Virus record (IMG/VR): IMGVR_UViG_3300025030_000164
Span: 1 to 47,847 of that record
Origin: a virus
Direction: 5' to 3' (one strand)
DNA: 47,847 nucleotides
Part shown: one piece after another, positions 1-47,847 of the stretch
How positions within the stretch are numbered: the first letter of the stretch is position 1
Layout of the letters: every line of letters starts with the position of its first letter
Made by a program: the position numbers and the translations under genes
The notes under the pieces: model-generated
Database searches by the model: none
Told to the model about the DNA's origin: nothing
The model's input: only the letters and a program-made list of their open reading frames with translations

Positions 1-4
1 CCAC

Positions 5-72
5 CTTGATCTTGCTCTGCTTGGATCAAGCCAAGCGGGGTTCCGAACAACCGATCTAATTCAAGCGGTTGT
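5..72. other. non-coding stretch with inverted repeats, next to iterons
   Basis: No gene is supported between the HTH gene stop (167) and the wrapped-around nuclease gene (47601). Besides the iterons, this part has short perfect inverted repeats: CTTGATC at 5-11 with GATCAAG at 24-30, CTTGG with CCAAG at about 20-35, and CAACCG with CGGTTG at about 48-71. The array plus adjacent hairpins and AT-rich steps is origin-like. It could also hold packaging or terminator signals, but no hairpin is followed by a U-tract. Confidence 0.5.
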
Positions 73-88
73 ATTAACCAGTTTCTGC

Positions 89-168
89 GCAATCTGTGCT
101 CTACTGCCGCGCAACAGGTGCTCAGGGGTAGAGTAACGGGTGCTCCGGCAGTAGCGCAACCCGTGCTC
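89..168. repeat. array of four iterons, candidate replication origin
   Basis: Four 13-base copies of the pattern G(C/T)AA-NNN-GTGCTC on the plus strand lie at 89-101, 111-123, 133-145 and 156-168. Start-to-start distances are 22, 22 and 23 bp, about two helical turns, so all copies face the same side of the DNA. This is the classic layout of initiator-binding iterons. The last copy touches the stop codon of the HTH gene (167-454), whose product is an obvious candidate binder. The inverted repeat CTACTGCCG/CGGCAGTAG (102-110 and 146-154) brackets the middle two copies. The origin role is inferred. Confidence 0.7.
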
Positions 169-454
169 ACCCTCGTTTCTTTTTCTCGTATCGGGGCAAC
201 GAAATATCGTAAAGGTTTGATGTTCCGACTCTGTGTTGAACCTTGATATATCCACTTTCCCTCAGTTCCTTCAAGGCAGAAACGACAGAGCGGCGGGAGT
301 ATCCGGTTGATCTTGCGAGCGTGTATGTTGACGGGAACAGCTTGCCCGATTGCCCGTTGCGCTGTCCAACGAGTTGAAACAGAACGTGCCGGGCTATGGG
401 CGTAATTTGGAGTTCGCCGTATGTAACGGCGTTCCATAAGTCGAAGGGTCTCAT
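167..454 (-). CDS. winged-helix/HTH DNA-binding protein, possible replication initiator
   Basis: 95 aa. Residues about 20-75 read as a winged helix of the HTH_36 type often found in phage and plasmid replication proteins: an initial helix (ITPIARHVLFQLV), a recognition-type segment (STYTLARSTGYSRRSVVSALKEL) and a wing (SGYIKVQ). The tail is very basic. Start ATG at 454 is preceded by AGAGGA at good spacing. The gene is the last of the leftward unit before the iteron array, and its stop lies inside the fourth iteron. It has its own promoter (549-577) and a pseudoknot leader, so its expression is probably set separately. It could be the iteron-binding initiator or a repressor; the fold assignment is firmer than the role. 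Confidence 0.85.
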   Translation of the reverse strand: MRPFDLWNAVTYGELQITPIARHVLFQLVGQRNGQSGKLFPSTYTLARSTGYSRRSVVSALKELRESGYIKVQHRVGTSNLYDISLPRYEKKKRG

Positions 455-464
455 GTCGTATCCT

Positions 465-512
465 CTTAAGCGTTAGCCTTGAGGGGGAGTGAACGCTTAA
501 GTAACACTCCCC
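465..512 (-). promoter_or_regulatory. H-type pseudoknot in leader of HTH gene
   Basis: In the leftward RNA the order is GGGGAGTG (512-505), TTA, CTTAAGCGTT (501-492), CACTCCCC (491-484), nine bases, AACGCTTAAG (474-465). The first and third segments pair over 8 bp and the second and fourth over 10 bp, all Watson-Crick. The helices are crossed, with loops of 3, 0 and 9 nt, a standard H-type pseudoknot. The second helix ends where the ribosome-binding AGAGGA begins, 10 bases before the start codon, so folding should affect initiation. As DNA, the 10-bp arms could also be an operator. Confidence 0.7.
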
Positions 513-527
513 ACTCGTGGCAGGATT

Positions 528-541
528 CCGGCGGGAGCCGG
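528..541 (-). other. 5'-end hairpin of HTH-gene transcript
   Basis: CCGGC-TCCC-GCCGG forms a perfect 5-bp hairpin at or near the predicted transcription start of the promoter at 549-577. Such 5' hairpins commonly protect mRNA from 5'-end-dependent decay; that role is inferred. Confidence 0.5.
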
Positions 542-548
542 TCTCACG

Positions 549-577
549 AATATACGACAATTCTCCCCTCATGTCAA
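549..577 (-). promoter_or_regulatory. sigma-70 promoter for HTH gene
   Basis: On the minus strand TTGACA (577-572), exactly 17 bp, TATATT (554-549). Transcription would start near 543 and read the hairpin at 528-541, the pseudoknot at 465-512 and then the HTH gene. It shares GTCGTAT(A/G)TT and a GGGGAG spacer element with the promoter at 45629-45657. Confidence 0.8.
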
Positions 578-610
578 GCACAATCCCCTTGTGGTCGAAA
601 TACGGCTCAA

Positions 611-802
611 TCATTTCGCCGCCTTAGCCTGTTCGCGCGCCTTCCGCCGTTGTTGGGACTGCTGTTTCCGCGCCAATGGGGTGGCAGATTCCGACGCGAT
701 GACGCGCCAAACGCCCTTGTCTCCCAAAACATTACGCAGGAAGTGCCAACGGTCGCCGTCTGGAGCAAGCAGATCGCCGTCAGGGAGCCGGAGCCAGTTC
801 AC
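611..802 (-). CDS. small basic hypothetical protein
   Basis: 63 aa from a GTG at 802, which overlaps the stop of the preceding 50-codon gene in the sequence ATGTGA. A longer reading from TTG at 856 would run through that gene and is less likely. The N-terminal half has repeated LPDGD/APDGD turns and aromatic residues; the C-terminal 20 residues are almost all K, R, Q and A. I recognise no family. It is the last gene before the HTH-gene promoter. Confidence 0.6.
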   Translation of the reverse strand: MNWLRLPDGDLLAPDGDRWHFLRNVLGDKGVWRVIASESATPLARKQQSQQRRKAREQAKAAK

Positions 803-951
803 ATCACCATCCAAATGACCAGCACCGCGCCAGCGATCAGCGCGCCGATTATCCAACAGATTACCCCCCCGCCAGACGGCGCCAGGGGAAGCTGACCGTC
901 CATTCGCCGCTCTTTTGCCCGGCGAACCGCCGCGTTGATTCGGTGAGTCAT
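799..951 (-). CDS. small membrane protein (50 aa)
   Basis: A 50-codon frame starts with ATGA overlapping the stop of the upstream gene and ends with ATGTGA overlapping the next start. The N-terminal 16 residues are basic (HR..AAVRRAKERR). A glycine/proline turn is followed by one hydrophobic segment (VICWIIGALIAGAVLVIWMVM, split here by its own tryptophans) reaching the C-terminus. This predicts a single-pass inner-membrane protein with a cytoplasmic basic head. The double translational coupling supports a real gene. Function unknown. Confidence 0.65.
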   Translation of the reverse strand: MTHRINAAVRRAKERRMDGQLPLAPSGGGVICWIIGALIAGAVLVIWMVM

Positions 952-1226
952 TTTTTCAACCACCTTTCAATTTCAGGATGTGCCGCCGGGGAAGCCTGAA
1001 TGCGCTCAAACAGACGCTCGGCCTCCTCGATGCGCTCGGCCTGAATCTGCGCGGCGCGTGTCAGCCCGGCATTCAGAAGCCGCTCAGACTTGAGAGAGTC
1101 AGCATAGGTGGCGGCGATACTCTCGCAGTGGAGGTGCGGCTGGGGGGGTAGATACCACCACAGCCAGCAGAGCAAAAACACAAGTCCAAGCGCTGCGATC
1201 ACGGTCATTGTGTCGTAACGGCTCAT
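948..1226 (-). CDS. membrane-anchored hypothetical protein
   Basis: 92 aa. Residues about 8-26 form one transmembrane helix (VIAALGLVFLLCWLWWYLP). The rest is a soluble, helix-rich, charged region (IQAERIEEAERLFERIQ), probably a short coiled coil facing one side of the membrane. It starts in an ATGA overlap with the gene at 1223 and ends in an ATGA overlap with the next small membrane gene, so the two membrane proteins are probably made together. It vaguely resembles a spanin in layout but lies among early genes, so no lysis role is claimed. Confidence 0.8.
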   Translation of the reverse strand: MSRYDTMTVIAALGLVFLLCWLWWYLPPQPHLHCESIAATYADSLKSERLLNAGLTRAAQIQAERIEEAERLFERIQASPAAHPEIERWLKK

Positions 1227-1477
1227 TCTCCCCCTCCAAGCGATTTGAGTGTGGCTGATAGTTGGACGCTGAGTTTGTAAAAGTTTCGCTCTGTCAGCTT
1301 GCAGCCAAAGTGAGCCTTGAGGCAGGTGCGGATGTTATTATTAAGCACCGCGATAGAATGCCCATACTTCCCCCACTTCCCACCTGTCATTGCAAGCCCC
1401 AACTCCGCGCCGGCCTCAATCGCGGCGAGTTGCGCCAGCAATGTTTTCAGCGACGACTTCGGATAGGTGCGCTTCAT
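1223..1477 (-). CDS. hypothetical protein
   Basis: 84 aa, basic, mostly helical by composition, with two cysteines (RTCLKAHFGCKL). ATGA overlaps join it to the genes on both sides, placing it firmly in the operon. No recognisable family or membrane segment. Confidence 0.8.
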   Translation of the reverse strand: MKRTYPKSSLKTLLAQLAAIEAGAELGLAMTGGKWGKYGHSIAVLNNNIRTCLKAHFGCKLTERNFYKLSVQLSATLKSLGGGE

Positions 1478-1680
1478 TTCAGCTCCTCAATGTAAAACAC
1501 CGGCTTCAATCCGACCTTGTCGTAGTCCTTGATTTCGTAGGCATCATCCTCGTCCATTTCGATTTCGGCCTCAAGCATACAGCCAGAATGAAGCCAGTCT
1601 AGTCCGGGTTCGGTATTGGCTCCAATCGGCTTCATCGGATCAATCCAATGCTCAAACACGAGCCTTGCCTTGACTTTCAT
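1474..1680 (-). CDS. small acidic hypothetical protein
   Basis: 68 aa with an acidic centre (EAEIEMDEDDAYEIKDYD) and beta-type ends (KVKARLVFEHW, KPVFYIEEL). Overlaps its neighbours by 4 bases on both sides. No family recognised. Confidence 0.8.
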   Translation of the reverse strand: MKVKARLVFEHWIDPMKPIGANTEPGLDWLHSGCMLEAEIEMDEDDAYEIKDYDKVGLKPVFYIEELK

Positions 1681-1991
1681 TTCAGCCTCCTCGCGGCTTT
1701 GGCGAGGGTGAGGAGCGATTCAAGGGCATCTTCGCCATCCCTAAACGTGTGAACGTCGCCGTCATTGTCTTGATATTCCGTCCAATGCTTAACCCCGTTT
1801 TCCCACGCCGCGTAAAGCGGGGCGCTGCGCTTCAGCGAGTTAAGCACGGCCTTCGCAAACGCCTTATCGAAGAACTGCCCCTGCCCCTCGCCGTCTTTCA
1901 GTAGCAGGTAAAAGGCTCTGCCTGTAACGGGGAGAATGGACTCCCTCAGCGAATAGACGCGATCCCCGTCCTTGAATGTGATGGGTTTCAT
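1677..1991 (-). CDS. hypothetical protein
   Basis: 104 aa, soluble alpha/beta composition. It opens with a beta-rich part (ITFKDGDRVYSLRES), has an acidic mid-segment (EYQDNDGDVHTFRDGEDALE) and ends in a basic amphipathic helix (LLTLAKAARRLK). ATGA-coupled to both neighbours. No family recognised. Confidence 0.8.
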   Translation of the reverse strand: MKPITFKDGDRVYSLRESILPVTGRAFYLLLKDGEGQGQFFDKAFAKAVLNSLKRSAPLYAAWENGVKHWTEYQDNDGDVHTFRDGEDALESLLTLAKAARRLK

Positions 1992-2233
1992 TTTGTCGCC
2001 TTTTTGATGGCGTTGCCGAGAGTGATGATGTGCGTGAATGATTCACCCGGAACGCCGTTGGAACTTGACTCCATTGCATCGTCCACGATTCTGGCGAGAG
2101 CGTTGGCAAGCTGGCGGTAGTTGCGATTGTCGCTGTCAACCTCTGACAAGATGTCCACGACGATCCTGCCCTTCGGCAGTTGAACCGCCCAATCGCCGTC
2201 ATTGGTCTCAACCACTGTGATTTTCGGCTTCAT
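1988..2233 (-). CDS. hypothetical protein
   Basis: 81 aa from ATG at 2233, which overlaps the upstream stop as ATGA; an in-frame ATG at 2254 would add seven glycine-rich residues and is less likely. The N-terminus is a beta-hairpin-like stretch (KITVVETNDGDWAVQLPKG), followed by helices (RQLANALARIVDDAME). No family recognised. Confidence 0.8.
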   Translation of the reverse strand: MKPKITVVETNDGDWAVQLPKGRIVVDILSEVDSDNRNYRQLANALARIVDDAMESSSNGVPGESFTHIITLGNAIKKATK

Positions 2234-3039
2234 GCCTCCACCCTTTCCGGCCACTCTTGAACTTGCAGTTCAGGCGGGAATTGGCTCATATCCTTGCAGA
2301 TTCGCCCACCGATCTGAATTTGCTTGACAAATACTGGGACACCCGCCAATTTGCACCGCTTCACAATGTATTGTATCCATTCATTCTTGCATTCGCGCCC
2401 GGCCTTAAAGCCGAGAGACTCTGCGCCGCATACGACCCAGTTCAGCATATTAGTAGAATAAAGATACATGCCGCCGCAATCATAATCGGGATCGTCTGGC
2501 TGTAAATCAATGCCCCCCAAGAGCGGCTCTGCGCTAACCCACTTAACGGCGGCGGAGCTTGCCAGTAGTAGCGGGATTCTCAGGTCAGCGGTCTCTTGGT
2601 TTTCGCACGACACGCCGTTCCAAATGTTCGGAGTCCAATTCACTTTGCCTTCAATCTCGGCCAATCGCTCCGGCCTCTTGGTGAGTGGCTGATAGATGTG
2701 GCGCGGCGTTTCGTTCATCACGTCAAACATTCGCTGAATGAACTCAAGCGGCACGTCCTTGTGAAGCCAGTCGGCCATGGAGTTGACGAAGAACATGGAC
2801 GGCTCTTTGACACCCTTCGGCTCATTAAGGCGCTCAGGCAGACAGAGGGCTTTCCCGTTCCAGCCACGAGCCTTACCATCAGGCGCAAATCGTAGCACCT
2901 GCCTGTAGTTGGCATTAGCTGCGAGACGATCCGACGCGAATGATTCGGCGTAGCAAGAATCGCATCCGCTGGATACCCGTTGACAACCGATGACAGGATT
3001 CCACGAGCGGTCAGTCCAGCCGATGGCTGTTTTATTCAT
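2230..3039 (-). CDS. phage Gp37/Gp68 (DUF5131) family protein
   Basis: 269 aa. It opens with the family signature: IGWTDRSWNPVIGC...SSGCDSCYAE, with cysteines at 19, 26 and 29. Further conserved pieces are the FVNSMADWLH block near residue 85, QPLTKRPERL near 117, WVSAEPLLGGI near 166 and WVVCGAESL near 200. Length matches the family. The three-cysteine cluster resembles a radical-SAM iron-sulfur site, and the family is often treated as a radical-SAM-like enzyme of unknown substrate; that reading is inference. It is common in phage and mobile-element early regions. ATGA overlaps couple it to both neighbours. Confidence 0.92.
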   Translation of the reverse strand: MNKTAIGWTDRSWNPVIGCQRVSSGCDSCYAESFASDRLAANANYRQVLRFAPDGKARGWNGKALCLPERLNEPKGVKEPSMFFVNSMADWLHKDVPLEFIQRMFDVMNETPRHIYQPLTKRPERLAEIEGKVNWTPNIWNGVSCENQETADLRIPLLLASSAAVKWVSAEPLLGGIDLQPDDPDYDCGGMYLYSTNMLNWVVCGAESLGFKAGRECKNEWIQYIVKRCKLAGVPVFVKQIQIGGRICKDMSQFPPELQVQEWPERVEA

Positions 3040-3260
3040 GCTTCCCTCTCTTTTGCCCGTCGTTCTGCGCGGGCCTTGTTGACCTCCTCGACTGTTTGCT
3101 CGCCGGAGTATTCACCATCGCAGTCCCAGCAGTCTCCAAAAAGCGGATCAGCCCCGCCACCGATTGCCTTCCCGCCGCAAAATGGACAGGGAATAGGACG
3201 GCGTTCATACTTCCCCCTTCGATTGTTCGATTGCGGCGCGGATGTCGGCGGCGAGTTCAC
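3036..3260 (-). CDS. Lar-like zinc-ribbon protein, start uncertain
   Basis: The supported part is a zinc ribbon (CPFCGGKAIGGG..., then CWDC) followed by a charged helix (EEVNKARAERRAKERE). CPFCGG near the N-terminus is typical of Lar-type restriction-alleviation and related small phage proteins. The stop overlaps the Gp37/Gp68 start as ATGA. The start is odd. The natural ATG with a GGGGGAA ribosome site, overlapping the upstream stop, lies at 3208 but is in a different frame; that frame would give MNAV followed by unrelated residues. A one-base shift near 3196 gives MNAVPIPCPFCGG, exactly what the family looks like. So this is probably a frameshift (real, programmed or sequence error). The GTG at 3260 is only the nearest in-frame alternative. 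Confidence 0.6.
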   Translation of the reverse strand: MNSPPTSAPQSNNRRGKYERRPIPCPFCGGKAIGGGADPLFGDCWDCDGEYSGEQTVEEVNKARAERRAKEREA

Positions 3261-3501
3261 CAGTGGGGCTGATAGTCCGTCTATTGCTGATGACATCCAG
3301 TAGTCCATCGGCCACGTAGTGCGGTATCACGACCCCCTCGACCGCCGACGCGAGGAGGGATTCGACTTTGGTCTTCGCCAAGTCAAAGGCACTTGACGCC
3401 CCTTCGTCGTAATCCCGCTCCCACCTGCGAGGCGTCTCCGCGCTCGCGGCGTTCAGCCAGGCCACCAACGCCTGCACCTTGTCTGTTGGTATGTAGGTCA
3501 T
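3205..3501 (-). CDS. hypothetical protein
   Basis: 98 aa from ATG at 3501, overlapping the ATPase stop as ATGA; an upstream in-frame start at 3606 would run inside the ATPase gene. Helical, mixed charge (TDKVQALVAWLNA, FDLAKTKVESLLASAVEG). The C-terminus (TGELAADIRAAIEQSKGE) is another helix. No family recognised. It sits directly behind the recombination pair. Confidence 0.8.
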   Translation of the reverse strand: MTYIPTDKVQALVAWLNAASAETPRRWERDYDEGASSAFDLAKTKVESLLASAVEGVVIPHYVADGLLDVISNRRTISPTGELAADIRAAIEQSKGEV

Positions 3502-4694
3502 GCCACTTTCCTCCCCCCTAATGACTTGAGGACTGCGCCATGCTGCGCGTTCAGATAGCGCAGTTCGGCGGTTGTGATTGAAGCGACCCTGCGATTTGAC
3601 TCCCAAACCTCGTCAAGCTCGGTGATGTTCCTGACCGTCCTGAGCAGCCCCAGAACGTTTCTCGCCACTGCCCCCAACTGATCGTCGGCGGTGATGATGG
3701 CCGGCGCGTCCGGCTTGACGACGGCGGCGGGGGTGAAGCCGCGATTGCGAGCTTCGTCACTCCCCTCCTGCTGCTGTTCGACGGGCTTGGGAGTCAACTC
3801 CTTGCGCTTGGCGGCGAGGGCGGCGTTGAACTTATTTGCTGCGGAAGCAAGCACTCCGTCCTTGTCAGCGTTCAGCCATTCGGTTTCGATTGTGGCGAGC
3901 GTTTCAAGGTCGGGGCATTCGGCCAGCCGGTCGGAGAGCTTCTTTTTGCCGCCAGCAGCCCAAATAGCAAGTCTCTTGCCAGTTTCGAGCGTTACCACCT
4001 CGCCGCCCTTGATGATCCCCGCGAGGGATGGGACGGTGTATTTTGCGTCTCTGATCTTGTGTTCGTCGTCGAGCCACGCATGAAAGAAAAGCTCGAAGAG
4101 GATGTCGTCAGACTGTTTCGGTTCGGGCTTATCCATTCGCGCCCATTCCTTTTTGCCCTTGTCGTTGACGACCTCTTTCATGGGGTATTTCGCTCTCATG
4201 CAGATAATCACGAGTGGGATTGCCGTTTGCGTCAACTTGAGCATGAAGTGCTTTGAGTGTTCCATTTTGGGCTTGAGCCAGACCTGCATACTCTTCGCCC
4301 CTGCCTCTTGATTGTGGGTTGCCATGTCCAGCACACCGCCCACGCCTTCCCATTCGTGGCTGACGCTATCAATTATGAGAGCATCAACCTTTGCGGCCTC
4401 GCAACCGGCAATCGCCTTGCCGTATGCTTTGGGAGAAAATCCCTCCCTCTTTGACTCCTTGTCATCTTCCGGAAGTGACCAGACCCGATATTTCCCGATT
4501 GCCTGATCGTCAATTACGGCATCCACCAGAGCCTCGCCCCTCCCGCTTTCGGTTTCAATCATGGCAATTTTGCCATTCGGCCCGACAAATCCCCGCGCCA
4601 GTAGCAGGGCGGTTGTCGTTTTCCCCCCGCCAGACGGGGAGTAAAACCCAATGAGCGGCTTGGCGTTTGTTCTTTGTGCCATTCTAAGCGGCAT
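3498..4694 (-). CDS. RecA-like AAA ATPase, probable Sak4-type recombinase
   Basis: 398 aa. Walker A is at residues 19-27 (SPSGGGKTT) and Walker B at about 104-109 (DALIID). Between them is an acidic strand end (IAMIETESGRGEAL) typical of the phage AAA_24/Sak4 group of RecA-fold annealing or recombination ATPases. The ATPase core ends near residue 250; a lysine-rich linker leads to a C-terminal helical region not needed for the assignment. The gene directly follows a RecE-like exonuclease, the usual nuclease/recombinase pairing that resects DNA ends and anneals single strands during replication and recombination. Start ATG 4694 has GAGGAAG upstream and overlaps the exonuclease gene by 11 bases. 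Confidence 0.88.
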   Translation of the reverse strand: MPLRMAQRTNAKPLIGFYSPSGGGKTTTALLLARGFVGPNGKIAMIETESGRGEALVDAVIDDQAIGKYRVWSLPEDDKESKREGFSPKAYGKAIAGCEAAKVDALIIDSVSHEWEGVGGVLDMATHNQEAGAKSMQVWLKPKMEHSKHFMLKLTQTAIPLVIICMRAKYPMKEVVNDKGKKEWARMDKPEPKQSDDILFELFFHAWLDDEHKIRDAKYTVPSLAGIIKGGEVVTLETGKRLAIWAAGGKKKLSDRLAECPDLETLATIETEWLNADKDGVLASAANKFNAALAAKRKELTPKPVEQQQEGSDEARNRGFTPAAVVKPDAPAIITADDQLGAVARNVLGLLRTVRNITELDEVWESNRRVASITTAELRYLNAQHGAVLKSLGGRKVA

Positions 4695-5532
4695 TCTCTT
4701 CCTCCTCGGTTTCTTTCGCTAACGCCCAGCTTGTCGGCTCGGCGTAGCAGGTTTGATTTGTGTAGCCCGGCCAGTTGCCGGATTTGAGGCATTCCCCCCA
4801 ACGTGCGATTGCGCGGTCAACCCGCCGCTCCCCTAAAGCAATCATCGGAGTTGACATTCCGACGAGCGAGCAGATATACGGGGGTGTGATCTCTTGAGCG
4901 AGGAACAGAACGGGCAGCACCTTCTTTTGAAGCCGCCAGACTCCCCGCTGATAGAACGATCCCTGAACGTGGTAATCCATTCGCACCATGAGTTGCCCGA
5001 ATGCTTCCGGATTAGCGTTGTCGGTCGTTTTGTAGTCCAATATGCAATCGTCGGTCAGCCAGTCAATTCTCGCCCTGCACCATATCCCATTCGGCTCTTG
5101 CCAGAACGCCGATTGTTCGGGCTTGCCGCGATCAAAGATTCCGGCGATTTCGGTTGTCTCGATAAACTCTTTCGCCGCGTTCACCATTGCCCGAATACCA
5201 TACTCTTGATATGCCAAAACGGGATATAGCCCATTGGCGCGAGCGGTGTCCCGTTGCTCTTTGGCCGCGTTGGTTCGCCAGTCCTTTGCGTCCACAACAC
5301 TCATTTTGCCATTGCCCTCAAGTAGTAGCGAGTGAGCCGCCGAACCAATATCAAATCGTTCAGACTCCTCTTCCCGCAATGCTGGATTCAGTTTCGGATG
5401 CTTCAACCTCGCATGAGCCGGAGTCTGATTCAACAGCACCTTTGCAATCGAACTTGACAGGCTCGGATCGGGCGCGGGGTCGGCATGATACTCCGCCGCG
5501 TCCATTGTGTAGATGCCCGTAAGAATGCTCAC
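4684..5532 (-). CDS. RecE-like PD-(D/E)XK exonuclease
   Basis: 282 aa, the usual size of the putative exodeoxyribonuclease VIII (DUF3799) family. An N-terminal MDAAEYHADPAPDPSLSSS helix start and DIGSAAHSLLLEG (61-73) are family blocks. Catalytic features follow: E at about 139-146, D157 in ARIDWL, D166-Y-K168 in ILDYKTT, and Q190/Y194 in YHVQGSFYQRG. Together these form the PD-(D/E)XK nuclease site with its C-terminal Q/Y motif. It should digest linear double-stranded DNA to expose 3' single strands for the neighbouring ATPase. ATGA overlap with the downstream gene. Confidence 0.9.
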   Translation of the reverse strand: MSILTGIYTMDAAEYHADPAPDPSLSSSIAKVLLNQTPAHARLKHPKLNPALREEESERFDIGSAAHSLLLEGNGKMSVVDAKDWRTNAAKEQRDTARANGLYPVLAYQEYGIRAMVNAAKEFIETTEIAGIFDRGKPEQSAFWQEPNGIWCRARIDWLTDDCILDYKTTDNANPEAFGQLMVRMDYHVQGSFYQRGVWRLQKKVLPVLFLAQEITPPYICSLVGMSTPMIALGERRVDRAIARWGECLKSGNWPGYTNQTCYAEPTSWALAKETEEEENAA

Positions 5533-5738
5533 TCTTCCCCCAGCGCTGACTTGATTATGTTCAGCAACGACCGGGCTTCGCTCTGCCGGTCTTTCAGCAC
5601 AGCGACGTGCTCAAATATGACCCTGTCGTTTATGTCAATCCCTTCGAGCAGGGCGAGGGACGCGGCGCAGTTTTCAATCGTGTTTTTGGCACGACTTGCG
5701 ATCACCTTCAATGTTTCGTGGTAAGCATTTCTTGCCAT
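5529..5738 (-). CDS. small helical hypothetical protein
   Basis: 69 aa from ATG 5738, which shares a base with the upstream stop (TAATG); a longer reading to 5798 overlaps the neighbour. Almost entirely helical with heptad-like hydrophobic spacing (IENCAASLALLEGIDINDRVIFEHVAVL..., SEARSLLNIIKSAL). It lies immediately before the exonuclease gene. No family recognised. Confidence 0.75.
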   Translation of the reverse strand: MARNAYHETLKVIASRAKNTIENCAASLALLEGIDINDRVIFEHVAVLKDRQSEARSLLNIIKSALGEE

Positions 5739-6043
5739 TATCGGCCTCCTGATTGATTGTTTGCGGCCTCGTTGACCGCGTTCATAAAAGTATCCCAATC
5801 GGCGGTGATTTCCTTGATAGTCGGCAATTCCACAGGATCGTCGTTCATATCGGTCTGCTGTTCGGCATGAATAACAACCCTCTCCCGCTTTTCACCTTCA
5901 CCTACATAAGCCAAGCGATCTGGCCAGTTGACCGAAACCACTTCGCAGTCCTCAAAGTATCTATTATGAATACTGCCTACCAGCCGGTGTAGGTTCACCT
6001 TGACCTCGACTTCGAGGTCGCGGAACGGAAAGATGAAGGTCAT
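5738..6043 (-). CDS. hypothetical protein
   Basis: 101 aa. The N-terminal half is beta-rich (IFPFRDLEVEVKVNLHRLVG, CEVVSVNWPDRLAYVGEG) and the C-terminal half is acidic and helical (TIKEITADWDTFMNAVNEAANN). It overlaps the upstream gene by 4 bases and the downstream start by one. No family recognised. Confidence 0.8.
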   Translation of the reverse strand: MTFIFPFRDLEVEVKVNLHRLVGSIHNRYFEDCEVVSVNWPDRLAYVGEGEKRERVVIHAEQQTDMNDDPVELPTIKEITADWDTFMNAVNEAANNQSGGR

Positions 6044-6891
6044 AGCTCGGCTGCTGCGACCAAGACTTGAGCGTAAGTCCCTCCCGACTCAATATGTTCA
6101 CGTAGCTTGTCTCGCGCAGTTACGACAGTAACACGATCTTCCTCGGTCTGGGCGAGTTCGGCGCGGAGCTTGTCGCGCTCGGCCAGCAGCGGCTTGAATG
6201 TTTGCTCCACGTCATATTTCAGGGCGTTCCTGAATGTGATATGGGCGTTTGGCTCAGGGGAAATCCACTGCTGCACCTCAAAGTCAATAGCATCGTTGAG
6301 ATGTCTTAGTCCCTCGATAATGACGGCGGACGGTTCGACGAGTTGAGCGTCTTTCAGTTCGGCCTCAAGCGCGGTGATGCGCTTAAGCAGGGGGGCGGCT
6401 GTTTCGTCCACGAGTTGTTTTAATTTCCCTCGCGTAACGCGATAAACACTAAGATTTATCTGCTCGCCATTGACGATTGTTTCTGCCGCGAGCAGGGCGT
6501 TGGCATCGTCAGCAGCAAGGCAAGCTACGTCGCTGTGGTGAATGGTTGGATTTGCCAAGAGTCCCGTCAATGCGGCCAGTTTCGCTTGCCACAGATGCTC
6601 CTCATGCTCGGCAGCGACGATGAGGGCGAGGATTTCGTCGGGGGCTTCCGTAACAGTGATAGAATATCCCTCTCCCCCATTGCCTCCCCAAGTAACGACG
6701 GTTGCCGTAAAGGGGGCTGCCCCATCTTCGTTCTCTGCACAGCGATAACGATAGTAGGGTTCAGTGGAAGATATTCGACAATGCCCATGCACCTCAAAAG
6801 CGTTAGCCCAAGTGTGATTCACAAGGGTAGCGCTTTTATCGCTCCAATCTGTCAGCTTAATCGGATTCATTCTTTCCCTGGCCAAAGCCAT
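6040..6891 (-). CDS. hypothetical protein with C-terminal coiled coil
   Basis: 283 aa. The N-terminal third is beta-like with many aromatics (VHGHCRISSTEPYYRYRC). The region after about residue 150 is helical, ending in a strong coiled coil (LLAERDKLRAELAQTEEDRVTVVTARDKLREHIESG, split by T/V). Two starts are plausible: ATG 6891 (AAGGA 5 bases upstream) and ATG 6870 (AGGGA upstream). The second would leave room for the 30-codon frame at 6857-6949. No family recognised. Confidence 0.8.
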   Translation of the reverse strand: MALARERMNPIKLTDWSDKSATLVNHTWANAFEVHGHCRISSTEPYYRYRCAENEDGAAPFTATVVTWGGNGGEGYSITVTEAPDEILALIVAAEHEEHLWQAKLAALTGLLANPTIHHSDVACLAADDANALLAAETIVNGEQINLSVYRVTRGKLKQLVDETAAPLLKRITALEAELKDAQLVEPSAVIIEGLRHLNDAIDFEVQQWISPEPNAHITFRNALKYDVEQTFKPLLAERDKLRAELAQTEEDRVTVVTARDKLREHIESGGTYAQVLVAAAEL

Positions 6892-6949
6892 ATTTATCCT
6901 TCACCAACCCACCATCCTTACAGAATGGGCAGGGTTTCAGTTCAGCCAT
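6857..6949 (-). CDS. 30-aa CxxC mini-protein
   Basis: ATG at 6949 has a near-perfect ribosome site (GGAGGTAAAG) and overlaps the upstream stop by 8 bases. The peptide MAELKPCPFCKDGG... has the N-terminus of Lar-like zinc ribbons (compare the protein at 3036) but stops after one CxxC, before the second pair. It overlaps the next gene's start. It may be a decayed zinc-ribbon gene, a regulatory leader peptide or a genuine mini-protein. Confidence 0.5.
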   Translation of the reverse strand: MAELKPCPFCKDGGLVKDKYGFGQGKNESD

Positions 6950-7286
6950 TCTTTACCTCCATAGTTTTGATTAGAGCGATTGCGCGTTGTTGAGGCTTGG
7001 CAAATTTTAACACAACACGCACTATGCGGCCATTTGTATTAGCCGTCTTCGGGATTGCGAGCCAATAGGCGTATCTTTCCCAGTCAGAATCGCTGTTAAG
7101 CAGCTTTTCCTCCGCGAGGTGGATGAGGTTATAGTCGAGTAGGGGCGGTTGATTTTCGACGCCAATCATCATCGGGGAGTAAATACGCCCATCAGGGCTT
7201 TCCCATGACGGCTCATAACTCAACCCCTCAAATTGTTTCCACCCCATCAGCGAGAGCAGCTTGGCGCAGGCTTCTGTTTCAGTCAT
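6942..7286 (-). CDS. hypothetical protein
   Basis: 114 aa. Opens with a helix (TEACAKLLSLMGWKQFEG), followed by a loop-rich part with proline and tryptophan (EPSWESPDGRIYSP) and a central WERYAYWLAIP. It resembles small phage early proteins of unknown function. Its start shares one base with the upstream stop at 7286. Confidence 0.8.
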   Translation of the reverse strand: MTETEACAKLLSLMGWKQFEGLSYEPSWESPDGRIYSPMMIGVENQPPLLDYNLIHLAEEKLLNSDSDWERYAYWLAIPKTANTNGRIVRVVLKFAKPQQRAIALIKTMEVKNG

Positions 7287-7576
7287 TACTCTCCCCTTGT
7301 AATCGCATCAGCGACGCGGCGGGTGGACTCTGGCGCGTTGGCAGCGGGTTCCCAGTCCAGCCAGACTCCACAGCACATTGGCCGTTCAATGCCTTGATTG
7401 AGGTAGAACATATCCGCCCCACAAACATCCACGTCACCGCCAGTAGCCTTTACGCCCTGCCGCCATCCATACAGGTGAGCGTCGGCCAGATCATGCTCGC
7501 GTTTCGTCTTGGCATTGTTAACACTTTCGACGAGACGAATATGTTCGTTGGGGTGGGTATAAGTTACAAACAGCAT
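7286..7576 (-). CDS. hypothetical protein with Cys-Cys motif
   Basis: 96 aa from ATG 7576, preceded by GAGGAGGAAAG; the longer reading to 7600 lacks such a site. Sequence MLFVTYTHPNEHIRLVE..., a helix rich in charge (NNAKTKREHDLADAHLYGWRQG), then CGADMFYLN and PMCCGVWLDWEP with three cysteines. Overlaps the upstream gene by 13 bases. No family recognised. Confidence 0.75.
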   Translation of the reverse strand: MLFVTYTHPNEHIRLVESVNNAKTKREHDLADAHLYGWRQGVKATGGDVDVCGADMFYLNQGIERPMCCGVWLDWEPAANAPESTRRVADAITRGE

Positions 7577-7752
7577 CTTTCCTCCTCCTGTTCGCAGCAT
7601 CGAATGGCTGTATCGCGGTTGATCGCATCTTCGCGGTCGGCTTGTAGAAGCATGAATGCGGTTGTCAGCAGCGTATTCTCAGCCTTCAATAAACGCCCGT
7701 AATCTTTAAGCCACGCGAGGTTGCCGTCAATGATAGTTCGGTCTTGCGTCAT
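7564..7752 (-). CDS. small helical hypothetical protein
   Basis: 62 aa, one long amphipathic helix by composition (WLKDYGRLLKAENTLLTTAFMLLQADRED), with a cysteine-containing tail (RCCEQEEERCCL). ATGA-coupled to the HTH gene upstream. No family recognised. Confidence 0.75.
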   Translation of the reverse strand: MTQDRTIIDGNLAWLKDYGRLLKAENTLLTTAFMLLQADREDAINRDTAIRCCEQEEERCCL

Positions 7753-7976
7753 TTCCCCCTCCTTTCGGCCATAGCGCGGCGGATCATGGCCTCGCTGTTT
7801 TCCGACAAGATGGTATGACCGCGCATTAACCGGCTGATTGTCGGCTCTGTCAACCCCACAGCGGCGGCGAACCGACGCTGCGAGACCAACCCGCTGACTT
7901 TTCTTAGACAGCCGAGTTCAAGAGCAGCCTCTTTGATGAACCGCCGCTGTGCGTGTAACTGTTGTAACTTAATCAA
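7749..7976 (-). CDS. Cro/CI-like (XRE) HTH regulator
   Basis: 75 aa from TTG 7976 with AGGA seven bases upstream; a longer GTG reading to 8039 would translate the leader hairpin and is rejected. Residues about 30-70 form an XRE-type HTH: VSQRRFAAAVGLTEPTISRLMRGHTILSENSEAMIRRAM, split as helix 2 (RRFAAAVG), turn (LTEP), recognition helix (TISRLMRG) and helix 4. It is the first gene behind promoter 8068-8096, so it may repress the early promoters, including its own. No integrase is seen, so a lysogeny role is not shown. Confidence 0.85.
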   Translation of the reverse strand: MIKLQQLHAQRRFIKEAALELGCLRKVSGLVSQRRFAAAVGLTEPTISRLMRGHTILSENSEAMIRRAMAERRGK

Positions 7977-7995
7977 TTTTGTTCCTGTAAAAATG

Positions 7996-8062
7996 TTGAC
8001 GGGGCGGGGCGGGGAGTTGAACCCCTGCCGCGCGCGCACCTAACCGCAGGCCGCCCCGTCAA
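7996..8062 (-). promoter_or_regulatory. structured leader with T-arm-like hairpin upstream of XRE gene
   Basis: A perfect 12-bp helix joins TTGACGGGGCGG (8062-8051) to CCGCCCCGTCAA (8007-7996). Inside it lies GGGG-TTCAACT-CCCC (8025-8011), whose 7-nt loop fits the tRNA T-loop consensus TTCRANY closed by G-C. There is no room for an anticodon arm, so this is not a complete tRNA. The helix begins at about the predicted +1 of the promoter at 8068-8096. Confidence 0.6.
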
Positions 8063-8067
8063 TGTCA

Positions 8068-8096
8068 AATATAATCTAATCGCAATCCGATGTCAA
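8068..8096 (-). promoter_or_regulatory. sigma-70 promoter for leftward early operon
   Basis: TTGACA (8096-8091), 17 bp, TATATT (8073-8068) on the minus strand. It lies just behind the stop of the gene at 8123 and before the XRE regulator. The segments TTGACATNNGATTGC and a GACATTG after the -10 recur at promoter 11430-11458, so both may share an operator. Confidence 0.8.
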
Positions 8097-8122
8097 GCGC
8101 GTAGCAAACTATTTGCGGGGAG

Positions 8123-8449
8123 TCAAGATTTCCTGCGATCTGACTTGCGGCGGTCTTGGAAACGGCGATCCGATTCAACCCACTCCCCGTTGCGAAGTTC
8201 ATACACCCTCCCGCCGTCGCCTACTCGCTGCCTGAACGCTATCCCGGGGCGACTCATTGCTCTTGCGAATGGGATGCCGTTGAGCCAGCCCCCTGTTTCC
8301 AAGCGGTCTGAGTGCGCATAATCGGGGGCTGTTTTGCGCCAAAAGTATTCGCCACCATACGCAAACGCCTGCCTCCACGATGACGCGGCGACGTAGTAGT
8401 CCCATCCGTCGCCCTCGTGGTGAAACGCATACACGCGGAGTCGCTTCAC
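8123..8449 (-). CDS. hypothetical protein
   Basis: 108 aa, aromatic-rich N-terminus (RVYAFHHEGDGWDYYVAASSWRQAFAYGGEYFWR) suggesting a compact alpha/beta fold. The C-terminus is a very basic repeat (DRRFQDRRKSDRRKS) that may bind nucleic acid. ATGA-coupled to the upstream gene. No family recognised. Confidence 0.8.
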   Translation of the reverse strand: MKRLRVYAFHHEGDGWDYYVAASSWRQAFAYGGEYFWRKTAPDYAHSDRLETGGWLNGIPFARAMSRPGIAFRQRVGDGGRVYELRNGEWVESDRRFQDRRKSDRRKS

Positions 8450-8649
8450 TTTCCCTCCGCTTCTTCGATGAGGCGGTCGAGGAGGGCGATTGCGCCCTCA
8501 GCGCGGCAAACATCATCCCACTCCGAGTCCTCCGATGCCTTCCCTTTAGCCCATAACTTCGCCATGTCAAAGCCCTCTATCGCTGAATTTTTCTCCCCCT
8601 CATACTCTACCTTGAACTCCCTCAGCCTTTCGACGGTGATTGCGCTCAT
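8446..8649 (-). CDS. small helical hypothetical protein
   Basis: 67 aa, acidic and helical (ITVERLREFKVEYEGEKNSAIEG, RAEGAIALLDRLIEEAEGK). ATG 8649 has AAGGAAG five bases upstream. It is read leftward away from the divergent ncRNA promoter at 8681. Confidence 0.75.
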   Translation of the reverse strand: MSAITVERLREFKVEYEGEKNSAIEGFDMAKLWAKGKASEDSEWDDVCRAEGAIALLDRLIEEAEGK

Positions 8650-8680
8650 TTCATCTTCCTTGATGTTTTTGTAAAACCAC

Positions 8681-8709
8681 TTGACTTTGGGCGGTTACTT
8701 ACGTATATT
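8681..8709 (+). promoter_or_regulatory. sigma-70 promoter of small plus-strand RNA
   Basis: TTGACT (8681-8686), 17 bp, TATATT (8704-8709), pointing against the surrounding early genes. The 9-bp inverted repeat TTTGGGCGG (8686-8694) / CCGCCCAAA (8752-8760) flanks the -10 and start site and touches the -35, so it may be an operator. Start of transcription expected near 8714-8717. Confidence 0.8.
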
Positions 8710-8713
8710 CTCA

Positions 8714-8815
8714 CGGAGTGATGATACGAGCATCACCAACATACGCTTTCGCCGCCCAAACTTGGGTAAAGATTAGCCTGTTGAAGCTCGTATCTTCGGC
8801 AGGCTTTTCTTTTTG
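8714..8815 (+). ncRNA. small RNA with two kissing hairpin loops
   Basis: Bounded by the promoter at 8681 and the terminator at 8775-8815; it has no convincing reading frame. Hairpin 1 is GTGATG-(ATACGAG)-CATCAC (8718-8736). Hairpin 3, the terminator stem, is AGCCTGTTGAAG-(CTCGTAT)-CTTCGGCAGGCT (8775-8805). The two 7-nt loops are perfect reverse complements, so they can form a 7-bp loop-loop helix within one molecule or between two. A weak middle hairpin CCCA/TGGG lies at 8755-8766. Complementary 7-nt loops are the arrangement used by ColE1 RNAI/RNAII. Function unknown; not a family I recognise. Confidence 0.75.
8775..8815 (+). terminator. intrinsic terminator of the small RNA
   Basis: A 12-bp stem (two G-U pairs) with a 7-nt loop is followed at once by TTTTCTTTTT. 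This is the clearest factor-independent terminator in the window. Confidence 0.85.
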
Positions 8816-9267
8816 CTTGCCCGGCCAGTTTGCCATCCATTTCTCTGCCGACTCAACTGAAATGCGCTCCCGTCATAGTTGCAGGGTTTAGCGAAAAGAA
8901 AACACCGACACCCCGCAGGATAGAGGCGGCCCAACAGCCGCCGAAGGGATTTGCAAAGGGCTTAACGCGAATTGGACTCCTCACGGATTCAGGACGCGCC
9001 GACTGAAGGATTACCCCCGACCGATTCTGCCCGGGGCGAAGGTCAAGAGCCTGCCTAATGCAACCGATGCCACCACCATAAGCGACCCCTGCAATGTCAA
9101 CTCGTGAGGCCATAGCCTGCTTTCCCTTGCTGGAGAGTGGGAAGGGGGAATACCCTCCACCACCTAACCTTGCCCGCGCCGAAAGAGGGGCTTGAGTTGG
9201 AAGGGGATCTCGCCTCAACCCGATACCCCACAGACAAGACTCCCCTCATGATTACCCGATTCCGATG
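8816..9267. other. 450-bp stretch without a convincing gene
   Basis: Open frames exist on the minus strand (a 120-codon frame, 8853-9218, with an internal ATG near 9111, and a 50-codon frame from about 9249), but they lack good ribosome sites, their codon use differs from neighbouring genes and their products resemble no family. The DNA is rich in inverted repeats, e.g. GGCGGC-ccaaca-GCCGCC near 8924-8942 and CCCCG/CGGGG near 9016-9037. It may be a structured RNA, a decayed repeat or a poorly conserved gene. I cannot decide from sequence alone. Confidence 0.4.
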
Positions 9268-9546
9268 TCACTTCAGCCCCGCCTTTGCCTTACGCGTCGG
9301 CTTCGGGACCGCGCCGTGACCGACGAACTCGAAGCTGTCGGAGCAGTTTACCGTCACCGTTACGAAGTCCCTGTGCGATATTTCACTTTCGGGGGTGATT
9401 TCCACTGGGCGTGGTTCTGTCCACTTGTCCCCGTCGTCTATGCAGATTAAGCAAGCCTTGTCACTCCCAGTATAGGCAAGGATGTAAAACTCGCCGTCCC
9501 GGATGTGCCTGTAAACGTCTCCGAGTTTATGTGTTCGTGCTTCCAT
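9268..9546 (-). CDS. hypothetical protein
   Basis: 92 aa with beta-rich composition (EFYILAYTGSDKACLICIDDGDKW, RDFVTVTVNCSDSFEFVGHG), suggesting a small barrel or sandwich. The C-terminal tail is basic (KPTRKAKAGLK). AAGGA lies seven bases before ATG 9546. No family recognised. Confidence 0.8.
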   Translation of the reverse strand: MEARTHKLGDVYRHIRDGEFYILAYTGSDKACLICIDDGDKWTEPRPVEITPESEISHRDFVTVTVNCSDSFEFVGHGAVPKPTRKAKAGLK

Positions 9547-9555
9547 TGTCGTTCC

Positions 9556-9750
9556 TTAGTTTAGGTTTGCCTTTGCCATGCGCCCGGCAGTCGTCGCTTT
9601 GTCAAGCTGGATTTGCGCGTCGGCTGGCAGTTTGACGCGGAACTTCACTCTGGCGCCGTTCGCGTCTGATACCAATTCCATAAGCGCGCCAATCTGATTC
9701 GCCTTCGTCAAGCGCATGAGGCGGGGAATGTCAGAACCGAGCGGCCTCAT
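9556..9750 (-). CDS. hypothetical protein
   Basis: 64 aa. Helical start (DIPRLMRLTKANQIGALMELV), a beta-hairpin (ARVKFRVKLPAD), then a helix. ATGA-coupled to the 57-aa gene upstream. No family recognised. Confidence 0.75.
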   Translation of the reverse strand: MRPLGSDIPRLMRLTKANQIGALMELVSDANGARVKFRVKLPADAQIQLDKATTAGRMAKANLN

Positions 9751-9920
9751 TTACGCTTCCCCGCGATGGTCAGAGCGGAAGTGTCGCGACTCCGCACAAT
9801 CCCGCCGGTCATGGACTTGATGGTTGCCTTCCCGTCAAGCAACAAGTAAGTTCCGCCGACCAACTCGTCAAGAACTTGCCCGTCTTTGAGGATTCTTGGC
9901 CCTCTTGAAGTTGCGAGCAT
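9747..9920 (-). CDS. small hypothetical protein (57 aa)
   Basis: Frame MLATSRGPRILKDGQVLDE... ending ALTIAGKRK; the stop overlaps the next start as ATGA and the start follows the previous stop by two bases. Beta-type core (YLLLDGKATIKSMTGGIVRS). Its gap-free position in the operon is the main support; no family recognised. Confidence 0.65.
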   Translation of the reverse strand: MLATSRGPRILKDGQVLDELVGGTYLLLDGKATIKSMTGGIVRSRDTSALTIAGKRK

Positions 9921-9922
9921 TG

Positions 9923-10015
9923 TCAGCCCTCGCTTTCGAGCGACGCGATGATGTCAGTTATATCGCCGTCGAATTGGCTAAACAGCCCAACGACGGTTAC
10001 TTCTGATTGTTTCAT
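9923..10015 (-). CDS. 30-aa peptide
   Basis: Frame MKQSEVTVVGLFSQFDGD... with GGGAGAGA just before ATG 10015; the stop is two bases before the next start. Acidic with one hydrophobic turn. Could be a true mini-protein or a leader peptide coupling the two genes that follow. Confidence 0.5.
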   Translation of the reverse strand: MKQSEVTVVGLFSQFDGDITDIIASLESEG

Positions 10016-10061
10016 TGTCTCTCCCGTGTTAGCGCGTTTGCGCGGTTGTTGTGATAGTTGG

Positions 10062-10093
10062 CCTCTCCGCCGATCTGCGAGCGCGCGGAGAGG
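10062..10093 (-). other. 9-bp hairpin between genes
   Basis: CCTCTCCGC (10062-10070) and GCGGAGAGG (10085-10093) pair perfectly over a 14-nt loop in the space between the gene at 10101 and the 30-aa frame. There is no U-tract, so it is more likely a processing or decay barrier than a terminator. Confidence 0.4.
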
Positions 10094-10100
10094 GCGGGGG

Positions 10101-10442
10101 TTAGAGCGAGTAAGCGCTTCTCACTTCGGCGGGAACAGGCTTGCCAGCGCGGATAGCGGCCTCAACCGCAGATTTGTGTTCATCAACCGTCACCCCTTCG
10201 CGTCCGGTTTCGGTAAGCTCTTCCCACTCAGAGGCGGGAGTTCTATCACGATTGCGGGATTGGTAAACTGTCCGCCCGTCGAGTTTGGCGGTGTTTATCA
10301 ACACCGAGTGTTGCTTGATAATGTTCTTTAACCGCCGCACCTCATCCGGGGTCAAATTACGATGGATATACTCATTCCATGCCGATTGCGTCATCCGCCA
10401 TGAGTCTGCCTTGCAGACGCTGGTTTCCGTGCCATTCACCAT
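10101..10442 (-). CDS. hypothetical protein
   Basis: 113 aa. Basic and polar, helical centre (LTPDEVRRLKNIIKQHSVLINTAKLD), then an acidic helix (ASEWEELTETGREG). The ribosome site sits in the conserved element AATTGAAGGGAGTT shared with the leaders at 11868 and 12500. The gene lies behind an HNH endonuclease that may have inserted between it and its promoter at 11094. No family recognised. Confidence 0.8.
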   Translation of the reverse strand: MVNGTETSVCKADSWRMTQSAWNEYIHRNLTPDEVRRLKNIIKQHSVLINTAKLDGRTVYQSRNRDRTPASEWEELTETGREGVTVDEHKSAVEAAIRAGKPVPAEVRSAYSL

Positions 10443-10554
10443 TATCGAACTCCCTTCAATTTCACTTGCCCCTTTATGCGTGGAAGCATACGCTTGCGAC
10501 GTTGATAGGAGTCGAACCTATCCAGGCCGGTAACGCCGTTGCCGCGGAAGGGAA
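10443..10554 (-). promoter_or_regulatory. leader with T-arm-like mini-helix and masked ribosome site
   Basis: In the leftward RNA, GGCGTT pairs with AACGTC (one G-U pair) around a 10-nt linker and ATAGG-TTCGACT-CCTAT, a 5-bp stem with a loop that fits the tRNA T-loop consensus TTCRANY. This looks like a tRNA acceptor/T-arm half without D or anticodon arms. TCCCTTC (10553-10547), overlapping the HNH stop region, is complementary over 7 bases to the ribosome site GAAGGGA (10457-10451), so initiation could be blocked. A further hairpin TATGC/GCATA lies between. Confidence 0.5.
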
Positions 10555-10989
10555 TTACGCGGCGGGAATGTGGCTCGCGCGATTACTTAAAACGGTGCGG
10601 CAGACTTTCCCGCAAACCAACCGTCGTCCCCTCTTAATAGAGTCTTTGACACTTTTTGCCGCCCTTTGGAACCCCCTACCACAAACAAGACACTCAACCC
10701 ACAAAACCGATTGCGTTTTAAGCCCCTTGTTCCAAGCAGGAATTCCTTTTGGCCTGCGAACGTTTGGGGTTGCCCGACCCCGTGCGTGTAAATGGGCGTG
10801 TTGAGCGTGGGAAATTACCTCAAGATTTTCGATTCTGTTATCCGTCTTGTCCCCGTTCTTATGATGAACGTCGAGTGTAGGATCAAGCGGATGCCCTAAA
10901 TACTGTTCCACGATACACCTGTGTTCGGTGGTCATTTTACCGTTAACCCGAACCAGAGTATATCCATCTTTGTGAAGCCACATCTTCAT
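10555..10989 (-). CDS. HNH homing-type endonuclease
   Basis: 144 aa. The HNH fold is at residues about 20-70: TEHRCIVEQYLG, then DVHHKNGDKTDNRIENLEVIS with the metal and catalytic histidines at 42-43 and the structural NRIENL block. A second part holds paired cysteines (CLVCGRGF...CGKVC) likely to bind zinc. A KGIPAWNKGLKTQ linker is typical of free-standing phage HNH enzymes. It separates the leader at 11005 from the gene at 10101, as expected for a mobile intergenic nuclease. AGGA six bases before ATG 10989. Confidence 0.9.
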   Translation of the reverse strand: MKMWLHKDGYTLVRVNGKMTTEHRCIVEQYLGHPLDPTLDVHHKNGDKTDNRIENLEVISHAQHAHLHARGRATPNVRRPKGIPAWNKGLKTQSVLWVECLVCGRGFQRAAKSVKDSIKRGRRLVCGKVCRTVLSNRASHIPAA

Positions 10990-11004
10990 TGTGTTCCTAA
11001 AACG

Positions 11005-11089
11005 AACGCACCCTATCCACGTCTCGGCTAAGATTTGTGAACAGGGCGCGTTTTGCCCTTACGGGCAAGTTCTGTCTTTAGCCGAGACG
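11005..11089 (-). promoter_or_regulatory. pseudoknot leader RNA
   Basis: Helix A: CGTCTCGGCTAA (11089-11078) with TTAGCCGAGACG (11031-11020), 12 bp perfect, plus GA/TC past a bulge. Inside it are a perfect hairpin TTGCCC-GTAA-GGGCAA (11068-11053) with a GNRA tetraloop and then AACGCGCCC (11052-11044). That segment pairs with GGGTGCGTT (11013-11005) beyond helix A: 9 bp with one G-U. The crossed order makes a pseudoknot that includes an internal hairpin. Helix A begins at about +1 of the promoter at 11094-11122 and the second helix ends 15 bases before the HNH start. Confidence 0.7.
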
Positions 11090-11093
11090 ATAG

Positions 11094-11122
11094 AATATAA
11101 GTGTTCAAAGAGCAAGAGTCAA
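11094..11122 (-). promoter_or_regulatory. sigma-70 promoter
   Basis: TTGACT (11122-11117), 17 bp, TATATT (11099-11094) on the minus strand. The transcript would begin at the first base pair of the pseudoknot leader. Confidence 0.8.
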
Positions 11123-11190
11123 GCGCTTTCACCCCAAGCCAACGGCGCGGATACCATTGCACACTTTAACGCCAGTGCGCGGCGGTCGGT

Positions 11191-11376
11191 TCAGGACGCG
11201 GCGGGATAACAACAATTGTATGCTATACGCTGGCGCAACTCTTCATCCAACTCTTCGCGGGTTGGAGTATTGATGATCTCAAGCGCGCGGTCATACGCCT
11301 CGTCGTATTCGCGCCGCCCTGCATAGCGAGCTTCAAGAGCCGCCCTCGCTAAACGCCTCTCTGGATTCGGTGTCAT
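11191..11376 (-). CDS. small helical hypothetical protein
   Basis: 61 aa from ATG 11376 with AAGGAAG five bases upstream; a GTG at 11391 is less likely. Highly charged helix (RRLARAALEARYAGRREYDEAYDRALEII) followed by an acidic helix and a CC near the end. No family recognised. Confidence 0.75.
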   Translation of the reverse strand: MTPNPERRLARAALEARYAGRREYDEAYDRALEIINTPTREELDEELRQRIAYNCCYPAAS

Positions 11377-11429
11377 GTCAACTTCCTTCACTTTGTTACC
11401 GGGAAGCGCCCGGCGCGTCCTGCAATGTC

Positions 11430-11458
11430 AATGTAATTCGGCAGCAATCTAATGTCAA
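11430..11458 (-). promoter_or_regulatory. sigma-70 promoter
   Basis: TTGACA (11458-11453), 17 bp, TACATT (11435-11430). It resembles the promoter at 8068-8096 beyond the hexamers: both read TTGACATNNGATTGC at the -35 and GACATTG after the -10. The short leader contains CCGGG/CCCGG and CTTCC/GGAAG pairings that exclude each other; the second covers the ribosome site. Confidence 0.75.
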
Positions 11459-11508
11459 GCCGAAAGCAAGTTATTTTAGGCTGACACCGAAATAGTTGGA
11501 GAGCGTGA

Positions 11509-11868
11509 TTATCGGATACTGAAACAGTAATCGAAATAATCGGTTTGTGTGTCGGAGCGGTCGTCCATGTCTGGGAACGCCGCCAGAAGGATAGCCTCAA
11601 GCTTGGTCTCTGCCGCCTGCTTGAGTTGGCAGTGCTCGCAGTCCCTCGCCCATTGGTCGGGCATATGGTCATGCTCGATGCTTGGGATTGAAATATGCAC
11701 AGAGCTTGCCATGCTGTAACTGGGCGTAGTTACAGAAACCCCCTCGACCCCGAACTCTTTCAGAAGCCCTCGCACAGCGCCAGCCCATTCCTTGCGAGGT
11801 TTGTGCCTCAAGTTGCCGTCTCTTATCCCCGGCAATGGGAGAGCTATGATATGCTCAATGGTTGTCAT
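11509..11868 (-). CDS. hypothetical protein
   Basis: 119 aa from ATG 11868, behind the conserved AATTTGAAGGGAGTT element. Alpha/beta composition: IEHIIALPLPG, WAGAVRGLLKEFGVEGVSVTTPSYSMASSVHISIP, then a segment with histidine and a CEHC pair (DCEHCQLKQ) that may bind metal. No family recognised with certainty. Confidence 0.8.
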   Translation of the reverse strand: MTTIEHIIALPLPGIRDGNLRHKPRKEWAGAVRGLLKEFGVEGVSVTTPSYSMASSVHISIPSIEHDHMPDQWARDCEHCQLKQAAETKLEAILLAAFPDMDDRSDTQTDYFDYCFSIR

Positions 11869-11871
11869 CCT

Positions 11872-11967
11872 CAAACTCCCTTCAAATTGCCCTCTTTAAT
11901 CGGCGGGGCGTTGCCCGTGGGAAGGCTTTGGACTCCCCTTGTGGTTTAACGGGGCCGACGCCCCGCC
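11872..11967 (-). promoter_or_regulatory. GC-rich leader hairpin, possible pseudoknot over ribosome site
   Basis: GGCGGGGCGT (11967-11958) pairs with ACGCCCCGCC (11911-11902), 10 bp perfect. The loop contains CAAAGCCTTC (11930-11921), able to pair with the ribosome-site segment GAAGGGAGTTTG (11883-11872) as 5 plus 4 bp with an unpaired step. The order is again crossed, but the second helix is weaker than in the other leaders. Confidence 0.5.
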
Positions 11968-11984
11968 CCGCCCCTCACCTCACT

Positions 11985-12500
11985 CTATGCGACCGACGAC
12001 TTGCACAGATTGACGCGGTGTCCGTCCTTGCTCCACACTCCATAGAACTTCCGCCCGTCCTTAGCTTCGGGGTGAGCGGCGTAAAAGGATATAAGCGCAT
12101 TCACAGCCTCAATCTCATCCGGCCGTAGCCATCCGCGCCGCTCTGCCATCATTGCCCGCTCGACGACGCGCCAATTCCCCGTTGTCCTGCCCGGCATTGA
12201 CTCGCAGCCAGACATTACAACCTTTGTCTCCATGTTTAGGAGTTGCTCTTGACGGCGATGCAGCCAGTTGAACCTTGCGACAGCCGCCGCGCCCGGCTCT
12301 TTCCCTTTAACAAATACAGCCGTCACATGGCCAAGAGTCACATAAGACTCCTTGAGTTTCGGTTCCCGGCGGAGTATCACGTTCCACTCCGATAGCCAAC
12401 CTTTAATTGGCATGGTGGCAAGGAGAGCAGCCTGCTCTTGGCCGATTGAGAGACGCTTGGCTTTGATTGATCCCAGCACCCCGCTCCGTCTTTCATTCAT
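11985..12500 (-). CDS. first leftward early gene, hypothetical
   Basis: 171 aa from ATG 12500 with AGGAG eight bases upstream (a GTG at 12509 is the alternative). Basic overall. Pieces: GSIKAKRLSIGQEQAALLATMPIKGWLSEWNVILRREP, VTLGHVTAVFVKG, FNWLHRRQEQLLNMETKVVMSGC and a C-terminal WSKDGHRVNLCKS. It is the promoter-proximal gene of the leftward unit, so it is made first; early host-takeover or regulatory roles are possible but unproven. The leader forms a pseudoknot (12530-12635). Confidence 0.8.
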   Translation of the reverse strand: MNERRSGVLGSIKAKRLSIGQEQAALLATMPIKGWLSEWNVILRREPKLKESYVTLGHVTAVFVKGKEPGAAAVARFNWLHRRQEQLLNMETKVVMSGCESMPGRTTGNWRVVERAMMAERRGWLRPDEIEAVNALISFYAAHPEAKDGRKFYGVWSKDGHRVNLCKSSVA

Positions 12501-12529
12501 TATTCGCACTCCTAACTCCCTTCAAATTA

Positions 12530-12635
12530 GAAACGCCGAACCACTCAAACCTTTGTAACCAACAGCGTGAGCAGTTGAAGGTCGAACGATCCGGCGTTTC
12601 CAGACAATAAAAATGCCCGCGCTGTCGTTGGTTAC
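12530..12635 (-). promoter_or_regulatory. pseudoknot leader of first early gene
   Basis: Helix A: GTAACCAA-cga-CAGCG (12635-12620) with CGCTG-TTGGTTAC (12567-12555), 13 bp with a 3-nt bulge. In its loop GAAACGCC (12600-12593) pairs over 8 perfect bp with GGCGTTTC (12537-12530) downstream of helix A. Crossed order again; the second helix ends just before AATTTGAAGGGAGTT, the ribosome-site element. A TATATA lies at 12645-12640, so helix A starts at about +1. Confidence 0.65.
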
Positions 12636-12639
12636 GCCC

Positions 12640-12664
12640 TATATACTTGCAATTCTAATGCCAA
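12640..12664 (-). promoter_or_regulatory. possible weak leftward promoter
   Basis: TATATA (12645-12640) with TTGGCA 13 bases upstream (12664-12659), too short a spacer for an ordinary promoter. The text TTGGCATTAGAATTGC resembles the -35 region of promoter 11430 (TTGACATTAGATTGC). It may need an activator. Confidence 0.35.
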
Positions 12665-12780
12665 CTCCTAACTCCCCTATTCCCAACACCCGTCCCCACC
12701 AGCGTAACGTAATCATTTAATTACACCAATCCCCACAAACCCAATGCCACATTGACTTCGTATGTAAAATAACCCCTTTC

Positions 12781-12805
12781 TTTACACTTGTGTAAATCTT
12801 TACAC
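12781..12805. promoter_or_regulatory. palindromic operator candidate in divergent control region
   Basis: TTTACACTTGTGTAAA (12781-12796) is a perfect 16-bp palindrome, followed at 12799-12805 by another TTTACAC half-site 18 bp from the first. It lies between the leftward and rightward units in an AT-rich region with no gene (12668-12998). A repressor or activator site is likely; the binder is unknown. Confidence 0.55.
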
Positions 12806-12858
12806 TTTCCACGCCGCAATAGAATCTGAAATAATTCCACCCTTCCACCAAAAATCCC

Positions 12859-12888
12859 TTGACTTTTGCAGAACACCACCAGTATCTT
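12859..12888 (+). promoter_or_regulatory. possible rightward promoter
   Basis: TTGACT (12859-12864), 18 bp, TATCTT (12883-12888). A second -10-like TATAAT at 12967-12972 lacks a good -35 and lies 27 bases before the first rightward start codon. One or both may drive the late genes. Confidence 0.45.
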
Positions 12889-12998
12889 CCCACTAATGCT
12901 CATTTGGTTCCCGCGAATGCTCTAATGAACACGCCCACGCACCCGCGTCAGATCAACGTAGTTGTATATAATTACCCAATACCTTACGCCCTTGTTTT

Positions 12999-13439
12999 AT
13001 GCCCGCAGCGAAGTTCACATCAACTCCTGATGATTGTCGTCCGCAAAGGGGCTATCACCCTAATAGATATAGTGTTAGCCGTAGGTATTTGGATGAGCTT
13101 GAGCGGTCGTATCGTCGTTACTGTATAACTTTGCGGGAGTTGCAAGAGGTAAAGGCGGAGTTACGGCGGGTGAGGAAGTGGAAGGCGCGTTCGGTCAAGA
13201 CTGGGGCGGTGATGTTTGACTCTGCGGCGATCATGGGGATGTTGGGTGAGAAGAGCCATGCGTTTGCGCGTCGGGTGCGAGAGGGGCGGTTTCCGGCCCC
13301 GGATGATGTGGTTCCGTCGAGCTACTCGGAGACGGAGAGTAGGCCGAGGCAGTGGCGTTGGTTTGCTGGGACGGTAATGGGGTGGATCGCGTCGAAGGAT
13401 GGCCGGACAGAGATTGAGCGGCTGGTGAGGGGGAGTTAA
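12999..13439 (+). CDS. putative DNA-binding protein, AlpA/excisionase-like C-terminus
   Basis: 146 aa. Residues 30-65 are a charged helix, likely a coiled coil (LDELERSYRRYCITLRELQEVKAELRRVRKW). The C-terminal 75 residues resemble AlpA/MerR-like HTH proteins: IMGMLGEKSHAFARRVREGRFPAPDD, then QWRWFAGTVMGWIASKDG, the usual helix-turn-helix plus RW...V..WI pattern. It is the first rightward gene, so it may regulate late genes or act with terminase. The start has no clear ribosome site. Confidence 0.7.
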   Translation: MPAAKFTSTPDDCRPQRGYHPNRYSVSRRYLDELERSYRRYCITLRELQEVKAELRRVRKWKARSVKTGAVMFDSAAIMGMLGEKSHAFARRVREGRFPAPDDVVPSSYSETESRPRQWRWFAGTVMGWIASKDGRTEIERLVRGS

Positions 13440-13453
13440 ACGTGGAGGTGAGG

Positions 13454-13678
13454 ATGGTGGAAAAGTATGCGGACCTGTCGCCGTGGATTGGGGGATTCAG
13501 GCGTGCAGACATTGATGACGGGCGCGATCCATACTGGCGGCATGAGGACGGAACGATAATCCGTGCCAAGACGGTGAGGAATGTGTCCTCGCGTATATTC
13601 CCTTGGCCAAGCGCCACATCTGTTGGTCAGTGGGTTCAGAACGACAACGCCGGCGGCTACGGGGAGGGTGGGCTATGA
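13454..13678 (+). CDS. hypothetical protein
   Basis: 74 aa from ATG 13454 with GGAGGT five bases upstream; the GTG at 13442 overlaps that site and is unlikely. Tryptophan- and arginine-rich (SPWIGGFRRADIDDGRDPYWRHEDG), no membrane segment. The stop overlaps the next start as ATGA. Confidence 0.7.
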   Translation: MVEKYADLSPWIGGFRRADIDDGRDPYWRHEDGTIIRAKTVRNVSSRIFPWPSATSVGQWVQNDNAGGYGEGGL

Positions 13679-13935
13679 ACGGACTGCTGGCGGCGATACT
13701 CAGGCACTTCTCTATCCGCAAACGAAGAGAAATGTTTGACTATCTACGTGAAGACTTTACCGTCTATTCGTGGTTGGGGGTTGATCTGGTAAAATGGGAT
13801 CACCGAAAGCCTCTGTGCTGGAGGCGTTACAGGAAGAGCGGCGCCATGAGCAGGCTGATGACTGCGCTTCGTCGTTTTATCTGGCTGCGGTTCGGCTGGC
13901 TTGGGCGGGGTGGGTGGGGGAAAGACATTGACTAA
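13675..13935 (+). CDS. basic hypothetical protein
   Basis: 86 aa from ATG 13675 (ATGA overlap). Very basic and aromatic (AAILRHFSIRKRREMFDYLREDF, WRRYRKSG, LRRFIWLRFGWLGRGGWG). Probably binds nucleic acid or membrane surface. No family recognised. Confidence 0.65.
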   Translation: MNGLLAAILRHFSIRKRREMFDYLREDFTVYSWLGVDLVKWDHRKPLCWRRYRKSGAMSRLMTALRRFIWLRFGWLGRGGWGKDID

Positions 13936-14125
13936 GCCTCAACACCTGACGAAGCGGGGCATCTGCCGGAAGTATTCGATCTGCGAGGCAACGCTTGACA
14001 AGGATCGAAAAGACGCTCGCTTCCCCCCGCGCCTCGCTCACTTTGGAAAGCCTTATCGTTGGGCTTACAAGGCTATAGTGAGCTTTTACCGTGAGCTTTA
14101 CCGGGACATGGAGCCCGGACGATAA
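13928..14125 (+). CDS. AlpA-like HTH protein
   Basis: 65 aa from TTG 13928 (GGGGGAAA upstream, 8-base overlap with the previous stop). Pattern LTKRGICRKYSICEATLDKDRKDARFPPRLAHFGKPYRWAYKAIVSFYREL, split: helix, turn, recognition helix, FPP, then RW/A and a terminal helix. This is the MerR/AlpA fold used by excisionases and transcription factors. It may regulate the late genes just ahead. Confidence 0.75.
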   Translation: MTKPQHLTKRGICRKYSICEATLDKDRKDARFPPRLAHFGKPYRWAYKAIVSFYRELYRDMEPGR

Positions 14126-14134
14126 TCTCCTAAT

Positions 14135-14160
14135 AACCGGCTAAAATCTCTTAGCTGGTT
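14135..14160 (+). terminator. hairpin after regulatory genes, possible terminator
   Basis: AACCGGCTAA (14135-14144) and TTAGCTGGTT (14151-14160) form a 10-bp stem (one G-U) with a 6-nt loop. The U-rich part after it is short (TTAGTATT), so termination may be partial. It separates the regulatory genes from the virion genes. Confidence 0.45.
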
Positions 14161-14190
14161 TAGTATTCCCCCCTATACTTTCCTTGATTG

Positions 14191-14217
14191 CCCTTGATTT
14201 TAACCTAAACTCAAGGG
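14191..14217 (+). promoter_or_regulatory. hairpin masking a ribosome site
   Basis: CCCTTGA (14191-14197) and TCAAGGG (14211-14217) form a perfect 7-bp stem. The 3' arm contains AAGGG, the only ribosome site for the ATG at 14226, so the hairpin should restrict its translation. Confidence 0.5.
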
Positions 14218-14225
14218 TCTCCAAA

Positions 14226-15917
14226 ATGAAATTCACGACACTCCTACTCCTCTGCCTCTTGACCGTTGGCGAAGTATTCGCGCTTGGGCCAACGAGTTAC
14301 AATGGCAATCCCCGCACGGCTGACATTACGGCTGGTTCGGAATACTCCCCTTACATTGGCTCTGTCATTCGGGCGGAGATTAGTGGGGGGGTGTCTGGGG
14401 CAACTACGTTTCAGGTCTCTTCGCTTGTGGGGCTTGACGACGACTTCTTCAACACGACGTGGCGGGTTCGGGCTGTAACGGCAACGAACGTGACCGACGG
14501 GTCGGTTTGGGACATAACAGACTATGTCAGTTCTTCCGGCACATTTACGACACAATCGGCTGACGGGAACTGGGCTGTTGGGGATGTGTTGGAAATTTCC
14601 AAAGCCTATGTGCTGGACGCTGCGGAGTTTGGGTTGGCCGGTGGGCAAGTTGTGGCGACGGGTAAGGTAACGACCGCCTCTGGGTCGAACAGCGTGGTTG
14701 ACCCGACGGACGCGGATACGATTACGGTGGCGACGTTTGAGGGGTTGAACACCACGCTTTTCTCAGGTCTTGCGACGGGACAGACTTCGGCCCGGTATTA
14801 CCTGCGGTTTGCTGCGGCTGACGAGGCGGGTGACGGGGAGTTGATTGGTCAATATCGGGCTATCCGCTCACTGTCGGCGGCTGGGGTGGTGATCTATGAG
14901 CCGGGGTTTGACGTTGGGGGTTCAACGGATGTTATAGATGCGGGAGACATTGTAGAGATTGTCCCGATGGGCGCGATCAATCCGAATCCGCCGATGTTTT
15001 ATCGGGGGACGGTGTTGAGTGGTTCGTCAACTACGGCAATATTTCCAGAGTTGATTGGGATTGATGACGCGATTACGGTTAGCGCGACGATTAAGTGTAT
15101 TCACGACCAAGCGGGGTCGGAAGAGGGTCGTTTAGCGACGGTATCGAGTTTCACGGCTGCTACGGGGACGGTTACCTTTACGGCGCCGACGACCAACACT
15201 TTGTCACCGACGGTTAACGACCAGTATGAGATACAGTGGACGGCGGCGGGGGAGATGCTGGTGGGGGGGAACGGGATACCGACTACGCTGACAGCTACGA
15301 GGCTTATTGCTGGCGTTTCAGGGTTTGAGGGACAGAAGTGGATTGAGGCGGCGGTTGACACGATCAATGAAGTCAAGCTGGAGTATGCGGAGCAGCTTAT
15401 CGAGGACTTGCGGGACTCGCTTAACAACAGAACGATACATGGGTTGGTCGCTAATATTGACTTTTCATCGGCTACGTGGAACACTCAGGCGGCGCATGAG
15501 GTGTTTGACGTGAGTGGTGATGTTGAGTTTTGGTTAACGGTAAGTTGTTCAACGCTTGTGGATGCTAATGCTGCCAGCGACTCGACTTGTTTTGGGATTG
15601 CTACGACGGCTGGGGGTGGAGCTTACACCAAGTTGGCGAGTTTTCTGTCGGAGGGGATAGACGCGTCTGAACAGGTGTATTGGCTTTCTGCTGCTGCGGC
15701 GGGGACTGTTGTTCCTGCGGCAGGGGGTTTATCTCTGGTGGCGGAGACTGTTGCGGGTGGGGCAACCTTTCACGGGATCAGCCGTAGCCTTGACATTGGC
15801 TATGAACAGATTGGGGGTGCAGGGGTAAGTGGGATACTAAGGTTTAACTGTCAATGGCGGCCAGTTGTCCCTAATTCAGGGGCGACTGTTATTGCTGGTC
15901 TGGGGGGCGCACTATGA
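14226..15917 (+). CDS. large beta-rich protein with signal peptide, probable virion or surface protein
   Basis: 563 aa from ATG 14226. Residues 1-18 are a clean signal peptide: KF, a leucine-rich core (TTLLLLCLLTVGEVF) and a likely cut after ALG or A. The mature part is long, beta-rich, low in cysteine and full of T, S, G, V and D (GKVTTASGSNSVVDPTDADT), as in phage tail-fibre, appendage or decoration proteins. Only residues about 390-420 look helical (VDTINEVKLEYAEQLIEDLRDSL). An exported protein ahead of terminase is unusual: it may be a secreted or surface-displayed factor rather than a virion part. Coding-strand G-richness is stronger here than in the capsid gene. No family recognised. 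Confidence 0.8.
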   Translation: MKFTTLLLLCLLTVGEVFALGPTSYNGNPRTADITAGSEYSPYIGSVIRAEISGGVSGATTFQVSSLVGLDDDFFNTTWRVRAVTATNVTDGSVWDITDYVSSSGTFTTQSADGNWAVGDVLEISKAYVLDAAEFGLAGGQVVATGKVTTASGSNSVVDPTDADTITVATFEGLNTTLFSGLATGQTSARYYLRFAAADEAGDGELIGQYRAIRSLSAAGVVIYEPGFDVGGSTDVIDAGDIVEIVPMGAINPNPPMFYRGTVLSGSSTTAIFPELIGIDDAITVSATIKCIHDQAGSEEGRLATVSSFTAATGTVTFTAPTTNTLSPTVNDQYEIQWTAAGEMLVGGNGIPTTLTATRLIAGVSGFEGQKWIEAAVDTINEVKLEYAEQLIEDLRDSLNNRTIHGLVANIDFSSATWNTQAAHEVFDVSGDVEFWLTVSCSTLVDANAASDSTCFGIATTAGGGAYTKLASFLSEGIDASEQVYWLSAAAAGTVVPAAGGLSLVAETVAGGATFHGISRSLDIGYEQIGGAGVSGILRFNCQWRPVVPNSGATVIAGLGGAL

Positions 15918-16060
15918 TACTCGTCGGTTTCATAACCTTCGGGCTTGTGGCGTTTGTGGCTTGGTGTTGGGTGTGTGCGGTGGCGACGGACAGCTATATG
16001 GCGGGGACTCACGAGCGGGGTTGGGAGCGGAAATACTCGTTCAGGGGCAAAGTTGGCTGA
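15914..16060 (+). CDS. small membrane protein (48 aa)
   Basis: ATG 15914 overlaps the previous stop as ATGA. One N-terminal membrane helix (ILVGFITFGLVAFVAWCWVCAVA, written in parts: ILVGFITFG and LVAFVAWCWV) is followed by a short soluble tail (HERGWERKYSFRGKVG). The stop overlaps the terminase small-subunit start by 8 bases. Function unknown. Confidence 0.65.
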   Translation: MILVGFITFGLVAFVAWCWVCAVATDSYMAGTHERGWERKYSFRGKVG

Positions 16061-16418
16061 CGTTCGGGACAAGGCTTTGGACGCGCTGACAGAGGTGGTT
16101 CATGGTGTCTTTACGGATATTATGGACGAGTCCAAGCGTCGCTACATGGACGGTTGCGAAAAGACTGTCATGGGGAAGAACGGTGAGCCGTTCACGTTCA
16201 CGGCCTACGACACTCAGGAGGGCGATCTGGCTCTCAAGGCGGCGGAGCGGATAGCGAAGTTGAAGGGGTTGAACGCGCCGGACAAGACGGCGTTCACTGA
16301 TCCGTCGGGCTTGAATGAGGCGTCGCCGTTGAGCGGTTTGACGGCAGCGGAACTCTTGCGACGTCGGGCGGAGGCAGAGGCACAACGGGCGGAGAAATTG
16401 TCTGACGAGCCTGAATGA
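16053..16418 (+). CDS. terS: putative terminase small subunit
   Basis: 121 aa from TTG 16053, preceded by AGGGG; a longer reading to 15945 would cross the membrane-protein gene. All-helical, with DALTEVVHGVFTDIMDESKRRYMDG, TAYDTQEGDLALKAAERIAKLKGLN and a charged C-terminal coiled coil (AAELLRRRAEAEAQRAEKL). Position directly before the large subunit and the size fit a DNA-recognition small terminase. The family match itself is weak, so the call rests mainly on context. Confidence 0.65.
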   Translation: MADVRDKALDALTEVVHGVFTDIMDESKRRYMDGCEKTVMGKNGEPFTFTAYDTQEGDLALKAAERIAKLKGLNAPDKTAFTDPSGLNEASPLSGLTAAELLRRRAEAEAQRAEKLSDEPE

Positions 16419-16470
16419 CATTGACCGCTTCACGCTCAACGACTACCGGGCGAGGCCGCTTGATTACGAA

Positions 16471-18024
16471 TTGTTCCATGATACTCAGTGGCGGTTACTC
16501 AAGGATACGCATGAGATAACGGTGGCTATGGGGGGCAATCGGTCGGCTAAATCGGGCTGGCTTGGGCGGGCTGTGGTAGGTATTTGCTCTCACACATATC
16601 CGGTTCGGGGGATGTATCCTGATGAGCCTGTTCATTGGCGGCACGTGAGTGAGGCGGGTCTGTTGCGGGACATGATGCAGCCGCTCATGGAGAGCATGAT
16701 GCCTGCGGGGTTTATCAAGCGGCGGCAGCGGTATCCGGGTGGGGGATTTGATGAGATGTGGTGGTTACGTGACGGCGGGTTTCTGTCGTTTGTAACACAC
16801 CATCAAGACCCTGCTGACATGGCGGGGGTGGAATTGCATGGGTTTTCGTTTGACGAGCCGATAACACAACAGTTATGGTCGGAGAATTGGCGACGGTTGT
16901 CGGCCAAGTGGCGCAAGGTGATGGGTGCGATGACGCCGCTTGGGGCGGGGAGTTGGTTTGTGGACGAGTTTGTGACCCATAGGCGGGAGAATGCGTGTAT
17001 CGTTGAGATGCCAATATGGGCTAATTGTGAGTGTCTGGGGGGCATTGAGCCTTCCAAGTTGAGGCGGATTGGCAAACCTGTTGGATTGGCGAAAGAGAAG
17101 CACCCAAAGGGCTGTAAGTGTAATCACGGGTTTCTCTCGCAGGAAGTTATTCGGACGTATCTGGCGGGGGTATCGAGTTGGGAGTTAGAGGCCGCTGAGT
17201 GGGGGACACCGTTATTTTTGCAGAGGCGAATTTATCCTGAATACGCGGCGGACGAATATAATACTTTCGATCCCGCAAAGATGTCTGGATGGCTTGGCGA
17301 GGGGCGTAATCGGGTGCCGCGCGAAGGGACGTTATGGGTGGCGTTAGACCCGGCGGATGCAAGGCCGGATGCGGCATTGTTTACGGTGGTAACACAGGAT
17401 GAGCGACGCTGGACATTGCGGGAACTGCCCGATTACCGTGCTGGCCGGTTCAGGGGGCATTTTCTCGACCAGTTAAAAACGGGACGCGCGCCGGTTGCGG
17501 TTAGTGTGCAGGAAATAGCGCAAGTAGTGACGGAGTTGGGGATGCGGGGGCGAATGGGGACATTCATGGGATTCGATCCTCACTACACTCATAATACTTT
17601 CGACCAGACGGATTTACCTGAAGACATTGTTAAGCAATACAATGACGCGATAGAAAAACACGCATCGTGGTTGCCAAGGTTTAGGCGGGTTGATCCCCAT
17701 AGGGACGGTCAACAGGAGTTAAAGCCCGGACATAAGGCGGTGGCTGAATGGTTTGTATGCGATAAGTCGAGACCGCTGGACTTTAGAAACTCCCCTCGCT
17801 GGCGGGATAGTATTTTCTGCGACAATTTATTGCGGTCAACGATTAATTACCGGCGGAAGGAAGACCCGAAAAACGCTGAAATGGGGCTGTCTGACCAACC
17901 CTCAAAGGAGTTTAAGGACATGAACGACGTGCGGCGCTACAAAGACGCCATGAAGCCCTATTTTATTCCCGCATACGAGTTCCGCCCACAGATTGAGACG
18001 AGTTACTCTTCGGCGGCGGCTTAG
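16471..18024 (+). CDS. terL: terminase large subunit (packaging ATPase/nuclease)
   Basis: 517 aa from TTG 16471. Walker A variant MGGNRSAKS at residues 20-28; Walker B with catalytic acid in HGFSFDEP near 123-130; MTPLGAGSWF coupling motif near 153. The C-terminal RNase H-like nuclease shows ALDPADARPDAA near 290 and MGFDPHYTHN near 366. It pumps DNA into the prohead through the portal and cuts the concatemer. The frame is open upstream, and residues encoded from 16411 (LNDIDRFTLNDYRARPLDYE) look like a genuine N-terminus, so the true start may be the non-standard CTG at 16411. Confidence 0.92.
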   Translation: MFHDTQWRLLKDTHEITVAMGGNRSAKSGWLGRAVVGICSHTYPVRGMYPDEPVHWRHVSEAGLLRDMMQPLMESMMPAGFIKRRQRYPGGGFDEMWWLRDGGFLSFVTHHQDPADMAGVELHGFSFDEPITQQLWSENWRRLSAKWRKVMGAMTPLGAGSWFVDEFVTHRRENACIVEMPIWANCECLGGIEPSKLRRIGKPVGLAKEKHPKGCKCNHGFLSQEVIRTYLAGVSSWELEAAEWGTPLFLQRRIYPEYAADEYNTFDPAKMSGWLGEGRNRVPREGTLWVALDPADARPDAALFTVVTQDERRWTLRELPDYRAGRFRGHFLDQLKTGRAPVAVSVQEIAQVVTELGMRGRMGTFMGFDPHYTHNTFDQTDLPEDIVKQYNDAIEKHASWLPRFRRVDPHRDGQQELKPGHKAVAEWFVCDKSRPLDFRNSPRWRDSIFCDNLLRSTINYRRKEDPKNAEMGLSDQPSKEFKDMNDVRRYKDAMKPYFIPAYEFRPQIETSYSSAAA

Positions 18025-19910
18025 TGGCAACACTATACGACTCTGCCGGGCGTCCCTATGATCCTAATGCGGCGATTCGTGGCGATCTGCTTAACCGTGC
18101 AGGCGATCCTCCAAAAGAGGATGATTTTGAGGCGGTGAGCAAGGCTCTCCATTTGTGGAGTGCCGGGAATGCGCGGTATCAGGGGTTCTTTGAAATAGGC
18201 TCTAATTGTTATGATTTTGTGCGGGACAAGCAGTGGTTTGCTCAAGATTTAGCGCACTTTGAGAAGCAACGTCGTCTGCCGTTGACGGTAAATATTATCA
18301 AGCCGAAGGTTCGGCGGGTATTGGGATTGCAGCGACAGAATCGCGTGGATTTGATGGTCTCGCCGGTGGACACTGGTGGGGACAAAGAGCGGGCGGAGTG
18401 GGCTTACAACTATCTCCGGCACTTCCGGTATGTGAACCGTGCCGAAAAGGTGGGTGCGCGGGTGTTTATGGACGGACTGCTGGCTATGGGTGTCTGGCGG
18501 CTGTTTTTGAAAAAGGATTTTGACGGGTATAAGGTCTGTGTGGAGGCTCCACCGCGCGGGAGCGTGTTGTTTGACCCTAATCATTACGATCCTCGCCTAA
18601 CCGACTGCCGGTGGGTGGAATACACAGGGTATATGCGCAGGGCGGAGATCGAGGCCAATCCGATATGGAAAGAGGCTGTCAAAAATGTCCCATTTGAAAG
18701 CCAGACCGACTATGAATCGTGGTGGAAGGCGGTTCAGGATGTAATGCGCGACGACAATCGTGCAGCAAATCCAGACCTTGTTCTGCGTAAAGAGGAACGG
18801 TATGCGGTTATTACGCTTGAGGAACGTGTTCAGAGTAAGCAATTGACCGCGATTGACCCGAATACAGGGGTGAAGGTTGCCGACTATACATGGCCGAAAG
18901 AAGCGGTTGGTCTGTTTCAGGAAATGAGCGGGTTGAAGGTGGTGGACTACGATTGTGAACGCCTGCACGTCCAGCACATACTCCCCTACTTCTTTATAGT
19001 GCTTGAGGACGTAACCTATCCGTATTCTTCTTACAGTTTTACGCCATTTGCTTCGGAGCGATTCAATTCCATGTTGCCGGATTGCACGAGTTACGTGCAT
19101 TCGATGGTGGGATTACAACGCGAAAAGAATGTAGCGCGGTCGAACACGCTTGAGACTCAAGTGAGGGCGATCCGGGGCGGTTACAAGATTTACGATAAGG
19201 GGGGGCAAGGCGCGGGGAAGAAGATTCAGGAAGACATGGATTTGCATGGTCACGAGATAGGGCGGAGCTATGTGTTGCCGGAAGGCGTTGATATTCAGCC
19301 GATGCAAGACCCGGCCATTCTGCAGGGGGCAATCTGGCGTGAGCAGAAGGCTGAATCCGACATGGAAGAGGTCAGTGGGGTTGCTGCGGTCAGTTCTTTT
19401 GGGGGGACGACCAGCGGCGAAAGCGGGGTAAAGCGTAGGATTCGGAATGAAGAGGGGGAAACCGCCGTCTATCAATATTTTGATGACTATGGCGAAGCCG
19501 AGGCGGTCATGTATAGCGGAGCATTAGACAGATTCAGTGTTCATGGTAAAGCCCCTCAAGCGTTGGCGATTATAGGGGACAATCCCAGAGACCCGCAGGT
19601 GCAGGTTATTACGCCGGCGATTATGGCAAAAATGCGCGAGGTTCAGCATTATGATGTGCGCATTCAAGAGGGGCCGTTTATGACCATGAAGAAGCAGATT
19701 GAACAGGAAGAGCGCCTTGTTCTGATGAATGTTACCGGCTCAATAGACCCTGAAGCTGGGAAAGCGATTTTACCGACAATTTGGCGCGGTTCGACATTGC
19801 CGGACGGCGAACAGATAGCAAACGAGTTGATGGACGCTCAGGCGGCGATAATGGAAACTCCGCCAGAGATAACGTCCCCCACAGGTTCAGGAGGATTCCC
19901 TCCCAAGTAA
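18024..19910 (+). CDS. P22-like portal protein
   Basis: 628 aa, close to the P22 portal family size. Family features: RYQGFFEIGSNCYDFVRDKQWF and QRRLPLTVNIIKPKVRRVLGLQRQNRVDL, split, in the first 110 residues; GARVFMDGLLAMGVWRLFL; and the late block WREQKAESDMEEVSGV with SGVKRRIRNEEG. It forms the dodecameric ring at the capsid vertex through which DNA enters and leaves and to which the short tail attaches. GTG start overlaps the terminase stop (TAGTG). Confidence 0.9.
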   Translation: MATLYDSAGRPYDPNAAIRGDLLNRAGDPPKEDDFEAVSKALHLWSAGNARYQGFFEIGSNCYDFVRDKQWFAQDLAHFEKQRRLPLTVNIIKPKVRRVLGLQRQNRVDLMVSPVDTGGDKERAEWAYNYLRHFRYVNRAEKVGARVFMDGLLAMGVWRLFLKKDFDGYKVCVEAPPRGSVLFDPNHYDPRLTDCRWVEYTGYMRRAEIEANPIWKEAVKNVPFESQTDYESWWKAVQDVMRDDNRAANPDLVLRKEERYAVITLEERVQSKQLTAIDPNTGVKVADYTWPKEAVGLFQEMSGLKVVDYDCERLHVQHILPYFFIVLEDVTYPYSSYSFTPFASERFNSMLPDCTSYVHSMVGLQREKNVARSNTLETQVRAIRGGYKIYDKGGQGAGKKIQEDMDLHGHEIGRSYVLPEGVDIQPMQDPAILQGAIWREQKAESDMEEVSGVAAVSSFGGTTSGESGVKRRIRNEEGETAVYQYFDDYGEAEAVMYSGALDRFSVHGKAPQALAIIGDNPRDPQVQVITPAIMAKMREVQHYDVRIQEGPFMTMKKQIEQEERLVLMNVTGSIDPEAGKAILPTIWRGSTLPDGEQIANELMDAQAAIMETPPEITSPTGSGGFPPK

Positions 19911-19912
19911 GT

Positions 19913-20005
19913 ATGGCTGGCTTCCTGCCCTTGCAGCCCCAGTCCAGAGATAGCGGCTTCCCGCGAGAGCGGCCCCGCAAAATGAAAGGCCAACACAATG
20001 GCTGA
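19913..20005 (+). CDS. possible 30-aa peptide
   Basis: Open frame MAGFLPLQPQSRDSGFPRERP... filling the gap between portal and scaffold genes and overlapping the next start. Ribosome site weak. Could be coincidence. Confidence 0.25.
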   Translation: MAGFLPLQPQSRDSGFPRERPRKMKGQHNG

Positions 20006-21101
20006 TGAATTGACATTACCGGCATATCAGGCGATGACTGGTGACGAAAACGCGACGGCAGAGGACTTAGCCGCGCACCTCACCCTCCAGAATGCCGCCC
20101 CCGCTACGGATGCGCCTCCGGCTGAACCGCCGCCCGCAGATTCTCCGCCGGCGGCAACAACGGAATGGAAACACCCCGAAAAGTGGGAAGACCATTACTA
20201 CGACCGCAAGGCGTTGGATGAGCTTGATCCACACACGGCGTTGGCAGACGAGGCTAATCCATTCCACAAACTCGTCAAGCGCGTTTACGGCGATCCGCAG
20301 CGCGACGAACATCACCCCTTCCATAAGCAGGCCAGTGACTTGCGCTCGCAAATGGCAAAAGCTGCTGAAGAGGCGCGGCAGGAACGTGGGCGTCGGGAGC
20401 TACTCGAAAAAGAGTTGACCGACAATCTATCTAAGCCGCTCGTTGACACTGACAATAATCCTGATTTAGCCCGATTTGGTGGCATACAGCCGTCAGACCA
20501 AAGCGAAACGGGATATTCAAATGCCAAAGGCGAAGACGTCCCCTTCTGGAAATATCAGACGGCAATCAACGCCTATGAGCGGCGGGAATCGGAACGCGCA
20601 AACTCATTCAAATCTCGTGAAGACAGACAGCGGGCAGAGCGCGATGCGTTCACTGCGGGCGTCAAAGAATTGGATGACGAATATGCGAAAGTAAAGGGCA
20701 AATTCACGGACGCGGAGCCGGAGCAGCTTTTCAAGCAGTTTAGCCCTTACACCCGCGACGGGGCCCCCAACCCGGAATTTAAGGGCATAACAGCCGTTGA
20801 GTCCTATCAGGTAAGCAAGTATCTGCGGGGCGAGGGCGGGATTGAGGGCGCAATCGCACGGGCGCAAGCCACAGCGGTCGAATCCTTCAAACAGGAACTT
20901 GTCAAAAAAGGAATGCGTCTCGAAGACATCCCGGCTGGGACTTCGCTGACGAATACGAATACCCAGCCGATAAAAGCAGTCCCTGTTGTAAAGACATCAC
21001 TGACAGCCAAAGAGATTGAGGATCTGCCTGATGATGAATACAAAGTGCGCTTTGAGCGTGGCGATTTCAAGCATCTGGAGAGTCCAACTCCAGTCTGGTA
21101 G
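19998..21101 (+). CDS. probable scaffolding protein
   Basis: 367 aa, acidic and highly charged, little hydrophobic core. Proline/alanine-rich region at 30-55 (PATDAPPAEPPPADSPPA), long helical coiled part (KQASDLRSQMAKAAEEARQERGRRELLEKEL, split after AEEA) and a C-terminal charged end. Position between portal and major capsid genes and composition are those of an assembly scaffold, lost from the mature head. Confidence 0.8.
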   Translation: MADELTLPAYQAMTGDENATAEDLAAHLTLQNAAPATDAPPAEPPPADSPPAATTEWKHPEKWEDHYYDRKALDELDPHTALADEANPFHKLVKRVYGDPQRDEHHPFHKQASDLRSQMAKAAEEARQERGRRELLEKELTDNLSKPLVDTDNNPDLARFGGIQPSDQSETGYSNAKGEDVPFWKYQTAINAYERRESERANSFKSREDRQRAERDAFTAGVKELDDEYAKVKGKFTDAEPEQLFKQFSPYTRDGAPNPEFKGITAVESYQVSKYLRGEGGIEGAIARAQATAVESFKQELVKKGMRLEDIPAGTSLTNTNTQPIKAVPVVKTSLTAKEIEDLPDDEYKVRFERGDFKHLESPTPVW

Positions 21102-21132
21102 TGCGGTCTGACGATAGGGCTGAAAGGATAAA

Positions 21133-22488
21133 ATGCCAATTCAATTAGCGTCAACTGACGCGAGCGTTCTTGCTCACTGGCAGCGGAAGTTTGAAAGCAT
21201 TCCTCGTGGGGCTGGATTCCCCTTGATGGACATGTCTTTCAACACCCCCGTTATGTCACGGGCCGGATACACGGCCAAAAAGTATCAGGGACTCGGCGGG
21301 GTTCCCGGTATCGAGGGCAAGCCCATCGTCAAAATCCGCAACCCGTTTGCCGACATTTCCGACAAAGAAAAGGGCGGCGGGTTTCAACACATCATCCCAT
21401 ACATTGATCCGATTGTAGCGGCAGCGCTCGTCGGTGACGTGCAGTATCAGGGTAACGAGGTTGGGCTGACCCGCAAATATTCGACGGGCTATGTGGGCAA
21501 CTGGGGGCTTCCCATGCAGGAGAAATACGGGATTGCCAACGAACTCCTGCTCGGCAATTGGGTCGCGGAACTGGCCGAGCGTAGCAGCCGTGAACTCAAG
21601 GACTGGTCGAACCGCAAAGAACACTTCCACATGGTGGACGCCATCAATCGGGGCTATGACCCGGCTGTGCGTTCATTGTGGACAATCGCCATTCGTCACA
21701 ATCCCAACTTCGTGGTTCCTGGTCTTCCCGCCGGGACAGGCGACGGGAGCCGCCGCGCCACATGGTCGGCCACAACCGCAACATATATGCAAAGCCTGTC
21801 GCGCAATGTGATTCGCGCCGGTTCGGATTCGGCAGAGTTTTACTGCTCCGCATCCGCCCTGCGCACCCTCTACAACGAGGCCAAGCACTACCCGATGATC
21901 CCGGTCGCTTACAAAAGTGGTCAGGCATTCTACGAGTTGTGGTTGGACGACGCACAGATGAACCAGCTTCAGGAGGACAACGAGTTCGCCGGGAGCGGTG
22001 CGGTTTCGGCTCTTGGTCGCTTCCAACAGGACGTTCTATTCCAGAACGCCGAAGCGGTCTATGCGGGCTTCATCATCAAGAGGATGTATGGAGTTGCGTC
22101 GCAAATCACGGCATGGAAGTCAGGCGACACTCTGACCGCCATCACCGCCACCTCCGCAGATGCGACAACCCTTGCCTACGGGCCGGTCTCGTCAGCGATT
22201 GCCGAGCTTGACCGTCACGATCCGTCGGTTCAGCCTCACACCGAGTCTGCGGCCAATGAGAAAATCAAGGTCGGCTATGTCGTGGGGGGGCAGGCTCTCT
22301 GCGGCATCGAGGTTCGGCGCCCGAAACTGTTGCTTGACAGCTTCGATTACGGTCGCAAGACCGGCATCGCGGTTGAAGGGCTGCATGGATGGTTCAGGCC
22401 GGACGTGTATAACAACGCTGCCCCTGCTTCAGCCACCACGTCCAAGAACCACGGGGTGATGTCGTTCGCAACCTACTCACCCAATTAA
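21133..22488 (+). CDS. major capsid protein, N4-gp56-like
   Basis: 451 aa. N-terminal ASTDASVLAHWQRKFES and TPVMSRAGYTAKKYQG; the segment KGGGFQHIIPYIDPIVAAALVGD, split at ID; and late GKTG-type beta parts match the N4-gp56/DUF4043 capsid group (HK97 fold). Position behind the scaffold fits. Codon use is noticeably more C-ending than in the genes at 14-18 kb, as often seen for highly expressed proteins. AAAGGA upstream of ATG 21133. Confidence 0.88.
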   Translation: MPIQLASTDASVLAHWQRKFESIPRGAGFPLMDMSFNTPVMSRAGYTAKKYQGLGGVPGIEGKPIVKIRNPFADISDKEKGGGFQHIIPYIDPIVAAALVGDVQYQGNEVGLTRKYSTGYVGNWGLPMQEKYGIANELLLGNWVAELAERSSRELKDWSNRKEHFHMVDAINRGYDPAVRSLWTIAIRHNPNFVVPGLPAGTGDGSRRATWSATTATYMQSLSRNVIRAGSDSAEFYCSASALRTLYNEAKHYPMIPVAYKSGQAFYELWLDDAQMNQLQEDNEFAGSGAVSALGRFQQDVLFQNAEAVYAGFIIKRMYGVASQITAWKSGDTLTAITATSADATTLAYGPVSSAIAELDRHDPSVQPHTESAANEKIKVGYVVGGQALCGIEVRRPKLLLDSFDYGRKTGIAVEGLHGWFRPDVYNNAAPASATTSKNHGVMSFATYSPN

Positions 22489-22505
22489 CCTGAAAGGACA
22501 ACACA

Positions 22506-22943
22506 ATGGCTGAATCAATTGGTGCGGCGTATCAGCGCGGCCCGACGGTCAGCATCGAACAGAGGCCGACCAATGCGGGCGCGGACTACGCGACCTCGCC
22601 CGGTTTCCAGCAGGCCATCGCGTTCAATATCGTCAGCGCAAGTCTGAAGATATATCACGCGTGGGGAACTGGCGCGCCCGCGTCTGCTTACGACAACGCG
22701 GGTATCTGCGGCGAATACAACGATACCGCTTGCGGTGCGAAGTATCGCCGTGTCGAAGATGATGACGGCAACGAGGAATGGGCGGCATTCGTGCTGGCCA
22801 TTACCGAGGCCGACGACACGACCGTTGACTTCACAAGATTCCCGCCCGGAGGTATGATCTACCTCGACACCGGTGATGACAGGATTCGCGTGAAGACGGC
22901 GGCTGCGGATTCGGACGCGACCAAGTCCATCACAACGGCCTAA
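22506..22943 (+). CDS. probable head protein
   Basis: 145 aa directly behind the capsid gene (GAAAGGA upstream). Beta-rich with acidic loops (RRVEDDDGNEEWAAFVLAITEADDTTVDFTRF, split at W), ending in SDATKSITTA. Could be a head decoration or cement protein; based on position and composition only. Confidence 0.65.
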   Translation: MAESIGAAYQRGPTVSIEQRPTNAGADYATSPGFQQAIAFNIVSASLKIYHAWGTGAPASAYDNAGICGEYNDTACGAKYRRVEDDDGNEEWAAFVLAITEADDTTVDFTRFPPGGMIYLDTGDDRIRVKTAAADSDATKSITTA

Positions 22944-22958
22944 TCGCCACAAAATAGA

Positions 22959-22982
22959 GGGGGCGGTGTAACAACCGCCTCC
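22959..22982 (+). terminator. hairpin behind capsid genes, possible partial terminator
   Basis: GGGGGCGGT (22959-22967) and ACCGCCTCC (22974-22982) pair over 9 bp (one G-U) with loop GTAACA. Only two U follow, so it may act as a partial terminator or RNA-end stabiliser that raises capsid mRNA above downstream genes. Confidence 0.45.
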
Positions 22983-23002
22983 TTGCCACACGAGGAGGAA
23001 GT

Positions 23003-23386
23003 GTGTTTTTAATGCTCAATAACTTTGAGCCGGGGCAGGCGCATAGAGTCAAGATTGCGCTTGGAATTGGAGTCTTTGACTTTGGGGAAGACGGGCAATA
23101 TATGCTGTCTGTCAAGGACGAGATTGGGTTGCAACTCTTGGAATTGCCCGCCAGCCCTTTTCGGCGTGTTGTGCAACACGTGGACACCATCTGTCTTTTG
23201 GGGGAGAAGAATAGCCAAGAAACGGCTGTTAAAATGTCGGTAGGGGCTATGGAGTTGGCTACCGCACTGGGATCGCCATACTGCGGAATCAAGCCGACCG
23301 GCAAACAAGGGGAGATAACCGTCAAGGACATCTTCGCCTACTACAAACAATTTGCCGCTTCGATGCGGCGCAACTTGGAGGTCTAA
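23003..23386 (+). CDS. hypothetical virion-region protein
   Basis: 127 aa from GTG 23003 with GGAGGAA upstream (ATG 23012 is less well placed). Alpha/beta; pieces VFDFGEDGQYMLSVKDEIGLQLLELP, ETAVKMSVGAMELATALG and a C-terminal helix DIFAYYKQFAASMRRNLE. Lies between head and adaptor genes. No family recognised. Confidence 0.7.
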   Translation: MFLMLNNFEPGQAHRVKIALGIGVFDFGEDGQYMLSVKDEIGLQLLELPASPFRRVVQHVDTICLLGEKNSQETAVKMSVGAMELATALGSPYCGIKPTGKQGEITVKDIFAYYKQFAASMRRNLEV

Positions 23387-23676
23387 TGCTAATCGGATTA
23401 CGCAATCCGGGGTTCAACAACCGCGTCAAAGTGCCGGGCTATGGCTTGGTTAACTTCGGCCCCAACGGAGAGAACCTGCTGGAGGTTGAGGACGCGGATG
23501 GCAAAAATATTGTCAGAATCTACAAGCGAACATTCGTGGCAATCAATCCCGTGTTCATTAAAGGGGTGAAGACTTCGGATTCTGCGCCTCCAGTCCCCCA
23601 AGAGGTTGTTGCGGATTCTGCACAAACCGAAGTTCGTAAGGTTCGTAAGGGTCGTGGCCATCGCAAGGGTCAGTAA
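23386..23676 (+). CDS. hypothetical virion-region protein
   Basis: 96 aa; the start shares one base with the previous stop (TAATG). Beta-rich N-terminus (NNRVKVPGYGLVNFGPNGENLLEV) and a very basic tail (EVRKVRKGRGHRKGQ), as in proteins that contact packaged DNA. No family recognised. Confidence 0.7.
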   Translation: MLIGLRNPGFNNRVKVPGYGLVNFGPNGENLLEVEDADGKNIVRIYKRTFVAINPVFIKGVKTSDSAPPVPQEVVADSAQTEVRKVRKGRGHRKGQ

Positions 23677-24426
23677 ATGGCGACCACGCTTGCCACCTTC
23701 AGGACGCGGATGCGTCGGAGACTACGGGATTCTGACAGTGTAGTATTCACCGCCAACACCGAAATTGACGGTTGGCTGAATGCCGGTTGTCAGGAGATTA
23801 ACCGCGTTTGCCCGTTCAAACTGACGGATGCCAACATTGACACCGATGGCTCGGCCTCGTCATATAGCATGGTAACTCCCCTTACGGGGTTCCTCTCCCT
23901 TCGCTCTTTGCGCGTTATTGACGCGGCTACCGGGGCGATCATCCCCCCCCATCCTCGCGGAGTCAATTACATTGACGAGCAATCCAACGCGAGTGCGATT
24001 GTAGCGGGCACCCCGGCCTTCTACGCCTTTGAATATCCCACCATCTACTTTGATATGATTCCCGATGCGACGCTGAACGTGAAGGCGAGGTATTATGCCG
24101 AACTTACCAGCATGACGGGGGTCGCCCCCGCTGACGTTCCTGACGGCCTCTTGGCGGTTGGTAACTGGGACAAACTCATTTTGGGAATGGCCTGTATTCA
24201 GGCTGCGTCGGACATTCAGGACGAGAAGGTGCGGGTGATGGAAGAGATTGCGCGGCGTGATGTTTATGGCGAGGGCGGATTTGGGGGAGAGCTTGGCAGA
24301 TTCATTGAGTTTGTGGCCGGACACGCAGAAAAACTCACGGGACGCGGACAAATTCATTACTCGGACTTAGGGGACGATATTGATGGTTCACAGCCTCGTC
24401 GGGACGGGATGACCTACGGACACTAA
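23677..24426 (+). CDS. head-tail adaptor (connector) protein
   Basis: 249 aa. N-terminal TLATFRTRMRRRLRDSDSVVFTANTEIDGWLNAGCQEINR, split, is the typical opening of podoviral adaptor proteins, as is the later KARYYAELTSM and the helical C-terminus (LILGMACIQAASDIQDEKVRVMEEIARRD). It should dock on the portal and connect to the tail tube. Confidence 0.75.
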   Translation: MATTLATFRTRMRRRLRDSDSVVFTANTEIDGWLNAGCQEINRVCPFKLTDANIDTDGSASSYSMVTPLTGFLSLRSLRVIDAATGAIIPPHPRGVNYIDEQSNASAIVAGTPAFYAFEYPTIYFDMIPDATLNVKARYYAELTSMTGVAPADVPDGLLAVGNWDKLILGMACIQAASDIQDEKVRVMEEIARRDVYGEGGFGGELGRFIEFVAGHAEKLTGRGQIHYSDLGDDIDGSQPRRDGMTYGH

Positions 24427-27400
24427 TGAAATACTCTGACTGGGAATTAACTAAACTGGACGGGATTAAGCGGCAAAAGGAAACAACCGATAAGCCGTCT
24501 AACCACCCGGATTTGATTCGTGATATGCGTCAGAATCAGGATGGCGTTTGGGAAAAGCGCCCCGCATCCGGCTATGCCTACCCAGATAGGGGCAATCAGT
24601 TCGAGTTTATTACGCCGGAATTTGAGCGGGGGATAAACTCATTGCCTGACGGCGCTGAGTCGGGTATCTCGCTTGGACAATATGAGAGGTATTACAACTC
24701 ACACCGCCGCAAACAGATTGTGCATATTGGACGATGGCGGTTTAAGGGGGTTATCGAGGATCACAACGTAAGTGGACAGAGGCAACGTTTTCAAATATGG
24801 CGCGGCTATGAACAGGGGGATCATAAAAGCGTTGTGTGGGATACGGAACCCGCCTATCATATAGTCTATGGACAAATGGATAACGAGTGCTATTTTGTTC
24901 AACCTGACGCCGGTGGGGGGGCGTTCCCTGATAGAATCCCGTATAACGACGTTGACGTGGACGTTGACGGGAGTTGGATTCAATATTCAATGGTCGCCGC
25001 GCCAGATGGATTGTCTATCTATGTTGCAATTATACTTAAAATGAGTGGGTTGGGCGACAAGATATTGTGGGTTGTAACCCTCACAAGCTTATTTGAGACA
25101 GGTTGGGGCGGGGCGAGTGGCTATCCCCTGTGGACGGGCGTTGGGAATGCGGGGATAGGAACGGACGGCAAGATAGTTGTAACTACCGCTCGCGGGGGGC
25201 TATCAATGACGGTAGATATGGAAATTGCAAGCAACAATGACCTGCACCTTATCTACGGATATTACGATACGGGCGAAGACCTGTGGAAGCTCAAGTATCA
25301 GGTCTATACCGCCAGCACCGGGCAATGGACGGGCGCGACCGGCAACGAGGTTGAGATAAAGGAGTCGTTAGGCGACATATTTGGTGCGGTGTTAAAGAAG
25401 TCGGTTGCGGCCTTAACCCCAGCCCTGTATCTTGGCTATCTCAAGTTTTCCGGGTCAACCTATACATTGCTTTACCGGACATGGGATATTGGGGCTAATC
25501 CCCCTGCAAGTTCAAGCGGTTCGATTGCCACTGCGCACCATGACGCGATGGAGCTAAATGGATTGGAAGAGTTCTTTGGCCCCGCGCTCTCTATTGACAA
25601 TGACGATACTCTTGTATGGGGCTGGCGAAACACCAACCCGCGCGAAATCCGTGTTAAATGGGGGGCAAGTGCATCGGCGGTCGGGCATGATGGCATCCTT
25701 GATTCATTACTTTATTACTATACGAATTGGGACATCGTTGCAAAGGCTGGAATTGTCGTTCTGTATTATGGGACACAACGGCATAGCTCAAGGCTTTTTA
25801 ACCCTGACCATATCGTTGAACGTCGGATAATGATAGGGGATACCGCCGATTTTGAATATACGGACGGCACGTTCTTCGACGCGGACTTGGTAGAGGAGGC
25901 GGAGTTGTTTTCTGCATGGGACGCGGATGGCAATCAACAGACAAAGCCCATGATTACCACATACATTGCCGCGTTTAACACGTATGAATCTGACAATCTC
26001 AAAGACATTTCGCTGGTAACGCTTGCCCGTCAGGTTGTGTTTTTGAGTCCATCATCATTCAGGCATATCCGTCAGGACGAGGGGGTGTATGGGGGCGTGT
26101 CGCAGGTTACAATGGGGCAGCCCCATCGTTGGGACGCACAAGAGATCATCGGTGACCAAGCGGCCTTGCAACGCATAACGGCCTTACAGTGTTCAGTAGA
26201 TTTTCAGGACAATACCATATATCCATTCTACGAGCGTCGAGACTGGCAGTGGATGCTTATGAAGGGACAAATGAGCGAGTCCAACGGGCAAATTATCAAG
26301 AGCACCCATGTTGCCGATAGCCATGCCAACTTCACTGACCTGTTTTATACGCTCCGTGCCGGTTGCGGGATTGATGATGATAACAACCGCGCAATATGGT
26401 ATGGGCTTATCAATCGCCGGTTCTTTCGGCACACCGACTTTGTCCGCGGATTGCACGGGATTGGCGGTGGAGGCGGCGCTATTTTGAGTGCAGAGGCGAT
26501 CAGATTGAGGGCAAGGCGTTGGGCGCATATGCCGAGACCGTATCCCGATATTGGACAATTTACTATCGGTTATATCATAGAAGGAGATGCGGTTGGGGCG
26601 GTTGATGACGCGGGGGCGATGACCCGGCGAAGTGTGGCGGCGACCGACGTATTGTTCGATCAAGAACCTGAAGGGACTGGGGGATATGACGATTCTGCGC
26701 TGATAGATTATCACTATACTCGCTTTTGCCCTAAAAGATGGAGACTTAACTGGAACGACAATCCCGACGAAAGGTCGTTTGAAAACGGCGGAGTGTTTGT
26801 TGACCAAGCAACGTTCCCATATCCCGTCTCCCATCCGTATCGCTTGGTAGAGACAGATGTAGGCGCATATCTTGACGGGAATCTTGGGACACTGCCGACC
26901 GAGCAGCGCGAGCAGCCGTTTATAGAGATATTCTTAGGCTTCAGCTACCGATTTTTTGACGGACAAAGCTCTCCTATCGTGGCGCAGGTGGTTGATACTG
27001 CCTATACTGTGGGGCTGCGAATCCTCACCATGCATGCAGGCGGGATGTCGGCACAATTTATCTCCATGCTTAAAGTTGTAATGACTCAACTGCGGTGGGA
27101 TATTGATGCCGGCATAGACCCGCGCGTAGAGGCAATCGAGGTTCACGTTGCAGAGAAGATGCTCCCAAATCAAACGAAATGGGACGTGCCGTATCGAAAG
27201 GCAGGTGAGGTGTTGGTGTCCAAACTCAAGGATAATTTCAAGGGAGAGCCGTGGAATGGGGATGCCGAATGGGATACCACCGACGGGCAGACGTTTACCT
27301 TTGACTTCTACCTTGATCTTAAAAGGTTCCTTTCGTCGGTCGAGCAATCGGATGACATTAATCACTTAGGGTTCTCGCCTCCGGTATTACGGCACACGGA

Positions 27401-28535
27401 TCAAAGCCCAATGATTAACGGCTTCAAGTATATGCGCGTGGTGAAGGACAGAGCGTTCTATTTCCCTTATAGAATGAACGGCACGTCTCACGTTGATAAG
27501 ACCATATGGGGGGGAGAGGCCGTCAGGGGGAAGACGAGGCTGCAACTCGTGGACTATGCTTCCCCGTCAATATTTAAGGGCTTCCCGTTTGAGATAAAGA
27601 ATGGGGCCGAATTGGGGGAGGGGAATCTCGTTGTCGTTGGGGATCGTGATATTCAATGGGGGCGGGTTGTCGGAAGCGAATTTTCGTGGCAGATAGAAGG
27701 GGTGGCTCAGAACGTCGGAACATTCTCGGCAGAGAGTGTGGCGCTCGTAGCAGAGTTATCCGAGGCGGGTGGGCTTAATGGACTGTTCTTCCTGTCAAAC
27801 AAGGATGTTGATAACCCCGATGAAAGCGGCGGACGGATATTCGATCTGTTCAAGTCCACGCCAATAACACAGGAGATTTTGAGGGACGCGGTTGTTGGTG
27901 GTATGCCGGTGGCGACGCGGGTTGAAACCACGCACAAGGGGATTGAAAGCCTTGCCGCAACCGATGCAATGGCAATGCACCTGCCGCTTCAACGGCTACT
28001 GTTTGTGCATTTCCCGACACTTGGCATTACAATGGTGCGTGATTTCAGGGGCGAAAACAACGCAGAGAGTAAGAGGAAGCAATGGTCGGAATGGAGGTTG
28101 GGGAAGAATCCGCTCGCATGGTGTCTTGCGCCTGAAGGGTATCTGCTTTACACCGACAGAGAGTTTCTTTATCGCTGGCCGGATGCGGATGGCGCGGATA
28201 CCGACGCAGGCACGACTATCAGCCCCAAGATTCGCCTGAACACTGCTCAAATTCCGGCCAAGACCAATGCGCAGATTAACGAAATTACACTGGATTACGA
28301 ATGTGTGGGTTCAACGGTTACGGTTACTTTAATCCGAGATGACGGAACGATTGTGGACAAGGCGTTAACATTCCCCGCGACAACCACAAGGGCAAGGACG
28401 AGTCGCCGGTTTGGATATGCTTTCCCATTCAGGCGGCAATTTTCAATACAAATTGAACCGACAACGCCTTCGGCCTGCACCGCGTTCAAAGTTCATGGCA
28501 TAGCCGGCGACCGCGAATGGTGGAGCGTCGGTTGA
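24426..28535 (+). CDS. very large virion protein, probably tail
   Basis: 1369 aa. Begins with a DNA- or adaptor-contact-like basic part (LDGIKRQKETTDKPSNHPDLIRDMRQNQDGVWEKRPASGYAYP, split), then long beta-rich regions with many W, Y and G and repeated strand/turn patterns (e.g. LHLIYGYYDTGEDLWKLKYQV). No transmembrane segment, no clear catalytic motif. Size and position between adaptor and internal virion genes suggest a tail hub or nozzle protein. Start overlaps the adaptor stop (TAATG). I recognise no precise family. Confidence 0.75.
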   Translation: MKYSDWELTKLDGIKRQKETTDKPSNHPDLIRDMRQNQDGVWEKRPASGYAYPDRGNQFEFITPEFERGINSLPDGAESGISLGQYERYYNSHRRKQIVHIGRWRFKGVIEDHNVSGQRQRFQIWRGYEQGDHKSVVWDTEPAYHIVYGQMDNECYFVQPDAGGGAFPDRIPYNDVDVDVDGSWIQYSMVAAPDGLSIYVAIILKMSGLGDKILWVVTLTSLFETGWGGASGYPLWTGVGNAGIGTDGKIVVTTARGGLSMTVDMEIASNNDLHLIYGYYDTGEDLWKLKYQVYTASTGQWTGATGNEVEIKESLGDIFGAVLKKSVAALTPALYLGYLKFSGSTYTLLYRTWDIGANPPASSSGSIATAHHDAMELNGLEEFFGPALSIDNDDTLVWGWRNTNPREIRVKWGASASAVGHDGILDSLLYYYTNWDIVAKAGIVVLYYGTQRHSSRLFNPDHIVERRIMIGDTADFEYTDGTFFDADLVEEAELFSAWDADGNQQTKPMITTYIAAFNTYESDNLKDISLVTLARQVVFLSPSSFRHIRQDEGVYGGVSQVTMGQPHRWDAQEIIGDQAALQRITALQCSVDFQDNTIYPFYERRDWQWMLMKGQMSESNGQIIKSTHVADSHANFTDLFYTLRAGCGIDDDNNRAIWYGLINRRFFRHTDFVRGLHGIGGGGGAILSAEAIRLRARRWAHMPRPYPDIGQFTIGYIIEGDAVGAVDDAGAMTRRSVAATDVLFDQEPEGTGGYDDSALIDYHYTRFCPKRWRLNWNDNPDERSFENGGVFVDQATFPYPVSHPYRLVETDVGAYLDGNLGTLPTEQREQPFIEIFLGFSYRFFDGQSSPIVAQVVDTAYTVGLRILTMHAGGMSAQFISMLKVVMTQLRWDIDAGIDPRVEAIEVHVAEKMLPNQTKWDVPYRKAGEVLVSKLKDNFKGEPWNGDAEWDTTDGQTFTFDFYLDLKRFLSSVEQSDDINHLGFSPPVLRHTDQSPMINGFKYMRVVKDRAFYFPYRMNGTSHVDKTIWGGEAVRGKTRLQLVDYASPSIFKGFPFEIKNGAELGEGNLVVVGDRDIQWGRVVGSEFSWQIEGVAQNVGTFSAESVALVAELSEAGGLNGLFFLSNKDVDNPDESGGRIFDLFKSTPITQEILRDAVVGGMPVATRVETTHKGIESLAATDAMAMHLPLQRLLFVHFPTLGITMVRDFRGENNAESKRKQWSEWRLGKNPLAWCLAPEGYLLYTDREFLYRWPDADGADTDAGTTISPKIRLNTAQIPAKTNAQINEITLDYECVGSTVTVTLIRDDGTIVDKALTFPATTTRARTSRRFGYAFPFRRQFSIQIEPTTPSACTAFKVHGIAGDREWWSVG

Positions 28536-28828
28536 ATTTGAAAGACCATCAGCAGCGTCTTATGGCAGCGGGACAGCGAGAACCCGCCGAGTTTATCGGA
28601 TCGCTAATAGCCGAGTTGGATAGCCGAGACGCCTCGGTGAACGAGCGGGTTTCTGCCGCAATCATGGCGTATGATAGTGCCATTGGCAATCAGTCTGCGA
28701 AAGAGCCTAAAAAGAGGGAAAAGGAGATCACGGACTTCGTGAACGCCTCACTTAGCGGCACTCAGCCTGTAAATGGTAATAATAATATTCGGGCAAGGGT
28801 GCGTAGAATTTTACGTAGGACAGGATAA
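28532..28828 (+). CDS. small helical virion-region protein
   Basis: 98 aa from TTG 28532 (GGAG six bases upstream; overlaps the previous stop as TTGA). Helical and charged (DHQQRLMAAGQREPAEFIGSLIAELDSRD), ending in a basic region (RARVRRILRRTG). No family recognised. Confidence 0.65.
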   Translation: MNLKDHQQRLMAAGQREPAEFIGSLIAELDSRDASVNERVSAAIMAYDSAIGNQSAKEPKKREKEITDFVNASLSGTQPVNGNNNIRARVRRILRRTG

Positions 28829-28832
28829 CATA

Positions 28833-29267
28833 ATGCCAAACTACTTGAATTACGAAAGCGTTACGCCGCAATACAATCGTATGAAGGCGGGGTTGATGCA
28901 GACAGCACGGGGGGTCTCCGACGAGTCCACAAGGGCTATCGGCTCGCAGATGGCCGCTCACGGGACGGAGGGAATCCCCGGCGTTCAGGCCGATATTGCG
29001 GCTCGTGGCAATCGCGCAATGTTGGGTTCAGTTTTGCCCCAATTCGCGCAGATTGACCAGCAGGCCACTGAAGGGGATGCCCGCCGCCGCGAACACGCTG
29101 AGAAGCTGCAATACGCGCAGAAGATGGCAAGAGAGGCGAAGTCTGAGGCCAAGAAGCAGTTCTGGGCGCAGATGGCGATTGATATTGCGGCATTGGGAGT
29201 AACTGTGGTTACTGCAAATCCGGCGGCTGGGATGGCTACGAAAGTAGGGCTGAAGGCGGCTGTATAA
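28833..29267 (+). CDS. possible internal virion protein
   Basis: 144 aa from ATG 28833 with AGGA upstream. Alanine-rich helices (AQIDQQATEGDARRREHAEKLQYAQKMAREAKSEAKKQFWAQ, split) and a C-terminal hydrophobic helix (IDIAALGVTVVTANPAAGMATKVG). This resembles small podoviral internal or ejection proteins that insert in the host envelope; weak, by composition and position. Confidence 0.65.
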   Translation: MPNYLNYESVTPQYNRMKAGLMQTARGVSDESTRAIGSQMAAHGTEGIPGVQADIAARGNRAMLGSVLPQFAQIDQQATEGDARRREHAEKLQYAQKMAREAKSEAKKQFWAQMAIDIAALGVTVVTANPAAGMATKVGLKAAV

Positions 29268-30094
29268 TGCAACCACTTAACTTTGGCTCACTCCAGAACG
29301 CCGTCGGCACTTGGGCTGCGAACAAGCGGACGCAGAATGAACGGCTGCGGCAAGAACAGATTGAGGCTGACGAGAAGTCGTCCTTAAAGGCGGAAAAGGA
29401 AACAGAAGACCAGCTATACTTGATGGGCGCGAAAGAGGCCGCAAAGAATCTCGCACCAGTCAAAACGCCGTTCACAAATGCAGGGCAATTGCCAACAGCG
29501 GAGCAGACGGCTGCAAATAATTCCACATTCTTGGGTTCTGTGATGCAGCCCGACACGCTCAGGGGCTATCAGGACGCTATGAAGGGATATAATCCCAAGT
29601 CAGAGCAAGAGGTGGCGGACGAAGAGATCGCAAGGAAGGACGCGGAAGAGGACAGGCAGGTGGAGCGTATGTTTGGGGGGCCAGCGATGGAGAAATGGCG
29701 GCAAATAAAGAAGGAAAATCTTGACATCCGCAACACTGAATCAATCATTGCAGAACGTGACAGGGGGGAGCCTGTTACTACCGGCGGCGGCGGGACTACC
29801 GGTGGCCGTCAGATAACAGGAGGGCAGCAACTTAAGGCACAGCGGCGGCTTACGGAATTACAGGGGTTCATAACCGTATATAAGAGCCTTCCCGTTGACT
29901 CTCCTGATTACGCGAAATATAGGCCGCAGTTCCCCCAATGGGTTGAAGAGACAAAGCAGATTAAGGCGATTCTCGGTGGCGGTCAGGGCGGTCAGCAGGG
30001 GGGTGAGGACACGAAAGGCACTCCGACGGGCGAAATGTTCGAGGGTAAGCCGGTTTTCATAGACGCACAAGGGAATAGGTTTGTTAGAGACTAA
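29267..30094 (+). CDS. possible internal virion protein
   Basis: 275 aa. Opens QPLNFGSLQNAVGTWAANKRTQNERLRQEQIEADEK, split, then extended coiled coil; a glycine-rich hinge at about 165-180 (TTGGGGTTGGRQITGG) and another at 240-250. Ends in GKPVFIDAQGNRFVRD. The layout fits ejected core proteins preceding a giant one, as in T7 and P22 relatives. Starts share a base with neighbouring stops. Confidence 0.65.
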   Translation: MQPLNFGSLQNAVGTWAANKRTQNERLRQEQIEADEKSSLKAEKETEDQLYLMGAKEAAKNLAPVKTPFTNAGQLPTAEQTAANNSTFLGSVMQPDTLRGYQDAMKGYNPKSEQEVADEEIARKDAEEDRQVERMFGGPAMEKWRQIKKENLDIRNTESIIAERDRGEPVTTGGGGTTGGRQITGGQQLKAQRRLTELQGFITVYKSLPVDSPDYAKYRPQFPQWVEETKQIKAILGGGQGGQQGGEDTKGTPTGEMFEGKPVFIDAQGNRFVRD

Positions 30095-33000
30095 TGCCAG
30101 TTCGCTATCTAAATAGCTCCGAATTGGGGCGGTTGACGGCGGGCAAGGTGCGATACCTTGACGATACTGAGTTGACGAAAGTCACCAAGCCCCGTCTTCC
30201 ATACGACATTGAGCGCAACCCCATTCCGGCCTCGCGGTATAACGAGCCACCGGCAGAGACTGTCGGAGACCCGTTGACTCGCGGCGTGTCGGAGATGGCC
30301 ATTCCATATCTCGTTGCCAACCCAATCCGCGCTTTTGGGGAAATGGTCGGTTCACCGGACATTAACCGTTTCCGTCCTCCACGTCCAATCCCGCCTGAGC
30401 AAATGATGGCAGAGCCGGTCGGCGGCAAAGCGACAAGCGTGATTGCGGGGGGCATTGAAAAGGGTGCTACAAAGATATTCGATCCCGCTCCGGCGCGTGG
30501 CAAGTATGCAAAGCCGGTTGAATCCGCGAAGGAATTACTTGACCCCGCCCGCTTTTATCAACTGTTCGGAGAGGCCGCGCCGTTAATGGCGGGGCTTGGA
30601 GTGGCTTCGGCTGTGAATCCGGCTCTTGGGGCGGCGGCAATGTTCGGCGGGGAATCAGGTGAGATCGTCAAGGACATGGACGCTTACGAGGCCAAGAGGG
30701 GGGTAAAGATTGACCCTGACAAGCGCAAGGCTCTCATGCTGGCCGGTGGCGGAGTGAACGCCGGATTGGAGTTTGTGGGGCTTCACAAGCTCATGGGGGT
30801 TGCGAAATTGAAGGGTCTGAGACAGCGGATTGTCGGAGCATTGACGGCCTTTGGAACTGAGGTCGGAACTGAAGGGGCGCAAGGCGACGTTTCGCTACTC
30901 ACAAAGGACATTTACGACGCTTTTGAGGAATACGGTGTTGGGGAATATGCAAAGGAGTTCTATCGGAACGCCCTTGCCGCCGTGCCTGTCAGTTTGGTCG
31001 CCGCTGGTGGGGGCGCGGCGGTCGGTAAGAATGAAGCCGCGCCGGTCGAAGAGGACATAGAGCAGCCCCCAGAACAGCCGATTACGCGGGCGGTGAGCGA
31101 CGAAGCCCCCCCTCTCGTCGCTGCATCCAAGCCGCCCGCGCCTCCTTCGCGCATGGGTAGCATACGACAGGGGCTTGAGGCGTATGCCGCGCCGCTCGGA
31201 ATGCAGGGCGACGCTCGCTCAGGATTGGCAGAAGAGGCCGCGCAAAGAGTTGACCGACGCTCCGTCGAATCCAAGCAGCGTTTCATGGCGAAAGTTACCC
31301 CATCCCGCGCCGCGCAGCTTGAGGGAATATGGAATAAGGCCAAAACAGACGCTCAGGCGCGTCTAAAGACGAAAGCCGAAGCCCAGCTTCAAAACTTGGA
31401 CTTTCCGCTCGCTGAAGGCAAGGGCGGGCGTTCACCCGTCAATCCGCCGGAAGCCGACTTCGCTGATGCTGCGCTTCAATTCGCAACCGAGATTGGGGTG
31501 AACACAAAACGGCGTCTCCGTGTCGCGTTTGATTTGCAACAGTTGGGCGAAAAGGCCAAGAATGCAGCCGACTTCAGAAATGCCGCGCTGGACTATCTGG
31601 GTGAGCAGGGAATTGATTTGCCACCGAAGAAGCCCGCCGCGCCGATTGTTGAGCCGGTAGCTCCGCCTGTGCCAAAAATGGTCAAGGTTCGCCCTGTTGA
31701 GCCTGTTCCCAAGCCGGTTGCAAAGGTGGCGGATTCGACACCTTTAGCCACTCCCCCGTCGGCTCCTGCTGGCAAGGGAGAGGCAGTGGACTATTCCTCA
31801 CTTGAAGGGAAGCCTGATGTTTATTGGCATGGAACTCCGAGTGGAGATATGCGCGGCGGAACTCATGGCCTTCATATTGGAACAAGGTTGGCCGCAAAAG
31901 AGGCATTAGAAGCGCGAATTGGAGTCCCCGTGTCTGGGGAATGGGATGGCACAAGGGAATATGGGAAAACTCTTCTTGCGGGCAAAAAAACACTTCGTAA
32001 AATGGGGGAGTCTGGCAAGTTTCTTGAGACGGGATATAATTCAGGCAAGGACGTTCCAGAAGCCGATTACTACCCGCCGCAAAGGAAGGAGCGGGCAAAT
32101 TACAGTGATGCCTCGTTGGTTTCAATGGATGCCAAGCCGGATGTATTCCCTGTAAAAATCAAGGGACAAATGAGCAATTCCCCAAAGAGTCCTCACAGAG
32201 ATTTTAGTGCTGGCGGGCGCATGGCGGGGTTACTCAAAAAGGGCAATGCCAAATCCGGCTATTATTACGAAAATGTAGGCGAGGATGCAGGTTCAATATC
32301 GGCGGTCGTTCCAAGCGGCTCTCACGTAGAGCGTCTCACCCCCTCTCCTGCTGTCAAGCCTGCCGCGAAGGGCAAAGGTGAGGCACGACCGGAAGAGTTT
32401 CGCACCGAACTGATGACGCTTGACGAATATAAAGAAAGCCGCTTTACCAAGCTTGGTGTAAGGCCGGAGGCAATGGAGAGGCTTTGGAAGGGAGGGGTTG
32501 AGTTTGCAACCGAACAGGGGAAGGATGTATCAGCTAAGACATTAAGAGACTATCACTCCCGTTATGGGAAAACGCCCGCCGAAGAGGTGTTCCCCGACCT
32601 CGCGCCGAAGGGCAAGGGCGAGGGGAAGGCCGCTGAGAAGCCCGCCGAACCAGCAGCGGGAGCCGACCGCTCCACACGTCAAGCCCGTATCAAAAAAGGG
32701 TTGAAATCCGACGAGGGCGCGTTCAACCCACAGGACAACCCCGAACTCTGGAACGACATTATCGCTGAGGCGAAGGATATTGTCGGTGACGTGAAAATGT
32801 CTGCCGATGAGTTGGCCGCCAAGTTGAAAGAGGCGTTTGGCGATCTGTGGGATGCCATAGCCCCGCATTTAGACAAACTTCGCGCCGCCATGCAGCCGCC
32901 CGAAAAGAAGGAGGCGGCGGGGGTTGAGGCAAAAGGCGACCAACCGCCGCGCTTTACCAAGATTCAGATTGCAACCGACCGTGACATTCGGGGCATGAAT

Positions 33001-35844
33001 GAACTTGACGAACACGAGCGGCAAAAGTGGGCGGTGAATATCAATAACGCCCGTGAACAGGGGCTTGACAGGGCTTCACTTAACATAGCCCAAGAGTATC
33101 TTGCCGCCGAAAATCCCCGCGCCCTGAATGCCGATGAGATCGCCGGTTTGTATTTGGGCTATACAGGGTTGCGCAATCTTGAAAGCGACATTCAGGCTCG
33201 GCTTGAAAATGTGCAGGACAAGAGGCTCAACGAGATTGACGTGAAGCAACTTGATGCCATTCAAGGGCAAATGGGGATAATCCTTGAGGCGATTGACAAG
33301 ACTCATCCGATTGCGGGGCGGTCGGTGGCGATATTCAATCTGTCCCGGGATGTTGACGATTATTCGCTCCCGCAGATGGAGCGGGTATTTAAGGCCGTTA
33401 CCAAGCGGGACGCGAACCCGAAAGAGCGCGAGGCAATGAAGCGCACCAGCGAAAAGTTTGCGACAACCACCAAGCGGCTCAAGGCCAATGAAAAAACCCG
33501 GCCTGAATTGGAACGGAAGGTGGCGGCAAAGAAGGCCGAGAAACTTGCCCAACACGAGATCGCCAAGGCTGCAAGTGCTGACAGGACTGAAGCCGCGCGT
33601 CAGGTAAGTCTAAAGAAAATTGACCGTCTGCTGAAAGAGTTGGGTGGGATGGGAGCGCGGCTCAACGACATTACCGGCCTCGCACCTGAAGCCATTTGGA
33701 AAATCGGTCAGGTCGCCTTTGAGTATGGCAAGATTTACGGCGGCAAACTCCCGCCAGTCGTGGCTGCAATCAAGGGGCATCTCCCAGACCTGACAACCGA
33801 GGATGTTCACCAAGCCATTCTATCAACCAACCCAAAGGCGAAACAGCGGGCGGTCGAAAAGAACGAGCTTGCCATCCGCAGTCTCAAAAAGCAGGCGCGT
33901 ATGGCGCAGGGGTTGACCTCGTGGGGTGAGCGTCAATCAACACGGTTGTCGGCGGAAACCAACAAACGCGAGCGCGACTATCAGGAAAACAAGCGTGTTG
34001 CCGATAAGACCGCCTCCGATAAGCGGGCAAAGATTGACAAGGACTTACAGGAATATGTAGCCCGTCAACACGTTCGCATTGCCGCCGAGCGCAACAAGCA
34101 GGTTGCTAAAGAAGCCGAAGCCGCCCGTCAAGAGCGCATCAAAAAGCTTGAGGCCGAACTCAAGGCCAAAGAGGAACAGGCCAAGAAAGACAAGGCTCTT
34201 GCGGATTATGTCGCGCAACAGTTGGTTAGGGTGGTCACTGAACGGCACAAGAAAATCGTCCTGCCGTTAAGCCTCCTCGATCTCCGCGTCAAGAAGCTGC
34301 TCCGCGATTTACGGGCGGAGGCCTACTACGGAGGGTGGTCGCGGAAACAGTTGCAAGAGATTCAGACTCTTATTGCCAAAGCCATAGACCAACTGAGCAC
34401 CGGCGATCCTGAAGGTGCGAAAAAGTATATCAAGGAACTGACGGGGCGGCTTGATACCCACAAGCAGATTGCCGACCTTCAGAACCAGATTGCCAGCGGA
34501 GAGTTCAAGCAACCCGTCAAGCCGGAGCGCATTCCCGACCCGCCGGAAATCCGCAGAGATAAGATGATACTTGCCGACCTGAAGCGGCGGCATCGTATCT
34601 GGCTGGCCGAGAAATCGCGCTCGCGGCTATCAATGGTGGCGGGTGGTGCATTGGGCGTTTCCCGCACATTCAAGACCGCAATGGACATGGGCGCGGGGCT
34701 GGTGCAGGCGATAGTTCTTGCCCCGACACAACCCAAGTTGTTCGCGGCAAGCTGGCAGAAAGCGTTCACCGCATATTGGTCACAGAAGACATTCGAGGAG
34801 CTTGATTACGATCTCCGCAACAGTGAAGCGCAATATGACCGGAATAGGATGGGGATTAAGCTCCATGACAAGGAAATGGGTGTATTGGAAGGGGAGGCCG
34901 ACCTCGCGCACAAACTACTGAATCTGCCCGGACTCAATATCCCAAAGGCTGCGGTTGATATGGGTGAGCGATTCTACGCTACTTTTGTCAATCATTTCAG
35001 GGCGGGGCTGGCCGACCAATTTGTGAGAAATGCCCCTAACGCTACTGAGGCCGAACTGCAAGCGATGGGGAATTACATCAATGTCTTTACCCGTCGCGGC
35101 GGTCTTAAGGGCTTTGAAATGGCGGCAACCACGCTATCAAATGTGTTCTTTGCCCCGCGTTTTGCTGTCAGTGCATTTCAGATTCCCTACAAGACCGCCT
35201 TTGGATATTGGCAGACACCCCGCGTCCGTAAGGAAATGCTGAAGGCAATGGCCGGATTTACGGCGTCCGTCGCCATGAGTCTCGCCCTTGCCAAACTCGC
35301 CGGACTTGAGGTTGAGGATGACCCGTTCGACCCCGACTATGGCCGGATTCAGATTGGCGATACCCGCATTGACCTGACTGGCGGATTGATAACTGTTATC
35401 CGCATGATGCACCAAGTCCTTGATTTGGGACTTGCCCATGCCGGATTCATTGACTTGTCGAAAAAGAACGCCCGCGTCAACCCGCTTGATCTACTGACAG
35501 ATTACGCACAGATGCGGCTCAACTCGTCAATCCAGATGGGCAGCTCGCTCATAACAGGCAAAGACTGGCGCGGGCAACCAATTTCCGTGCCGGGCGCACT
35601 GCTTGAGGGCTTCACGCCGCTATTCATTTCTGACGCTAAAGACGCTTGGAGGGAAAACGGAATGTGGGCAGGATTGGGCGCGGGAGCGGCCTCATTTACG
35701 GGGGTAAGGCTAACCACCTATCCCCGCAAGTCCACCGGCAATTACGTTCCCCCGAAGAGTGTGTTCGGATCGCAAGGATCGTCGGGATTGCCAAAGCTCC
35801 CGACGCTCCCCAAAATGGGATTCAATCAAGAGTTCGGGAAGTAA
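30094..35844 (+). CDS. giant multidomain virion protein with ADP-ribosyltransferase-like domain
   Basis: 1916 aa. N-terminus (1-120) polar. At 150-310 hydrophobic helices rich in A, G and V (AAPLMAGLGVASAVNPALGAAAMFGG). Proline-rich linker at 330-350 and 510-560. At about 575-735 an ART-like region: DVYWHGTPSG, GGTHGLHIGTRLAAKEALEAR and, later, SISAVVPSGSHVERL. Long coiled coil at about 1120-1400. C-terminal 1490-1916 helical with hydrophobic stretches (FTASVAMSLALAKLAGL). The overall form is a phage 'large polyvalent' or ejection protein that travels with DNA. The ART call rests on pattern similarity to H-Y-E type enzymes; activity is not shown. Confidence 0.8.
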   Translation: MPVRYLNSSELGRLTAGKVRYLDDTELTKVTKPRLPYDIERNPIPASRYNEPPAETVGDPLTRGVSEMAIPYLVANPIRAFGEMVGSPDINRFRPPRPIPPEQMMAEPVGGKATSVIAGGIEKGATKIFDPAPARGKYAKPVESAKELLDPARFYQLFGEAAPLMAGLGVASAVNPALGAAAMFGGESGEIVKDMDAYEAKRGVKIDPDKRKALMLAGGGVNAGLEFVGLHKLMGVAKLKGLRQRIVGALTAFGTEVGTEGAQGDVSLLTKDIYDAFEEYGVGEYAKEFYRNALAAVPVSLVAAGGGAAVGKNEAAPVEEDIEQPPEQPITRAVSDEAPPLVAASKPPAPPSRMGSIRQGLEAYAAPLGMQGDARSGLAEEAAQRVDRRSVESKQRFMAKVTPSRAAQLEGIWNKAKTDAQARLKTKAEAQLQNLDFPLAEGKGGRSPVNPPEADFADAALQFATEIGVNTKRRLRVAFDLQQLGEKAKNAADFRNAALDYLGEQGIDLPPKKPAAPIVEPVAPPVPKMVKVRPVEPVPKPVAKVADSTPLATPPSAPAGKGEAVDYSSLEGKPDVYWHGTPSGDMRGGTHGLHIGTRLAAKEALEARIGVPVSGEWDGTREYGKTLLAGKKTLRKMGESGKFLETGYNSGKDVPEADYYPPQRKERANYSDASLVSMDAKPDVFPVKIKGQMSNSPKSPHRDFSAGGRMAGLLKKGNAKSGYYYENVGEDAGSISAVVPSGSHVERLTPSPAVKPAAKGKGEARPEEFRTELMTLDEYKESRFTKLGVRPEAMERLWKGGVEFATEQGKDVSAKTLRDYHSRYGKTPAEEVFPDLAPKGKGEGKAAEKPAEPAAGADRSTRQARIKKGLKSDEGAFNPQDNPELWNDIIAEAKDIVGDVKMSADELAAKLKEAFGDLWDAIAPHLDKLRAAMQPPEKKEAAGVEAKGDQPPRFTKIQIATDRDIRGMNELDEHERQKWAVNINNAREQGLDRASLNIAQEYLAAENPRALNADEIAGLYLGYTGLRNLESDIQARLENVQDKRLNEIDVKQLDAIQGQMGIILEAIDKTHPIAGRSVAIFNLSRDVDDYSLPQMERVFKAVTKRDANPKEREAMKRTSEKFATTTKRLKANEKTRPELERKVAAKKAEKLAQHEIAKAASADRTEAARQVSLKKIDRLLKELGGMGARLNDITGLAPEAIWKIGQVAFEYGKIYGGKLPPVVAAIKGHLPDLTTEDVHQAILSTNPKAKQRAVEKNELAIRSLKKQARMAQGLTSWGERQSTRLSAETNKRERDYQENKRVADKTASDKRAKIDKDLQEYVARQHVRIAAERNKQVAKEAEAARQERIKKLEAELKAKEEQAKKDKALADYVAQQLVRVVTERHKKIVLPLSLLDLRVKKLLRDLRAEAYYGGWSRKQLQEIQTLIAKAIDQLSTGDPEGAKKYIKELTGRLDTHKQIADLQNQIASGEFKQPVKPERIPDPPEIRRDKMILADLKRRHRIWLAEKSRSRLSMVAGGALGVSRTFKTAMDMGAGLVQAIVLAPTQPKLFAASWQKAFTAYWSQKTFEELDYDLRNSEAQYDRNRMGIKLHDKEMGVLEGEADLAHKLLNLPGLNIPKAAVDMGERFYATFVNHFRAGLADQFVRNAPNATEAELQAMGNYINVFTRRGGLKGFEMAATTLSNVFFAPRFAVSAFQIPYKTAFGYWQTPRVRKEMLKAMAGFTASVAMSLALAKLAGLEVEDDPFDPDYGRIQIGDTRIDLTGGLITVIRMMHQVLDLGLAHAGFIDLSKKNARVNPLDLLTDYAQMRLNSSIQMGSSLITGKDWRGQPISVPGALLEGFTPLFISDAKDAWRENGMWAGLGAGAASFTGVRLTTYPRKSTGNYVPPKSVFGSQGSSGLPKLPTLPKMGFNQEFGK

Positions 35845-36732
35845 ATGGCGCTGCACTACATACCCACCTCCTCGCGGGTTCCGGGAAGGTTAAGGGACAA
35901 CATTGAAATACTTGATGAGGCGCTGTATCAAGTCAGCCTGACGGCGGGTGCGCCCGGCCCGCAAGGTGAACAAGGCGCAACGGGCGCTCAGGGCATTCAA
36001 GGTATCCCCGGCAATGACGGGGGGCAGGGGCCGCAAGGCATTCCCGGTAACAACGGGGCTGACGGAAATGACGGCGCTCAGGGAGGGCAGGGAATACAAG
36101 GGGTTCCGGGCAATGATGGAGCACCCGGCGTGGATGGGGACGATGGCGCTCAGGGGCCTGCTGGCCCCGCGCCTTCTGGAAACGGTATCATTACTGTCAC
36201 CAACGGGGTGCTTGACACTCCGCTCGCGTTTCCCGGCGGCACATCTACGTTTCTGCGGGCTGACAGGTCGTTTGCCGCACCGCCCGGCGGCGGGATTACG
36301 ACGCTGAAAAAGACCGCCGACCAGATTATCAACGGGACGGCCTTTCAGAACATAACCGATCTGACGTTCCCAGTGTCGGCCAACACCGATTACGCCTTTG
36401 ATTTCTACATCACGTTCAGGTCAACGACAGCAACCGGATTTAGGTTCAGCGTGAACGGCCCCGCCGGAGTGGTGGACTTCTTTATGACGTATCAGACCAT
36501 AGCCAATTCCGAGACTGTCGGCGTGGCAACGTGGCTGCAAAAACACAGCGTTACATTTAATGCCATGACAGTAACGGCGGCTTCGATTGCGGCGGGGGTT
36601 GACCTGCATTGCCGGATTACAGGCCGGTTTAAGTGCGGCGGGTCGGGCGGAACATTCGCGGCAATAGTTGCCAGCGAGTCGGCTAACAATGATCTCGTGG
36701 TTCAAAGGGGCAGTTGGGGAACGTATTTTTAA
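35845..36732 (+). CDS. collagen-like tail fibre
   Basis: 295 aa. Residues about 32-112 are Gly-X-Y collagen repeats (e.g. GPQGEQGATGAQGIQGIPG) with few breaks, which would form a trimeric rod. The N-terminal 30 residues probably anchor to the tail; the C-terminal 150 residues are a beta-rich globular head (TNF/C1q-like in shape) likely to bind the host surface. Starts immediately after the giant gene's stop. Confidence 0.85.
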   Translation: MALHYIPTSSRVPGRLRDNIEILDEALYQVSLTAGAPGPQGEQGATGAQGIQGIPGNDGGQGPQGIPGNNGADGNDGAQGGQGIQGVPGNDGAPGVDGDDGAQGPAGPAPSGNGIITVTNGVLDTPLAFPGGTSTFLRADRSFAAPPGGGITTLKKTADQIINGTAFQNITDLTFPVSANTDYAFDFYITFRSTTATGFRFSVNGPAGVVDFFMTYQTIANSETVGVATWLQKHSVTFNAMTVTAASIAAGVDLHCRITGRFKCGGSGGTFAAIVASESANNDLVVQRGSWGTYF

Positions 36733-36745
36733 CAAAGGAAACACA

Positions 36746-37375
36746 ATGAAACTCAGACTCACTCTCATCGCCGTCATGCTGGCGGTAAACAGTTGGGCGG
36801 CTCCTCTCTATCCGACCGATGCAGATCGTTGGGGAAAGCTGCGCAACAGTAGCGTTGACCATCTGACTGCCGCACAGCATTCCCCTCTCATTTACGAGGG
36901 AACACTGACGTTGGACGTTGCCACAAAGGACACGACAGAGTGGATGTTGGCCGGATTTGTGGTGGATGGAGACGCAGAACCAAGCGACGTTGATTGGGTG
37001 ACCCTTCATGCCCCGCGCTACGCCACGTTGTTCATTGCCGGAGTATCGGCAGGGGATAGCGTTATGCTCTCGCTGGTGTTGATGCAACAGGCATTTGACA
37101 TAAACCCTGACGATCCTGATACCGACATTTACTGGCGAAATGCGAACGGGATGGATTCGGTGGTTTTTGAGGGGGCAGATGACTCCGACTTCTTCAATGT
37201 CTGGCAGTTTGAGGACTACCCCGCCAATGCCGAGACTGCCTACACGTGGGACACCTACTGGCAGGCATACCCGATTCAGATGCTTGCGCCGGGCTATATC
37301 CGCTTTATTATGAACGGGTTTGCTGGCGTGGTGGACGACACAGTAATTTCGTGGAAGCTGGTGCTGATATACTAA
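36746..37375 (+). CDS. exported protein, unknown function
   Basis: 209 aa from ATG 36746 (AGGAAA upstream). Signal peptide KLRLTLIAVMLAVNSWA with a cut before APLYPTD. The mature protein is acidic and beta-rich (YEGTLTLDVATKDTTEWMLAGFVVDGD). Its place in a tail gene cluster suggests a surface or virion appendage. Stop shares a base with the next start. Confidence 0.75.
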   Translation: MKLRLTLIAVMLAVNSWAAPLYPTDADRWGKLRNSSVDHLTAAQHSPLIYEGTLTLDVATKDTTEWMLAGFVVDGDAEPSDVDWVTLHAPRYATLFIAGVSAGDSVMLSLVLMQQAFDINPDDPDTDIYWRNANGMDSVVFEGADDSDFFNVWQFEDYPANAETAYTWDTYWQAYPIQMLAPGYIRFIMNGFAGVVDDTVISWKLVLIY

Positions 37376-38361
37376 TGCACTGGCTAATTGGAATACTGAC
37401 GGTTGCGTCCTTAGCGCAACCATTCGGGCGTGAGCCGTTTGGCCGTGAACCGCTCGGTCGCGGTGCATTTGGACGGTCAACGCAGCCGGCGGCTGAGGCG
37501 GCGGCGTATGTGGGGATACTGGACTCGTTGGCGGCGGTGGGGGAGGCCGTTCTGGGGGACTCGACCGGGGCATGGTGCGTAATAGAGAGACTGACCGTCA
37601 ACTACACCGGTGCGCTGTTCAGAGTAAGACGGGTCTCTGATGATGCTGAGGCCGACATTCCCTATGTTGCTGCAACAGGCAAGGTCAACCTTGACTCGCT
37701 GAACTCGTTTCTCAGTGCAACGACGGGGAAATATGTAAAAATTTACGAACAGATCGGGGGAAACGACCTTGTGCAGGCGACGGCGGCAAATCAGCCGGAC
37801 GTAACGCTTACGTCTCACGGCATTTATCCGTCGCTGACATTCCTGCTCGCCACAGTCCAATACATGTCGGTGGCCTCGACTTCATTTGGGAACGTTTCGA
37901 CAGGTGATGTAACTAACGTGGCAGTTACGAAGTCATCGAAGAGTGACGGGGCTATTCACCTTATCATCAGCAAGGTGGCTACGAGCGGCTCTGTAAATGG
38001 CTGGAATCTTGGGTTTGACGCGAATGAAAAGACGAGGGGGCTGGCGCGGACAGGGGGGAATGCGGCGGTCGCCACCGGCCCAACGGGCGTTTGCGACGGC
38101 AACTGGCGGACGCTTACCGGAACATTTGAGACTGCTGACGATTCCTCAAAGGCCTATCTTGATAATGGGGTGTTAGCAGGCGGCGGGGCGAACGCCTTAG
38201 TTACAACACTGACAAACGCGGCGGCGGTAACGATTGGGGCGGCGGCGAACGCGAACCTGCCTATGACCGGCAACGCTGTTATGTATTTTGTCTGCGCGGG
38301 CACTCAACCCGGTTCAATAACACGGGCGGGGTTAGCCGCTCACTTTGCGGGGCTTGAATGA
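37375..38361 (+). CDS. tail protein with arabinofuranosidase-B-like lectin domain
   Basis: 328 aa from ATG 37375 (TAATG overlap). N-terminus is hydrophobic (HWLIGILTVASL), followed by a repetitive linker QPFGREPFGREPLGRGAFGRS. Residues about 50-150 match the alpha-L-arabinofuranosidase-B-type sandwich found in many phage tail proteins: FRVRRVSDDAEADI, then LNSFLSATTGKYVKIYEQIGGND, split, and QPDVTL. The rest is a LamG-like sugar-binding fold. Probable receptor-binding protein or depolymerase relative; catalytic activity cannot be judged. Confidence 0.8.
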   Translation: MHWLIGILTVASLAQPFGREPFGREPLGRGAFGRSTQPAAEAAAYVGILDSLAAVGEAVLGDSTGAWCVIERLTVNYTGALFRVRRVSDDAEADIPYVAATGKVNLDSLNSFLSATTGKYVKIYEQIGGNDLVQATAANQPDVTLTSHGIYPSLTFLLATVQYMSVASTSFGNVSTGDVTNVAVTKSSKSDGAIHLIISKVATSGSVNGWNLGFDANEKTRGLARTGGNAAVATGPTGVCDGNWRTLTGTFETADDSSKAYLDNGVLAGGGANALVTTLTNAAAVTIGAAANANLPMTGNAVMYFVCAGTQPGSITRAGLAAHFAGLE

Positions 38362-38651
38362 AATCTCTAATTGTTGTTTTGCTCATAACCGGCTGTCAGA
38401 TTGGATTAGCCGGTGAATACTTTTGCTACTCGACCGCCGACTCGGCGAAAGAGGCCGGGCGAGGGAGGTATCCGGTCATTCAGGCTGACGGGAAATTTGG
38501 GCAAACGCTCTACGAGGTTGCGCCGGTTCTACTGGACTCAACTGATAATGGCAAGCCGATTTGGGGCGTTCCGGCGACCGCCGACATCAAAGAGATTATG
38601 AGAGACATACAGCCTATCGAGGCTGAACCAAAGAAAGAGGCGGCTGAATGA
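38358..38651 (+). CDS. exported protein or lipoprotein
   Basis: 97 aa. N-terminus MKSLIVVLLITGCQIGLAGEY has a signal peptide with lipobox-like ITGC (cysteine 13), or alternatively cleavage after LAG. The mature part is small and ends with acidic repeats (EAEPKKEAAE). Overlaps both neighbours. Followed by two membrane-protein genes; an outer-membrane spanin partner is conceivable but unproven. Confidence 0.7.
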   Translation: MKSLIVVLLITGCQIGLAGEYFCYSTADSAKEAGRGRYPVIQADGKFGQTLYEVAPVLLDSTDNGKPIWGVPATADIKEIMRDIQPIEAEPKKEAAE

Positions 38652-38953
38652 ATCTTTTTACAGCACCAGAGCAGGAGGGGTTGCGCGATCTTGCGCGGAT
38701 GTTCGAGGAGGGACAAAGCGATCTAAAGGCCATGATCGAGGCCGACCGCGTGGCTCGCAAAGAGGGGCATAGCGCAAATCAGGTAACGCTTGGGGAGTTG
38801 AAAACTGAAATCAGAGACGTTTCTGCCAAGTTCAATGACAATGGGAAGCCCGGCATATTTACGCGCCTGAACTCGCTTGAGATTAAGGCCAAAGCCGGAG
38901 TCTGGATAGCGGCAACAGTTTGCGCGGCGGTCATAGCTCAATTTTTAAGGTAA
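38648..38953 (+). CDS. C-terminally anchored membrane protein, holin- or XhlA-like
   Basis: 101 aa. N-terminal two-thirds is a charged coiled coil (DLARMFEEGQSDLKAMIEADRVARKEG); the last 17 residues are one membrane helix (VWIAATVCAAVIAQFL). This layout is seen in XhlA-type lysis proteins and small phage membrane proteins. Role inferred. Confidence 0.7.
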   Translation: MNLFTAPEQEGLRDLARMFEEGQSDLKAMIEADRVARKEGHSANQVTLGELKTEIRDVSAKFNDNGKPGIFTRLNSLEIKAKAGVWIAATVCAAVIAQFLR

Positions 38954-38956
38954 CCC

Positions 38957-39640
38957 ATGCGTGACTTCCTGAAATCCAACCGCCCTCTCTTGCTGTCGGT
39001 CGCGGCGCTGGCGCTGATAGTCCTTCTGTTCGGGGTGATATTCCACAAAACTAAGCCCGTTGCGGTCGAGCCGCCTGAACCGCCAGCGACGGTCATAACC
39101 GATAAGAACGACGTCAAGGTCAGTACGCATCAGAATTCGCACACTAAGACTAAGTTTCGTATAGAGATACCAGTTATTGCGCAGCCCTTTGCAGCGAGTG
39201 GCTCGAACGGCACAAAATTGCCCCCAGCCCCTATTGTTGTTGAGTTTGAGACATCTTCTAATTTGGATGATACTGTACGAGTTGACGCCATTAAGAATTC
39301 TACCGTTCAAATTGTAACTCCGCCCGCTGATGTTCCACGTGGAACGATGGCCGAAATCAGGGCAAAACGTGCCCGTAGCGCAACGATCTTTCTCGGCGGG
39401 GGATTGTGCCAAAAGAAGCCGGTCGTGGCAGGTGGATTAAATCTGCCGGTAGTGTGGCGGCTTTCAGCGCAACTCGGAACTGCCGTCAGTTTGGAACGCA
39501 ATGTCGCCCCGCTCGCCAGGTTCAGCGCTTTCGCCGAAATTGGGTATCGGATTTGCAGTTTCGGAGGGATGGAGTTATATTTGGGGGTGGGGGTAGATAA
39601 TCATAAACGGCCTATGGCCACAATCACTATTGGAGGATAA
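38957..39640 (+). CDS. membrane-anchored protein, unknown function
   Basis: 227 aa. One N-terminal membrane helix (LLLSVAALALIVLLFGVIF), proline-rich spacer (PVAVEPPEPPATV), beta-rich middle and a C-terminal third with glycine and alternating hydrophobics (AFAEIGYRICSFGGMELYLGVGVD) resembling outer-membrane strands. Could act in the periplasm as a lysis or superinfection-exclusion factor; I cannot tell. Confidence 0.7.
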   Translation: MRDFLKSNRPLLLSVAALALIVLLFGVIFHKTKPVAVEPPEPPATVITDKNDVKVSTHQNSHTKTKFRIEIPVIAQPFAASGSNGTKLPPAPIVVEFETSSNLDDTVRVDAIKNSTVQIVTPPADVPRGTMAEIRAKRARSATIFLGGGLCQKKPVVAGGLNLPVVWRLSAQLGTAVSLERNVAPLARFSAFAEIGYRICSFGGMELYLGVGVDNHKRPMATITIGG

Positions 39641-39871
39641 ATGTCAGTAACAAGACACCCTATCGAATCCGAGAATCTGGATTCAATGTTCGTTTTCCAT
39701 GCGCCGAAAGGGGATCAGGCTGAACGCTACGGCGAAATCCGTGCAGCCGCACGTGAACTCGCCGCCTTCATTTCGGAGCGTTGCCCCAAATCGCGGGAGC
39801 TTTCAATGGCGCTGTCGCACGTTGACGAGGCGGTTTTCTGCGCCAATGCCGCAATCGCTCGCAACGAATAA
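39641..39871 (+). CDS. Acb2/Tad1-family (DUF7681) protein, candidate anti-CBASS/anti-Thoeris sponge
   Basis: 76 aa. The hairpin-domain signature is clear: FVFHAPKGDQAERYGEIRAAARELAAFI, split at GEI, then CPKSRELSMALSHVDEAVFCANAAI. Length and two-helix design match Acb2/Tad1 proteins. Known members bind cyclic nucleotides (3'3'-cGAMP, cyclic trinucleotides) or gcADPR produced by bacterial CBASS and Thoeris systems and so block defence signalling. The conserved SRE..A..H/L.EA core is present. The next gene encodes a SLOG-fold protein, reinforcing a nucleotide-signal theme. Which ligand it binds cannot be read from the sequence. Confidence 0.85.
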   Translation: MSVTRHPIESENLDSMFVFHAPKGDQAERYGEIRAAARELAAFISERCPKSRELSMALSHVDEAVFCANAAIARNE

Positions 39872-39907
39872 CCATCGCCGCGCCCTATGGACGGTGGCGG
39901 TTAGTGG

Positions 39908-40243
39908 ATGACTCTCGCGGTTATTGGTAGTCGAACATTCGCCAATCGTAAGGGGCTATTCCAAATGATTGACGGGCTTGAGCCAGATGCGATTGTGAGC
40001 GGTGGGGCGGAAGGCGCGGATAAGCTGGCAGAGGAATATGCCGCCGACCGGAAAATCCCCATCACCGTAATTCACCCCGATTGGAAGCGCTATGGCAAGT
40101 CCGCCGGTTATCGCCGCAACCATGACATTATCAAGATGGCGGACATGGTTGTAGCTGGGTGGGATAGGGAATCTCGCGGCACGAGACACGCGCTTGGGAT
40201 TGCCAAAGGCATAGGGCTGACGTGCTTCATTGTTGACCCTTGA
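39908..40243 (+). CDS. SLOG-domain (YspA/DUF2493-like) nucleotide-binding protein
   Basis: 111 aa, a single SLOG Rossmann-like domain: AVIGSRTF (4-11), IVSGGAEGADKLAEEYA (29-45), HPDWKRYGKSAGYRRNHDI (56-74) and AGWDRESRGTRHAL. GSR, SGGAxGAD and AGxxRN are the family marks. SLOG domains bind nucleotides and ADP-ribose-type ligands; in ThsA and some CBASS effectors they sense the alarm signal. Here it may modify, bind or sequester such a ligand, or have a household role. Start GTG/ATG region: ATG 39908. Confidence 0.85.
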   Translation: MTLAVIGSRTFANRKGLFQMIDGLEPDAIVSGGAEGADKLAEEYAADRKIPITVIHPDWKRYGKSAGYRRNHDIIKMADMVVAGWDRESRGTRHALGIAKGIGLTCFIVDP

Positions 40244-40319
40244 CGGTGATAATTAGCGGATAGTTTCACGGCGAGCTACGGCCTATCAGTAGCAACAGAC
40301 AGACAGAAAGGAAGACAGA

Positions 40320-40574
40320 ATGGTGCTGAAAATTGCACATCTCGAACCCGGCGACTTCACTCTGAAGGAGTCTAAGGCGTTCTCTATCACGCGAGACAAT
40401 GCTAACGACGCGGCGTTCTCGTCAACATCTAATTTGGTGTTCAATCGGAGTGATCCGATAACACCTTGCTGGCTCGTCAACTATGACGGGGAGCAAATCA
40501 TCTTCAATACCGAAGCGTGGCTCGTGAACGCAGAGGGGAAAACGGTTGACCATTATCCGTCACTGATGGTCTAA
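40320..40574 (+). CDS. hypothetical protein
   Basis: 84 aa, preceded by AAAGGAAG. Beta-rich (DFTLKESKAFSITRDNANDAAFSS, PCWLVNYDGEQIIFNTEAWLVN). No family recognised. Follows the SLOG gene after 76 bases that hold no feature I can support. Confidence 0.7.
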   Translation: MVLKIAHLEPGDFTLKESKAFSITRDNANDAAFSSTSNLVFNRSDPITPCWLVNYDGEQIIFNTEAWLVNAEGKTVDHYPSLMV

Positions 40575-40674
40575 CCCCGGCTCGCGGTGCAGATTGTCGG
40601 AGAATCGCCGGCCTCATACACCGGAGACAGCGGGATCGTCCCCCGCCACCGCCTCTATTTATTAAAGGATTAAC

Positions 40675-41157
40675 ATGATTTGTCCAAAAAGATTCCTAAG
40701 CCATGTTCGCAAAACGAAGGATTGTTGGTGGTGGACAGCATCAACAAGAGGGAAGGGTGGCTACGGAGCGATCAAAATAAGCGGGAAGATGTTCGGCGCA
40801 CACAGGATTTCCTATATCCTATTCAATGGTGAAATTCCACACGGGCTGTTAGTGTGTCATCGGTGTGATAATCCAATGTGCGTGAATCCCGCCCACCTAT
40901 TCATTGGAACGCATAAAGAGAATATGCAGGACGCTCTGCGCAAGGGTCGGTTGAATAATGCCATTGCGCTTTCGAGAGGTCGCTGTAAAGGTCGCCCCTC
41001 ATGGAGCGGTCGCGTGCCCCCATGTGATATTTTATCCATCCGCGCCCAATTAGATGAGCGCAAAGGAAAAGATAAAGACATTGCACAGAGATACGGGCTT
41101 ACAAAGTGGCAACTGTCAAGAATTAAGCACGGTATCTATTATGGCTATGTGCGTTGA
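40675..41157 (+). CDS. HNH homing-type endonuclease
   Basis: 160 aa. Core at 40-85: HRISYILFNGEIPHGLLVCHRCDNPMCVNPAHL split, with H62, N71, H74 and zinc-type cysteines (CHRC...MC). The tail (KDIAQRYGLTKWQLSRIKHG) is an HTH of the kind that directs DNA binding in such enzymes. AAAGGA upstream. Stands alone between hypothetical and lysis genes, as mobile endonucleases do. Confidence 0.9.
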   Translation: MICPKRFLSHVRKTKDCWWWTASTRGKGGYGAIKISGKMFGAHRISYILFNGEIPHGLLVCHRCDNPMCVNPAHLFIGTHKENMQDALRKGRLNNAIALSRGRCKGRPSWSGRVPPCDILSIRAQLDERKGKDKDIAQRYGLTKWQLSRIKHGIYYGYVR

Positions 41158-41248
41158 TGTTGCCCCGCCACCGCAACAACGACGCGACAACGACTTTTCG
41201 CAAGTTGTTATGCCAACTACGCAAATCTGACAATCAAGGAATAATGAA

Positions 41249-41500
41249 ATGAGCTTCGTTCGTGAAATGCTCTCGGAAACAGGCAAAGTTTCGACCACAA
41301 GGACGCTGCTGTTCATCGTCGTCTTTACGGTCATGTTCGTCTATACGTGTCAAACCCTTCGAGGCGCGGAAGTTCCACTGCCGCAATCGCTGGACTTTAT
41401 TCTCCCGTTGATTATGATGCTCATGTCCGGCAAGGTCATTCAGAAGGGCATGGAGACTAAGGCCAACAGCAACGGTGTGAAGCCGGAGGAGGGGAAGTGA
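41249..41500 (+). CDS. probable holin
   Basis: 83 aa with two membrane helices (TLLFIVVFTVMFVYTCQ and LDFILPLIMMLMSGKVI) and a charged C-terminus (KGMETKANSNGVKPEEGK). Directly precedes and overlaps the lysozyme gene (GTGA), the usual holin position. It would form the membrane hole that lets the lysozyme reach the cell wall. Confidence 0.8.
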   Translation: MSFVREMLSETGKVSTTRTLLFIVVFTVMFVYTCQTLRGAEVPLPQSLDFILPLIMMLMSGKVIQKGMETKANSNGVKPEEGK

Positions 41501-41940
41501 GCCTCCTCCCATCCAACGATCCCGCCCTCATCGCCCAAATCAAGCGGCATGAAGGGACGGGCAAGCGCCTTCCAAACGGAAACTTCCTGCCGTATGAGGA
41601 CACCGTCGGCGTTCTTACTGTCGGCTATGGACACAACCTCGAAACAGGAATCCCCGAACCCATCGCCGAACTGCTACTCTCATGCGATATTGAGGCTCAC
41701 TCTGTCGAACTGCCATATATCTTCCCCACCTTTGCAACCTATTCCCCGAACCGCCAACGCGCCTTGATAGACATGGCCTTCAATCTTGGACTCGCCCGCT
41801 TCAAAGGTTTCAAGGGGATGATCAAATTTGTTCTCGGCGAACAATGGGACAAGGCCGCAGACGAGGCGTTGGACTCCAAATGGGCGGCTCAGGTCGGCCC
41901 CCGCGCCCTTGAACTGGCCGAAATGCTCAGGCGCGGCTAA
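41497..41940 (+). CDS. endolysin, T4-like lysozyme (GH24)
   Basis: 147 aa. Catalytic triad pattern: E19 in KRHEGTG, D35 in PYEDTVG and T41 in LTVGYGHN. RQRALIDMAFNLG near 88-100 is the second family block. Hydrolyses peptidoglycan at the end of infection. GTG start overlaps the holin stop. Last rightward gene; only 23 bases separate it from a convergent gene. Confidence 0.95.
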   Translation: MSLLPSNDPALIAQIKRHEGTGKRLPNGNFLPYEDTVGVLTVGYGHNLETGIPEPIAELLLSCDIEAHSVELPYIFPTFATYSPNRQRALIDMAFNLGLARFKGFKGMIKFVLGEQWDKAADEALDSKWAAQVGPRALELAEMLRRG

Positions 41941-41963
41941 CATCTGGACTCAGGCGGAGTAGG

Positions 41964-42245
41964 TTAGGGCAGCGCGTGAATCAGAGCCGCAAATCCCCAA
42001 ATAATTAGCCAGCAGCCGACGGCAACCAATGCATCTTCGGCAAGGTCATCCATTTTAATACCCTTGTCTCGCTTTGTTGGCGTGAGTAGGGAGATTAACA
42101 GTAGAATCCCCGCAATAGCCATTATCCCAAGCGACGGCAGATTGAAGTTGGGAACTACAAACCATCGCCACAAATCGGCAATCATCACCGCTCGCAGAAG
42201 CGTCAACAGTAGCGCTAAACAAAGCGCCCCAATCGCTTTCAGCAT
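41964..42245 (-). CDS. membrane protein with about three helices
   Basis: 93 aa from ATG 42245 with GGAGG five bases upstream (ATG 42257 is possible). Hydrophobic segments: AIGALCLALLLTLLRAVMIADL, LGIMAIAGILLLISLL and ALVAVGCWLIIWGFAALI, with a short charged loop between (TPTKRDKGIKMDDLAE). Convergent with the lysis genes; might be a second holin-like or exclusion protein. Unknown. Confidence 0.75.
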   Translation of the reverse strand: MLKAIGALCLALLLTLLRAVMIADLWRWFVVPNFNLPSLGIMAIAGILLLISLLTPTKRDKGIKMDDLAEDALVAVGCWLIIWGFAALIHALP

Positions 42246-42246
42246 T

Positions 42247-42399
42247 TCATCCTCCATTGTTTGCCTGAACCGCAGGCTCGGTGCGCGGTTGCGCTTTGTC
42301 TTTCAGGTATTCCGCGAGCGCGTCGCGGATTGCATCTTGCAGGTCTGTCTTCCACCAGCGCGGCGCGCAGACGTCAAAACCCTTCGCCACCGCCGCCAT
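42247..42399 (-). CDS. hypothetical protein, probably joined to upstream 21-codon frame
   Basis: Frame of 50 codons from ATG 42399: AKGFDVCAPRWWKTDLQDAIRDALAEYLKDK, split, a clearly protein-like helical segment, then a disordered tail. The upstream 21-codon frame (42374-42439) ends GEGF-stop at TTT TGA C; a +1 shift there gives one 63-aa protein whose parts fit naturally. So the real product may be the shifted fusion rather than two peptides. Confidence 0.55.
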   Translation of the reverse strand: MAAVAKGFDVCAPRWWKTDLQDAIRDALAEYLKDKAQPRTEPAVQANNGG

Positions 42400-42439
42400 A
42401 ATCCACGTCAACCGTCACCGTCGGCTTGGCACGCGCCAT
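42374..42439 (-). CDS. 21-codon frame, possible N-terminus read with +1 shift
   Basis: ATG 42439 gives MARAKPTVTVDVDYGGGGEGF and stops at TTTTGAC. UUU-UGA-C is a known favourable +1 shift context (compare RF2 CUU-UGA-C), and AAGGG lies just upstream, though closer than in RF2. A one-base sequence error in the run of four T is the simpler alternative. Confidence 0.4.
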   Translation of the reverse strand: MARAKPTVTVDVDYGGGGEGF

Positions 42440-42495
42440 CGCCGCATGCGCGCCGAAGCAGCGACCATGAAAGACCGGCTCCGATGGCGATACAA

Positions 42496-42648
42496 TTAGT
42501 CCACTTCGCGCATTGTCGCCCCAATTCTAACGGCGGGGCAGATAACAGCCGCGCGAAAGTTGGGCTGGTCTAAAGCCGTAACAACCATCTCCATTCGTAT
42601 TTGTTGCGCCCTAACCCAACGAGCGCTGTTAATCATGGGATATAGCAT
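42496..42648 (-). CDS. small hypothetical protein (50 aa)
   Basis: ATG 42648 shares a base with the previous stop (TGATG). Sequence ARWVRAQQIRMEMVVTALDQ and FRAAVICPAVRIG: one amphipathic helix and a beta part. No family recognised. Confidence 0.6.
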   Translation of the reverse strand: MLYPMINSARWVRAQQIRMEMVVTALDQPNFRAAVICPAVRIGATMREVD

Positions 42649-43052
42649 CACGCACATCCAGTGTTGTCCACCGGCGCGGGTTCGCTCTTTGCGACGACCT
42701 TCCCTTTTGCGACCAATATGGCATACCAAAGCCTATTCATCGCCTCAGCGAGTGGCGACCCTATTGGGCACAAGTCCTCTAATCTATTGTCGCAAAGAGC
42801 CATATAAATCGTCCCCGCATCCAAAGTCCACAACATGACACTCTCACCCGTCTCCAAGTCCATGCGCGGCTCGTGGTTCAGTTCGTCCAGCTTGTCGGCG
42901 ATCTGGCGGAGTTCGGCGGCGGATGCCACAATTCCCTCATCAAGCTCGCAGTTATAGAACCACTTGCCGCTCTCCTGCGCGACAAGCTCGCCCAGCGGAG
43001 TATCCTCCGACCAGATTTCGATCACGCCGTTGACCGGCTCTGAAAATTCCAT
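42648..43052 (-). CDS. hypothetical protein
   Basis: 134 aa, acidic. Beta-rich (GVIEIWSEDTPLGELV), a helix (SAAELRQIADKLDELN) and a DAGTIYMALCDNRLEDL segment. Joined by one-base overlaps on both sides. No family recognised. Confidence 0.8.
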   Translation of the reverse strand: MEFSEPVNGVIEIWSEDTPLGELVAQESGKWFYNCELDEGIVASAAELRQIADKLDELNHEPRMDLETGESVMLWTLDAGTIYMALCDNRLEDLCPIGSPLAEAMNRLWYAILVAKGKVVAKSEPAPVDNTGCA

Positions 43053-43213
43053 TAACCCTCCTTTGGTTTGTTGAGTTCGTTGAGCTTGGCGGCGATCTCA
43101 GTGTCCTCACCCTCGTCGGCTATCCAGCCCACGCCCTTACACTTACGGCACGGAGTTCCGTTCCAAGCCTCGCCCTCTTCAATTCTTGTCCCATTACAGG
43201 CATCACACTCCAT
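43052..43213 (-). CDS. small DnaJ-type zinc-finger protein
   Basis: 53 aa, too short for most gene lists. CDACNGTRIEEG...CRKCKGVGW shows two CxxCxG motifs, the zinc-binding knuckles of the DnaJ central domain, followed by a charged helix. TGATG and TAATG overlaps on both sides confirm the frame. Similar tiny zinc proteins are common in phage early operons; function unknown. Confidence 0.7.
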   Translation of the reverse strand: MECDACNGTRIEEGEAWNGTPCRKCKGVGWIADEGEDTEIAAKLNELNKPKEG

Positions 43214-43440
43214 CACTTCTCCTTCTTTGGTTTGAAAGTATTCACCGGCTCCCGCTTTGGCAGCATTCCCCGCCGGGCCGCGAGACCGAGTTGGTTGTAG
43301 GCCACGCGCAGTTCGGCTGTGTTCAGGACGATCATGTGTGAGCCGCCGTCGGCGTGATACTGCGTCAACTGGACAATCGTCTTGGCCTCATTGACAGCGA
43401 TTTCGCAGTTGGTTTGGGTTCTAAAAGCCTGCATCGTCAT
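43213..43440 (-). CDS. hypothetical protein
   Basis: 75 aa from ATG 43440 (or 43434), overlapping the helicase gene end by 20 bases. NCEIAVNEAKTIVQLTQYHADGGSHMIVLNTAELRVAYNQL split: beta then helix; basic tail (KPKKEK). No family recognised. Confidence 0.75.
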   Translation of the reverse strand: MTMQAFRTQTNCEIAVNEAKTIVQLTQYHADGGSHMIVLNTAELRVAYNQLGLAARRGMLPKREPVNTFKPKKEK

Positions 43441-44785
43441 TCTCTTTATCCTTTGATTTTGATTGTGCTGGCACGTTTCGTTCAAGCTCTAAAATACGTC
43501 CAGTAACAAGGTCATAGTGGCAATCAAACCGCCCCAAGCCACTGCCGCGCCCCTTGCGGTGCATGATTTCAAGCACATCTTCCTTCACGTCTGGCTGTTG
43601 ATATTTAGCCCGGTAGAGCAGGTCAACGCTATCCGGCTGCGCCCCTTTCATTCCAAATCGGAGCTTGTTTAATGTCGGCCTCTTGGGCTTCTCTTGGCCG
43701 GTGGTGTCATCTTGATTTAGGTGTTGAAGGACGGTCAGGTGAATCTTGTAGTCGCGAGGAATGTCCCGCAGCACCTTAACCGCCTCTTCAAACGAGGCGG
43801 ACGCTTCGCGTTGGGCGCGTCGCTTCAACTCTGTCAGGTTGTCAACATAAACCACCTGAACCCCAAACCGCTTAACCCACCTGTCAACCATTGCCCGAAT
43901 ATCGTATGGTGATGGAGAACTAACAAACTCAAGGTGAAGACGGCGGGGAAGGCGACCTTGCGCAACTAATAACTTTTGAAACTCATCGCCATCAACCCGT
44001 CCCGCCCGCATAGCCAGAGAGTCAACCTCGGCCAAGTTTCCAAGTATCCGCATTCCAAGTTTTGTCTCATCCATTTCGGCGGAGACAATGCCAACAGCAT
44101 AACTCCGGCTGATATTCAGAGCCTCATTTATCATATAATCGGACTTTCCGACACTTGGATCGGAACCCACAACCCGAAAGTCACCAAGCCCAAGTCCGCC
44201 TGTTACATGGTCATAACGGGGAAAGCCGGTTGGGATAAGTGTCAACTTTGTGCCGTCCATTGCCGCCGCCACCTCTTGAATAATCAAGGGCAACAACTCA
44301 ATCATTGTTGTTTCCCGCCCCGTCGCCAGCATATCCTGAACTTTCGACAACTGATCTGACAGGAAGATTTGAAGCTCCTGCGCCTTAGCCCCCGTGTTAG
44401 ACGCCTCTTCGACAATCTGCTTGGCTGCGAAAAATAAGCTGCGCGAGGCCGCGTATGCAATTACCCGCACGGCATAGGTGTCTGCGCCAGTGAATACGTT
44501 GAGTGAATTTAAGCCCAAGAGATAACTTGTTCCCCCCGCCACCTCAGACTTCCCCATCGCCTTCAACTCATCATCAACACTCAACACATTAACTTCTTGC
44601 CCCTTTAGATACACAGATTGACAAGCCTTGAATATGTGAGAGTGGCGGTTGTCATAAAACATTAGAGGCTGAACGCGATTCACTTGTGGCATGGCGTGTT
44701 TTGATGACAAACAACAGCAGAGCAGTGCAGTTTCAAGCTCATAGTTGAACGGCGGCATTTCGACGTAGTTGTTAGTTCCAGCCAT
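43421..44785 (-). CDS. dnaB: replicative DnaB-like helicase
   Basis: 454 aa from ATG 44785 with GGGAG five bases upstream. N-terminal DnaB helical domain (ELETALLCCCLSS...), then the RecA-like motor: Walker A GSDPSVGKS at about 207-215, GIVSAEMDETKLGMRILG (the SLEM-type block), Walker B VVYVDNL and LTVLQHLNQ sensor. Unwinds DNA at the phage fork, loaded by the product of the adjacent gene, while the host polymerase does synthesis. A cysteine run near the N-terminus (LLCCCL) is unusual. Confidence 0.92.
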   Translation of the reverse strand: MAGTNNYVEMPPFNYELETALLCCCLSSKHAMPQVNRVQPLMFYDNRHSHIFKACQSVYLKGQEVNVLSVDDELKAMGKSEVAGGTSYLLGLNSLNVFTGADTYAVRVIAYAASRSLFFAAKQIVEEASNTGAKAQELQIFLSDQLSKVQDMLATGRETTMIELLPLIIQEVAAAMDGTKLTLIPTGFPRYDHVTGGLGLGDFRVVGSDPSVGKSDYMINEALNISRSYAVGIVSAEMDETKLGMRILGNLAEVDSLAMRAGRVDGDEFQKLLVAQGRLPRRLHLEFVSSPSPYDIRAMVDRWVKRFGVQVVYVDNLTELKRRAQREASASFEEAVKVLRDIPRDYKIHLTVLQHLNQDDTTGQEKPKRPTLNKLRFGMKGAQPDSVDLLYRAKYQQPDVKEDVLEIMHRKGRGSGLGRFDCHYDLVTGRILELERNVPAQSKSKDKENDDAGF

Positions 44786-45572
44786 CATCACTCCCGCGCG
44801 GTTTTGGTTGCCCGTCATATCGCGTTTCCCACGTTACACAGGCTCGTTTCCAGTCCTTCATTGGATTCTTCCCCACCTTCCAGCCGTTCGACGCATAGAA
44901 CGCTACAAACGCCACCGGATCGAAGCGATACCCCTTGTCCTTGACATACGCCTTGACCTCTTCGGTGAAGGCGACAATCTCATCCTCTGTTTTTGGAGGT
45001 GTCCACACAACCTCCCGCTTGCGGGGGGGAGGGGGGAGAGATTGAGGATTAAAGGATTCAGGGTTTAGAGGCTTTAGTTCTTCTTTTGTGGGTCTCTTGC
45101 GTGTCCGATCCGTGTCAGCCTTATCCCCTAAACCGTCCCCAACTCCGTCCCAAAGCCCGTTCCCCCAATCTTGGTATTCTGTGTAGTTGACTACAAATAA
45201 CCGTGTCGTAACCGTTTCATTCTTAAGTCTGACTTGTCCCATACTTTCGAGCATTTTCAGGAAACGGTGTGTCTCCTTCCGTGTCAACCAGTGCCAGCGT
45301 TGAGTCCATGTTTCGAGGGAAAAGAGGGATTCCCCCCGATTGCAGATTAGGACGCGGCGACCGATAATCACCTGCTCAGGCTCATCCTTCCAGCGAACTG
45401 AAAAGAGAATATCAAGCCATGCCTCAAGCTCGGAAAACCGCCGCCTCTTTTTCCAAAGCGGGTGTTCGCGGATTGAGCGGAATAATTTCAGATAGCCCTC
45501 GCGGGCTTTGTCGGAGTTCATAGGGAGTCCCAATGTCATAGATGGTGAGGGACTGGCTGAAGGTTCACGCAT
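44772..45572 (-). CDS. replication initiator/helicase loader
   Basis: 266 aa from ATG 45572, which has GAAGGGGAG upstream; a second ATG at 45521 (MNSDKAREGY...) looks like the conserved start but has no ribosome site. N-terminal winged helix: GYLKLFRSIREHPLWKKRRRFSELEAWLDILF split, then WHWLTRKETHRFLKMLESMGQV. Middle is a charged, proline-rich linker. The C-terminus FVAFYASNGWKVGKNPMKDWKRACVTWE split is the DnaD/DnaT-like loader tail. It likely binds the origin and loads the DnaB-like helicase next door. Confidence 0.85.
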   Translation of the reverse strand: MREPSASPSPSMTLGLPMNSDKAREGYLKLFRSIREHPLWKKRRRFSELEAWLDILFSVRWKDEPEQVIIGRRVLICNRGESLFSLETWTQRWHWLTRKETHRFLKMLESMGQVRLKNETVTTRLFVVNYTEYQDWGNGLWDGVGDGLGDKADTDRTRKRPTKEELKPLNPESFNPQSLPPPPRKREVVWTPPKTEDEIVAFTEEVKAYVKDKGYRFDPVAFVAFYASNGWKVGKNPMKDWKRACVTWETRYDGQPKPRGSDDGWN

Positions 45573-45597
45573 TGGGACGCTCCCCTTCAGGCCAGTC
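45527..45597 (-). promoter_or_regulatory. pseudoknot masking the initiator's ribosome site and start codon
   Basis: Helix A: GACTGGC-c-TGAAGG (45597-45584) with CCTTCA-GCCAGTC (45563-45551), 13 bp with one bulged base. Helix B: GTCCCAATG (45578-45570) with CATTGGGAC (45535-45527), 9 bp perfect. The helices cross. GAAGG of the ribosome site lies in helix A and the ATG at 45572-45570 lies in helix B, so the fold would block the first start codon. Confidence 0.7.
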
Positions 45598-45628
45598 TTT
45601 CACGGATTCGATGTCCGAGTCACCAACC

Positions 45629-45657
45629 AACATACGACATTCCACTCCCCCTGTCAA
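45629..45657 (-). promoter_or_regulatory. sigma-70 promoter of replication genes
   Basis: TTGACA (45657-45652), 17 bp, TATGTT (45634-45629). Shares GTCGTAT(A/G)TT with the promoter at 549. Lies behind the methyltransferase stop and before the initiator gene. Confidence 0.75.
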
Positions 45658-45701
45658 GCCCTTTGTCATGGTTTCAGCCGGCGCGGTGAGATTCAGGGGG
45701 G

Positions 45702-46325
45702 TCATGGATTTGCCTCGGAAAATGCACGGGCGAATCCAGTCGGCGTGATTGAACGATATTCCTTCACCTTTGGGTCGCCCCACCGATGAGATTTACCCTC
45801 GAAACGCGGATAGTGAATGGGGTTCCATCCATCAGGCTTAGCGGGCGCGATTGGATACTTGCGCGGCGGCGTGAATCTCCCCCATAGTAATGTCTTCTTT
45901 GTATATGGATCGCCATAGTCGCAAGGGTGGAACCACATTACGGGTTCACCGAGTTCGATCTTTCGCAGCCTCCGTAACCTGCCAACGGGGTTTTCTATCA
46001 CCCACCAAAGGGGGTTGCAGTGTTGAATAATTGCCAAACAAGCATCAACTGTTGCGAGCGCATCAATCAATAGTTGCGGGTCTTTTCCAGCCCACCAGCG
46101 TCCACCGGAAACAGCAAATTCCGTGCATGGCGGCGCGGCCAATATCCCGTGAACCTTCATATCCCGATACCCCTGCCATGTGCGCACGTCGAACTCCGGC
46201 AACGTGATATTGTGAACCGTATAGCCCGCCTCAAGATAGGGGCGCGACCAGCTACCCGTCCCGCCGCAGAGGTCAAGAATGATTTTGTCGCTCGCGCATG
46301 GCTCGCTCGTCGCGGTGAGATTCAC
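45702..46325 (-). CDS. DNA cytosine-5 methyltransferase-like protein
   Basis: 207 aa from GTG 46325. Motif I LDLCGGTGSWS at 17-27, motif IV APPCTEF with catalytic C67, motif VI ENPVGRL at 111-117, and YTKKTLLWGRF near 150. Small for a C5 methyltransferase, lacking an obvious long target-recognition region, as in several phage enzymes. Probably methylates phage DNA against restriction; the target is unknown. Confidence 0.88.
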   Translation of the reverse strand: MNLTATSEPCASDKIILDLCGGTGSWSRPYLEAGYTVHNITLPEFDVRTWQGYRDMKVHGILAAPPCTEFAVSGGRWWAGKDPQLLIDALATVDACLAIIQHCNPLWWVIENPVGRLRRLRKIELGEPVMWFHPCDYGDPYTKKTLLWGRFTPPRKYPIAPAKPDGWNPIHYPRFEGKSHRWGDPKVKEYRSITPTGFARAFSEANP

Positions 46326-46341
46326 GCTTCGCCCTTGCCGG

Positions 46342-46698
46342 TCATTTGGCGTTCAAGTAGAGACGCCAGCGAACCGACTCCACCGTGTCGAAGTTGGCTA
46401 TGCGAACCAGCGAGTTTATTGCGGTGGAGTCTATGTTCATTTTCGCCCCAATGACGGAGTCTATGACGACAATCTCTACCTCCACTTCGCCGGTGACTGT
46501 GAATATCCTATGCTCTGGCTCTGTCCACATGACGTGAGCGCGCCCGAGGCCATGCTGCCACTCCGACAGCCGCCTCTCGTCGGAGCCGTCGGCGGGGACG
46601 GGATAGGTGGCTATGCCAATGATGAGGATAGTGGCTATTGTCATCACCAAAAGCAGCCTCAAAAAATCCACTTGTGTTTTGTTGAAAGCGGTCTTCAT
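46342..46698 (-). CDS. membrane-anchored hypothetical protein
   Basis: 118 aa from ATG 46698 with GGAG seven bases upstream. One N-terminal membrane helix (FLRLLLVMTIATILIIGIAT), then a beta-rich soluble part (RIFTVTGEVEVEIVVIDSVIG). No family recognised. Confidence 0.75.
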   Translation of the reverse strand: MKTAFNKTQVDFLRLLLVMTIATILIIGIATYPVPADGSDERRLSEWQHGLGRAHVMWTEPEHRIFTVTGEVEVEIVVIDSVIGAKMNIDSTAINSLVRIANFDTVESVRWRLYLNAK

Positions 46699-46723
46699 TT
46701 CGCGTCTCCGATTGTTAGATTGT

Positions 46724-47191
46724 TCATTTGCTGTCACCCAACATCAGGAGGCTCGGCTCACCGCCCGTTTTGTAGGCTGCGGGGAGTGCTTTCACGGCCC
46801 ATTCGCTCATAGTTCGACCGTCCGGCAGGAGTGCGAATGGGAGCAGTGCCGATTCAATTTTGATTATCCCGCTATCAACTGCTTCAAGTGTCGCTTTGAC
46901 ATACAAAGCCAACGCCCTCCAAATTTGCCGTTGTGCCTGTTCATAGGCTTTGTAAGCGTCATCATTCGACCGCCGCTTACGACCGCCCGGAGTCTTTTTG
47001 AATCCTTCGGGATCGGGCATGGTAATGTCTATTCTGAATGATACGCCGTTGTAGCGAAAGGCGACATAGGCGCGTCGCTGTTCAAGGCTTGTGGCGTAAC
47101 TGAATATGTCAGCCCCGTAGCGAGTCAGGATGCGTTCGATTTCGCCGCGAGAGCGGTCAACTGGAACGGCTGTTTGCGAGGCGTATCTCAT
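46724..47191 (-). CDS. conserved phage hypothetical protein
   Basis: 155 aa from ATG 47191 (ATGA overlap). MRYASQTAVPVDRSRGEIERILTRYGADIF, split, is an opening found widely in phage early proteins of unknown function; then IDITMPDPEGFKKTPGGRKRRSNDDAYKA split and helices ending LLMLGDSK. Usually next to replication or nuclease genes, as here. Confidence 0.85.
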   Translation of the reverse strand: MRYASQTAVPVDRSRGEIERILTRYGADIFSYATSLEQRRAYVAFRYNGVSFRIDITMPDPEGFKKTPGGRKRRSNDDAYKAYEQAQRQIWRALALYVKATLEAVDSGIIKIESALLPFALLPDGRTMSEWAVKALPAAYKTGGEPSLLMLGDSK

Positions 47192-47601
47192 TTTACGTCC
47201 TTGACTGTAATAAGTTTGAACCCCCAACCCTCTTTCGCGTCATACTCGAAGAGGTAGAAGCGTTGGTCTGGATAGGCTTCGGCTGCGATCTTGAGCTTTG
47301 TGATGGTCTCACGGTAGTTCGGACCAGTCCATTTAGCTCGCTTGCCCGTCTTTTTGCCAATGTAGTATCTGACGGCCTTAATTTCTACATGGGTAAGGGG
47401 CTCTGAGACGAACGATATGGAAAAGTCGGGCGTGTGGTGACTCCCGCCGGGCAATCGCAGCCTGACGGCCTCGTATGCTATGTCCTTCATTGAGCGGATT
47501 GAGCGGTCGGAGAGGTATCGGTATCCCCAATCTCGGAGCCAGCGAGTCTCAAGCGTGTTCATCACTCCGCGAATCTTCGGCTGACGCTTGACGGCGGTCA
47601 T
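47188..47601 (-). CDS. PD-(D/E)XK nuclease, DUF1064-like
   Basis: 137 aa. Catalytic pattern: HTPDF (D59), VEIK (E73, K75) and a following helix (YRETITKLKIAAEAYP) with FYLFEYDA. This is a small endonuclease fold, near DUF1064 phage nucleases thought to act in recombination or packaging. AGAGG upstream. On a circle it is the first gene beyond the iterons. Confidence 0.8.
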   Translation of the reverse strand: MTAVKRQPKIRGVMNTLETRWLRDWGYRYLSDRSIRSMKDIAYEAVRLRLPGGSHHTPDFSISFVSEPLTHVEIKAVRYYIGKKTGKRAKWTGPNYRETITKLKIAAEAYPDQRFYLFEYDAKEGWGFKLITVKDVK

Positions 47602-47658
47602 AGGGATAGCCTCTTGGCTGCGCTGAAACGGAGTGTCGGGGGGATAAGCGCAGCGTTC

Positions 47659-47847
47659 CCACCTTGATCTTGCTCTGCTTGGATCAAGCCAAGCGGGGTT
47701 CCGAACAACCGATCTAATTCAAGCGGTTGTATTAACTAGTTTCTGCGCAATCTGTGCTCTACTGCCGCGCAACAGGTGCTCAGGGGTAGAGTAACGGGTG
47801 CTCCGGCAGTAGCGCAACCCGTGCTCACCCTCGTTTCTTTTTCTCGT
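47659..47847. repeat. right copy of terminal direct repeat
   Basis: Matches 1-189 apart from one substitution at 47737. It carries the end of the HTH gene (complement of 167-189) without the rest of that gene, so the window simply runs past its own start here. Confidence 0.95.

Follow-up and report, generated by a model that had tools for sequence, protein, structure and literature searches.

A predicted small RNA with mutually complementary hairpin loops lies opposite the early genes of a soil phage

A soil phage carries, on the plus strand of an otherwise minus-strand early region, a predicted small-RNA gene that we tentatively read as most likely specifying an antisense (counter-transcript) RNA encoded in cis to the early operon. 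The loops of its two main hairpins are complementary to one another, an unusual twist for an antisense small RNA. The window analysed here is the whole stretch of 47,847 nt (IMG/VR record IMGVR_UViG_3300025030_000164). If real, the element would be a further phage antisense RNA, from a lineage for which hardly any relatives are known, and would serve as a compact natural system in which to study kissing loops that are complementary to each other. At stake is whether cis kissing or homodimers can give an antisense RNA self-protection, a means of tuning its termination, or a threshold. The features on which the argument draws are as follows.

8446-8649, minus strand: 67-aa early gene, with an upstream mRNA segment exactly complementary to the small RNA
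8681-8709, plus strand: sigma-70-type promoter of the predicted small RNA, from the sequence (TTGACT at 8681-8686, 17-bp spacer, TATATT at 8704-8709)
8686-8694: left arm of a 9-bp perfect inverted repeat, TTTGGGCGG
8716-8813, plus strand: predicted small RNA of about 98 nt, from sequence and fold
8718-8736, plus strand: hairpin 1, a 6-bp stem of GTGATG and CATCAC around the 7-nt loop ATACGAG (8724-8730)
8720-8734, plus strand: 15-nt unit, GATGATACGAGCATC
8752-8760: right arm of the 9-bp inverted repeat, CCGCCCAAA
8754-8767, plus strand: small, weak linker hairpin, GCCCA and TGGGT around AACT, from the fold
8775-8805, plus strand: intrinsic terminator, a 12-bp stem of AGCCTGTTGAAG and CTTCGGCAGGCT around the loop CTCGTAT (8787-8793)
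8783-8797, minus strand: inverted copy of the 15-nt unit, GAAGATACGAGCTTC

The start of the small RNA was placed 7 nt past the -10 box, which puts hairpin 1 at nucleotide 3 of the predicted RNA, and its end was taken from the T tract. Two G-U pairs in the terminator stem, formed on the plus strand only, and a T-rich tail reaching 8814 point to plus as the terminator's strand. The minimum free energy (MFE) fold of the small RNA (-35.7 kcal/mol, z = -4.1 to -4.6) shows both main hairpins, and the promoter, hairpins, loops and positions given in a preliminary description of this DNA agree exactly with the sequence. No good open reading frame was found on the plus strand within the small RNA (coding score -6.4 bits); a leaderless ATG/GTG frame beginning in it was rejected, as its score is that of non-coding sequence and it extends beyond the terminator. 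The spacing of the promoter, the 5' hairpin and the strong terminator is as expected, which supports a candidate short-RNA gene. The proposal of a roughly 100-nt RNA directed against the early genes is thus borne out at the level of sequence features, with about 98 nt on the plus strand and the genes on the minus strand.

The promoter itself belongs to a set used by this phage, TTGAC(A/T)-17-TA(T/C)ATT, of which it is the sole plus-strand member. The 17-bp spacing recurs identically, together with TATATT-like -10 boxes, in four to five other phage promoters, located as follows.

577 and 8096, minus strand: early promoters, TTGACA-17-TATATT
11122, minus strand: early promoter, TTGACT-17-TATATT
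11458, minus strand: early promoter, TTGACA-17-TACATT
45657, minus strand: early promoter, TTGACA-17-TATGTT

The loops ATACGAG and CTCGTAT are perfect reverse complements over 7 nt, and the match grows to 9 nt when the closing pairs are included (GATACGAGC at 8723-8731 with GCTCGTATC at 8786-8794). For two 7-nt loops drawn at random, the probability of a full match is about 6e-5, and shuffling the window leads one to expect 0.03 cases per strand of a hairpin and terminator whose 7-nt loops are complementary. The corresponding expectation for a promoter scoring 9/12 or better, with a strong terminator no more than 220 nt away, is 0.05 per strand. When units of this promoter-terminator type were sought in 1.35 Mb, comprising the window with exonuclease-related and other viral loci, five were found including the one described here; it alone has a 10/12 promoter, the other four scoring 9/12, and it alone has a loop match longer than 4 nt. 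The loop complementarity is far beyond chance. These figures have to be read knowing that the small RNA was picked after a search of many windows for oddities, and this selection, with the fact that the element is a singleton lacking relatives, is what speaks for there being no functional RNA at all, just a promoter-like and a terminator-like sequence paired by chance. The joint statistics and the membership in the phage promoter set argue against such a coincidence, which we rank as the least probable of the readings considered.

The fit between the loops is explained by the relation of the hairpins, which are inverted copies of a single 15-nt unit; the inverted copy of any hairpin automatically carries a complementary loop. 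An inverted repeat of 13/15 whose arms lie 20 nt or more from each other arose in 1 of 400 shuffles of the RNA. The sole difference between the copies is in the second stem pair, T-A in one and A-T in the other, a compensatory change that keeps the stem. This suggests that the hairpins have been retained, as a single case distinct from phylogenetic covariation. A 9-bp perfect inverted repeat further encloses the -10 box and hairpin 1, with an inner pair of CGTAT (8702-8706) and ATACG (8741-8745), and this arrangement accounts for the strong fold of 8681-8813 on both strands (z = -5.0 on plus, -5.3 on minus).

The automatic nature of the loop match also lends itself to a different account, in which the two inverted 15-bp copies are protein sites in the DNA, a phage repressor loops the DNA between them, and the RNA loops never kiss. 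The loop centres of the two hairpins lie 63 bp apart, or 6.0 turns of 10.5 bp, and an HTH protein is encoded nearby (7749-8039, minus strand). We nevertheless find this very improbable: the compensatory change preserves a hairpin, the second copy is built into the stem of a terminator, whose G-U pairs are of use in RNA alone, and no extra copy lies near other phage promoters, the count being five matches with up to 3 mismatches against 3.3 expected.

The repeat gives the RNA a second possible fold. Its 30-nt arms (8720-8749 and 8768-8797) are 73% complementary, and in transcripts truncated at 8792-8804 the 5' hairpin pairs with the 5' half of the terminator at -23 to -30 kcal/mol. The terminator fold wins from about 8808 (-30.8 kcal/mol), once its 3' arm has emerged, and in the finished RNA it stands at -35.9 against -30.3 kcal/mol for the alternative, 5.6 kcal/mol better. 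An influence of the kissing loops on termination, as had been proposed, is therefore plausible, with truncated transcripts favouring the alternative fold for as long as the 3' arm of the terminator is missing. The same preference of transcripts ending at 8792-8804 for the long pairing, and the complementarity of the arms, would fit an attenuated leader, that is, a short plus-strand RNA with its end at 8813, except when the 5' hairpin acts as antiterminator by pairing with the 5' half of the terminator. Regulated read-through would then oppose the early genes or reach the late genes past 12.9 kb. This reading appears improbable to us, given the advantage of the finished terminator fold and the lack of a convincing plus-strand gene within 4 kb downstream; moreover, an upstream complement of any terminator 5' arm yields a switch on paper.

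The genomic setting points to the antisense reading. Between about 12.5 and 0.9 kb the genes lie on the minus strand, including those for exonuclease VIII and the HTH protein, and the small RNA sits between a 92-aa gene (9268-9546) and the 67-aa gene, both minus. Although the preliminary description had found nothing nearby obviously antisense to the RNA, this proved wrong: if the early transcript reads through, the mRNA upstream of the 67-aa gene holds, at 8813-8716, the exact complement of the whole small RNA. Read-through across 8650-9267, from the genes at or beyond 9268 to the gene at 8649, is assumed here. No minus-strand promoter of at least 9/12 was found between 8650 and 9268, so the overlap between RNA and mRNA depends on this read-through.

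We propose that an early-type promoter, pointed against the early operon, would produce an RNA of about 98 nt ending at the intrinsic terminator. Early mRNA running into the 67-aa gene would carry the complement of both hairpins, and kissing between the loops of the RNA and the mRNA could nucleate a duplex, leading either to its cleavage or to refolding of the leader. The mRNA side of the element is as structured as the RNA side (z = -5.3). About 67 nt separate the small RNA from the start codon of the gene at 8649, whose RBS (AAGGAAG, about 8653-8660) therefore lies outside the RNA, and direct RBS blocking is not seen. The predicted openness of this RBS rises from 0.39 to 0.63 when the complementary segment is removed from the fold, a small and model-dependent shift that hints, weakly, at a possible effect of pairing on translation. 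A role in controlling replication, host genes or a defence system, which had also been raised, found no support here.

What the self-complementary loops would add to the antisense RNA is less straightforward, since they would hinder rather than help a simple one. Pairing of the two loops, in cis or as a dimer, was part of the earlier proposal and is well supported as a possibility by the sequence features, and we estimate that the 38-nt linker is sterically long enough for kissing in cis. Such pairing, within one molecule or between two, would keep the 5' hairpin bound to the terminator and would compete with recognition of the target. During synthesis, to judge from the folding energies, it could start the alternative fold and delay the terminator. 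A stronger version of this idea is a riboregulator born of inverted duplication, in which kissing loops, in cis or as a homodimer, toggle the RNA between a self-protected and an mRNA-binding state, or tune its termination, thereby placing early gene expression under concentration-dependent control. We consider this version rather improbable.

A less likely alternative to the cis-antisense RNA is a trans-acting small RNA, whose loop or loops or linker would pair with other phage or host mRNAs while loop complementarity masks or protects the seed. The anatomy is typical of such RNAs, with a 5' hairpin, a linker and a U-tailed terminator, and a 10-bp pairing is possible between the terminator loop plus flank (TCGTATCTTC) and GAGGATACGA, across the SD and spacer of the gene at 167-454 (minus strand). 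However, the best pairing with RBSs within the phage is not significantly better than that of shuffled controls, 36 of 300 of which reach it in the case of loop 2 and 274 of 300 in the case of loop 1, so a trans role would rest on host mRNAs. Pairings of the linker with phage RBSs were set aside, as they reflect its C-richness only.

Two known antisense systems share parts of this anatomy in their basic dimensions: FinP consists of two hairpins, the second of which is the terminator, and the kissing loops of ColE1 are 7 nt long. In position, the nearest known kind is the OOP RNA of lambdoid phages, a 77-nt RNA that is cis antisense to cII (PMC12197685). Like OOP, the phage RNA would be a short, terminator-ended transcript from its own promoter in the early region, opposed to early genes; from the sequence, both the promoter opposite the early mRNA and the intrinsic-terminator end are found. 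The two are unrelated in sequence, OOP opposes the cII gene whereas the phage RNA covers an intergenic segment, and the description of OOP includes no self-complementary hairpin loops (PMC12197685). In loop chemistry, the nearest kinds are FinP and ColE1 RNA I. FinP of F plasmids is antisense to the traJ leader, and kissing loops seed the pairing (PMC9977716). The phage RNA resembles it in being antisense to an mRNA leader and in its two stem-loops with the second as terminator, plus a weak linker hairpin, and differs in that FinP covers the RBS of its target while the phage RNA, at 8716-8813, misses the RBS at about 8653-8660. In ColE1, RNA I and RNA II kiss through fully complementary single-stranded loops (PMC11012335). 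There the loops that match come from two opposed transcripts, in contrast to the phage RNA, which has both on one RNA, although against its own complement it would by necessity present opposed loops of the ColE1 type. Judged by sequence, the phage RNA is not a member of OOP, FinP or ColE1 RNA I, and it is set apart by self-complementary loops on a single RNA and by a promoter inside an inverted repeat.

Searches of phage, plasmid, viral and genome collections gave no relatives of the element. No DNA relatives were found in phages, the plasmid search gave nothing beyond a 32-nt chance match, and no viral contig contained exact hairpin 1. The pair of 9-mer loops occurred in 12 stretches of viral contigs, all without the hairpins, where about 27 were estimated by chance. 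No protein relatives were reached through the neighbouring gene, the 283-aa gene, the capsid, the 174-aa gene, the portal or the helicase. Relatives of exonuclease VIII yielded 14 and then 80 loci (about 30-51% identity, the best about 48-51%), none of which showed synteny at the small RNA or a similar unit. One related phage record (L065) has a short promoter-terminator unit in an early-gene gap, on the opposite strand (about 14615-14510, minus); its own loops are mismatched to each other, and its RNA happens to contain CTCGTATC. No Rfam family matched the element at the gathering score, nor did a whole-window search to an E value of 3 give a match on it. CyaR and rdlD were rejected, since their E values of about 6-7 amount to chance, and phi29 pRNA, the anti-CRISPR repeat RNA and the guanidine-II riboswitch were likewise set aside, having the wrong anatomy or sequence.

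The early region also holds other features. Between 8650 and 9267 there is no convincing gene, and within this interval a stretch of about 420 bp in the middle of the early operon (8850-9267) has neither a convincing gene nor an RNA fold (z = +1.2 on the minus strand); it could hold an origin or control sites. A type-P5 twister ribozyme (11921-11979, minus strand; Rfam RF02684, 44.1 bits, above gathering) lies immediately 3' of the gene at 11985-12509, placing a self-cleaving RNA within the early transcript.

Several early promoters of the set are followed by strongly folded 5' leaders that precede the first gene, none with an Rfam match. In the leader after the promoter at 577 (about 440-545, minus strand), a stem of GGGGAGTG and CACTCCCC carries the loop CTTAAGCGTT, and 10 nt of complementarity link this loop to AACGCTTAAG, immediately ahead of the SD (AGAGGA) and ATG; the two might form a pseudoknot with a role in translational control. 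The leader after the promoter at 8096 (about 7995-8065, minus strand) forms a long, GC-rich, branched hairpin, one arm of which, GGGGTTCAACTCCCC, looks like a tRNA T-arm; for the HTH gene 3' of it, a TTG preceded by a good SD may be the start codon instead of the listed GTG. Finally, likely tail proteins are encoded on the plus strand at 37246-38361 and 35845-36732. An arabinofuranosidase-like catalytic match occurs here together with a laminin-G-like match, with a collagen-repeat protein adjoining, which suggests surface or plant-type sugars as a target.

Follow-up and report, generated by a model that had tools for sequence, protein, structure and literature searches.

A predicted pseudoknot between a short open reading frame and the replication initiator gene of an unclassified bacterial virus, and a second predicted one behind a sister promoter

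Introduction

At which codon does the replication initiator of this bacterial virus begin, and what might an RNA structure predicted over its candidate ribosome sites do to its translation? Plasmids are known to control replication initiators by pseudoknots, repZ being one case (PMC8383071), and the T4-type gene 32 pseudoknot is regarded, in an excerpt of a 2010 review, as perhaps still the only viral one in translational autoregulation (PMC3014915). In the open-access literature we found no case of a phage initiator under pseudoknot control.

The DNA analysed here, referred to as the window, is an IMG/VR virus record of 47,847 bases from an unclassified bacterial virus. A first-pass annotation had described two helices that hide the ribosome site and the start codon of the initiator gene. 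The observation of the pairing stands, and the interpretation placed upon it survives in part: the pairing, the coverage of the site and the place where relatives start were borne out, whereas the start at Met1 and the joint shaping of leader and first codons were not. A 46-codon reading frame upstream of the initiator (uORF46), the promoter inside it and a twin promoter-pseudoknot module at 577-465 had all been overlooked.

Results

The two ends of the window carry a repeat (1-189 and 47659-47847) identical at 188 of 189 bases, and the portal gene is P22-like; the phage genome is thus probably circularly closed. The terminal repeat contains several copies of GTGCTC together with CTACTGCCG/CGGCAGTAG arms, an iteron-like make-up, and is a possible origin. 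Across the circular junction the minus-strand order is ORF 454-167, 47601 and on to the methyltransferase, uORF46, the initiator and the helicase (Table 1). ORF 454-167 seems to open the minus-strand operon, itself presumed, to which the initiator also belongs.

The initiator protein matches PHROG 2514, the family of DnaD-like helicase loaders (E=6e-13, residues 25-135), and tblastn with this protein finds SPP1 gene 38 and similar phage genes. The DnaB-like helicase gene lies downstream and overlaps the end of the initiator gene, so that an N-terminal DnaD-like domain and an adjoining DnaB helicase gene are both present, as expected of a DnaD-like replisome organizer or helicase loader. Given the family match, the matches of the SPP1 gene 38 type and the downstream helicase, 'replication initiator' is a fair name by homology. 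Searches of viral_contigs, genome_contigs and phage records with the initiator, the helicase, the methyltransferase, a 167-aa protein, the terminase, the portal and the coat proteins found no close relatives.

Table 1. Features of the initiator locus and of the sister module, in window coordinates
Feature	Coordinates	Strand	Remarks
uORF46, 46-codon ORF	45705-45565	-	Codon usage like that of the phage's genes
Sigma-70-like promoter TTGACA-17-TATGTT	45657-45629	-	Inside uORF46; consensus scan
Helix A, 5' strand	45597-45584	-	Predicted pairing, 13 pairs, one bulged C; in uORF46 codons
Helix B, 5' strand	45578-45570	-	Predicted pairing, 9 bp, perfect; ends with Met1 ATG, overlaps last uORF46 codons
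Helix A, 3' strand	45563-45551	-	Predicted pairing; spacer downstream of uORF46 (codons 4-8 with a Met1 start)
Helix B, 3' strand	45535-45527	-	Predicted pairing; contains GGGA of Met18, 5 nt before ATG
Replication initiator / DnaD-like helicase loader, frame from Met1	44772-45572	-	PHROG 2514
DnaB-like helicase gene	43421-44818	-	Pfam DnaB_C 2.5e-27, DnaB 2.2e-16
Sister promoter TTGACA-17-TATATT	577-549	-	30/45 positions identical to 45657 promoter
Second H-type pseudoknot	516-465	-	11 bp with bulge + 10 bp; loops 3/0/6; rank 2 compact in window
HTH_36 protein gene, 95 aa	167-454	-	Pfam HTH_36 5.5e-11

On the minus strand, at 45597-45527, helices A and B interlock in the order A5'-B5'-A3'-B3' and leave loops of 5, 6 and 15 nt; both the strand order and the loop lengths are those of an H-type pseudoknot. 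The predicted pairing is the one that the first-pass annotation had given, namely a helix A of 13 bp with one bulge that takes in GAAGG of the ribosome site and a perfect helix B of 9 bp that takes in the ATG. Its placing of the paired partners in early codons also holds, with a numbering about one too low (3-7 and 13-15 in place of 4-8 and 13-16). From the Met1 ribosome site GAAGGGGAG the 5' strand of helix A takes GAAGG and leaves GGAG in loop 1. The Met1 ATG itself (45572-45570) lies inside the 5' strand of helix B, the 3' partner of which falls within codons 13-16 of the Met1 frame. The second ATG, at codon 18 (Met18, 45521-45519), follows 5 nt past helix B, after the structure, as the annotation had said. 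Since the helices are interlocked, a single palindromic duplication cannot have made the structure, and this origin is ruled out. From the predicted pairing we infer that the mRNA forms the knot in cells.

The ATG of uORF46 overlaps the stop codon of the upstream methyltransferase gene (ATGA), its TGA (45567-45565) overlaps the Met1 ATG, and the 5' strands of both helices lie within its last codons. Scored against a reference of 36 genes hand-picked from the list of open reading frames, uORF46 reaches 0.22 per codon; windows of similar length average 0.244 (sd 0.125) when in frame and -0.497 (sd 0.285) when out of frame. Of the stop-free windows in a wrong frame, 1,512 in all, 2.4% reach the score of uORF46; the share is 22.9% among the 3,933 stop-free windows of every frame, a set that includes real genes. 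A search with a 72-aa version of uORF46 found no homologue. The codons of uORF46 look real and coding-like.

The first 17 codons of the initiator frame look different. Over codons 2-17 the score is -0.335, whereas the lowest value for the same codons of the 36 reference genes is -0.29; after Met18 the initiator frame scores +0.27. Relatives begin late as well. A two-motif filter over 121 loci passed seven ORFs, six of which have the N-terminal motif no more than 11 codons after the upstream stop; the seventh, L129, carries a chance motif and was set aside. All five annotated phage relatives start 1-4 residues before the conserved N-terminal motif. Thus, every distant relative with a readable N-terminus begins near Met18 (10/10 distinct loci, with L093 in both sets and L002 and L003 encoding the same protein), in agreement with the earlier view that homologues start near codon 18. 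The ribosome sites point the other way: in Shine-Dalgarno energy Met1 has -8.1, with ideal spacing, and Met18 a weak -3.9, its only Shine-Dalgarno-like bases being the GGGA in the 3' strand of helix B. The Met1 site GAAGGGGAG also resembles GAAGGGAG, found before three other starts of this phage.

On the codon scores and the starts of relatives, the initiator protein probably starts at Met18, which we consider about twice as likely as Met1. The matter is not settled, because a pairing constraint would itself distort codons 2-17 with either start and because the Shine-Dalgarno sequence of Met1 is much the better one. If Met18 is the start, the knotted stretch makes better sense as the end of uORF46 followed by a 43-nt spacer than as the leader and first codons of the initiator. 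The first-pass annotation had taken Met1 for the start, which neither the score of codons 2-17 nor the ten relatives support. Its further view, that leader and first codons had been shaped jointly, is not supported as it stood: both 5' strands belong to a separate coding-like frame, and codons 2-17 do not resemble coding sequence.

We propose, tentatively and with a little less than even confidence, that an intercistronic H-type pseudoknot keeps the initiator off unless ribosomes translate uORF46. While uORF46 is untranslated, helix A would form and helix B could lock over it. Helix B would then pair the only Shine-Dalgarno-like bases of Met18, and the two helices together would cover the ribosome site and ATG of Met1, leaving the initiator silent. 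Under nested folding the 30S footprint of Met1 costs 17.7 kcal/mol to open, the second costliest of 29 starts, and that of Met18 costs 8.9 kcal/mol, which is ordinary among them; Met18 would thus be hidden only if helix B forms. A ribosome reaching the uORF46 stop at 45565 would sit on both 5' strands, so that both helices would open and the initiator would become readable. Initiation might then occur at Met18, 43 nt on, by coupling through RNA unfolding or, alternatively, by reinitiation at Met1, which is possible because the uORF46 stop and the Met1 ATG overlap. Synthesis of the initiator would thereby be tied to translation of the methyltransferase and uORF46. In terms of sequence, the locus has what a coupled switch needs, an upstream ORF that is coding-like and the translation of which would open the structure; repression, coupling and the choice of start are read from it by inference. 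A programmed frameshift fusing uORF46 to the initiator was rejected from the sequence, as the knot would no longer be closed once a ribosome was translating uORF46.

It is unlikely, in our estimate, that the initiator starts at Met1 with a real, Ser/Pro-rich extension of 17 residues and that the knot serves as an operator of translation to which a protein (the initiator or another) or a ligand binds, in the manner of T4 gene 32 or E. coli rpsO. Such an operator would account for a good, ideally spaced Shine-Dalgarno sequence of the GAAGGGAG type, as before three other genes, and for the position of both the ATG and the ribosome site within the knot. However, the extension is absent in the relatives, all ten of which start near Met18, codons 2-17 look non-coding, and no ligand or protein is known. 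Rfam covariance models gave nothing above the gathering score at 45300-45900 and no match up to E=5 at 380-620; a known riboswitch, ribozyme or leader family was rejected on this ground.

The coupling model has to accommodate the promoter inside uORF46. A consensus scan of 44700-46400 on either strand found no other promoter-like site, and an antisense copy-control RNA was rejected because the plus strand offered no such site near the leader. A transcript from the 45657 promoter is predicted to start at about 45623 and lacks the start codon of uORF46. Such transcripts would stay off, or would need a further factor, and the coupling model does not easily accommodate a promoter from which the locked form alone is made. 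On these transcripts the knot may instead help initiation, by analogy with what is proposed for tisB.

The 45657 promoter has a sister at 577, and 0 of 2,000 shuffles were as similar as this pair. The pattern TTGAC-N18-TATNTT has five exact matches in the window, and seven, versus 1.9 expected, with one mismatch allowed. The sequence TGTCGTAT lies over the -10 box of both sister promoters and occurs five times in the window versus 0.8 expected. One inverted copy, at 454-461 on the plus strand, runs into the start of ORF 454, and another, the degenerate TATGACATT, overlaps the 3' strand of helix B at the end of the initiator knot; TGTCGTAT and its inverted copies are a possible shared operator.

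New in this analysis is the second-ranked knot of the window, which lies in the leader of the presumed operon's first gene, so that both knots come after sister promoters. It abuts the AGGA ribosome site of ORF 454-167, ending just before it, and its estimated energy of -26.8 versus -22.8 for the nested fold gives a clearer margin than that of the initiator knot. Indeed, the two strongest compact knots of the window each follow one sister promoter on the coding strand, an arrangement noticed after the fact; two knots as strong as both, positions ignored, occurred in 1 of 160 shuffled genomes. The transcribed leaders of the two promoters are not significantly alike in local alignment (1,398/2,000 shuffles as good) and marginally so in global alignment (80/2,000), and a common ancestry of the two knots was rejected for this reason.

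These findings allow a broader and more doubtful proposal, in which the replication operon would be run by paired modules: sister promoters, each with its own unrelated H-type pseudoknot, at the first gene and at the initiator, the knot of the latter being opened only by ribosomes translating uORF46. We think it quite improbable that both knots are instead 5' leader elements of the 45657 and 577 promoters, which stabilise the 5' end or recruit 30S/S1 and so promote expression. The position of the two strongest compact knots after sister promoters on the coding strand, and a 454 knot that ends before its ribosome site and does not hide it, would suit such a role, as would the tisB leader pseudoknot, which is required for binding of 30S and S1 according to the abstract of PMC7708055. 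Against it, the helices at the initiator cover both candidate ribosome sites and should hinder initiation, and local alignment finds no significant likeness between the leaders.

Initiators often bind DNA near their own gene, SPP1 gp38 being an example. The inverted repeats could accordingly act as DNA, serving the initiator or a repressor as operator or origin sites, with RNA pairing as a by-product; TGTCGTAT, common to both -10 boxes and with inverted copies near gene starts, would be in keeping with this. We regard it as very unlikely, as a distance of 33-34 bp between the arms is unusual for a dimer site, the helix sequences do not recur elsewhere more often than chance allows, and the TGTCGTAT motif is outside the helices, except for the degenerate downstream copy overlapping the 3' strand of helix B.

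How rare is the initiator knot? When loops are left unlimited, no other interlocked pair in the window matches its stacking energy. Among dinucleotide-shuffled versions of the 141-nt region, 0 of 3,000 and 2 of 60,000 gave as strong a knot, as compared with 6 of 60 shuffled genomes that contain one this strong anywhere. Under compact-loop rules, with generic loop limits set after the feature was seen, it ranks first among the 14 knots at or below -15 on both strands of the whole window, and 3 of 160 shuffled genomes contain one as strong. Folding energy alone gives no proof of it, because the knot (-29.3 in a rough Dirks-Pierce-like estimate) only ties with a nested hairpin (-28.9). Two other strong candidates of the first scan were dropped: 12635-12530, with a far better nested fold (-39.5 vs -16.3), and one at 9750, where the stretch examined holds no knot within the geometry limits.

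Gene starts as a class show no enrichment of pseudoknots (Mann-Whitney p = 0.81 over 68 hand-listed starts, of which eight entries are not start codons and two count the initiator knot), so a general feature of this phage was rejected. The sequences of helices A and B have no other occurrences beyond chance. We also rejected the presence of the same knot elsewhere, as exact helix B with a spacer of 20-45 nt returned eight stretches in viral_contigs, near chance by our own rough estimate. None of the ten distant relatives, all of lower G+C, has a comparable knot at the initiator start; the best scored -10.0 in one, and nine gave none that scored. That two unrelated inverted repeats merely happen to interlock at a gene junction is hardly credible: although a knot this strong turns up in 6 of 60 shuffled genomes, the whole window was open to the reader's search and there is no covariation evidence, the local figure is 2 in 60,000, the knot sits on a gene junction, the rank-2 knot lies in the leader of the sister promoter, and two as strong arise in 1 of 160 shuffled genomes.

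Several other RNA and gene-start features were seen in the window. A Type-P5 twister ribozyme (Rfam RF02684, 44.1 bits versus a gathering score of 37.6) lies at 11921-11979 on the minus strand, between ORF 12500-11985 and ORF 11868-11509. At 7990-8060 minus, after a promoter at 8096-8068, there is a strongly paired RNA with a 12-bp closing helix, a short T run and a tRNA-T-arm-like hairpin, GGGGTTCAACTCCCC, before a TTG-start HTH gene at 7976; ARAGORN called no tRNA there. A second T-arm-like hairpin (GATAGG TTCGACT CCTATC, 10504-10522 minus) stands between an HNH gene and the gene at 10442. On the plus strand, at 8681-8815 and opposite in orientation to the surrounding genes, a promoter (TTGACT-N17-TATATT) is followed by about 100 nt in which helices interlock and a terminator-like stem (AGCCTG/CAGGCT) has a T-rich tail, a candidate small RNA. 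The arms GTCTCGGCTAA/TTAGCCGAGAC close the leader at 11020-11107 minus, which follows the promoter at 11122 and precedes an HNH endonuclease gene. The leader before ORF 12500 (12530-12635 minus) has two competing helices, one of 13 bp with a bulge and one of 9 bp, perfect, and is a candidate for alternative folds rather than a pseudoknot. The genes at 10457, 11883 and 12523 on the minus strand have a common ribosome-site context, TTGAAGGGAGTT, which suggests repeated gene-start modules.

Discussion

In the repZ system a leader ORF, repY, takes part. The repZ gene of plasmid ColIb-P9 has a pseudoknot at the start of a replication initiator gene, as described in PMC8383071, and is the known case nearest in logic to the phage locus and opposite in sign. 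The repZ knot, on which translation depends and which the antisense Inc RNA blocks, forms upstream of the ribosome site, whereas the predicted phage knot covers the ribosome sites. The antisense RNA has no counterpart here, the consensus scan of 44700-46400 having found no plus-strand promoter site.

For the proposed coupling, the closest parallels are two cases of translational coupling through RNA unfolding, E. coli rpmI-rplT and the coat-lysis pair of phage MS2; in both, as here, an upstream ORF overlaps or closely precedes a structured ribosome site and its translation frees that site. The spacing, 43 nt in the phage, compares with +52 nt for rpmI-rplT in the excerpt of PMC12548453. Unlike in these systems, the block here would be an interlocked pseudoknot with both 5' strands in the last codons of a tiny ORF, and the coupling is predicted.

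An H-type pseudoknot also stands in the leader of T4 gene 32, likewise a replication gene of a phage (excerpt of PMC3014915). The T4 knot, however, is found about 67 nt before the start and serves to nucleate binding of gp32, whereas the ribosome sites of the initiator lie inside the predicted knot and no binder is known. In E. coli rpsO (uS15) and the alpha operon (uS4), as passages of PMC10931766 have it, a pseudoknot embraces ribosome site and start codon, as at the initiator; there the 30S is trapped with a bound ribosomal protein, and here no such binder is known. We claim none of repZ, T4 gene 32, rpsO or the alpha operon as the family of the initiator knot.

This phage is unlike T4, and its genome also has a sister module; a second viral case here would point to knotted leaders as a means by which phages time replication. 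If the reading of the operon as paired modules is true, this virus would have an RNA-level gate on its replication, and the copy-control logic of plasmids would be found in a virus, with the pseudoknot acting as a lock instead of an activator.
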